Origin: an uncultured Actinomycetes bacterium
GTDB lineage: Bacteria > Actinomycetota > Acidimicrobiia > Acidimicrobiales > Microtrichaceae
Assembly: GCA_903873135.1 (NCBI GenBank)
Contig: CAIQNH010000027.1
Span: 1-32,219, forward strand
DNA length: 32,219 bases
Direction: 5' to 3'
Positions 1-32,219 of this stretch are shown piece by piece. The notes below the pieces were generated by a model that was not told where the DNA came from, did not search any database, and was given only the letters and a program-made list of their open reading frames with translations. A program made the position numbers and the translations under genes. Each line of letters starts with the position of its first letter. Within the stretch, counting starts at the first letter, position 1.

Positions 1-1190
1 ACCACACCTGCGCCCTGGGTAACGACCTGGGTGCATGGTGCTGGGGCAACGGCGGCGAGGGACGCCTCGGCGGCGGTGGCTCGCCGGCCTTCGTCAACCA
101 GACCACACCGGGGTCGGTGCTCGTCGGTCCGTCGACCACGATGGCGGGCGAGGTCGCCCAGGTGAGCGCCGGGGCCTCGTCGGCCTGCGCGCTCCAGATC
201 GACACCACCATCCGGTGCTGGGGCAGCGACAGCTCCGGCCAGCTGGGTGACACCGCAGCGGGTGGGTTCAGCTCGCTCGCCACGTTCGTCCGGCGGAACA
301 ACCTGGGGGGCAGCGACCCAGCGGTCACCGGGTTCGTCCAGGTCGCCGTCGGCGGGGCGCACGCCTGCGCCCTCAGTGAGTCCGGCACCGTGTCCTGTTG
401 GGGCGAGAACGGCAAGGGTCAACTCGGGACGGCCGACACGAACGATGCATCCAGCCCCCGGGTGGTGCAGGTGAGCGGCAGTGGCAGCGCACTGCCCAAC
501 GTGGTGCAGGTCGTCGCCGGCGACGAGCACACCTGTGCGCTCATCGCCGACGGCACCGCCCGGTGCTGGGGGTCATCGGAGGTCGGCCAGCTCGGCGACG
601 GCTCCGGCGGTTCGGGGACCTTCGCGTTCCTGCCCCAGACCGTGGTCACGTCACCGATCTCGACGGCGGCAATGGGTGGGATCGTCGAGTTGGCGGCGGG
701 GGGTGCGAACACCTGCGCCCTCATCGTCGACGGGAGCATCCGCTGCTGGGGTTCCAACGAGTCGGGACAGCTGCTGTTCCCCAGCAGCTCGGTCATCCAA
801 CCCGCCGCACCGTTCGCAGTGTTCTTCGGCTCGAACGATGCCGGCGGTGCTGTCGGCATCACCGTGAGCAACGCCACCGGTCTCGACCAGCACGCGTGTG
901 CGCTCGTCGCCAACGGCACCGCCCGCTGCTGGGGAGCCAATCAGTCGGGTCAGCTCGGACGAGGCGTGACCTCCGTCGAGGAGTCCGGGTCTTCAGAGGT
1001 GCTGAACGCCGGCACGGCCGAGCCGACGACGTTCGGCGAACTGACCGCAGGAGGTCGGCACACCTGCGGCATGCGGACCGGATCGACCCCCGGCCTCCAC
1101 TGCTGGGGTAGCGATTCCTCGGGTCAGCTCGGCAACGGTGGGGCGCTCCCGAACCGGACCAACCCCACGGCGATCAACTTCTTCAGCTGA
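1..1190 (+). CDS. RCC1-repeat (BNR-like beta-propeller) protein, 5' truncated by window edge
   Basis: The reading frame is open from base 3 to the TGA at 1188-1190, so only the last 395 residues are seen and the start lies outside the window. Seven RCC1-type repeats are visible, each of the pattern [H/S/N]xCAL-x7-CWG-x5-6-GQLG. RCC1 repeats form seven-bladed propellers used as binding or scaffold surfaces, and bacterial versions are usually exported. Six repeats carry a C-x9-C pair (the last is C-x11-C), which suggests a disulfide in each blade and an extracytoplasmic location. That is inference, because the signal peptide is not in the window. Its partner and substrate cannot be told. It converges on mutB with a long hairpin between the two genes. 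Confidence 0.85.
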   Translation, partial: HTCALGNDLGAWCWGNGGEGRLGGGGSPAFVNQTTPGSVLVGPSTTMAGEVAQVSAGASSACALQIDTTIRCWGSDSSGQLGDTAAGGFSSLATFVRRNNLGGSDPAVTGFVQVAVGGAHACALSESGTVSCWGENGKGQLGTADTNDASSPRVVQVSGSGSALPNVVQVVAGDEHTCALIADGTARCWGSSEVGQLGDGSGGSGTFAFLPQTVVTSPISTAAMGGIVELAAGGANTCALIVDGSIRCWGSNESGQLLFPSSSVIQPAAPFAVFFGSNDAGGAVGITVSNATGLDQHACALVANGTARCWGANQSGQLGRGVTSVEESGSSEVLNAGTAEPTTFGELTAGGRHTCGMRTGSTPGLHCWGSDSSGQLGNGGALPNRTNPTAINFFS

Positions 1191-1241
1191 CGCCGCCAGC
1201 TACCCGGCCCAACACCTGGCCCTGCTGCCTCCCACTGCCGA

Positions 1242-1289
1242 CTTCGTGGTGCGAGCGACATGCGAACGCATGGAGCTCGCACCACAAAG
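1242..1289. terminator. Long bidirectional hairpin between convergent genes
   Basis: GTGGTGCGAGC (1246-1256) pairs exactly with GCTCGCACCAC (1275-1285). Inside it, ATGCG (1260-1264) pairs with CGCAT (1267-1271) around an AA loop, with GAC opposite GGA as an internal loop. CTT/AAG at 1242-1244 and 1287-1289 can extend the stem past one mismatch. It lies between the RCC1 gene (plus) and mutB (minus), as expected for a terminator serving both. There is no U-tract on either side. Confidence 0.7.
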
Positions 1290-1290
1290 C

Positions 1291-1310
1291 GGGGGGAGGG
1301 GGGGGAGGGG
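1291..1310 (+). other. G-tract (G6-A-G8-A-G4), possible G-quadruplex
   Basis: Twenty consecutive purines, 18 of them G, lie between the shared hairpin and the mutB stop codon (1316-1314). The plus strand could form a quadruplex. On the mutB transcript the tract is C-rich. No function is shown by the sequence alone. Confidence 0.5.
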
Positions 1311-1313
1311 CGA

Positions 1314-3521
1314 TCAGGTGAGGTCGTAGCCGAGGCGGTCGGCGAGCTCCCGCAACAGGTCGGCCGCAGCGGTGTGGATCACCGTCCCCGGAGGGAAGAT
1401 CGCCGCAGCGCCGGCGGCCCGCAGCTCGTCGTAGTCCTGCGGCGGGATCACCCCGCCGACCACGACCACGATGTCCGGACGACCCAGATCGGCGAGCGCG
1501 TCGCGCAGCGCCGGCACCAGGGTGAGGTGCCCGGCCGCCAGCGACGACGCCCCGACCACGTGGACGTCGGCCTCGACCGCCTGCCGGGCCGCCTCCTCGG
1601 GCGTCTGGAACAGCGGGCCGATGTCGACGTCCCAGCCCAGGTCGGCGAACGCGGAGGCGATCACCTTCTGACCCCGGTCGTGGCCGTCCTGACCCATCTT
1701 GGCCAGCAGGATGCGCGGCCGTCGGCCGTCGGCCCGCTCGAACGACTCGACCAGCGAACGCACCTCGTCCACGGCACCTCCCCGCTCGCCGAGCTCGCTG
1801 CGGTACACGCCCGAGATGGACCGGATGTCGGCCCGGTGCCGACCGTAGACCACCTCGAGCGCGTCGCTGATCTCCCCGACCGACGCCTGGGCCCGGGCGG
1901 CGTCGACCGCCAGCTCGAGCAGGTTGCCCTCGCCCGAGTCGGCGCACCGGGTCAGCGCGTCGAGCGCGGAGCGCACCCGGTCGTCGTCGCGCTCGGCCCG
2001 CAGCCGCTCGAGCTTGGCGATCTGTCCGGCGCGCACCGCCGAGTTGTCGACCTTGAGGACCTCGACGTCCTCGTGCTCGGTGAGCCGGTACTTGTTGACC
2101 CCGATGACGGGCTGACGGCCGGAGTCGATCCGGGCCTGGGTCCGGGCGGCCGCCTCCTCGATGCGCAGCTTGGGGAGGCCGGCCGAGATCGCCGCCGCCA
2201 TGCCGCCGAGCTCGTCGACCTCACGGATGTGGGCGAGCGCCCGGTCGGCCAGCTCGGCGGTGAGCCGCTCGACGTAGTAGCTCCCACCCCACGGGTCGAT
2301 CACGCGGGTCGTGCCGGACTCCTGCTGCAGGAACAGCTGGGTGTTGCGGGCGATGCGGGCCGAGAAGTCGGTCGGCAGGGCGAGCGCCTCGTCGAGGGAG
2401 TTGGTGTGGAGACTCTGGGTGTGGCCCTGCGTGGCCGCCATCGCCTCGACGCACGTGCGCACGACGTTGTTGAACACGTCCTGCGCGGTGAGCGACCAGC
2501 CCGACGTCTGGGAGTGCGTGCGCAGCGACAACGACTTGGGGTTGGACGGACCGAACCGCTCCTCGACGAGCGACGCCCACAGCAGGCGGCCGGCGCGGAG
2601 CTTGGCGACCTCCATGAAGAAGTTCATGCCGATCGCCCAGAAGAAGCTGAGCCGCGGCGCGAACGCGTCGACGTCGAGCCCGGCGTCCAGCCCCGCCTGC
2701 ACGTACTCGAGGCCGTCGGCCAGCGTGTACGCGAGCTCCAGGTCGGCCGTCGCCCCCGCCTCCTGCATGTGGTAGCCGGAGATCGAGATGGAGTTGAACC
2801 TCGGCATCCGCTGGGAGGTGTAGGCGAAGATGTCGGAGATGATCCGCATGGAGGGGGCCGGCGGGTAGATGTAGGTGTTGCGGACCATGAACTCCTTGAG
2901 GATGTCGTTCTGGATGGTCCCCGCCAGCTGCTCGGGCGGCACCCCCTGCTCCTCACCGGCGACGATGTAGAGCGCCATGATCGGCAGCACCGCGCCGTTC
3001 ATGGTCATGGACACGCTCATCTGGTCGAGCGGGATCCCGTCGAACAGCACGCGCATGTCGTAGATGGAGTCGATCGCCACACCGGCCATGCCCACGTCGC
3101 CGACGACCCGGGGGTTGTCGGAGTCGTAGCCCCGGTGGGTCGGCAGGTCGAACGCCACCGACAGACCCTTCTGGCCCGCGGCCAGGTTGCGCCGGTAGAA
3201 GGCGTTGGAGTCCTCGGCGGTGGAGAACCCGGCGTACTGCCGGATGGTCCACGGCTGGTTGACGTACATGGTCGGGTACGGGCCCCGGAGGAACGGCGGC
3301 AGCCCCGGGAAGGTGTCGAGGAAGTCCAGATCGGCGACGTCGGCCGCGGAGTACAGCGGTGCCACGTCGATCCCCTCCGGGGTCGACCACACGAGCTTCC
3401 CGGGCTCGACGCCGGTGGCGGCCTCCACCGCCTCCTCCCAGGCGTCGCGGGCGTCCGCCGGTGGCGGCACCACCCCGGGGAGCGGGACCTGGGTGAAGTC
3501 GGGGACCTCGAAGCTGCTCAC
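1314..3521 (-). CDS. mutB: Methylmalonyl-CoA mutase large (catalytic) subunit
   Basis: The 735-residue product has the full length of the cobalamin-dependent mutase alpha chain, which interconverts (R)-methylmalonyl-CoA and succinyl-CoA in propionate metabolism. The N-terminal TIM-barrel half shows [12 protein letters not shown] (about 90-101) with the tyrosine (Y96) typical of methylmalonyl-CoA-specific enzymes, then [34 protein letters not shown] (with the substrate arginine) and GYHMQEAGA with its histidine. The C-terminal B12 domain has D612-x-H614-x-x-G617 (DGHDRG), the lower-axial-ligand motif. The GTG start overlaps the mutA stop as GTGA, so the two are translationally coupled. A glutamine (Q89) stands before PWT where many homologues have arginine. 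MeaB and the epimerase are not in the window. Confidence 0.96.
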
Positions 3522-5413
3522 CGGACACCTCCCGTCACGCCGCAGACCTCGAGGGCCCGACGCAGGACGTCGAGCACGTCGACGCCGATGTGGACGAACT
3601 CGTCGACCCCGGCGGCCGTGAGCCGCTCGCGGTCGTCACCCGGCGCACCCGCCAGGTAGACCCGCCCGACGCCGCTCCCGGCGAGCGCCGCGGCTGCGTC
3701 AGCTCCACGCTCGGCGTAGACCGCGTCGGACGAGCACAGGCACACGATCGCCGCGCCGGACGCCGCCGCGTCGGCGGCCAGCTCGGCCGGGTCGTCGTAG
3801 CCCGTGGTGTCGCCCCGTTCGGTCGTGACCGCCCGGATCCCCCCGGCGGCGAACAGGTTGCGGGTGAACGTGGCCCGAGCGGTGTGCACGGCGACCGGTC
3901 CGAGGTTGGCCAGGAACACGGTGGGTTCCCGGCCGTCCGCCCGGGCGGCGTCGGCGAGGTCCCGGAGCTCCTCGTACCCCTCGGCCCAGCGGACGGGGAC
4001 GAGGAGCGGGGTGTGCGGGTCGACCGGGGCGACCTCGGGCGCGGGTTCCTCCAGATCAGGGAACTCGCTCACGCCGGTGATCGGTCGACGCCTCGTGGCC
4101 ACCTGGGCCTCCACCCGCGACCGTTCGTCGGCGACGCGAGCGGCCAGCGTGCCGTCGACCAACGCCCGGCCGACACCGCCGGCCTCCTCGAGCTGCTGGA
4201 AGGTCGACCACGCCGCCTGTGCGATCCGCTCGGTGAGCTCCTCGAGGAACGCCGAGCCGCCCGCGGGGTCGAGCACCCGGCCGAGCGACGACTCCTCGAG
4301 CAGCAGGAGCTGCGTGTTGCGCGCCATGCGGCGGCCCAGGTCCGACGAACCGGCGAGCAGCGCGTCGTAGCTGTCGGTCGTGATGCTGTCGGCACCACCC
4401 ACGCCGGCGGCGAACGTCGCGGCGGTGACCCGCAGCAGGTTCACCCACGGGTCGCGCGTCGTGAGCATGCGGCGGGCCGTGCGCACCGACAGCGGCGATC
4501 CCGGCACCCCCGAGCCGCCGCACGCCGAGGTGAGCGCCGACCAGAGACGCCGGGCGGCGCGGACCTTGGCGATCGTCACGAACACGTCGGTGTCGGCCGC
4601 GAGCTCGAGCTCGATCTGCGAGACGGCGTCGTCGACGTCGAGTCCGGCGGCGCCGAGCTCGCGCAGGTACGCGGCACCGGTCGAGAGCACCACGGCGAGC
4701 TCGAGGACCTCGGACGCGCCCGACTCGACGACCGGGAGCGACGACACCGTCATCGTCCGGACACCCGGGCGGGTCGCAGCGGTCCGGACGGCCAGCTCGG
4801 CGGCCCGGGTGAGGGCCTCACCGACCGGGAGGTCGGCCTGCCCCTCGGCGGCCAGGGCGGCGAACGGGTCGGCGCCGAACCCACCGACGGTGTCGGCGCC
4901 GCCCAGACCCTGCTGGTCCCAGAGCCCCTCGAGCGCCGACGCGGCCGACTCGAAGGACCAACCCGCCCGGAGCACGACCGGCGCCAGGTCGAGGAGCACG
5001 CCGTCGAGTCGCGCCGGGAGGTCGGACGGTGTCGCGGGCGGGAACGGGATCTCGAGTGCCGTCACCCCGCGTTCGAGGTCCTCGAGCGCCTGACGGTTGG
5101 CGACGGTCGCGTCGAGAGCGTCGACCGGTCGACGCACCTCCCACAACCCGAACGGTCGGGGTGCCGGGTGGACACCCCTCGTGGTCGGAGCCGCCCCGGG
5201 GAAGCCCGATCCGTCGTGGCCGGTGGCCCCCTCGCCCGGCACGTGGAGCGGCTCGACCTCGACGCCACCCGGCGTGGTGGATCGCAGCGTGCTCGACGCT
5301 CGGCCCTTCAGGGCACCGGCGACGGCGGCCTCCCACTCCTCGCGGGTCGCCGCCGGGAACGCGCCCGCCAGGGACCGGGACGACCCGACCGGACTGTCGT
5401 CGGCTGTTGCCAC
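3518..5413 (-). CDS. mutA: Methylmalonyl-CoA mutase small (non-catalytic) subunit
   Basis: The 631-residue product is the usual length of the MutA beta chain that pairs with MutB. It keeps the mutase barrel fold signature (for example [47 protein letters not shown], described here as adjoining blocks) and the C-terminal Rossmann-like B12-domain fold. It lacks the DxHxxG cobalt-ligand motif, reading [13 protein letters not shown] there, as expected for the structural subunit. I chose the GTG at 5413 because GAGGAGG lies 5 nt upstream and homology begins just after it. The frame stays open to 5611, but that extension is Arg/Pro-rich and overlaps the preceding gene. It is followed by mutB with a 4-base overlap. 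Confidence 0.93.
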
Positions 5414-5489
5414 GTGGACCTCCTCGACCACCGCACCCGGTGGCACGTCCGCCGGGACCCGCCGCTCCGACGGGCTCCGAACGGCGGCG

Positions 5490-5495
5490 AGGCTA
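5490..5495 (-). promoter_or_regulatory. Candidate -10 box (TAGCCT) for mutAB
   Basis: TAGCCT on the minus strand fits TANNNT and would give a leader of about 70 nt ending in the GAGGAGG ribosome site of mutA. Its first three bases are the TAG stop of the upstream ferric-reductase-like gene. Read-through from the upstream operon is the alternative. Confidence 0.3.
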
Positions 5496-6212
5496 CCGGA
5501 GGTCCACGCCCGACTCCGAAGCCACCGGTCCCCGGTACGGCGGCGGCGTGAGCACCGGTGCGGAGGGGCCGCCCAGCGGCGCCGGCCGGTCCGGAACGGG
5601 CGGGGCGGCACCGGCGACCGAACCGGTCGCTGGGCGACCTCGACCCGCCACCGCCGATCGGGCGCCGGCGGGCACCCGGGCGGGACGGGACCCCCTGGTC
5701 AGGATGCGGTAGATGGTGAGGAAGCACACCACCGACGCCAGGCCGAGCGTCACCCAGCGGAACCACGGGTTGTCGGCATCGGTGCCGGCCGTCATGGCGT
5801 GGAGACCGACGAGCACGGCGAGCGGGTACGAGAGCAGGTGGAGCAGGTGCCACCGACGCCGTGACAACCGGCGCTGGAACCACGACGACACCTGCACCAC
5901 GGCGAGCAACCAGACGGCGAACACACCCCAGGCGACGGGCGCGGGCTTCCAGTCAGAGGCGAACGGCACGACGAGTTCGACGAGGGTGAACTCCTCGAAG
6001 CTGTCGGCCCAGACCGCGAGGAGGTGGACGACGACGAACGTGACCGAGAGTCCCGCGAGCCCCCGGTGCAGGTCGGTGAGCCACGCGGGCACCCCCTTCC
6101 GGGGGATCATCCGGGTGCTCACCAACAACCCCCACACCACGGTGAGGGCGATCAGGACGGCGGCGACCATGCCGCTGGACCGGGCGACGAACCACCAGAA
6201 CTGCTCGCTCAC
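5493..6212 (-). CDS. Ferric-reductase-like transmembrane (heme b) protein
   Basis: This 239-residue protein has about five hydrophobic segments (roughly 12-32, 52-70, 92-110, 124-141 and 152-170) and a Pro/Gly/Ala-rich cytoplasmic-type tail from about 172. Two histidine pairs sit at heme-b spacing: H49-x13-H63 (DLHRG...VVHLL) and H125-x12-H138 (HLLHLLSY...GLHAM). This is the pattern of the ferric-reductase-like transmembrane domain found in FRE/NOX-type and MsrQ-type cytochromes. There is no attached FAD/NAD domain, so an electron donor must be separate. The GTG start at 6212 overlaps the apbE stop (GTGA), with GGGAGG upstream. The frame continues to 6443 inside apbE, but that part is a shadow. 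Membrane electron transfer is inferred; the exact acceptor is unknown. Confidence 0.8.
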   Translation of the reverse strand: MSEQFWWFVARSSGMVAAVLIALTVVWGLLVSTRMIPRKGVPAWLTDLHRGLAGLSVTFVVVHLLAVWADSFEEFTLVELVVPFASDWKPAPVAWGVFAVWLLAVVQVSSWFQRRLSRRRWHLLHLLSYPLAVLVGLHAMTAGTDADNPWFRWVTLGLASVVCFLTIYRILTRGSRPARVPAGARSAVAGRGRPATGSVAGAAPPVPDRPAPLGGPSAPVLTPPPYRGPVASESGVDLR

Positions 6213-7213
6213 CCGACCACCTCCCGGCACGACCCCTCGAGCACGTTCGACTCCACGAGGGTTCCATCGGCCTCCGGGGCCACGACCATGAACTCGGATC
6301 CACGTCCGCCCAGCACGAACTGTTCGCCGTCGTTCGTGGTCACGAGCACACCCAGGTCGCCCGAGAGGTCGACCAGCACCGGGTCCGGGCCGTCGATGCC
6401 CCAGCCGACCAGCACGGCGGTGGCGACCGCCTCCGCCCACCACGCCTCGCCGGCCAGGACGCTCACCGAGGCGACGGGGCCGGTCACCGGCCGGCAGGTC
6501 GACGGGTCGACCACGTGGTGCGCCTCACCGCCGTCGGACAGGGGCCAGCGTCGGCGTCGGGTCGAGGAGGTCGCGAGCGCCCCGTGCGTGAGCGACACCC
6601 GGACCGGAGGGCCGACCAGGTGGTCGACCTCCACCTCCCACCCACCTGCGGGCGTCACGCCCCAGACCCGCAGGTCGCCACCGACGTTCACGAGCACCCC
6701 GGTCGCGGCGGCCAGGTGCTCGGGCAGTCCGTCGACCACCAGGTCGGCCGCGCAGCCCTTGCCGATCCCACCCGGGTCGAACCGGGTCCCGGGGCCCAGG
6801 TCGACGAGTCCGGTGGCCACGTCCACGTGCACGCGCTGGGCCGGGGACGGACGAGGTGCCGGCAGTCGGCCACGTCGGCCCGACCACGGGAACGAGCCGT
6901 CGTAGCCGAGCTCGACGAGCAGGTCGCCCACGAACGGGTCGAAGCGGCCGGCGGTGGCGTGCCACGCCTCGACCGAGCGGGCGAGCAGTTCGGCCGTGTC
7001 GGCGCTGACCAGGACCCCACCACCGTCACGGGCGTTGAGTGCGGACACCTCGCTCTCGGGCACGAACCGGGACCACCGGCGCTCGAGACCGGCGAGTCGC
7101 TCGACCACGGAGGACGGCTCGATCGCAGCGTCGGGACCGACGACGGCGACGTGGACGTCGGTCCCCATGAGGTGCGCCGTGGCCCAACGGGCGGAGTCCA
7201 CGTCGCGGCTCAA
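6209..7213 (-). CDS. apbE: FAD:protein FMN transferase (ApbE family)
   Basis: ApbE enzymes split FAD and attach FMN covalently to a Ser/Thr of target flavoproteins. The 334-residue product shows the family motifs: SRFVPESEVSALN (48-60), FDPFVGDLL (91-99), FDPGGIGKG (145-153), VNVGGDLRVWG (175-185), ATSSTRRRRW (214-223) and HHVVDPSTCRP (232-242). In the Mg2+-binding segment usually read as D-A-x-A-T, the aspartate is glutamate here (E261, T265). No signal peptide or lipobox is seen, so it probably acts in the cytoplasm unless exported otherwise. The likely start is TTG at 7213, overlapping the previous stop as TTGA. GTG at 7201 or ATG at 7168 are alternatives, and the ribosome site is weak. 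No FMN-binding target protein with the [S/T]GAT signature is in the window. Confidence 0.9.
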   Translation of the reverse strand: MSRDVDSARWATAHLMGTDVHVAVVGPDAAIEPSSVVERLAGLERRWSRFVPESEVSALNARDGGGVLVSADTAELLARSVEAWHATAGRFDPFVGDLLVELGYDGSFPWSGRRGRLPAPRPSPAQRVHVDVATGLVDLGPGTRFDPGGIGKGCAADLVVDGLPEHLAAATGVLVNVGGDLRVWGVTPAGGWEVEVDHLVGPPVRVSLTHGALATSSTRRRRWPLSDGGEAHHVVDPSTCRPVTGPVASVSVLAGEAWWAEAVATAVLVGWGIDGPDPVLVDLSGDLGVLVTTNDGEQFVLGGRGSEFMVVAPEADGTLVESNVLEGSCREVVG

Positions 7214-7710
7214 CTCGCGGACGACCGCGTGGCCGGAGCCGGCCTCGGCGCCGGGGCCGGTCGGGGAGCGCTCACGGCACCGCCCGACGAACCGCTGGGC
7301 CGACTCGACGACACCGAGCCGCCCGACGAACCACCGGACGAACCGCCGGAGGAGCCACCCGAGGACGAGCGACCGGAGCCCGACCGACCCGAACCGGACC
7401 GGCCGGCACCCGACCCGCTCGAGGACGAGCTGCTCGAGCCCGCGTCGCTCGACCCGGCGTCCGCGGGCGTCGGCGCCGGTACGTGGACGCGCCGGATGAC
7501 GATCACCGGCGGCGGCGCCGTCGTCGGCGGGGGCGCCGTGGTCGGGGCCGGCGCCGCGACCGGTGCTGCCGCCGCCGACCGGTCCGAGCTGGCGCCCATC
7601 CAGGCCACCAGGCCGAACATGGCGGCTCCGGCGAGTCCGGCGGCCAGCCGGCGGGCCGTGTCGGCCGGGTGCCGGCGTCGGCGTCGGGACCGATCAGTCG
7701 TCGTCGTCAC
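7210..7710 (-). CDS. Single-pass membrane protein with Pro linker and Ser/Gly/Arg-rich tail, unknown function
   Basis: I do not recognise this 166-residue protein. A basic N-terminus (about 7-14, five consecutive Arg) precedes one membrane segment (about 20-38), so the rest is predicted outside. Then come an Ala/Pro/Thr linker, a short beta-like stretch PPVIVIRRVHVPAP, and a tail dominated by Ser, Gly and regularly placed Arg (GSGRS repeats, then SSGG repeats). GTG at 7710 has GAGG upstream and overlaps the end of the preceding gene by 17 bp. The neighbouring exported protein has a related stretch (TIVVDVTVPDLPP) but an acidic tail, so the two may be a pair. Low-complexity composition makes homology calls unreliable. 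Confidence 0.6.
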   Translation of the reverse strand: MTTTTDRSRRRRRHPADTARRLAAGLAGAAMFGLVAWMGASSDRSAAAAPVAAPAPTTAPPPTTAPPPVIVIRRVHVPAPTPADAGSSDAGSSSSSSSGSGAGRSGSGRSGSGRSSSGGSSGGSSGGSSGGSVSSSRPSGSSGGAVSAPRPAPAPRPAPATRSSAS

Positions 7711-8185
7711 GACCCTCGTCCTCGTCGTCCTCGTACTCCTCCTCGTCCTCGTACTCACGCTCGTCCTCGTACTCCTCCTCGTAGCGGGGAGCACCTGACC
7801 CGCCCGCGGGTGGCGCCGACCCGGCGGGGGCCTCCGCGACGTACGACAGCCCCGGTTCGACCCACGTCGAGTCCGACGAGGACCCTCCTGACCCACCAGC
7901 GCCGCCCCCTGAGGAACCCCCGTCCACGAACTGCTCCGGCGGGGCCGGCTCGGACGCCGGCGCCGCAGCGGGCACCGGCGGCAGGTCGGGCACCGTGACG
8001 TCGACGACGATGGTCGACGGCGTGGCGGGAGGCGCCGTGGTGGTGGACTCGACGGCGGCGAGCTGACCCGCCGGCGTCGGGGTGGGTTCCGAGCTGGCGG
8101 AGAGGTTGACGGCCACGGCCGCCGAGGCGGCCCCGGCGGTCAGGAAGGCGGCGACGAAGGTGGCGGTGAGCTGCTTGGTGATCAC
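7694..8185 (-). CDS. Exported protein with Glu/Asp/Tyr tail, unknown function
   Basis: I do not recognise this 163-residue protein. The N-terminus MITKQLTATFVAAFLTAGAA is a signal peptide or membrane anchor. It is followed by a Thr/Pro/Ala linker, TIVVDVTVPDLPPVP (about 58-72), a Gly/Ser stretch, and a C-terminal 30-residue tail made almost only of Glu, Asp and Tyr with a few Arg (about 134-163). Such tails can bind metal ions or a basic partner, but neither is shown. It is the first gene of the apbE/heme-protein operon. The GTG start at 8185 has no Shine-Dalgarno. It lies 7 nt after a TACCCT -10 box, which indicates leaderless translation. Confidence 0.65.
   Translation of the reverse strand: MITKQLTATFVAAFLTAGAASAAVAVNLSASSEPTPTPAGQLAAVESTTTAPPATPSTIVVDVTVPDLPPVPAAAPASEPAPPEQFVDGGSSGGGAGGSGGSSSDSTWVEPGLSYVAEAPAGSAPPAGGSGAPRYEEEYEDEREYEDEEEYEDDEDEGRDDDD
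7729..7782 (-). repeat. Three tandem 18-bp units in the acidic-tail coding region
   Basis: Units at 7729-7746, 7747-7764 and 7765-7782 follow head to tail. The first and third are identical (CCTCGTACTCCTCCTCGT on the plus strand) and the second differs at three positions. Each encodes a six-residue Glu/Asp/Tyr block, so the number of tail blocks can change without a frameshift. Confidence 0.85.
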
Positions 8186-8192
8186 GAGGTCG

Positions 8193-8198
8193 AGGGTA
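8193..8198 (-). promoter_or_regulatory. -10 box TACCCT, leaderless promoter of the apbE operon
   Basis: TACCCT ends 7 nt before the GTG at 8185, so transcription should begin at or next to the start codon. The divergent response regulator begins at 8299, leaving a 113-bp shared control region. Confidence 0.6.
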
Positions 8199-8298
8199 GG
8201 GACCTCCGTCCCAACGTCGGTCCAGCGGACGGTGAGCTTTCGGTAAAGATCGACGGCCGCCCGGGGTGCCGTCGGGACCGTGTGACACGCTGTCGACC

Positions 8299-9021
8299 GT
8301 GCGCGTGCTCGTCGTGGAGGACGACCCCTCGATCGCCCGGGCGCTCGTGAGCGGTCTGGGTCGGCACGGGTTCGAGCCCACCCTGGTGACCACCGGTGCC
8401 GCCGCCGTCGACCAGGCCGCCGACCACGACCTCGTGGTGCTCGACCTGGGACTCCCCGACCTCGACGGCACCGAGGTGTGCCGGCGCATCCGGGCGACGA
8501 GCGAGGTGCCGATCATCGTCGCGAGCGCCCGGTCGGAGGAGATCGACCGCGTCGTGCTGCTCGAGTCGGGTGCGGACGACTACGTGGTCAAGCCGTTCGG
8601 ACTGCGCGAGCTGGTGGCCCGCATCCGGGCGGTGACCCGTCGTGGCGGCACGAGCGCGGCACCGCAGCCTGAGGTGAGCACCGTCGGCGACCTGTCGATC
8701 GACGAACGACGACGCAGCGTCAGCGTGGGGGGCGAGGAGGTCCGCCTCACCGCCCGGGAGTTCGACCTGCTGGCCTACCTGGCCCGCGACCCCGGCACGG
8801 TGGCCCGACGCAGCGACATCCTCCACGACGTCTGGGACCCGCACTGGTTCGGGTCCGCCAAGACCCTCGACGTCCACGTGGCGTCGGTCCGTCGCAAGCT
8901 CGGCCACCCGGAGTGGATCGAGGCCGTCCGAGGCGTCGGGTTCCGGCTGGTCGAGCACCCGGTGCTCGGGAGCGGCGACCCGGCCGAGGAGGCCGGACCA
9001 GCCGGATCCGACCGGCCGTGA
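8299..9021 (+). CDS. OmpR/PhoB-type response regulator
   Basis: This is a 240-residue DNA-binding response regulator. The receiver domain (about 1-105) has the acidic pocket E8-D9-D10-type cluster in VVEDDPS, phospho-acceptor D49 in VVLDLGLPDLDG, S76 at the switch position (VASAR) and K98 in DDYVVKPF. The C-terminal winged helix (about 125-220) shows LTAREFDLLAYL, LHDVWDP, KTLDVHVASVRRKL and VRGVGFRLV. The start is GTG at 8299 (VRVLVVEDD). A CACGCT hexamer 7 nt upstream suggests leaderless expression, and no ribosome site is present. It overlaps the kinase gene as GTGA. It is divergent from the apbE operon and is the obvious candidate regulator of it (inference). Confidence 0.93.
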   Translation: MRVLVVEDDPSIARALVSGLGRHGFEPTLVTTGAAAVDQAADHDLVVLDLGLPDLDGTEVCRRIRATSEVPIIVASARSEEIDRVVLLESGADDYVVKPFGLRELVARIRAVTRRGGTSAAPQPEVSTVGDLSIDERRRSVSVGGEEVRLTAREFDLLAYLARDPGTVARRSDILHDVWDPHWFGSAKTLDVHVASVRRKLGHPEWIEAVRGVGFRLVEHPVLGSGDPAEEAGPAGSDRP

Positions 9022-10418
9022 GGGCGCGGATCCTCGCAGCCTTCGTGCTGCTCGCCGGTTTCGTCCTGGCGCTCGTCGTCCTGCCACTCGGGCTGACGTA
9101 CGCCTCGCGACAACAGGACCGACTCCTCGGCGACATCGAGCGCGACGCCCGGGTGCTCGCGTCGCTCGTCGAGGAGCGGCTCGAGGAGGGCGACACCACC
9201 TCGGTCGCCCGTGTGGTCGACGACTACGAGGTCCGCACGGGCGGACGCGTCGTGGTCACCGACGACCTCGGCCGCAGCATCGCCGACAGCGAACCCGGGG
9301 TCCCGACGGGCCGGGACTACTCGACCCGGCCCGAGATCGCCGCGGCGCTCAACGGGACGCTGGGGACGGGCGTCCGACCCTCGGAGACGGTGGGGAGCGA
9401 GCTCGCCTACGCGGCCGTCCCCGTGGCCAGTGGCGGATCGCTGCGCGGCGCCGTCCGGGTCACCTTCGACACCGACGTCCTGTCACAACAGGTGCGCGCC
9501 AACTGGCTCCGGCTCGGCCTGCTCTCGGCGTTCGTCCTCGCCGCGGCCGGAGCGCTCGGCTGGATCGTCTCCTCCTGGGTGCTCCGACCGGTGCGCCAGC
9601 TCACCACCGCCACCGACGCCCTGGCCGAGGGCGATCTGGAGGCCCGTCTCGACCTGGACGAGGGACCTCCGGAGCTCGTCGACCTGGCCGGCCGGTTCGA
9701 CACCATGGCCGGGAGGATCGAGGCCCTGGTGGACTCACGCGACCGGTTCGTCGCCGACGCCTCGCACCAGCTCCGCACCCCGTTGACGGCGATCCGGCTC
9801 CGACTCGACAGCCTCGAGGAACAGGTCGGGGACCGCCCCGACGCCGACGAGGAGGTGCAGGCGATCGCCGCCGAGATCGACCGGCTCTCGCAGCTGGTCG
9901 CCAACCTGCTCGGCCTCGTTCGTGCCACGGGGGACCACCTCGTCGTCGGGCCGGTCGACACCGACGAGGTGGTGACCGGTGCCGCCGACCGCTGGCGGCC
10001 GCTCGCCGCCGAGCAGGGCGTCACGATCACGGTCGACGTGGCCAGCTCGGCGGCCGCGGCGGTGGTGTCGGGCGGACTGGACCAGATTCTCGACAACCTG
10101 ATCGACAACGCGCTCGACGTGGCCCCCGCCGGATCGACGATCGACCTGTCCAGCAGGGTCGACGACCCGGGTCGCGTCACGGTGGAGGTGCGTGACCACG
10201 GTCGGGGACTCGACGCCGCCGCGTGCGAGCGCGCCTTCGACCGGTTCTGGCGCGCCCCCGACGCCACCCCCGGCGGCTCCGGGATCGGCCTGTCGGTGGT
10301 GGCGCAGCTCGTCGAGCGATCGGACGGAACCGTCCGCCTGCTGCCCGCGCCGTCGGGACCGGGACTGCTGGCACGCGTCGTGCTGCCGGTGTGGTCGGCG
10401 GCGCCCACCGCCGGGTGA
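9018..10418 (+). CDS. Membrane sensor histidine kinase
   Basis: This 466-residue kinase pairs with the response regulator through a GTGA overlap. Transmembrane segments at about 5-27 and 165-186 enclose an extracytoplasmic sensor of about 135 residues. HAMP follows (about 187-240, SWVLRPVRQLTTATDALAEGD). HisKA has H250 in FVADASHQLRTPLTAIR. The HATPase_c domain has the N box DNLIDNALDVAP (N364), the G1 motif DHGRGLD (from D393) and the G2 motif GGSGIGLSVV (419-428). The sensor segment has no cysteine or heme motif and its stimulus is unknown. GTG at 9018 was chosen because the hydrophobic segment and the stop-start overlap begin there. Confidence 0.93.
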   Translation: MRARILAAFVLLAGFVLALVVLPLGLTYASRQQDRLLGDIERDARVLASLVEERLEEGDTTSVARVVDDYEVRTGGRVVVTDDLGRSIADSEPGVPTGRDYSTRPEIAAALNGTLGTGVRPSETVGSELAYAAVPVASGGSLRGAVRVTFDTDVLSQQVRANWLRLGLLSAFVLAAAGALGWIVSSWVLRPVRQLTTATDALAEGDLEARLDLDEGPPELVDLAGRFDTMAGRIEALVDSRDRFVADASHQLRTPLTAIRLRLDSLEEQVGDRPDADEEVQAIAAEIDRLSQLVANLLGLVRATGDHLVVGPVDTDEVVTGAADRWRPLAAEQGVTITVDVASSAAAAVVSGGLDQILDNLIDNALDVAPAGSTIDLSSRVDDPGRVTVEVRDHGRGLDAAACERAFDRFWRAPDATPGGSGIGLSVVAQLVERSDGTVRLLPAPSGPGLLARVVLPVWSAAPTAG

Positions 10419-10420
10419 CC

Positions 10421-10426
10421 TACGCT
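10421..10426 (+). promoter_or_regulatory. -10 box TACGCT, leaderless promoter of the DoxX gene
   Basis: TACGCT is 6 nt before the GTG at 10433 and just after the kinase stop. No ribosome site is present, so the mRNA probably starts at the GTG. Confidence 0.6.
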
Positions 10427-10432
10427 CGCCCC

Positions 10433-10954
10433 GTGCCATCCACCACCGAGTTCGACACCGTCATGCTCCTGGCCCGGGTGATCGTGGGCGTGACGATCTT
10501 CCTGCACGGCTACAACAAGGCCTTCCGGGGCGGGCGGATCGCCGGGACGGCGAACTGGTTCGAGGGTCTGGGCATGCGTCCCAACGGGCGCATCCACGCC
10601 TACGCGGCCGCCACCACCGAGCTCGGGGCCGGCGTGCTGCTCTGTCTGGGTCTGCTCACGCCGCTCGCTGCGGCCGGCGTCATCGGGATCTGTGTGGTCG
10701 CCGCCCGGACCGACCACCGCAGCGGGTTCTTCATGTTCAAGAACGGTTGGGAGTACGTCTTCATCCTGGGGACCTTCGCCGCCGTCATCGGTGCGCTGGG
10801 GCCGGGCGCGTGGTCGCTGGACGCCGTCACCGGACTCGACGAGATCCTGAACGTCGGGTGGCGAGGGCTCCTGATCGCCGTGGTCCCCGGGCTCGTCACG
10901 GGCGTGGGCACGCTGCTGCTCTTCTGGCGACCACCCGAATCCTCCGGGGACTGA
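10433..10954 (+). CDS. DoxX-family membrane protein
   Basis: This 173-residue protein has four hydrophobic helices and typical DoxX-family features: ARVIVGVTIFLHGYNKAF near the N-terminus, WFEGLGM, an Ala/Gly/Leu-rich second and third helix (TTELGAGVLLCLGLL), and GFFMFKNGWEYVFIL before the last helices. DoxX relatives are small inner-membrane proteins, some linked to quinone/thiosulfate oxidation or oxidative-stress complexes, but the biochemical role here is not determinable. The GTG at 10433 is fixed by the leaderless -10 box. The longer frame, open from 10223, overlaps the kinase and is not real. The gene follows the two-component system in the same direction but appears to have its own promoter. 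Confidence 0.85.
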   Translation: MPSTTEFDTVMLLARVIVGVTIFLHGYNKAFRGGRIAGTANWFEGLGMRPNGRIHAYAAATTELGAGVLLCLGLLTPLAAAGVIGICVVAARTDHRSGFFMFKNGWEYVFILGTFAAVIGALGPGAWSLDAVTGLDEILNVGWRGLLIAVVPGLVTGVGTLLLFWRPPESSGD

Positions 10955-10977
10955 CGCCGCGAACACTCCAGTCAGGG

Positions 10978-11472
10978 GTGGTCCCTGCCGATGAACCCGA
11001 CGTGGGATCCAGCGGGAGCGTCCAGTCGTCCGAGCACGTCCGCTCGTGCCTCGACCACCTGGCGCGTCTGACCGCGACCGGCGTGTCGTCGGACTGGACC
11101 CGACGGCGCGGGCTCGAGGCCGTCGCACGACACCTCGGGGCGGACCACGTCCGCGTGACGGACCGACACGGCCGGGTCCGTGTCGCCACTCCCGGCACCG
11201 AGTCCTGGCCGGCCGAGGCCCGGTGGGGACTGCCCGGGGTGCGACCGGAGCAGTTCCTCTTCGTCGCCACCGCCGAGCGGATCCCCTGCGTCGCCGGCGG
11301 CACGCTCGGCGACCTGGGCGTGCGGTCGGTGCTGCACCTGCCCGTCTGCGACCGGGGCGTGTCCCTCGGTGCCCTCGACGCCGCGTGGTGTCACCGCGTG
11401 GAGCGTTGGGACGACGAGGACGGACCGCTCGTCCGCAACGTCGCGCGACTCCTGCTCCTCGACGACACCTGA
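10978..11472 (+). CDS. Small GAF-like domain protein
   Basis: This 164-residue protein has GAF-like features: a helix followed by RRGLEAVARHLGADHVRVTDRHGRV, then LGVRSVLHLPVCDRGVSLGALDAAW, then RNVARLLLL. That order (helix, strand with V-R-V, hydrophobic strand S-V-L-H-L-P-V, G-x-L) is characteristic of GAF sensor domains that bind small ligands. No output domain is attached, so it could be a stand-alone sensor or adaptor. The start is uncertain: GTG at 10978 has AGGGG just upstream, and GTG at 11002 is an alternative. It ends within a perfect palindrome shared with the convergent permease gene. Confidence 0.6.
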   Translation: MVPADEPDVGSSGSVQSSEHVRSCLDHLARLTATGVSSDWTRRRGLEAVARHLGADHVRVTDRHGRVRVATPGTESWPAEARWGLPGVRPEQFLFVATAERIPCVAGGTLGDLGVRSVLHLPVCDRGVSLGALDAAWCHRVERWDDEDGPLVRNVARLLLLDDT

Positions 11473-11486
11473 CCCCGGGGTCAGGT
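11467..11486. terminator. 20-bp perfect palindrome spanning two convergent stop codons
   Basis: ACCTGACCCCGGGGTCAGGT reads the same on both strands and contains the TGA of the GAF-like gene (11470-11472) and that of the permease gene (11483-11481). As RNA it can fold into an 8-bp stem with a CCGG loop on either transcript, suiting a bidirectional terminator. Confidence 0.6.
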
Positions 11487-12806
11487 CCCGGGCGGACCGC
11501 CGTCCGGTGGTGACGCGTCGGGCTCCTGGTCCGAGGTGCGCACCGCTCGGCGGACGGCGTCGCGGAAGGCCGCCTGGCCCTCCTCGGTGTCGTCGTCCTC
11601 CAGGCTCAGCAGTCGGGAGTCCACCACCTCGTGGCGTCGGAGGATGGTGGAGACGAACGCCTGGATCACACCGGCGGCCGGCAGCGCCATGATCGCCCCG
11701 AGCGGACCGAGCAGGGTGCCACCGGCGATCGCGGAACCGAACGCCACCGCCGGGTGCAGGTCCATGGTCTGCGAGGTGATCTTGGGCGAGAGCAGGTAGT
11801 TCTCGATCTGCTGGTAGACGGCGATGAAGATCACCACCCACACCGCGGTGATCGGGTTGTTGACCAGGGCGACCAGCAGGGGCAGCGCGCCGGCGAGGTA
11901 GGTGCCGATCGCCGGGATGAACTGACTGACCAGGCCGAGCCAGAGCGCGAGCGCCAGCGGGGACGGCAGTCCCATGAGGGCGAAGGCGACCCAGGCGATG
12001 GACGAGGCGAGGACGGCGAGCAGCAGCCGGGAGTAGAGCCACCCGCCGGTCTTCTGGATGGCGAGCTCCCACAGGAGGAGCACGGTCCGCTGGTTGCGCT
12101 CCGGCAGGACCGAGCAGACGTTGCGCCGCAGCTTCGGCCCCTGCGAGGTCATGTAGTAGGCGAACAGCGCCACGGTGAACGCCTGGAAGATCAGACCGAC
12201 CACCCGACCGGTCACCGACAGGACCCGACCGCCGACGTTCTGGGCCAGTCCGGTCAGGTCGGTCTGGTAGCCCTCGATCTGCTCGGTGATCGTGTCGGTC
12301 GTGAGCTCGGTGTTGAACGTGTCGTTGATCCAGCCGGTGCCGTTGTCCAGGTAGTCGGGGGCCCGGTTGACCAGCTCGGTCACCTGGTCGACGACGAGTC
12401 CGCCCATGACGAACAGGAACACCCCGGTGCCGACGAACACCACCAGGAAGCACACGAGCGTGGCGACGCTCCGCTTCCAGCCCCGGTCCTGCAGCTTGTC
12501 CACGGCGGGCTCGACGGCGAACGACAGGAAGAGCGCCACCACGACGAGCAGCAGGAGCCCGCTCAGCTGGGTGAAGACGTACCGACTGAACTGGTAGAGC
12601 GCGACGGCGACCATCACCGAGATGGCGACCCGCCAGAACCAACGGGGAACCCTCGTGTCGCCGGCGTCCAGGGTCAGCGCGCCGGACCCACCGTCGACGC
12701 TCAGCGCATCGGCGCTCACGCCCGGGCGGGGAGCGTCCGGTGCCGTCGTCGCACGGTCGCCGTCGGCGGCGCCAGGGGGGTCGTCCACCTCGCCCACGCC
12801 GTCCAC
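11481..12806 (-). CDS. AI-2E transporter family (PerM/YdiK-like) permease
   Basis: This 441-residue polytopic protein belongs to the AI-2E/PerM family by its pattern: a cytoplasmic N-terminus of about 55 residues, two early helices (ISVMVAVALYQFSRYVF and GLLLLVVVALFLSFAVEP), a large loop with amphipathic helices (about 140-200), and late helices with SPLALALWLGLVSQFIPAIGTYLAGALP, IFIAVYQQIENYLLSPKI and PLGAIMALPAAGVIQAF. The family is named for autoinducer-2 export in E. coli, but other members move Na+/H+ or are uncharacterised, so the substrate is unknown. GTG at 12806 has GGGAG close upstream. GTG at 12797 is also possible. The C-terminus is acidic and Pro-rich. Confidence 0.85.
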   Translation of the reverse strand: MDGVGEVDDPPGAADGDRATTAPDAPRPGVSADALSVDGGSGALTLDAGDTRVPRWFWRVAISVMVAVALYQFSRYVFTQLSGLLLLVVVALFLSFAVEPAVDKLQDRGWKRSVATLVCFLVVFVGTGVFLFVMGGLVVDQVTELVNRAPDYLDNGTGWINDTFNTELTTDTITEQIEGYQTDLTGLAQNVGGRVLSVTGRVVGLIFQAFTVALFAYYMTSQGPKLRRNVCSVLPERNQRTVLLLWELAIQKTGGWLYSRLLLAVLASSIAWVAFALMGLPSPLALALWLGLVSQFIPAIGTYLAGALPLLVALVNNPITAVWVVIFIAVYQQIENYLLSPKITSQTMDLHPAVAFGSAIAGGTLLGPLGAIMALPAAGVIQAFVSTILRRHEVVDSRLLSLEDDDTEEGQAAFRDAVRRAVRTSDQEPDASPPDGGPPGT

Positions 12807-12843
12807 TCTCCCACCGGCGGCCGATCGACCGGGGGATCCGGGT

Positions 12844-13575
12844 TCAGCCGCCGCCGAACATCCGGAGCCACTGCTCCGGCGTGGAGGGCCTGAACACCAC
12901 GTTGCGCTGACGGGTGTCACCCAACCGGGCGAACGACTCCACCGAGTACTGGTGACCGGGGTAGAGCACCACGTCGTCGGGGACCGCCGCGAGCGTCTGG
13001 GTGAGGCTGTAGTAGAGCGCCTCCGGGTCACCCCCGGGCAGGTCGGTTCGCCCGCAACCGTCGAGGAAGAGCGTGTCGCCGGCGACCAGGCGACCGTCGA
13101 CCAGGAAGCACTGGCTCCCGGGCGTGTGACCCGGGGTGTGGATCAGCTCCACGGGCACGGCACCCACGGTGACCAGGTCGCCGGGGCCGTGCGTGACCAG
13201 GTCCTCGGTGGAGAGGTCGGTGACCTTCAGCACCCACTCGGCCTCGTCGGCCTGGACGTGCACCGGTACGTCGACGATCGACAGCAGCTCGGCGGCGCCC
13301 TCGATCCGCATGCCCATCATGGAACCGCCGCAGTGGTCCGGGTGGTAGTGGGTGACGAGGGCACCCGTCAGCCGCATGCCGTCGGCGGCGGCCACGTCGA
13401 CCAGGTCGGCCACGGCGTAGGCGGGGTCGACCACGACGCACTCGCCCGTCCCGCGATCTCCGATGAGGTACGAGAAGTTGACCATCTGGCCGGCCACCGG
13501 ATCGCCGACCGCGAAGTCCCGACCGGCGAGGAGCTGACGGAAGTAGCAGCGGTCGGTCGTGGGCGCGTCGGTCAC
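12844..13575 (-). CDS. MBL-fold metallohydrolase (glyoxalase II / persulfide dioxygenase-like)
   Basis: This 243-residue metallo-beta-lactamase-fold hydrolase carries H76-Y-H78-P-D80-H81 (THYHPDH), H150 in HTPGHTPGS, D167 in AGDTLF and H208 in YPGHQY. This is the full metal-binding set of the glyoxalase II/ETHE1-type branch, which acts on thioesters or persulfides. The actual substrate is unknown. The start is GTG at 13575, because TACCGT lies 6 nt upstream and homology begins at RCYFRQLLAGRDFAVGDP. The gene overlaps the PaaX-type regulator as GTGA, so it can be expressed both from that operon and from its own leaderless promoter inside the regulator's 3' end. Confidence 0.88.
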   Translation of the reverse strand: MTDAPTTDRCYFRQLLAGRDFAVGDPVAGQMVNFSYLIGDRGTGECVVVDPAYAVADLVDVAAADGMRLTGALVTHYHPDHCGGSMMGMRIEGAAELLSIVDVPVHVQADEAEWVLKVTDLSTEDLVTHGPGDLVTVGAVPVELIHTPGHTPGSQCFLVDGRLVAGDTLFLDGCGRTDLPGGDPEALYYSLTQTLAAVPDDVVLYPGHQYSVESFARLGDTRQRNVVFRPSTPEQWLRMFGGG

Positions 13576-14402
13576 GTCGACACGGTAGCGCCGGCGGTCG
13601 GGTGCCCCGCCGGGTCGCCGTCGACCAGGTAGCCCCGGAGGAGTCGACGGTACGCCCGGTCGAACCGCTCGTAGGCGCTGCGCAGCTCCCGACCCGGCCA
13701 GCGACGCGGCAGGAGCTCGGCGGGCAGCAGCGGGTCGAGGGCCAGGTGTCGCAGCACCGCTGCCGACACCTCGAACCCGGGCCGGAGCGCCGTCGGGTCG
13801 GAACGCTCGAGCGCGACGAGCAGCGGACCGAGCGACCGGCGGAGCGACTCGGCCGTGGTCGACCAGGCAGACAGGTCCCACAGCCGTGCCGGCAGGTCGG
13901 CGGCGTGGTCGGGCCAGGACTGCGCCCAGGTGCACGCCGGGCCCACCACACCCCAGGCCCACGACGAGCGGACGACGTGCAGGTTGTCGGGACGCATCCA
14001 CACGCCGTCCCGGAGCTCGCCGAAGCGCAGTGACCCCATGGCCCGACGGAGCTCGGCCCGCTGCTCCGCTGGGCGCGGTCCGCCCAGCACGACCGCGGTG
14101 CGCCACGCTCCGGACCACGGCGACCGTGGACCGGTCCGACCCTCGTCCTGACGACGCTGTCGCTCGAGGAGCGGTCCGGCGAGCCGGTACCAGCCGGTCG
14201 GCTCCCGCACCACCTCCCCCGAGGCCACGGCCCGGCTGAGCGCCGTGCGGACGGTCCCGGAGCGGAACCCGAACAGCTCACCGGCCCGGCGCAGACGGTC
14301 GGGGGGCAGCGACGGCGGATCGGTCCCGAGGAGGGTGGAGAGCACCACGGACCTGGCCGAGAGCGGCCGGAGGCCGGGGGGCCGGGGTTCGGGTTCCGCC
14401 AC
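13572..14402 (-). CDS. PaaX-family transcriptional regulator
   Basis: This 276-residue protein has an N-terminal winged helix (about 14-75, SARSVVLSTLLG...GFRSGTVRTALSRAVASGEVV...GWYRLAG) followed by the PaaX central and C-terminal domains (GVWMRPDNL, RFDRAYRRLLRGYL). PaaX represses phenylacetate degradation genes through phenylacetyl-CoA. In this family the ligand is usually an acyl-CoA, and here no phenylacetate gene is nearby. It is divergent from the desaturase, with 77 bp between the start codons, so control of the desaturase is likely (inference). The GTG start is 6 nt after TAGGGT, which implies leaderless expression. Confidence 0.85.
   Translation of the reverse strand: MAEPEPRPPGLRPLSARSVVLSTLLGTDPPSLPPDRLRRAGELFGFRSGTVRTALSRAVASGEVVREPTGWYRLAGPLLERQRRQDEGRTGPRSPWSGAWRTAVVLGGPRPAEQRAELRRAMGSLRFGELRDGVWMRPDNLHVVRSSWAWGVVGPACTWAQSWPDHAADLPARLWDLSAWSTTAESLRRSLGPLLVALERSDPTALRPGFEVSAAVLRHLALDPLLPAELLPRRWPGRELRSAYERFDRAYRRLLRGYLVDGDPAGHPTAGATVST
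13582..13587 (-). promoter_or_regulatory. -10 box TACCGT before the MBL gene
   Basis: TACCGT lies 6 nt before the GTG at 13575 and inside the 3' end of the PaaX-type gene. It gives the hydrolase a leaderless promoter of its own in addition to the upstream transcript. Confidence 0.5.
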
Positions 14403-14408
14403 CGCCGC

Positions 14409-14414
14409 ACCCTA
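14409..14414 (-). promoter_or_regulatory. -10 box TAGGGT, leaderless promoter of the PaaX-type gene
   Basis: TAGGGT lies 6 nt before the GTG at 14402. It faces the desaturase promoter across about 50 bp. Confidence 0.55.
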
Positions 14415-14445
14415 CCGGCGGCGACCCGAGGGCGCTACTGATCTG

Positions 14446-14461
14446 GAACAGCTGTCAGTTC
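14446..14461. promoter_or_regulatory. Candidate operator in the PaaX/desaturase divergent region
   Basis: GAACAGCTGTCAGTTC contains the 8-bp palindrome ACAGCTGT (14448-14455), flanked by GAAC and GTTC. It overlaps the probable -35 of the desaturase and lies between the two divergent -10 boxes, where a repressor would block both. Assignment to the PaaX-type protein is inference. Confidence 0.4.
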
Positions 14462-14466
14462 TGCCG

Positions 14467-14472
14467 TAACCT
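14467..14472 (+). promoter_or_regulatory. -10 box TAACCT, leaderless promoter of the desaturase
   Basis: TAACCT is followed by 7 nt and then the GTG at 14480. No Shine-Dalgarno is present, which supports GTG 14480 over the in-frame ATG at 14540. Confidence 0.55.
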
Positions 14473-14479
14473 CCGGGGC

Positions 14480-15499
14480 GTGCTGGGGACCGCTGGCGGA
14501 GGACGGGGTGCGCGGGACCGGGTCACCCCGACGCGGACCATGGAGCCCCCCGAGGACTCGCTCACCGACGTCCTCCCGACGGCCGAGCTCGCCGCCACCG
14601 GCCGTCCGCTCGGCGAGCTGCGGACCCGGCTGTACCGGATCCCCGACCTGGCCAACGCGTGCCACGTGGCCGGGCTGTGGATCCAGTCCGTCGGACTGCT
14701 GTGGCTGGTCGCCCGGTGGGACCATCCGGTCGGGTGGATCGTCGCGTTCCCGCTGATGGGCCGGTCGTTCGCCCGCTTCGCGATCCTCGGCCACGAGGCC
14801 GCCCACCGGCTGCTGTTCTCCGACCGGCGCCTCAACGACCTGGTGGGGGCGTGGCTCGTCGCCTACCCGGCGTTCGTCCCGATCGACGCCTACCGCCGCG
14901 GGCACATGGCGCACCACCGGCGCGAGTTCGGCCCGACCGAACCCGATGTGGCCCTCTACTCGGGGTACCCGATCACCACCGCGTCGTGGCACCGGAAGCT
15001 CCGGCGGGACGCCAGCGGGGTGTCCGGCTGGAAGAACCTGAAGCTGCTCCTGCTCGCGTTCCGTTCGCCGACGGCCCGTGGCGTGGCGCTGCGGATCACC
15101 CTGTGGCAGGTCGCGCTGTTCGTCGGACTGTGGTGGCTCACCGGCCGGTGGTGGACCTACCCGCTGTTCTGGCTGCTGCCCTGGATGACGGCGTGGCGCG
15201 TCCTCAACCGGCTGCGCTCCGTCGCCGAGCACGGCGGCCTCCGCGAGTCCGACGACCGCCGGGTGGCCACCCACCACGTCCGGCAGTCGCCCTCGGCCCG
15301 GTTCTGGATGGTCCCGTTCAACACGGGGTGGCACCTGGCCCACCACGTCGACATCGGTGTGCCGTTCGCGCGGCTCCCCGAGTTCCACCGTGAGCTCGAA
15401 CGGGCCGGCTACGTCACCGAGGACCTCACCTGGCCGACGTACCGGTCGCTGTGGCGTCACGCCCGGCGGCCGGCGGCGCGGGACGACGCCTCAGGGTGA
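14480..15499 (+). CDS. Membrane fatty acid desaturase family protein
   Basis: This 339-residue integral membrane di-iron enzyme has the three histidine boxes in order: H105-EAA-H109, H142-MA-H145-H146 and H285-LA-H288-H289, plus AEHGG (H251). Hydrophobic segments around 65-95, 120-135 and 205-240 place the boxes on one membrane face. The family inserts double bonds or hydroxyl groups in acyl chains or carotenoids. The fatty acyl type is the best guess from box spacing, and substrate and position are unknown. It is divergent from the PaaX-type regulator and its 3' end overlaps the convergent His-rich membrane protein by 9 bp. Confidence 0.85.
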   Translation: MLGTAGGGRGARDRVTPTRTMEPPEDSLTDVLPTAELAATGRPLGELRTRLYRIPDLANACHVAGLWIQSVGLLWLVARWDHPVGWIVAFPLMGRSFARFAILGHEAAHRLLFSDRRLNDLVGAWLVAYPAFVPIDAYRRGHMAHHRREFGPTEPDVALYSGYPITTASWHRKLRRDASGVSGWKNLKLLLLAFRSPTARGVALRITLWQVALFVGLWWLTGRWWTYPLFWLLPWMTAWRVLNRLRSVAEHGGLRESDDRRVATHHVRQSPSARFWMVPFNTGWHLAHHVDIGVPFARLPEFHRELERAGYVTEDLTWPTYRSLWRHARRPAARDDASG

Positions 15500-16546
15500 C
15501 TGCAGGCCGCGGAACGTCACCCGGTACGCCGGTCGGCCGACCCGCCAGATGATCCCGTCGTACAGGAAGTGCAGCGCGCTCAGCGACAGCGCCACGACGA
15601 ACGCAGCCACGCCGAGCGACGTGGTCATGGACCAGTAGACGAGCCAGACGGCGCCCACGCCGAACAGGACCACCGCCGGCCACGGCCGCAGGACGGCGGT
15701 GACCCGGGCGAGGAGCGACCGGGGGGTGGCCGCCGTCCGGCCGCGCAGTGAGCGGGCCACGACCACGTAGTACTCGGCCGCGTGGCTGCCGATGAACCCG
15801 AGCAGGGCCGCCATCGGAGCGAACGGGGCCACGGCGAACATGACCATGGTGCTCCCCAGGTACCAGTGCTTGGCCCGGTTCTGTGGGCGACCGCGCTCCT
15901 CCTGCCACCACCGCCACCCGAGCACGGCCGTGACCACGAGCAGCACCGGGGCCAGGACGGCGCCGACGGGGCGGGCGTCGGCGAGCAGACCGGCGGTCCA
16001 CGTGTTCATGCCGGGCTCACCCAGGTCGAGCACACCCGAACGGAACTGGTCGCCGAGCCGGGGCGAGGCCACCGCCGCCGTGAGCGCCGTGCCGAACCCG
16101 GCGAAGATCAGCCAGCGCTCGACACCCGGACGATCCTGGCCGACCCGTCGGCCGTAGAGCCGGACCAGCCCGTAGCGCTGCTGCAGGGTGTGGAAGACGT
16201 TCCACGACGCACCGACGATCGCCAGGAGCACGAACGCCTCGGTCCACAGCACCGCCACCGCGACCACCACGACCACCGGGGCCAGGGTGAACACGAGGCG
16301 CCGTGACCGGAACGTGGCGCCGTCGCCGTACACGAGCGGCAGGGTCAGGAGCTGGTGGCTGTAGCTGAACGCGTAGGTCACCGCCACGGCGGCCGCCACC
16401 CGGTCCGACAGGAAGGCGCCGAGCAACGCGAACGGCACCCAGGCCCACACCATCGCCTGGTCGGCCCACGGCGCGCCGAGCCACCGCGTCACGGGCGGCG
16501 CGACCGTGAGGCCCCCTGCCGCCGTCGGATCCGCCGACGTCGCCAC
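15491..16546 (-). CDS. Polytopic membrane protein with conserved-looking His motifs, unknown function
   Basis: I do not recognise this 351-residue protein with certainty. It has about seven to nine hydrophobic helices and regularly placed histidine motifs at helix ends: SYSHQLLTLPLVYGD (61-75), WNVFHTLQQRYGLVRLYG (115-132), NRAKHWYLGS, GSHAAEYYVVV and a C-terminal HFLYDGIIWR (326-335). This resembles a membrane metalloenzyme or carotenoid/lipid-modifying protein more than a transporter, but it lacks the classical desaturase boxes. GTG at 16546 is set by TACCGT 6 nt upstream. It is convergent with the desaturase and divergent from pheA (133-bp gap). Confidence 0.65.
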   Translation of the reverse strand: MATSADPTAAGGLTVAPPVTRWLGAPWADQAMVWAWVPFALLGAFLSDRVAAAVAVTYAFSYSHQLLTLPLVYGDGATFRSRRLVFTLAPVVVVVAVAVLWTEAFVLLAIVGASWNVFHTLQQRYGLVRLYGRRVGQDRPGVERWLIFAGFGTALTAAVASPRLGDQFRSGVLDLGEPGMNTWTAGLLADARPVGAVLAPVLLVVTAVLGWRWWQEERGRPQNRAKHWYLGSTMVMFAVAPFAPMAALLGFIGSHAAEYYVVVARSLRGRTAATPRSLLARVTAVLRPWPAVVLFGVGAVWLVYWSMTTSLGVAAFVVALSLSALHFLYDGIIWRVGRPAYRVTFRGLQSP

Positions 16547-16552
16547 GAGGTC

Positions 16553-16558
16553 ACGGTA
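16553..16558 (-). promoter_or_regulatory. -10 box TACCGT, leaderless promoter of the His-rich membrane protein
   Basis: TACCGT lies 6 nt before the GTG at 16546, in the 133-bp divergent region shared with pheA. Confidence 0.55.
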
Positions 16559-16667
16559 CCGCTCGCCCACCCACGACGACACGGCCGCACGCCGACGACA
16601 CCGCCTCGCTCCGGCGGCACGGTCACCGGGCGGCGAATGCGTTCCCGGCCGGACACGGGTCCACCGG

Positions 16668-16673
16668 TACCCT
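16668..16673 (+). promoter_or_regulatory. -10 box TACCCT, leaderless promoter of pheA
   Basis: TACCCT lies 6 nt before the GTG at 16680, with no usable ribosome site between. Confidence 0.6.
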
Positions 16674-16679
16674 GCTGGA

Positions 16680-17630
16680 GTGCCGCCGCCCGACGAGTCG
16701 ACCAGCAGGCCCCGGGTGGCCTTCCTCGGACCGGTGGGCACCTTCACGGAGCAGGCCATCCACGCCCAGGAGGACCTGGCCGCCGCCGACCTGGTGCCGC
16801 TGCCGACCATGGGCGACGTGCTCTTCGCCGTCCACGAGGGCGAGGTCGAGCTGGGGGTCGTGCCCATCGAGAACGCCATCGAGGGGACGGTCAACGCCAC
16901 GGTCGACACGCTGGCGTTCGACGTCGACGTGCTCGTGCAGCGGGAACTCGTCGAGCCGGTCGCGCTGCACCTCCTCGTGCAGCCGGGGCGCACGCTCACG
17001 GACGTGACGGCGGTGACGACGATCCCCGTGGCTGCGGCCCAGTGCCGCACGTGGCTCCGGGAGCACCTGCCGGGTGTCGTGGTCCGCGCCGCCAACTCCA
17101 CGGCCGAGGCCGCCGCCACCGCCGCCGCGTCGCCGGACGAGCCGGGCCTGGCGGCGATCGCCAACCTGCGGGCCGCCGAGGTCTACGGACTCGACGTGGC
17201 GGCTCGGGACATCGAGTCCCACCCCGAGAACCGCACCCGGTTCGTGGTCGTCGGCCGGTCGGGCATCCCCGCGCCGACGGGCCACGACAAGACGTCGCTC
17301 GTCGTGTTCCAGCAGGCGGACCGCCCCGGTTCGCTCCTCGCGATCCTGCAGGAGTTCGCCGCGCGGTCGATCAACCTCACCCTCCTGCTCAGCCGCCCGA
17401 CCAAGACGTCGCTCGGCGACTACTGCTTCTTCCTCGAGCTCGAGGGTCACGTCGCCGACGAGGTGGTCGCCGACTGTCTGCGCAACCTCAAGGCCGGACA
17501 GGCGGACGTGAAGTTCCTCGGTTCGTACCCCGCCGCCGGCGACGCCGCACCGGCCGCCCGGCAGGAGGTGCTCGTGGCCCAGCAGCAGGCCGACGAGTGG
17601 GTCAGGGGCCTGCGCGACTCGATCCGCTGA
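16680..17630 (+). CDS. pheA: Prephenate dehydratase with ACT domain
   Basis: This enzyme converts prephenate to phenylpyruvate in phenylalanine synthesis. The 316-residue monofunctional form has the catalytic domain from about 11 (VAFLGPVGTFTEQA, then VPIENAIEGTVNATVDTL at 61-78 and the TRF motif at 186-188 in ENRTRFVVVG). The ACT regulatory domain from about 204 (KTSLVVFQQADRPGSLLAIL) has a GSLL version of the GALV motif and LSRP (237-240) instead of ESRP, the phenylalanine-binding region, so feedback control is likely kept. There is no chorismate mutase domain. Leaderless GTG start. The neighbouring serS often found in actinobacteria is absent here. Confidence 0.94.
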   Translation: MPPPDESTSRPRVAFLGPVGTFTEQAIHAQEDLAAADLVPLPTMGDVLFAVHEGEVELGVVPIENAIEGTVNATVDTLAFDVDVLVQRELVEPVALHLLVQPGRTLTDVTAVTTIPVAAAQCRTWLREHLPGVVVRAANSTAEAAATAAASPDEPGLAAIANLRAAEVYGLDVAARDIESHPENRTRFVVVGRSGIPAPTGHDKTSLVVFQQADRPGSLLAILQEFAARSINLTLLLSRPTKTSLGDYCFFLELEGHVADEVVADCLRNLKAGQADVKFLGSYPAAGDAAPAARQEVLVAQQQADEWVRGLRDSIR

Positions 17631-17669
17631 GCGCGGGCCTCGTCGCGTCGCTCCCCGACCTCGGCACCC

Positions 17670-17675
17670 TAGGAT
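17670..17675 (+). promoter_or_regulatory. -10 box TAGGAT, leaderless promoter of the substrate-binding lipoprotein
   Basis: TAGGAT lies 6 nt before the ATG at 17682, with no ribosome site. This is the one unit in the set that starts with ATG. Confidence 0.6.
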
Positions 17676-17681
17676 CACCGC

Positions 17682-18959
17682 ATGCGCACCACCTCCGTCG
17701 CCGTCCTCCTCACGACCGTGCTCCTGTCGCTCGCTGCCTGCGGCGGCGACGACGAGCCTGCGGCCACCTCGGCCCCGGCCGGCTCGGCGGCCCCGACGGC
17801 GGTCACGATCGGCGCCCTGCTCGACCTCACCGGCCCGGGATCGACGCTCGGCACCCAGTCACGGGCGGCGCTCGAGGCGGCGCTGGTCGAGGCGTCGTCC
17901 CAGGGGTTCGCCGTCACGTTGGACGTGCGGGACACGGGCAGCGATCCGGCCACCGCGCTGAAGGAACTGCAGAGCCTCCACGAGCAGGGCGTCACCACCG
18001 TGATCGGTCCGCAGACGTCGTCGGAGGCCCGCGAGATCCTGGACTTCGCCAACCAGAACGGCATCCTGCTGGTCAGCCAGGGCAGCACCGCCTCCACGCT
18101 CGCCATCCCGGGCGACGCCCTGTACCGGATGGTGCCCACCGACCAGGTGGAGGGCGTGGCGTCCGGCGACCTGATCACCGTGAACCCCGGTCCTCGACGG
18201 GTCGTGGTGTCACACCGTGACGACGCCGGCAACGCCGGTCTGGCCTCGGCGGTGACCGCCACGGTGCAGGCCCGGGGAGCGACGGTCGTCGAGGGCCCCG
18301 TGTACCCCGCGGAGGGAGCCGACTACGCCCAGGTCGCCCGGGAGCTCGGCGACGCCGTGAGCGGCGGCGGCGAGGAGGAGACGGTCGTCTACCTGGCCGG
18401 GTTCGAGGAGGTCGCCGAGATCCTGGCCGCCGCCTCGACCATCCAGTCCCTCGAGAACGTGCCGTTCTACGGCGGTGACGGCTCCGCCAGGTCCGACGCG
18501 CTCATCGAGAACACCGTCGCGGCCGGGTTCGCCGCCGGGCCGGCGCTCGGCTACCCGAGCCCGCTGCCGACGGTCGGCGAGGACGCCGCCGCGGCGCCGG
18601 AGCCGCTCCAGCGGGCCGTCCCCGACGCCGACGCGCTGGCCTACGGCGCCTACGACGCCGTGGTGATCGCGCTCGAGGCCCTCCGACAGGTGGGCGTGAC
18701 CACCTCCGGTCAACAGCTCCGTGACGCCTTCGCGGCCGCCGCCGCCGGCCACGAGGGAGTCAGCGGCAAGGTCGAGCTCGACGCCGCCGGGGACCGGGCG
18801 ACCATGCCCTTCGCCTACTGGGGTGTCTGCGAGGCCGACGGAGTGTTCGCCTGGGTCGAGGTCGGCGACTGGGTGCCGCCGACGACACCGGGTGAGCCGG
18901 GGGTCGTGGCGTACCTCGGTTGTCGGACGGGTGGCGTCGGCGCCGCACCGGCACCGTGA
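17682..18959 (+). CDS. Branched-chain amino-acid-type (Peripla_BP_6) substrate-binding lipoprotein
   Basis: This 425-residue protein begins with a signal peptide and lipobox LAAC (C20), followed by an acidic/Ala linker, so it is a membrane-anchored outer-face protein. The mature part matches type-1 periplasmic-binding folds (TIGALLDLTGPGSTLG, ALKELQSLHEQGVTTVIGPQTSSEAREI, GDALYRMVPTDQVEG, AYDAVVIALEALRQVG, GVSGKVELDAAGDR). This family delivers amino acids, amides or other small ligands to ABC transporters or acts as a sensor. No permease or ATPase gene is adjacent, so its partner is elsewhere or it works alone. The ligand is unknown. Confidence 0.85.
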   Translation: MRTTSVAVLLTTVLLSLAACGGDDEPAATSAPAGSAAPTAVTIGALLDLTGPGSTLGTQSRAALEAALVEASSQGFAVTLDVRDTGSDPATALKELQSLHEQGVTTVIGPQTSSEAREILDFANQNGILLVSQGSTASTLAIPGDALYRMVPTDQVEGVASGDLITVNPGPRRVVVSHRDDAGNAGLASAVTATVQARGATVVEGPVYPAEGADYAQVARELGDAVSGGGEEETVVYLAGFEEVAEILAAASTIQSLENVPFYGGDGSARSDALIENTVAAGFAAGPALGYPSPLPTVGEDAAAAPEPLQRAVPDADALAYGAYDAVVIALEALRQVGVTTSGQQLRDAFAAAAAGHEGVSGKVELDAAGDRATMPFAYWGVCEADGVFAWVEVGDWVPPTTPGEPGVVAYLGCRTGGVGAAPAP

Positions 18960-18999
18960 TCCGTGCGCCCGTTCCGCTCCGGCGGTCGGGCGGACACCG

Positions 19000-19086
19000 G
19001 GAGGGATGGCAGAGCGGACGAATGCGACGGTCTTGAAAACCGTTGGGCCCTCACGGGTCCCGTGGGTTCGAATCCCACTCCCTCCG
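19000..19086 (+). tRNA. tRNA-Ser (anticodon TGA)
   Basis: The 87-nt gene has acceptor GGAGGGA (19000-19006) pairing with TCCCTCC (19079-19085), discriminator G19086, anticodon stem ACGGT/ACCGT with loop CTTGAAA and anticodon TGA at 19034-19036. It has the long variable arm of serine tRNAs and the T-arm GTGGGTTCGAATCCCAC. CCA is not encoded. No clear promoter is seen in the 40 bp after the lipoprotein gene. Confidence 0.95.
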
Positions 19087-19166
19087 CTGCTCGACACCGC
19101 GTGCCACCCCGGTTCCGGGCGTCGCCCACCGGGCGCAGCACCACGTGGGCGGACGATCGCCGCCGT

Positions 19167-20249
19167 TCAGCCGGTCAGGTGGTCGTCGAGGAATGCGACG
19201 ACCGACCGACCGTCCCAGTCGTGGCCGCCGGGCACGACGTCGTGTTCCACCACCGCCGGGTCCGCTCCCAGCAGGCCGTACGCGCGGCGGATCTCGGCCA
19301 CGGTCCGCTCCGCCTCATCGGCCGGGGCGAGCAGGTCGTCCTGCGCGCTCTCGACGAGCAGTGCCCGCGGTGCGACCAGCGCCGCGACGTCGCGGTGCTC
19401 CAGGTCGCCGAGCAGGCCGGGGAGCACCTGACGACCGCACAGGTTCCACGGCACCCGGTGGGCCGCCCGCCACGACGAGACGAACCCCGACGCGACGGCC
19501 GCCGCCACTCGGTCGTCGACGGCGGCGAGCAGCACTGCGAGTGCCGCCCCGTAGGACCACCCCACGACACCGAAGCGTTCGGGGTTCCCGGGCGCAATGG
19601 TGCCCAGGACGTCGAGTGACCGGCGCAGGTCCCACAGGTTGCGGGCCATGGGCGTGGTGCCGGCGAGCAGCGCGCACACCAGGTCCCACCCGCAGTCGGC
19701 CTGGTGGCGGAGGATGCCCTCGACGATGTCGTCCGCCCCTGCGGGAGACGCCGTGCCAGCGACCGGGCCGGCCGCAGCCGGGGGCGCGGGGAGCATCCCG
19801 TCGGTCCGCTCGCCGAATCCCCGCAGGTCCGGGGCCAGGACCGTGAAGCCCTCCGCTGCGAGCCGACGTCCGTAGTCGAGCGTGCCGAACGGCCCGGGCC
19901 CGACACCGCACACGCCGTCCTTGTCGAGCCCGTGGCCGTGCAGCACCAGGAGCGCCGGCGCCCCGGGCCGCGGCGCCGCCGGTTCGACGAGCCACGCCGG
20001 CACGGACATCCCCGCCTCGGAGTCGAACACCACCCGTCTCCGGCTGCCGTGCGGCTCCTCGATCGGCCCGCCGAGTTCGAGTTGCGGGTCCACCGGTTCG
20101 GGGTCGGCCCCGATCAGCCCGGCGAGCCGGGTCCGCACCTCGGCGGCCCACCCGAGGGCGGCGGCCGGGTCGTCGGGGACCGGCGGCGGGTCCGGTGTGC
20201 GGTCCTGGAGGAGTCGCCAGTAGGCCCACGGCGAGAAGTTCCGGTCCAC
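19167..20249 (-). CDS. Alpha/beta-hydrolase (dienelactone hydrolase / esterase-like)
   Basis: This 360-residue serine hydrolase has an N-terminal cap-like region of about 75 residues, then VLHGHG (102-107) for the oxyanion hole, DLRGFGER (141-148), nucleophile S232 in GWSYG (230-234), an acid residue at D304 or D305 (SAQDDLLAP), and H343 in GGHDWD. The product should cleave an ester, amide or lactone of unknown identity. The GTG at 20249 is 6 nt after CAGACT, a weaker -10, so it is likely leaderless. It is divergent from the TetR-led operon, and the 126-bp gap holds a palindrome, so co-regulation is plausible. Confidence 0.85.
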   Translation of the reverse strand: MDRNFSPWAYWRLLQDRTPDPPPVPDDPAAALGWAAEVRTRLAGLIGADPEPVDPQLELGGPIEEPHGSRRRVVFDSEAGMSVPAWLVEPAAPRPGAPALLVLHGHGLDKDGVCGVGPGPFGTLDYGRRLAAEGFTVLAPDLRGFGERTDGMLPAPPAAAGPVAGTASPAGADDIVEGILRHQADCGWDLVCALLAGTTPMARNLWDLRRSLDVLGTIAPGNPERFGVVGWSYGAALAVLLAAVDDRVAAAVASGFVSSWRAAHRVPWNLCGRQVLPGLLGDLEHRDVAALVAPRALLVESAQDDLLAPADEAERTVAEIRRAYGLLGADPAVVEHDVVPGGHDWDGRSVVAFLDDHLTG

Positions 20250-20255
20250 GCCGAC

Positions 20256-20261
20256 AGTCTG
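20256..20261 (-). promoter_or_regulatory. -10-like CAGACT before the alpha/beta-hydrolase
   Basis: CAGACT lies 6 nt before the GTG at 20249. It matches only the second A and last T of TANNNT, but the same hexamer and spacing precede the OYE-family gene at 30273. Confidence 0.4.
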
Positions 20262-20284
20262 CCCGACCCGTGGACGCCAGAACC

Positions 20285-20306
20285 TACGCTGCGTATGCTC
20301 GAGCGT
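20285..20306. promoter_or_regulatory. Candidate operator and -10 region of the TetR-led operon
   Basis: TACGC-T-GCGTA (20285-20295) is a near-perfect palindrome, and ACGCT (20286-20290) is repeated inverted as AGCGT (20302-20306). TATGCT (20294-20299) is a -10 candidate inside it, giving a leader of about 70 nt before the GTG at 20376. The layout fits an autorepressed TetR promoter. Confidence 0.45.
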
Positions 20307-20375
20307 CAGGGCGTCGGTCCTCGCGCGTCGGACGCACGGGGGCGGTCGCACGCCGTCGACGAGGGGGCCGAGCGA

Positions 20376-20984
20376 GTGGCACGCGTGCCGAGGGGACAAC
20401 AGACCCGGGACGAGATCCTGGCCGCCGCACTCCGGGAGTTCGCTGCCCGCGGCTACCAGGCGGTCACCGTGGAGGAGATCGCGGCCGCTGCGGGCGTCAC
20501 GAAGGGGGCCGTCTACCACTGGTTCACCGACAAGGACGATCTGGGCCGGGAGCTGCAGCACCAGCTGTACGACCGCATGCGCGCCACGACGGCGGCCACG
20601 TACCACCCCGACGGCGACCTGCTGTCGGACATGACGCGCGCCTTCCAGGTCTGGCTCACGACCGTGGGCGACCTGGGCGAGGCCCGGTTCTTCCTCCGTG
20701 ACGCCTGGGTGATCCCGGCGCTCGACGAGGGGGGACGGGCGGACCACGAAGCCGCCGTCGAACTCGTCCGAGACGTCCTGTCACGCGCTGTCGACCGGGG
20801 CGAGCTCGTCGAGGTCGACCCCGAGGCCACGGCCCGGATCCTGATGGGCGCCTGGGCCGAGGCGACGCTCTACGTGCTGCGCACGGGCCGCCGCGCCGAG
20901 GCCGTGGCCGTCATCGAACGACTCGTCGGCGCGCTGCGGCCGACCGACACTCCCGTCCGGACCACCCAGGAGGCACCAGCGTGA
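20376..20984 (+). CDS. TetR/AcrR-family transcriptional regulator
   Basis: This is a 202-residue repressor-type protein. The N-terminal helix-turn-helix spans about 8-58 (QQTRDEILAAALREFAARGYQAVTVEEIAAAAGVTKGAVYHWFTDKDDLGRE, described by segment), and the C-terminal ligand and dimer domain follows, rich in Ala and Leu. The ligand is not known; its operon suggests an amine, amide or derived aldehyde. The start is uncertain. GTG at 20376 has GAGGGGG about 10 nt upstream and sits next to the DNA-binding domain, while the in-frame ATG at 20295 overlaps the likely promoter. It overlaps the aminotransferase gene by 4 bp (GTGA). Confidence 0.85.
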   Translation: MARVPRGQQTRDEILAAALREFAARGYQAVTVEEIAAAAGVTKGAVYHWFTDKDDLGRELQHQLYDRMRATTAATYHPDGDLLSDMTRAFQVWLTTVGDLGEARFFLRDAWVIPALDEGGRADHEAAVELVRDVLSRAVDRGELVEVDPEATARILMGAWAEATLYVLRTGRRAEAVAVIERLVGALRPTDTPVRTTQEAPA

Positions 20985-22744
20985 ACCCACCAACGACCGG
21001 AACACCCGTCCAGCTGCAGGGTCTGGCCGCCCGCGATGCGGCCCACCTGATCCACCCGGTGACCGAGCCGCGTGAGATGGCCGAGCGCGGCCCGCGCATC
21101 GTCACCGCCGGCGACGGCTGGTGGGTCACCGACGACCGGGGGCGGCGGATCATCGACGGCTTCGCCGGCCTCTGGTGCGTCGCCGTCGGACACGGCCGCC
21201 CGGAGATCATCGAGGCCGTCACCCGCCAGCTCGAGGAGCTCGACTACTTCACGACCTTCCACGGACAGTCCCACCCTCGCGCCATCGAGCTCGCCGAACG
21301 GCTCGCCGGCATGTTCGATCCCGCCTACGGGCTGGAGCACGTGATGTTCTCCTCGGGAGGCTCCGAGGCCAACGAGACGAACTTCAAGCTCGTCCGGCTC
21401 TACTGGGCGCTGCGCGGCGAGGACCGCCGGACCATCGTCGCCCGCCACCACGGCTACCACGGGCTGACGATCGCCACGATGTCGGCGACGGGCATCCTGC
21501 CGATGCACTGGAACTTCGGACCCAACGCCGAGGGCTTCCAGCACGTCGCCGCCCCCTACTGCTACAAGTGCGAGCTCGGTCTCACCTACCCCGACTGCGG
21601 ACTGGCGTGCGCGAACTCCCTGGAGCAGCTCGTCGAACAGGTCGGGGCCGAGTCGATCGGTGCGTTCATCGCCGAGCCGGTGATCGGGGCCGGTGGCATC
21701 ATCCCGCCGCCCGACGACTACTTCCCGAGGATCCGCGAGATCTGCGACCGTCACGGGATCCTGCTGATCGTCGACGAGGTCGTCACCGGGTTCGGGCGGA
21801 CCGGGAGGATGTTCGGCCACGAGCACTGGGGCGGGATCCGGCCGGACCTGGTGACGCTCGCCAAGGGGCTCACCAGCGGCTACCAGCCGCTGGGGGGCTC
21901 GGTGGTGGCGGACCACGTGTGGGACACGATCTCGGACGGGCTGCCCAACCAGATGCCCTTCAGCCACGGCTTCACCTACAGCGGCCACCCGGCCGCGTGC
22001 GCAGCGGGGCTCGCCAACCTGGACATCATCGAGCGGGACGGACTGGTCGACAACGCCGCGCAGGTCGGGGCCTACCTGCACGAGCAGCTCCACGAACGAC
22101 TCGGCGGGTTCGACACCGTCGGCGAGATCCGCGGCATGGGCCTGATGGCCGGCATCGAGTTCGTCGCCGACCGCGACACCAAGCGGGGGTTCACCCACCC
22201 CCACACCGCCTGCACGACCGTGGAACTCGAGGCGTGGGAGCGCGGGCTCTACTGCCGGGCCATGGGCATCGAGACGGTCGGGCTGGCGCCGCCGCTCAGC
22301 ATCGACCGCGAGTGCGTGGACCAGATGGTCTCGATCCTGGTGGAGTCGGTCGAGGAGATGGAGCGTCAGCTGCTGCCCGGCGAGCGCACCCGGGCGGAGC
22401 GATTCAGCCACCGGTACGGCTCGGCCCAGGAGATCTTCGACCGGATGACCGACCGCTTCGACGCCGAACGGGCCGGCGACGCCGACCTGGTCGTCGCGTT
22501 CGCCCTGACCGGCGACGAGGGCGGCACCTGGACGGTGACCATCCGTGACGGCGCCATGGACCTGAGCGGTCCAGCCGACGCTCCGGCCACGTCACCGACC
22601 GTCACCATCAACGCCAGCGCCGAGGACTACGTCCGGATGGCCAACGGCGAGCTCGACGGCGCCGAGGCGTTCTCGACCCAACGCCTGTCGATCGACGGTG
22701 ACCTGACCGCAGCCGTGCTGCTCTCGCAGCTCGGCCTCATGTGA
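20981..22744 (+). CDS. Class III aminotransferase fused to a C-terminal SCP2-like domain
   Basis: The 587-residue protein has a class III (omega) aminotransferase domain to about residue 465. It shows SSGGSEANE (PLP phosphate), HHGYHG (156-161), IAEPVIGAGG (230-239), the PLP aspartate D265 in IVDEVVTGFGRTG, and catalytic lysine K295 in LAKGLTSGYQPLG. A C194-x2-C197-x8-C206-x3-C210 group lies in a loop. Residues about 485-587 (FDRMTDRFDAER...NGELDGAEAFSTQRLSIDGDL) match an SCP2 sterol-carrier fold, which usually binds lipids. The fusion is unusual for this enzyme class. GTG at 20981 is preceded by AGGAGG. The reaction should be transfer of an amino group between an omega-amine and a keto acid. 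The substrate is unknown. Confidence 0.88.
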   Translation: MNPPTTGTPVQLQGLAARDAAHLIHPVTEPREMAERGPRIVTAGDGWWVTDDRGRRIIDGFAGLWCVAVGHGRPEIIEAVTRQLEELDYFTTFHGQSHPRAIELAERLAGMFDPAYGLEHVMFSSGGSEANETNFKLVRLYWALRGEDRRTIVARHHGYHGLTIATMSATGILPMHWNFGPNAEGFQHVAAPYCYKCELGLTYPDCGLACANSLEQLVEQVGAESIGAFIAEPVIGAGGIIPPPDDYFPRIREICDRHGILLIVDEVVTGFGRTGRMFGHEHWGGIRPDLVTLAKGLTSGYQPLGGSVVADHVWDTISDGLPNQMPFSHGFTYSGHPAACAAGLANLDIIERDGLVDNAAQVGAYLHEQLHERLGGFDTVGEIRGMGLMAGIEFVADRDTKRGFTHPHTACTTVELEAWERGLYCRAMGIETVGLAPPLSIDRECVDQMVSILVESVEEMERQLLPGERTRAERFSHRYGSAQEIFDRMTDRFDAERAGDADLVVAFALTGDEGGTWTVTIRDGAMDLSGPADAPATSPTVTINASAEDYVRMANGELDGAEAFSTQRLSIDGDLTAAVLLSQLGLM

Positions 22745-22772
22745 GCAGGACGACCACCGGGAGGGAGGCACC

Positions 22773-23999
22773 GTGCGTGCGCTCGTGTTCATGACCGACC
22801 CGGGCGAGGTCCCGGCACCTCCACCGGACGCGCCACGGCTCGTCCAGCACCTGGCGACGACGCCGATGGCGATCGAGGACCTCCCGGATCCGACGGTGCT
22901 CGGCGACGACTGGGCGGTCCTGCGGACCCGCATGTGCGGCATCTGCGGGTCGGACTCCAAGCAGGTGCTCATGGACTTCGACGACGCCGGCGACAACCCC
23001 ATGACCGCGTTCATCTCGTTCCCGCAGGTGCTGGGCCACGAGGTCGTCGCCGACGTGGTCGACGCAGGTCCGGCGTTCGACCTCCCCGTCGGCCAGCGGG
23101 TCGTGCTCAACCCGTGGCTCTCGTGCGCGCCCAGGGGCATCGAGCCGCCGTGCCCGGAGTGTGCGGTCGGCAACTACAGCGCCTGCTGGGGGTTCCTCGA
23201 CGGACGACTCGCCCCGGGCATCCACACCGGGAACTCCTCGGACGCCACGGGTGGGTTCGCCGACCTGCTCCCCGCCCACCGGCTCATGTCGTTCCCCGTT
23301 CCCGACGACGTCCCCGACGAGGTGGCCGTCCTGGCGGACCCCTTCTCCGTGTCGCTGCACGCCATCACCCGCAACCCGCCGCCTCCGGGCGGACGTGCGG
23401 TCGTGTACGGCGCCGGCGCGCTCGGCACGACCGCCACGGCCATCCTCCGGGCGCTGCACCCCGACGTGGAGGTGGCGACGATCGCACGCTGGCCCGCGCA
23501 GGCGGCCCTCGCCCGACGGCTCGGCGCCACCGTGTTCCAGCCCGAGCCGCGCGAGGCGCTGATCGAGGAGGTCGCCGAGTGGTGCGGGGCGACCCTGCGG
23601 TCGCCGTGGGAGGGACTCCCCGTCGCGTACCCGAGCCACGTCGACTGCGTCTACGACACGGTCGGCTACCCCGAGACCGTCGAGGTCGGCCTCCGGATCC
23701 TGGGACACGGTGGACAGCTCGTGCAGCTCGGGGTGGCGTCGCCCGCTCGGTTCGAGTGGACGCCGTGGTACTTCAAGGAACTCCGGCTGATCGGCTCCAA
23801 CGCCTTCGGGGTCGAGGAGGTCGACGGCGTGCGACAGCACGCGATCGAGCACTACCTCGACCTGGTGCGCGACGGACGGATCGACCTGAGCGGCATGCTC
23901 ACCCACACCTTCCGCCTCGAGGACTGGCGCGACGCGTTCCGCACGATCATCGACCAGGGCGACCGGGACGCCGTCAAGGTCGCGTTCGACTTCCGGTGA
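22773..23999 (+). CDS. Zinc-dependent alcohol dehydrogenase-type oxidoreductase
   Basis: This 408-residue MDR-superfamily protein has catalytic-zinc ligand C55 in MCGICGSDSKQ, H89-E90 in LGHEVV, structural-zinc cysteines C118, C127, C130 and C138 (spacing x8, x2, x7), and a Rossmann VYGAGALGTTA. It should oxidise or reduce an alcohol/aldehyde with NAD(P). The tail LEDWRDAFRTIIDQGDRDAVKVAFDF is the usual MDR end. GTG at 22773 has GGGAGGGAGG upstream, 28 bp after the aminotransferase. It overlaps the amidohydrolase as GTGA. In the operon it may handle the aldehyde made by the aminotransferase (inference). Confidence 0.9.
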   Translation: MRALVFMTDPGEVPAPPPDAPRLVQHLATTPMAIEDLPDPTVLGDDWAVLRTRMCGICGSDSKQVLMDFDDAGDNPMTAFISFPQVLGHEVVADVVDAGPAFDLPVGQRVVLNPWLSCAPRGIEPPCPECAVGNYSACWGFLDGRLAPGIHTGNSSDATGGFADLLPAHRLMSFPVPDDVPDEVAVLADPFSVSLHAITRNPPPPGGRAVVYGAGALGTTATAILRALHPDVEVATIARWPAQAALARRLGATVFQPEPREALIEEVAEWCGATLRSPWEGLPVAYPSHVDCVYDTVGYPETVEVGLRILGHGGQLVQLGVASPARFEWTPWYFKELRLIGSNAFGVEEVDGVRQHAIEHYLDLVRDGRIDLSGMLTHTFRLEDWRDAFRTIIDQGDRDAVKVAFDFR

Positions 24000-25591
24000 A
24001 CGAGCTCTCCAGCTCGCCGGGGACCAGCGCTGCTCGGCGCACGGTGTTCCGGGGCGGGCCGATCCTCACGATGGGACCACGCGGCACCGTCGAGTCGATC
24101 GTCGTCAGGGGCGACCGTGTGGAGGCAGTGGGCGAACGGTCGCTCGGTGACGCTGCGGTCGCGGACGGGGCCGCCGTCGTGGAGTTGGCCGGCCGCACGC
24201 TGGTACCGGGGTTCGTCGACGCCCACTGCCACCTGTCGGTCACAGCGCTCGAGGCCGAGTGGCTCGACTGCCGTGACCTGACCGACGAGTCCACCCTGGC
24301 CGCAGGAATGCGGGCGCTGGCGGACGCCCGACCACACGTCGAGTGGATCCGCGGGTGTCGCTGGGACGAGTCCACCGGACTGCGACCCACGCTGAGGGTG
24401 CTCGACGAGGCCACCGGTGACCGTCCGGCGATCGTGGTGCACCACACCTTCCACCAGGCGGTGGTGAACTCGTCGGCGCTCGACCGGCTCGGGATCGGGC
24501 GCAGGTCCGCTGCGGTGGACGAGGACGTGGAACGCGGCCCGGACGGCCTGGCGACGGGGCTCCTGACCGAACGCGCCTTCGGCCGGGCGCACGCCGAGTC
24601 GGTGCGGGCGTTCACTGACCCCGACCGCTACGACGAGTTGCTCGTCGCCCGGGCCCGGGCGCTCCACGAGCACGGGATCACCGCCGTCCACGACGCTGCC
24701 GTCGACGCCACCGCGGAGGCCCGCTACCGGGCACTCGCGAGCAGCGGGGCACTGCCCGTGTCGGTCCTGGTGATGCCGGCCGCCACGCCGTTCCTGTCCA
24801 ACGACCTGGGCGAGCGACTCGACGGCCCGGTCACCGGCGAGGGCGACGAGTGGCTGCGCGTCGGGCCCGTGAAGTGCTTCGCCGACGGTGGCGTGGCGCC
24901 GGCGATCGACGTCCACCACCACGGACACCACGTCGCGTTCGGCCAGCGCTTCGACGACCTCGCCGACGCCGTGCTCACAGCGACCGATCGGGGCTTCCGG
25001 GTGGCGGTGCACGCCATGGGCAACGCCGGGGTGGCCGCGGCACTGGACGCCTTCACCGCGGCCGCCAGGAGACGTCCGGGCAGCGACCACCGTTTCCGGC
25101 TGGAGCACGCCGGGCTCGCCTCCGCAGCACAGGCACGCCGGGCAGCCGGGCTCGGTGCCGTCGGAGTGGTCCAGCCAGGGTTCGTGGAGCACGTCGGGCG
25201 GAGCACCGCCGGGTTCGCCCCGGACGACGCCACCTGGCTGCCGTTCGCCACGCTGATCGAGGCGGGCGTGCCGGTCGCCGGCTCCTCGGACGACCCGTGC
25301 GGTCCGATCGACCCCCTCCACTGCGCACTGCTGGGCGAGCGTCGCCACACCTCCGGCGGGATCCCGGTGACACCCTCGGAGTCGGTCCCCGTGGCCGACT
25401 GGCTCCGGGCCTACACCGCCGGCGCGGCACTGGCCGGTGGCCAGGAGGGCGAACGTGGCTCGCTGCAGGCCGGTCTCCGGGCCGACCTGGCGGTGCTGGC
25501 GCCCACCACGACCGGTCCGTCCTCGTTCCGGGTCGACGCCACGTGGATCGGGGGCCGCGAGGTGTTCGGGCGCACGTCCGGGACGGACTGA
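23996..25591 (+). CDS. Amidohydrolase family protein (YtcJ-like)
   Basis: This 531-residue metal-dependent hydrolase of the amidohydrolase superfamily has a beta-sandwich N-terminus with VELAGRTLVPGFVDAHCHL (H77 and H79 of the HxH metal motif), PVKCFADGGVAP with the bridging lysine position, HHHGHH, FRVAVHAMGNAG, HRFRLEHAGLA and PVAGSSDDPCGPIDP. This matches the YtcJ-like amidohydrolase-3 group, whose members cleave amide or cyclic C-N bonds in N-acyl or carbamoyl compounds. The GTG start overlaps the dehydrogenase stop (GTGA), completing a four-gene unit with the TetR regulator. The substrate is unknown. Confidence 0.88.
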   Translation: MNELSSSPGTSAARRTVFRGGPILTMGPRGTVESIVVRGDRVEAVGERSLGDAAVADGAAVVELAGRTLVPGFVDAHCHLSVTALEAEWLDCRDLTDESTLAAGMRALADARPHVEWIRGCRWDESTGLRPTLRVLDEATGDRPAIVVHHTFHQAVVNSSALDRLGIGRRSAAVDEDVERGPDGLATGLLTERAFGRAHAESVRAFTDPDRYDELLVARARALHEHGITAVHDAAVDATAEARYRALASSGALPVSVLVMPAATPFLSNDLGERLDGPVTGEGDEWLRVGPVKCFADGGVAPAIDVHHHGHHVAFGQRFDDLADAVLTATDRGFRVAVHAMGNAGVAAALDAFTAAARRRPGSDHRFRLEHAGLASAAQARRAAGLGAVGVVQPGFVEHVGRSTAGFAPDDATWLPFATLIEAGVPVAGSSDDPCGPIDPLHCALLGERRHTSGGIPVTPSESVPVADWLRAYTAGAALAGGQEGERGSLQAGLRADLAVLAPTTTGPSSFRVDATWIGGREVFGRTSGTD

Positions 25592-25597
25592 GCCCCG

Positions 25598-25626
25598 TGA
25601 CGGCGACCCCGGTCGACCGGTACCGT
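25598..25626 (+). promoter_or_regulatory. Candidate promoter of the tandem lipoproteins with a palindrome in its spacer
   Basis: TGACGG (25598-25603), a 17-bp spacer and TACCGT (25621-25626) make a plausible -35/-10 pair. The spacer ends in the 12-bp palindrome CCGGTCGACCGG (25609-25620). The leader would be about 60 nt with an AGAGGAGG ribosome site. Confidence 0.35.
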
Positions 25627-25692
25627 GGTGACGTCCCCGGTGCGGCTACAGCCGTGACCGTTCCGGGCGATGTGGGGTGGAGAGGAGGCGAC

Positions 25693-26940
25693 GTGGCACA
25701 CGCCGGTCGACGGGCGATCGCCCGCAGCACAGCGGTCCTGGCCGTCACGTCGATGCTCGCCGCCCTCCTGGCCGCGTGCGCCGCACCATCGGGCGGCACG
25801 ACCGTCACCCAGGGCTACTACGGCGGCGAGATCTCGGTCCTGAACTCGCCCGTGACCTACGGCTACGACGGTGTGGCCGGACAGGACCTCAACCTCTTCT
25901 ACGGACTCTCCTTCGCCGAGACGCAGCGACGACTGGAGCTCGTCGCTCCCGGCGGCGGCGTGGTGGCACCGATCGAGCAGCGCGACGGCGCCACCGATCG
26001 GTTCATCCTGCCGACGACGGGCCGCTACTCGATCCGCCTCCTGTACCCGAACGCCGACACCAAGGTGCAGCGGTTCTCGCTGGTGGTCAGTCGTGACGAG
26101 GACCGGGGGCCCACCGACCTCGGACCGCTCGGGTCGGTGTTCATCGGCCAGGAGGTGACCTACCACTACGCCGGGACCGCCGGCGAGCAGCTCAACCGCT
26201 ACCAGGTCGCCCGGGTCGTGGCTCCCGACGGGACCCGCCTCGGCGACAACGGGCTGCGATCGGCGCAGGTGACGCTGCCGGTCACCGGGGACTACCGGAT
26301 CGTGGCCACCAACAGCGTCGCCGTCCTGAGCAACGACCTCCCGCCGATCGCAGCGTCGCTCGGCCGAGTGGACCTGCCACCCCTGCAGCGGGGCCAGCAC
26401 GTCGACGTGCTGTACGCCGGCACCGTCGGTGAGGCGCTCGGGGTCGGCACGACCGCCTACGACCTCGAGCTGGCCGTCGGCCGGGCGGACTGGACGCCAC
26501 TGTCGCCCACGCCGTCGAGTCGGGGGAGCCGGTTCGTGCTCCCGGCGACCGCCACCTACCGGGTGGTCGCCACCGGCCAGACGTTCGGGACGCCGGCCGC
26601 CTCGGCGCTGTGGTTCAGCCACGACCTGGAGCTGGGCGCAGTCGGCGAGGGGTCGTTCGCCACGCCGTCCCGGGTGCCCGGCCAGTCCGTCGTCCTGCGC
26701 CACGCGAGGCCCTCCGGCGGGGCGTTCCGCGTCCGCACCTTCGACCCCCCGGGCCTCAAGCCCCGGATCTTCGTGACCGGGCCGACCGGTCTGACCCTGA
26801 CGGGTGTCACGGAGTCGGGTCCGAGCGACCCGTGGACCACCTACTCCCCCGCCGAATCCGGTGAGCACACCGTCCTGGTCGTCCCCACCGAGAGCCCCGG
26901 GGACGGACCGATCACCGTCGAACTCGACGACCTCCCCTGA
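25693..26940 (+). CDS. PPC-like lipoprotein, first of a tandem paralogous pair
   Basis: The 415-residue product has a signal peptide and lipobox LAAC (C29) followed by CAAPSGGTTVTQG. The rest is built of repeated beta-sandwich-like blocks: SVLNSPVTYGYDGVAGQ, IRLLYPNADTKVQ, YHYAGTAGEQLNR, LPVTGDYRIVA, and a final block with FRVRTFDPPGLKP and ESGEHTVLVVP. The pattern (turn G-T-A-G-E-x-L-N and P-x-T-G-x-Y-x-I) resembles the PPC domain of secreted bacterial proteins, which supports folding or export rather than catalysis. No enzymatic motif is seen. GTG at 25693 has AGAGGAGG 5 nt upstream. It shares high DNA and protein identity with the next gene. Confidence 0.72.
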   Translation: MAHAGRRAIARSTAVLAVTSMLAALLAACAAPSGGTTVTQGYYGGEISVLNSPVTYGYDGVAGQDLNLFYGLSFAETQRRLELVAPGGGVVAPIEQRDGATDRFILPTTGRYSIRLLYPNADTKVQRFSLVVSRDEDRGPTDLGPLGSVFIGQEVTYHYAGTAGEQLNRYQVARVVAPDGTRLGDNGLRSAQVTLPVTGDYRIVATNSVAVLSNDLPPIAASLGRVDLPPLQRGQHVDVLYAGTVGEALGVGTTAYDLELAVGRADWTPLSPTPSSRGSRFVLPATATYRVVATGQTFGTPAASALWFSHDLELGAVGEGSFATPSRVPGQSVVLRHARPSGGAFRVRTFDPPGLKPRIFVTGPTGLTLTGVTESGPSDPWTTYSPAESGEHTVLVVPTESPGDGPITVELDDLP

Positions 26941-26965
26941 GCGCACCCGAGAGGAGCCCCGAGAC

Positions 26966-28225
26966 GTGCAGACCCGACTGACCGCAGCCGCCATCGTCGT
27001 CCTCGCGACCGCCGCCGCCGTCCTGACCGGCTGCGCCGCACCCTCCGGCGGAACCACCGTCACGCAGGGCTCGTACTCGGGCGAGTACTCCGTCCTGAAC
27101 TCGCCCGTCACCTACGGCTACGACGGCGTCGCCGGCCAGACCGTCAACCTGCTGCTCTACGACAACCGACCGTTCTTCAACCCGAACCTGGACCCGCCGA
27201 CGCTCGACCTGATCGCACCGGGCGGTGCGGTCGTCCCGGTGGCGTCCACACGCGGCACGACCCGGATCTACGAACTCCCCGTGACCGGCCGCTACTCGGT
27301 CGCGCTCCGGTACCCGTCGGCCGACCTGGGTGTCCTGACCTACACCCTGGCGGTGAGCCAGGACCAGGACCGCGGTGCGACGGGGCTCGGACCGATCGCG
27401 CCCATCGGCTCGCTCATCCCCGGTCAGGCGGTCACCTACACCTACGCCGGAACCGCCGGTGAGCACCTGAACCGGTTCCTGGTCGACGACGTCGTCGCAC
27501 CCGACGGCACCAGCGTCCCTCCGAACGGTCGGCGGACCAGTCAGGTGACGCTCCCCGTCACCGGGAACTACCGGATCGAGGTGACCCAGACCGGGGCCAC
27601 CCTGAGCAACGACCTCCCGGCCGTGCCCGTGGACCTGGGACCCACCAGCGTGCCGACCCTGCTCCCCGGCCAGCACGTGTCGCTGCTGTACACGGCGACC
27701 GCCGGCGAGACCATCGGGCTCAGCTCGACGTTCAACGTCGGCGTGCAGCTCCGCAACGCCGACGAGACCGTGTTCGACCCGACCGAGATCCTCCCCCGGA
27801 CTCGCTACACCTTCACCGACGCCGGCACGTACCAGGTGGTGGTCAGGGGCTCCAACAACAGCAGCGGCGCGTTCGTCTGGCTCAGCGAGACCCTCGACCT
27901 CGGTGTGCTCGAGGAGGGGTCCTACCCGACGCCGGGTCGGCTCCCCGGGCAGGCCGCCGCCGCTGGCGTGGTCGCCGACGCCGGCGGACGGTTCCGGATC
28001 CGCACGTTCGACCCGCCCGGCGTCAAGCCCGGCGTGACGGTCCGCTCGCCGAACGGTTCGATCCTGGAGGGGGTGGTGGACGAGGGGCCTCCCTTCGATC
28101 CGGACCCGTGGGTGACCTTCACCGCCACCGAGTCGGGCGTGCACTCCGTCCTGGTGGTGCCGAGGAGCGTCGGCGTCGTCCCGGGCTCGGACCTGATCAC
28201 GCTCGAGATCGACGCGCTCCCCTGA
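26966..28225 (+). CDS. PPC-like lipoprotein, second of a tandem paralogous pair
   Basis: The 419-residue product has lipobox LTGC (C23) and the same mature start CAAPSGGTTVTQG, then SVLNSPVTYGYDGVAGQ, YTYAGTAGEHLNRF, LPVTGNYRIEV, NDLPAVPVDLGP, RIRTFDPPGVKP and ESGVHSVLVVP. Its blocks match those of the upstream gene one for one. It lies 25 bp after that gene, with GAGAGGAG before GTG 26966, so the two are cotranscribed. It is a duplicated surface lipoprotein of unknown function. The region between the blocks has diverged more than the first about 45 mature residues. Confidence 0.72.
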   Translation: MQTRLTAAAIVVLATAAAVLTGCAAPSGGTTVTQGSYSGEYSVLNSPVTYGYDGVAGQTVNLLLYDNRPFFNPNLDPPTLDLIAPGGAVVPVASTRGTTRIYELPVTGRYSVALRYPSADLGVLTYTLAVSQDQDRGATGLGPIAPIGSLIPGQAVTYTYAGTAGEHLNRFLVDDVVAPDGTSVPPNGRRTSQVTLPVTGNYRIEVTQTGATLSNDLPAVPVDLGPTSVPTLLPGQHVSLLYTATAGETIGLSSTFNVGVQLRNADETVFDPTEILPRTRYTFTDAGTYQVVVRGSNNSSGAFVWLSETLDLGVLEEGSYPTPGRLPGQAAAAGVVADAGGRFRIRTFDPPGVKPGVTVRSPNGSILEGVVDEGPPFDPDPWVTFTATESGVHSVLVVPRSVGVVPGSDLITLEIDALP

Positions 28226-28226
28226 G

Positions 28227-28253
28227 CGGGGGCGGCGCCGTCACCCGCCCCCG
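28227..28253. terminator. GC hairpin between convergent lipoprotein and PhyH-type genes
   Basis: CGGGGGCG (28227-28234) pairs with CGCCCCCG (28246-28253) around an 11-nt loop, and covers the stop codon of the minus-strand dioxygenase gene (28243-28241). There is no U-run. Confidence 0.6.
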
Positions 28254-29080
28254 AAACCGGTTCCTCCGCGATCGGAACGGAGGACCGAGATCGGGTCGCG
28301 CAGGTCGCCGACGTAGCCGAGCGCGTAGCTCCCCAGCGAGTAGCCCATGAGTCGCTGGACCCGCTCGGGCAGGTTCCGCGCCACCTCGAGCGGCACCGAC
28401 AGGTACTGGTTCTCCTCCTGACGCAGCCAGCCGAGGGTGTAGTCCACGTTCAGACCCACACGGGTCTCGTCGCTCCGGTTGGCGCCACCGCCGTGGACGG
28501 TCGAGCCGGTGTAGATCACGACCGACCCGCGCGGCATCTCAGCGGACACCGCGTCGTCATCGGTGGCCGTGACCTCGGCGAGGCGGTGGCTCCCGGGTAC
28601 CACCCGGGTGGCCCCGGTGGCCTCGGTGAAGTCGGTGAGCGCCCAGATGGTCGAGACCTCCACGACCAGTTCGGGCGGGAACGGGTGGAAGTCGAAGCAC
28701 CACTGGTCCCGGTGGAGTCCCTGGGCCGGCGAGTCGGGTCCGATCGCGATGGCCTGGGTGAGGTGCAGCTGGAACGTCGACTTGTCCGGACCGAGGACCC
28801 GGTCGACCACGTCGAGGACGAGGTCGTGGGCGACCAGGCCGACCGACGACGGCGACCGGCCGAGGATGGCCCCGACGCGCCGGGTGTTGCGGCCCTCGAA
28901 GTCGTCGGCGCCGGGCCGGACGGCGTCGAGGTGCGGCCGGAGTTCGGCCAGCACGGCGTCGCAGGTGGCCTCGTCGACGAGCCGCTCGACCACGCACACG
29001 CCGTGGTCGCTCACCGCTGCCGAGACGTCCTCGACCGTCGCGGTGGTCCCGTCGACCCGCGGGAGTTCGGGGCGGGTCAC
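28241..29080 (-). CDS. Phytanoyl-CoA dioxygenase (PhyH)-like Fe(II)/2-oxoglutarate oxygenase
   Basis: The 279-residue protein has the PhyH double-stranded beta-helix features: H123-x-D125 in GLHRDQW, the distal H196 in TGSTVHGGGANRS, and R207 in DETRVGL, a 2-oxoglutarate-binding position. The middle AIAIGPDSPAQG and VEVSTIWALTDFTEATGATRVVPGSH are family-typical. It should hydroxylate a carbon of an unknown acyl or small-molecule substrate. GTG at 29080 overlaps the preceding oxidoreductase stop (GTGA), so both form one operon. Confidence 0.88.
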   Translation of the reverse strand: MTRPELPRVDGTTATVEDVSAAVSDHGVCVVERLVDEATCDAVLAELRPHLDAVRPGADDFEGRNTRRVGAILGRSPSSVGLVAHDLVLDVVDRVLGPDKSTFQLHLTQAIAIGPDSPAQGLHRDQWCFDFHPFPPELVVEVSTIWALTDFTEATGATRVVPGSHRLAEVTATDDDAVSAEMPRGSVVIYTGSTVHGGGANRSDETRVGLNVDYTLGWLRQEENQYLSVPLEVARNLPERVQRLMGYSLGSYALGYVGDLRDPISVLRSDRGGTGFGGG

Positions 29081-30273
29081 GAGCCCACCACCACGGGGCG
29101 GTCACCGGGCCGGGGGTCGACGAGCGGACAGCGGGTGCCGGTGTAGATGGTGGGCATGCAGCGGTTGCAGTGGACGCAGCCGGACGCCTCGGCGGTCCCG
29201 TCGGACCACCCGCGGATCAGGTCGGGATCGTGCAGCAGCGCCCGGCCGAGCGCCACGAGGTCGAACCCCTCGGCGATCGCCTCCTCGGCGGTGCTCCGCC
29301 GGCTGATCCCCCCGAGGAGGACGAGCGGCAGCGTGAGCTCCTCCCGGAACCTGCGGGCCATGGGCAGGAAGTAGGCCTCGGAGTAGGGGTAGCTGCGCAG
29401 GAACCGGGAGCCGACCAGTCGGAACCCTCCCCGCAGGTACCACGGGAGGGTCTGTCGGAACTCCCGCAACGGGGCCGCCCCCTTGAACAGGTACATGGGG
29501 TTGGCGAGCGAGCTGCCCCCGGTGAGCTCGAGCGCGTCGAGGTGGCCGTCGTCCTGGAGCCAGCGGGCCACCTGCAGGCTGTCGTCGAGCTGGAGGCCTG
29601 TGCGGACCCCGTCGACCATGTTCACCTTGGCGGTGACCGCCACGTGGTCGCCCGCGCCGGAGCGAACCGCCTCGACGATCCGCCGGGACAGGCGGGCCCG
29701 GCCCTCGAGCGTGCCGCCCCACTCGTCGCTGCGTCGGTTGAGCGCCGGGGAGAGGAACGCGCTCGGGAGGTAGTTGTGGCCCAGGTGCACCTCGAGCGAG
29801 TCGAACCCGGCCTCGGTCGCCCGGGCCGCAGCGGACCGGAAGTCGCCGACGATCCGTTCCAGATCGGCGGTGGTGGCGGCGCGGGTCCGACGGAGGCCGA
29901 GCGGGTTGAACATGCGGCCCGGAGCGATCGCCTGCACGCCGTTGGACGCGGCGTTGGCCACCGGCCCGGCGTGTCCCAGCTGCGCAGCGGCGAGCGCACC
30001 CTCGGCGTGGACGGCGTCGGTGAGGCGACGCAGGTCCGCGGCGGTGCGGTCGTCGAGGACCAGACACCCGGCGTCGGTGCGGCCCTCGGGTGCGACGGCC
30101 AGGTAGGCGACGGTCGTCATCGCCACGCCGCCGGCGGCGATCCGGCGGTGGAACTCGACCAGGTCGTCGGTGACCACACCACCGGGCGATCGGCCCTCGA
30201 ACGTGGCGGCCTTGACGGTGCGGTTGCGGAGCCGCAGCGGGCCGAGCGAGACCGGTTCGAACAGGGTCGCCAC
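29077..30273 (-). CDS. Old-yellow-enzyme-family NADH:flavin oxidoreductase with an Fe-S cysteine set
   Basis: This 398-residue FMN TIM-barrel protein has LFEPVSLGPLRLRNRTVKAA, AQLGHAGPVA, EVHLGHNYLPSAFLSPALNRRSDEWGG (described as adjoining blocks), VALGRALLHDPDLI and a C-terminal cysteine group C366-x2-C369-x2-C372-x9-C382. That resembles the [4Fe-4S] ligands of the 2,4-dienoyl-CoA reductase/trimethylamine dehydrogenase branch, with shorter spacing. The additional FAD/NAD(P) domain of that branch is absent, since the protein ends 16 residues after the last cysteine. It probably reduces an enone or enoate, using electrons from a separate donor. The GTG at 30273 is 6 nt after CAGACT. Confidence 0.85.
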   Translation of the reverse strand: MATLFEPVSLGPLRLRNRTVKAATFEGRSPGGVVTDDLVEFHRRIAAGGVAMTTVAYLAVAPEGRTDAGCLVLDDRTAADLRRLTDAVHAEGALAAAQLGHAGPVANAASNGVQAIAPGRMFNPLGLRRTRAATTADLERIVGDFRSAAARATEAGFDSLEVHLGHNYLPSAFLSPALNRRSDEWGGTLEGRARLSRRIVEAVRSGAGDHVAVTAKVNMVDGVRTGLQLDDSLQVARWLQDDGHLDALELTGGSSLANPMYLFKGAAPLREFRQTLPWYLRGGFRLVGSRFLRSYPYSEAYFLPMARRFREELTLPLVLLGGISRRSTAEEAIAEGFDLVALGRALLHDPDLIRGWSDGTAEASGCVHCNRCMPTIYTGTRCPLVDPRPGDRPVVVGS

Positions 30274-30279
30274 GGGGGC

Positions 30280-30285
30280 AGTCTG
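30280..30285 (-). promoter_or_regulatory. -10-like CAGACT before the OYE-family gene
   Basis: CAGACT lies 6 nt before the GTG at 30273. The same hexamer and spacing as before the alpha/beta-hydrolase support leaderless expression, though the match to TANNNT is partial. Confidence 0.4.
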
Positions 30286-30322
30286 TCCGATGGGACGAGG
30301 TGGTGCCCGACCTGGCGGAGGA

Positions 30323-30760
30323 TCAGCCCGCCACGACCCCGTCGGCGGGTGACACGATGCGCCGCCCGCTGACCTCGGTCGGGACCAGCCGCACGTAGCG
30401 ACGCTTGTCCCCCGGGCCCCACGGCCGCAGCGGCAGTTCCTGCACGGCCATCAGGTCGTCGAGGTGGTCGATCTCCTCGGCGTGCGCCCGAACCACGACC
30501 GACCAGCCGGTGTGGAACATCGGGTCGACCGAGTCGATCTCCAGGGCGACGGCCGTCCCGAGCAGCGTGGCGGCGAGCTTGGTGCCCTCGGAGGTCAGGT
30601 AGACGATCGTGTGGTCGTCGACGAGGTAGTTGATGGGGAACACCTCGGGCTCCCCTGCGATGGACACGGCGAGACGGCCGATGTGGTGCGACTCGAGGAA
30701 CCGCCAGCACTCCTCGGTCGAGAGCACCTCGAGCCCCGATCGGTCGAACGTCCTGTCCAC
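30323..30760 (-). CDS. PNPOx-like (split-barrel) FMN/F420-binding protein
   Basis: This 145-residue protein fits the pyridoxamine-5'-phosphate-oxidase-like split barrel: LSTEECWRFLESHHIGRLAVSIAGEPEVFPINYLVDDHTIVYLTSEGTKL, described by segment, then a loop SVVVRAHAEEIDHL, and RRYVRLVPTEVSGRRI. These are typical of the group that binds FMN, F420 or heme and reduces small substrates. The cofactor is not determined from the sequence. GTG at 30760 has GGAGG 7 nt upstream. It lies upstream of the OYE and PhyH-like genes on the same strand, with a 49-bp gap to the OYE gene. Confidence 0.8.
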   Translation of the reverse strand: MDRTFDRSGLEVLSTEECWRFLESHHIGRLAVSIAGEPEVFPINYLVDDHTIVYLTSEGTKLAATLLGTAVALEIDSVDPMFHTGWSVVVRAHAEEIDHLDDLMAVQELPLRPWGPGDKRRYVRLVPTEVSGRRIVSPADGVVAG

Positions 30761-30788
30761 GTCGGTACCTCCGTCTCGTCCCTCGTCC

Positions 30789-30794
30789 AACGTA
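30789..30794 (-). promoter_or_regulatory. -10 box TACGTT for the PNPOx-like gene
   Basis: TACGTT lies about 28 nt before the GTG at 30760, giving a short leader with the GGAGG ribosome site. This unit is not leaderless. Confidence 0.45.
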
Positions 30795-30908
30795 CCGACG
30801 GCCTCCTCCGACCCCTCGGGGGTGTGACGGGAGTCCCCCGGACGTCGCAGCGGCGGCCGGCGGGCCGTCACGGCCGCCGTCACTGGTGTCGTGCCGGGAG
30901 TCGCCCAC

Positions 30909-30914
30909 TACAGT
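30909..30914 (+). promoter_or_regulatory. -10 box TACAGT for tRNA-Ser(GCT)
   Basis: TACAGT ends 10 nt before the first base of the tRNA. The 164 bp between the PNPOx-like gene and the tRNA holds this and the minus-strand promoter. I see no other element there. Confidence 0.5.
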
Positions 30915-30924
30915 GATCGGACCC

Positions 30925-31013
30925 GGAGAGGTGCCGGAGTCAGGTCGAACGGGCCTCCCTGCTAAGGAGGTGTGGGGGCAACCTCACCGTGGGTTCGAAT
31001 CCCACCCTCTCCG
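30925..31013 (+). tRNA. tRNA-Ser (anticodon GCT)
   Basis: The 89-nt gene has acceptor GGAGAGG (30925-30931) pairing with CCTCTCC (31006-31012), discriminator G31013, anticodon stem CCTCC/GGAGG with loop CTGCTAA and anticodon GCT at 30961-30963. It has a long variable arm typical of serine tRNAs. Its T-arm is identical over 19 nt to that of tRNA-Ser(TGA). CCA is not encoded. Confidence 0.95.
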
Positions 31014-31028
31014 CTCCGAGGTGACGTC

Positions 31029-31058
31029 GGGGGCCGTGCCCGCAGGCGGCAGGCCCCC
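31029..31058 (+). terminator. Hairpin after tRNA-Ser(GCT)
   Basis: GGGGGCC (31029-31035) pairs with GGCCCCC (31052-31058), and TGCC (31037-31040) with GGCA (31048-31051), leaving a bulged G and a 7-nt loop. It is a strong stem without a U-tract and a likely tRNA terminator. Confidence 0.55.
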
Positions 31059-31183
31059 GGCGGCCGCCCCCTCGTGCTCTCCGGACGACGGTGTCCGCCG
31101 TCGGGCCGGAACGGAACGGGGCCCGTGGATCCCCGTGTTCACAGGGTGCTCCGCCCGTTGTGACCCACGACTCGCCGCTTCTG

Positions 31184-31219
31184 TTGCATTTGTGTGACGA
31201 AATGTTCTAGAACTGTCAC
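31184..31219 (+). promoter_or_regulatory. AT-rich promoter/operator region of the Rpf-like gene
   Basis: This is a low-GC island in the GC-rich gap 31014-31297. TTGCAT (31184-31189) could be a -35, followed about 18 bp later by TAGAAC (31208-31213). GTTCTAGAAC (31204-31213) is a 10-bp palindrome. GTGAC (31194-31198) and GTCAC (31215-31219) form an outer inverted repeat. It looks like a regulated promoter. The regulator is unknown. Confidence 0.45.
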
Positions 31220-31297
31220 GGAGGCGTTCGGGAGCAACCCCACACCGCCGGAGCCCACCCACCCGAGCGCCGTGGGTCGGACCGGCCGGAGGACACC

Positions 31298-31699
31298 ATG
31301 TCGTTTCGACGGATCACCGCCGCGTGCGTGGCGCTCGGCCTGGGCGCCGCCTTCCTGCTCGGAGCCTGCACACCGGAGGAGCAGGCAGCCTTCGTCCAGT
31401 GGTACGAGGCCGAGAAGGCGTCCGACAAGTTCCCGAACGCCATCAGCGACGCCGGCCTCGCCCGGCTCCGGGCGTGCGAGTCCAACGGCCGCTACGACAT
31501 CGTGAGCTCGAGCGGCCTCTACCGGGGCGCCTACCAGTTCTCGCAGTCCACCTGGAACTACGTGGCCCGCGACCACTACCCGGAACTCGTCGGCGTCGAC
31601 CCGGCCCGGGCGATCCCGATGCACCAGGACAAGATGACCCGGGCGCTGTGGGCCACCGGTGGTCCGCAGCACTGGCCGGTGTGCTCCAAGCGGGTCTGA
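31298..31699 (+). CDS. Resuscitation-promoting-factor-like lipoprotein (Rpf transglycosylase domain)
   Basis: The 133-residue product has a signal peptide with lipobox LGAC (C24), so it is predicted to be lipid-anchored. The compact Rpf domain runs from about 52: LARLRACESNGRYDIV with catalytic E61, SSGLYRGAYQFSQSTWNYVA (72-91), and the cysteine pair C60/C129 likely forming the fold's disulfide. Rpf proteins cleave peptidoglycan and restart growth of dormant actinobacteria. No LysM or G5 domain is attached. ATG 31298 is preceded by GGAGG 7 nt away. Anchoring is unusual, as many Rpfs are secreted. Confidence 0.88.
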   Translation: MSFRRITAACVALGLGAAFLLGACTPEEQAAFVQWYEAEKASDKFPNAISDAGLARLRACESNGRYDIVSSSGLYRGAYQFSQSTWNYVARDHYPELVGVDPARAIPMHQDKMTRALWATGGPQHWPVCSKRV

Positions 31700-31750
31700 G
31701 CCCGTCCACCTCGCCGCTGTGTCGGACCTCCGACCGGCGACCCCCCGCCT

Positions 31751-31775
31751 CGGCCGGACCCCCGTGGTCCGGCCG
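31751..31775 (+). terminator. Hairpin after the Rpf-like gene
   Basis: CGGCCGGAC (31751-31759) pairs with GTCCGGCCG (31767-31775) around loop CCCCGTG, 52 nt after the stop codon. There is no U-tract. It separates the gene from tRNA-Arg. Confidence 0.6.
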
Positions 31776-31832
31776 GGTCGCGTCCGGGCGAGGTTCGCCC
31801 CGGCGCCGTTGGTCGCCGGGGGCGGGCGGCTC

Positions 31833-31838
31833 TAGGAT
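31833..31838 (+). promoter_or_regulatory. -10 box TAGGAT for tRNA-Arg
   Basis: TAGGAT ends 13 nt before the tRNA 5' end, a normal distance for a short precursor leader. Confidence 0.5.
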
Positions 31839-31851
31839 CGGCGGTCCACCA

Positions 31852-31925
31852 GCGCTCGTAGCTCAATTGGATAGAGCATCTGACTACGGATCAGAAGGTT
31901 GGGGGTTCGAGTCCCTCCGAGCGCG
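31852..31925 (+). tRNA. tRNA-Arg (anticodon ACG)
   Basis: The 74-nt gene has acceptor GCGCTCG (31852-31858) pairing with CGAGCGC (31918-31924), discriminator G31925, anticodon stem TCTGA/TCAGA with loop CTACGGA and anticodon ACG at 31886-31888. A34 is normally modified to inosine by TadA, which lets it read CGU, CGC and CGA. CCA is not encoded. Confidence 0.95.
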
Positions 31926-31952
31926 CTGGCCGAACAGGCCCAACCCGGAGTG

Positions 31953-31986
31953 CGAGGCGTCGAGCGATCGGCGCCTCGTTCTCTGT
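31953..31986 (+). terminator. Intrinsic-type terminator after tRNA-Arg
   Basis: CGAGGCG (31953-31959) pairs with CGCCTCG (31972-31978), and the stem is followed by TTCTCTGT, the only T-rich tail seen after a hairpin in this window. Confidence 0.6.
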
Positions 31987-32029
31987 CCGGCCTCGGTGTG
32001 CGGCGCGCCGTCGCAGGGCAGCCTCCGAG

Positions 32030-32035
32030 TACCCT
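32030..32035 (+). promoter_or_regulatory. -10 box TACCCT for the VOC-family gene
   Basis: TACCCT lies 26 nt before the GTG at 32062 and leaves a short leader that holds AGGAG. This unit is leadered, unlike several others here. Confidence 0.45.
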
Positions 32036-32061
32036 CGCCGGAGACGAGCGGCAGGAGTGCG

Positions 32062-32219
32062 GTGAGGATCACGGGCCTGGACCACATCGTGCTGGTCGTC
32101 GCCGACACGGAGACCTCGCTGCGGTGGTACACGCAGGAGCTGGGTCTCGAGCCGCTCCGGGTCGACGAGTGGCGGCGGGGCGAGGTGCCGTTCGCGTCCG
32201 TGCGCGTCGACGACGCGAC
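32062..32219 (+). CDS. VOC-superfamily (glyoxalase/dioxygenase-like) protein, 3' truncated by window edge
   Basis: Only the first 52 codons are in the window, from the GTG at 32062 with AGGAG 6 nt upstream. The visible start ITGLDHIVLVVADTETSLRWY followed by TQELGLEPLRVDEWRRGEVPF is the beta-alpha-beta module of the vicinal oxygen chelate fold, with metal-site H8 in LDHIVL. Members include glyoxalase I, methylmalonyl-CoA epimerase, extradiol dioxygenases and antibiotic-binding proteins. The visible part does not decide between them. Confidence 0.82.
   Translation, partial: MRITGLDHIVLVVADTETSLRWYTQELGLEPLRVDEWRRGEVPFASVRVDDA

Follow-up and report, generated by a model that had tools for sequence, protein, structure and literature searches.

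What does an SCP2 domain, best known from lipid carriers, do at the end of an aminotransferase? The question is raised by a gene (positions 20,981 to 22,744, forward strand) in the window, the 32,219-nucleotide stretch of DNA from an uncultured member of the Acidimicrobiia analyzed here. Its 587-residue product, here called AT-SCP2 and delimited by the open reading frame list, Pfam and fused relatives, carries a class III aminotransferase and an SCP2 domain on one chain. The domains are ordinary, and their combination is unusual yet conserved. The original prediction described a complete omega-aminotransferase with an SCP2-like tail, a hydrophobic or acyl-linked substrate, and a four-cysteine loop as a possible metal site. 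No description of an aminotransferase-SCP2 fusion was found in the open-licence PMC literature, and one may still exist elsewhere.

Domain architecture of AT-SCP2

The AT-SCP2 reading frame is single and begins with a GTG codon that overlaps by 4 bases the stop of an upstream TetR regulator gene (20,373 to 20,984, forward strand, start provisional; Pfam and locus comparison). Pfam places Aminotran_3 at residues 39-455 (E 1.1e-94; 317.9 bits versus a curated cut-off of 30.5), whereas the best NCBIfam match, the PRK07480 subfamily, falls below its cut-off (484.6 versus 510). This catalytic domain (21,095 to 22,345, forward strand) is also defined by its predicted fold and by conservation: Lys295, Asp265, Gly127-Ser128, Thr332, and Arg426 are invariant in all 17 aligned rows. 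Lys295 and Asp265 lie exactly where the original prediction put them, and both the Pfam match and the fold agree with its call of a complete omega-aminotransferase. In the alignment, Arg426 stands opposite an arginine of 6io1 and 5kr6, immediately before an APPL stretch, and presumably corresponds to the flipping arginine known from amine transaminases.

The full-length model (mean pLDDT 80.8) predicts a fold type I aminotransferase for the catalytic part. Its residues 11-468 superpose on class III transaminases with Z scores of 43-46, reaching 46.0 for 5kr3 over 444 residues at 2.7 Å. AT-SCP2 shares this fold with the 5kr3-5kr6 series, 6io1 (Thermomicrobium roseum), and 6g4b (Pseudomonas jessenii) at Z of about 45-46 and 36-42% identity in the fold alignments, and has in common with class III amine transaminases the catalytic Lys/Asp, the PLP-binding residues, and the likely flipping arginine. 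However, the matches of the solved class III transaminases listed end by about residue 473 of AT-SCP2, and no SCP2 tail is aligned.

In the full-length model, a long helix (residues 443-474) connects the enzyme to the linker; the continuation of this helix and the variable linker occupy residues 466-495 (22,376 to 22,465, forward strand). The SCP2 domain follows at residues 496-587 (22,466 to 22,741, forward strand), an assignment based on Pfam, PDB profile searches, fold, and dN/dS. Pfam recognizes SCP2 at residues 501-583 (E 3.3e-12; 47.1 bits versus a gathering score of 21.3), and Alkyl_sulf_C also matches the tail (30 bits versus a cut-off of 27). A profile built from 14 tails retrieved the SCP2 structures 1qnd (E 3.8e-9) and 1c44 (E 2.8e-8) from the PDB. 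Predicted alone (mean pLDDT 83.8), the tail was superposed by VIA-align on the SCP2 domain of human MFE-2 (1ikt; Z 14.0, 105 residues, 2.4 Å), on 1c44 (Z 13.1, 2.4 Å), and on its best structural match, the C-terminal part of the sec-alkylsulfatase Pisa1 (4av7; Z 14.8, 118 residues, 4.8 Å), and Foldseek results were consistent.

The tail is thus a genuine SCP2 domain with a predicted SCP2 fold. It resembles the SCP2 domains of MFE-2 (1ikt) and SCP-2 (1c44, 1qnd) in fold and sequence profile, whereas identity to them is only about 21% and fusion to a transaminase is particular to AT-SCP2. The SCP2-like tail of about 100 residues in the original prediction was right in kind, with one slip of emphasis: SCP2 proper begins near residues 496-501, after the helix and linker. 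Both members of the domain pair score above their curated cut-offs, and structure prediction folds the tail as SCP2, so that the failure against SCP2 profiles named beforehand as a refuting outcome did not occur.

Distribution and history of the fusion

Fused relatives of AT-SCP2 are concentrated in its own class. In a set of 395 class genomes, 15 contained a match at E ≤ 1e-130, giving 16 matches in total, of which 13 extend to residue 586 or 587 and span the tail. Four of the 16 belong to the window's own genus, including two in a single genome (G192). The remaining three comprise one with a frame-disturbed tail (G368) and two without any tail (loci L068 and L070, from genomes G294 and G293), whose enzymes stop cleanly at about 460-473 residues. 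Another genome (G072) shows part of a tail where its contig ends. The full fusion is present in 7 of 26 genome_contigs loci, several of them the same contigs as in the class genomes. In total, 14 complete fused relatives were aligned (63-96% identity), and relatives are accordingly not all tail-less, the second outcome that had been named as refuting. In the phylum at large, only one of 396 sampled genomes, the window's own, matched at E ≤ 1e-140.

Two of these genomes show local irregularities. In G368 (L069, 8471-10219), the middle of the tail lies in another frame, the 582-residue frame stays open, and the end again reads as tail, pointing to compensating indels or assembly errors. The G192 bin holds two copies of the cluster on separate contigs (L006/L057 and L004/L058), whose enzymes match that of the window at 100% and 93% identity, which may reflect duplication or a mixed bin.

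Beyond the class, a fused copy (L007) lies on a 5.3-kb contig of a 7.8-Mb genome labelled Candidatus Binatia. Among 148 genomes of that genome's class, five had a match and the four besides its own lack the tail; the fused copy may thus stem from contamination or lateral transfer. None of seven matches in six genomes carries a tail among 198 genomes from the phylum of G938, the source of tail-less locus L010. A separate SCP2 gene was not detected by the tail profile near the tail-less enzymes of L068, L070, L010, and L012, nor within the short flanks of L078-L080 and L083-L089. Weak tail matches occur in the window's own genome (L002, where the opposite strand has no Pfam match) and in six further genomes (G010, G013, G049, G078, G091, and G114; open frames of 148-317 residues). 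Two candidate fusions were rejected. On plasmids, the tail profile matched a single record, an SCP2-domain protein of Methylosinus. In L016, an apparent fusion of transaminase and alanine dehydrogenase contains three stops in translation and is read as a same-frame neighboring gene; L025 likewise showed a frame continuing past the transaminase, and in both the downstream frame is presumably alanine dehydrogenase, judging by its sequence.

The SCP2 tail is under purifying selection. In six pairs within the window's genus, dN/dS is 0.114-0.202 for the SCP2 part versus 0.053-0.097 for the transaminase, and the L066/L067 pair gives 0.184 for the tail versus 0.041 for the transaminase. Compared with the window, ten more distant fused rows are 70-80% identical in the transaminase and 45-56% in the tail. 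Together, these values indicate that selection preserves the tail, under looser constraint than the enzyme.

A tree inferred from 31 transaminase parts unites every tailed row in a single clade (support 100/99). L068 and L070, which have no tail, and the cut locus L011 belong to this clade as well. L068 and L070 are nested there with L061, L063, and L064 (support 96/98, and 98/97 in a 27-row tree), and the outgroups all lack a tail. Several inner forks of the tree are open, and long branches are flagged among the outgroups. The simplest reading of this topology is a single gain of the tail in an Acidimicrobiia-centred clade, followed by one loss in a sublineage.

The four-cysteine loop and the gene neighborhood

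The four cysteines of the original prediction are at exactly the residues it listed, forming the motif C194-x2-C197-x8-C206-x3-C210 (21,560 to 21,610, forward strand), which was followed through alignments of relatives. All 17 aligned rows carry the motif unchanged, the tail-less L068, L070, and L010 among them. It is complete in each of eight additional relatives without a tail and in none of three plasmid relatives. Of the 26 genome_contigs loci, 13 have it, three of these from Pleurocapsa-type cyanobacteria, while the other 13, mostly SAR324, keep the last cysteine alone. Because tail-less relatives have it too, the loop is not part of the fusion; from its distribution it marks a broad transaminase subfamily that predates the tail, and the possible metal site would be a matter of that wider subfamily. 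No solved structure with this loop is found among the PDB alignments shown, and it is absent from the solved transaminases in the five alignments shown for the cysteine region of L010.

In the window, AT-SCP2 is followed on the same strand by a Zn-dependent medium-chain alcohol dehydrogenase (Zn-ADH; 22,773 to 23,999) and an Amidohydro_3 metal-dependent hydrolase (24,071 to 25,591, start provisional), both assigned by Pfam and locus comparison. A PhyH-family dioxygenase (28,241 to 29,080, reverse strand) is tentatively linked to AT-SCP2 through homologues directly downstream of the fused gene in L066 and L067. Two adjacent genes directly after the operon (25,753-26,940 and 26,966-28,225) have no confident Pfam match. 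Their products are apparently paralogues, judging from the near-identical locus L006, where the two are about 49% identical. Elsewhere in the window, 1,314-5,611 (reverse strand) holds two adjacent methylmalonyl-CoA-mutase-family genes, one with a B12-binding domain and the other without a match.

Neighbors were counted in 14 fused-clade loci, namely the window, L059-L070, and L007, with the window's genus counted once; L063/L064 and L066/L067 are pairs, each from one genus, and the neighbors of L064 and L070 are those found by tblastn with chosen queries. A TetR homologue lies beside the aminotransferase gene in 8 of the 14. An orthologous short-chain dehydrogenase (SDR1; 56-76% identical in the comparisons made) is also present in eight (L061, L062, L063, L064, L065, L066, L068, and L070), five of which have the order SDR-TetR-AT on a single strand. 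An SDR or Zn-ADH is nearby in 11 loci, and neither was detected in L059 (a 6-kb contig), L060, and L069. Since the nearest SDR1 relative in the window's genome is only 48% identical and on another contig, the Zn-ADH may replace SDR1 in the window's operon. Amidohydro_3 occurs in five loci (the window, L059, L062, L067, where it is a more distant one, and L068) and PhyH in three (the window, L066, and L067). Tail-less L068 keeps SDR, TetR, Zn-ADH, and Amidohydro_3, and tail-less L070 keeps SDR. Binding-protein genes are found near the fused gene in L061 (UgpB-like) and L062 (OpuAC).

Similar functions surround more distant relatives. The tail-less four-cysteine outgroups L010 (7995-11523) and L091 (6-3519) have a row of aminotransferase, DHDPS-family aldolase, and Zn-ADH, the last 50% identical to the window's, which suggests a polar ancestral substrate. 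A relative on Paracoccus aminophilus pAMI4 (L074; 46% identical) lies in the row DHDPS, SDR, SDR, aminotransferase, and succinate-semialdehyde dehydrogenase. With the queries used, no AT/DHDPS/Zn-ADH row was seen in the outgroup stretches L090 and L092-L096. These neighborhoods point to amine, alcohol, and aldehyde catabolism as an old theme of the locus, to which the tail was added later. The closest PDB relatives of the window's PhyH protein are DhiD and fungal dioxygenases such as PrhA. Solved PhyH relatives such as AusE, PrhA, and AndA act mostly on apolar natural products, and PhyH is the only neighbor for which this is so, a hint of apolar chemistry at the locus.

Possible roles of the SCP2 tail

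The reading we favor, to which we give an even chance, is that of a class III transaminase of the amine:pyruvate type that works in a catabolic operon and whose SCP2 domain is accessory, serving a hydrophobic substrate or product. AT-SCP2 would be a PLP-dependent amine:alpha-keto-acid transaminase with PLP on Lys295, Asp265 at the ring nitrogen, and Arg426 at the presumed flipping-arginine position. Pyruvate would be the probable acceptor, given that a flipping arginine lets amine transaminases use it (PMC4907197). TetR would control the operon, and the carbonyl product would be passed to, or taken from, an alcohol dehydrogenase, which would be the orthologous SDR in many relatives and the Zn-ADH in the window's genus. 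The SCP2 pocket would keep the apolar portion of a hydrophobic amine, or of the aldehyde or ketone product, close to the active site.

The role of the tail is drawn from analogy with the alkylsulfatases SdsA1, SdsAP, and Pisa1, which share the design of a catalytic domain followed by a C-terminal SCP2-like domain. The catalytic folds differ, being a PLP fold in AT-SCP2 and a metallo-beta-lactamase fold in the alkylsulfatases (PMC5426288); at E ≤ 0.01, only Aminotran_3, SCP2, and Alkyl_sulf_C match AT-SCP2 in Pfam, with no metallo-beta-lactamase domain. By this analogy, the tail may help the enzyme with greasy substrates, and the hydrophobic or acyl-linked substrate of the original prediction is plausible. 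The reaction itself seems not to need the tail, because L068 and L070 lack it within a retained operon; these loci and the tail-less outgroups beside polar-metabolism genes suggest that it tunes the enzyme. Counting against the favored reading are the UgpB-like and OpuAC neighbors, which imply polar cargo, the three loci without SDR or ADH, and the faster evolution of the tail. The tail-less KES23458 (4UHM/4UHN/4UHO) also counts against it, since it already accepts diamines and omega-amino acids up to 12-aminododecanoate (PMC4907197).

A serious rival, and a real possibility, gives the SCP2-fold tail a structural role, in forming dimers or tetramers or in keeping the protein stable or soluble. 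The tail would then bind no lipid, and the enzyme would act on a small polar amine or amino acid. The loss of the tail in L068/L070 with the operon kept, the polar-metabolism genes of the outgroups, and the faster drift of the tail than of the enzyme all fit this explanation, as does the alkylsulfatase SdsAP, whose dimer interface is built from all three domains (PMC5426288). A pure assembly role leaves the recruitment of an SCP2 fold unexplained, however, and the PhyH neighbors hint otherwise.

SCP2 domains bind fatty acyl-CoA, and the tail might instead bind acyl-CoA or another acyl-linked carrier, with the aminotransferase acting on an amino-acyl-CoA. The PhyH neighbors would suit such a substrate. 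Acyl-CoA ligase, acyl-CoA dehydrogenase, and thiolase were, however, not found among the close neighbors scanned, and no phytanoyl-CoA hydroxylase is named in the 42 PDB rows for the window's PhyH, making the idea improbable. An artefactual fusion, through a frame-fused neighbor or assembly error, has only the rarity of the domain pair in its favor and is refuted to a negligible likelihood by the fused relatives, their similar linker lengths, and purifying selection on the tail.

If the favored accessory role holds, its most far-reaching form would be a transaminase with a built-in lipid carrier, taking greasy amines in the SCP2 pocket, on a four-cysteine subfamily that is possibly metal-binding or redox-sensing; we regard this combination as rather doubtful. 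The cysteines of that broad subfamily are apparently without a structural explanation. Bulky amines of low solubility are a persistent obstacle in transaminase engineering, and the natural tail-less sisters L068 and L070 offer a built-in comparison. Should the tail deliver hydrophobic amines, AT-SCP2 would serve such work as a precedent from nature and as a module ready for use.
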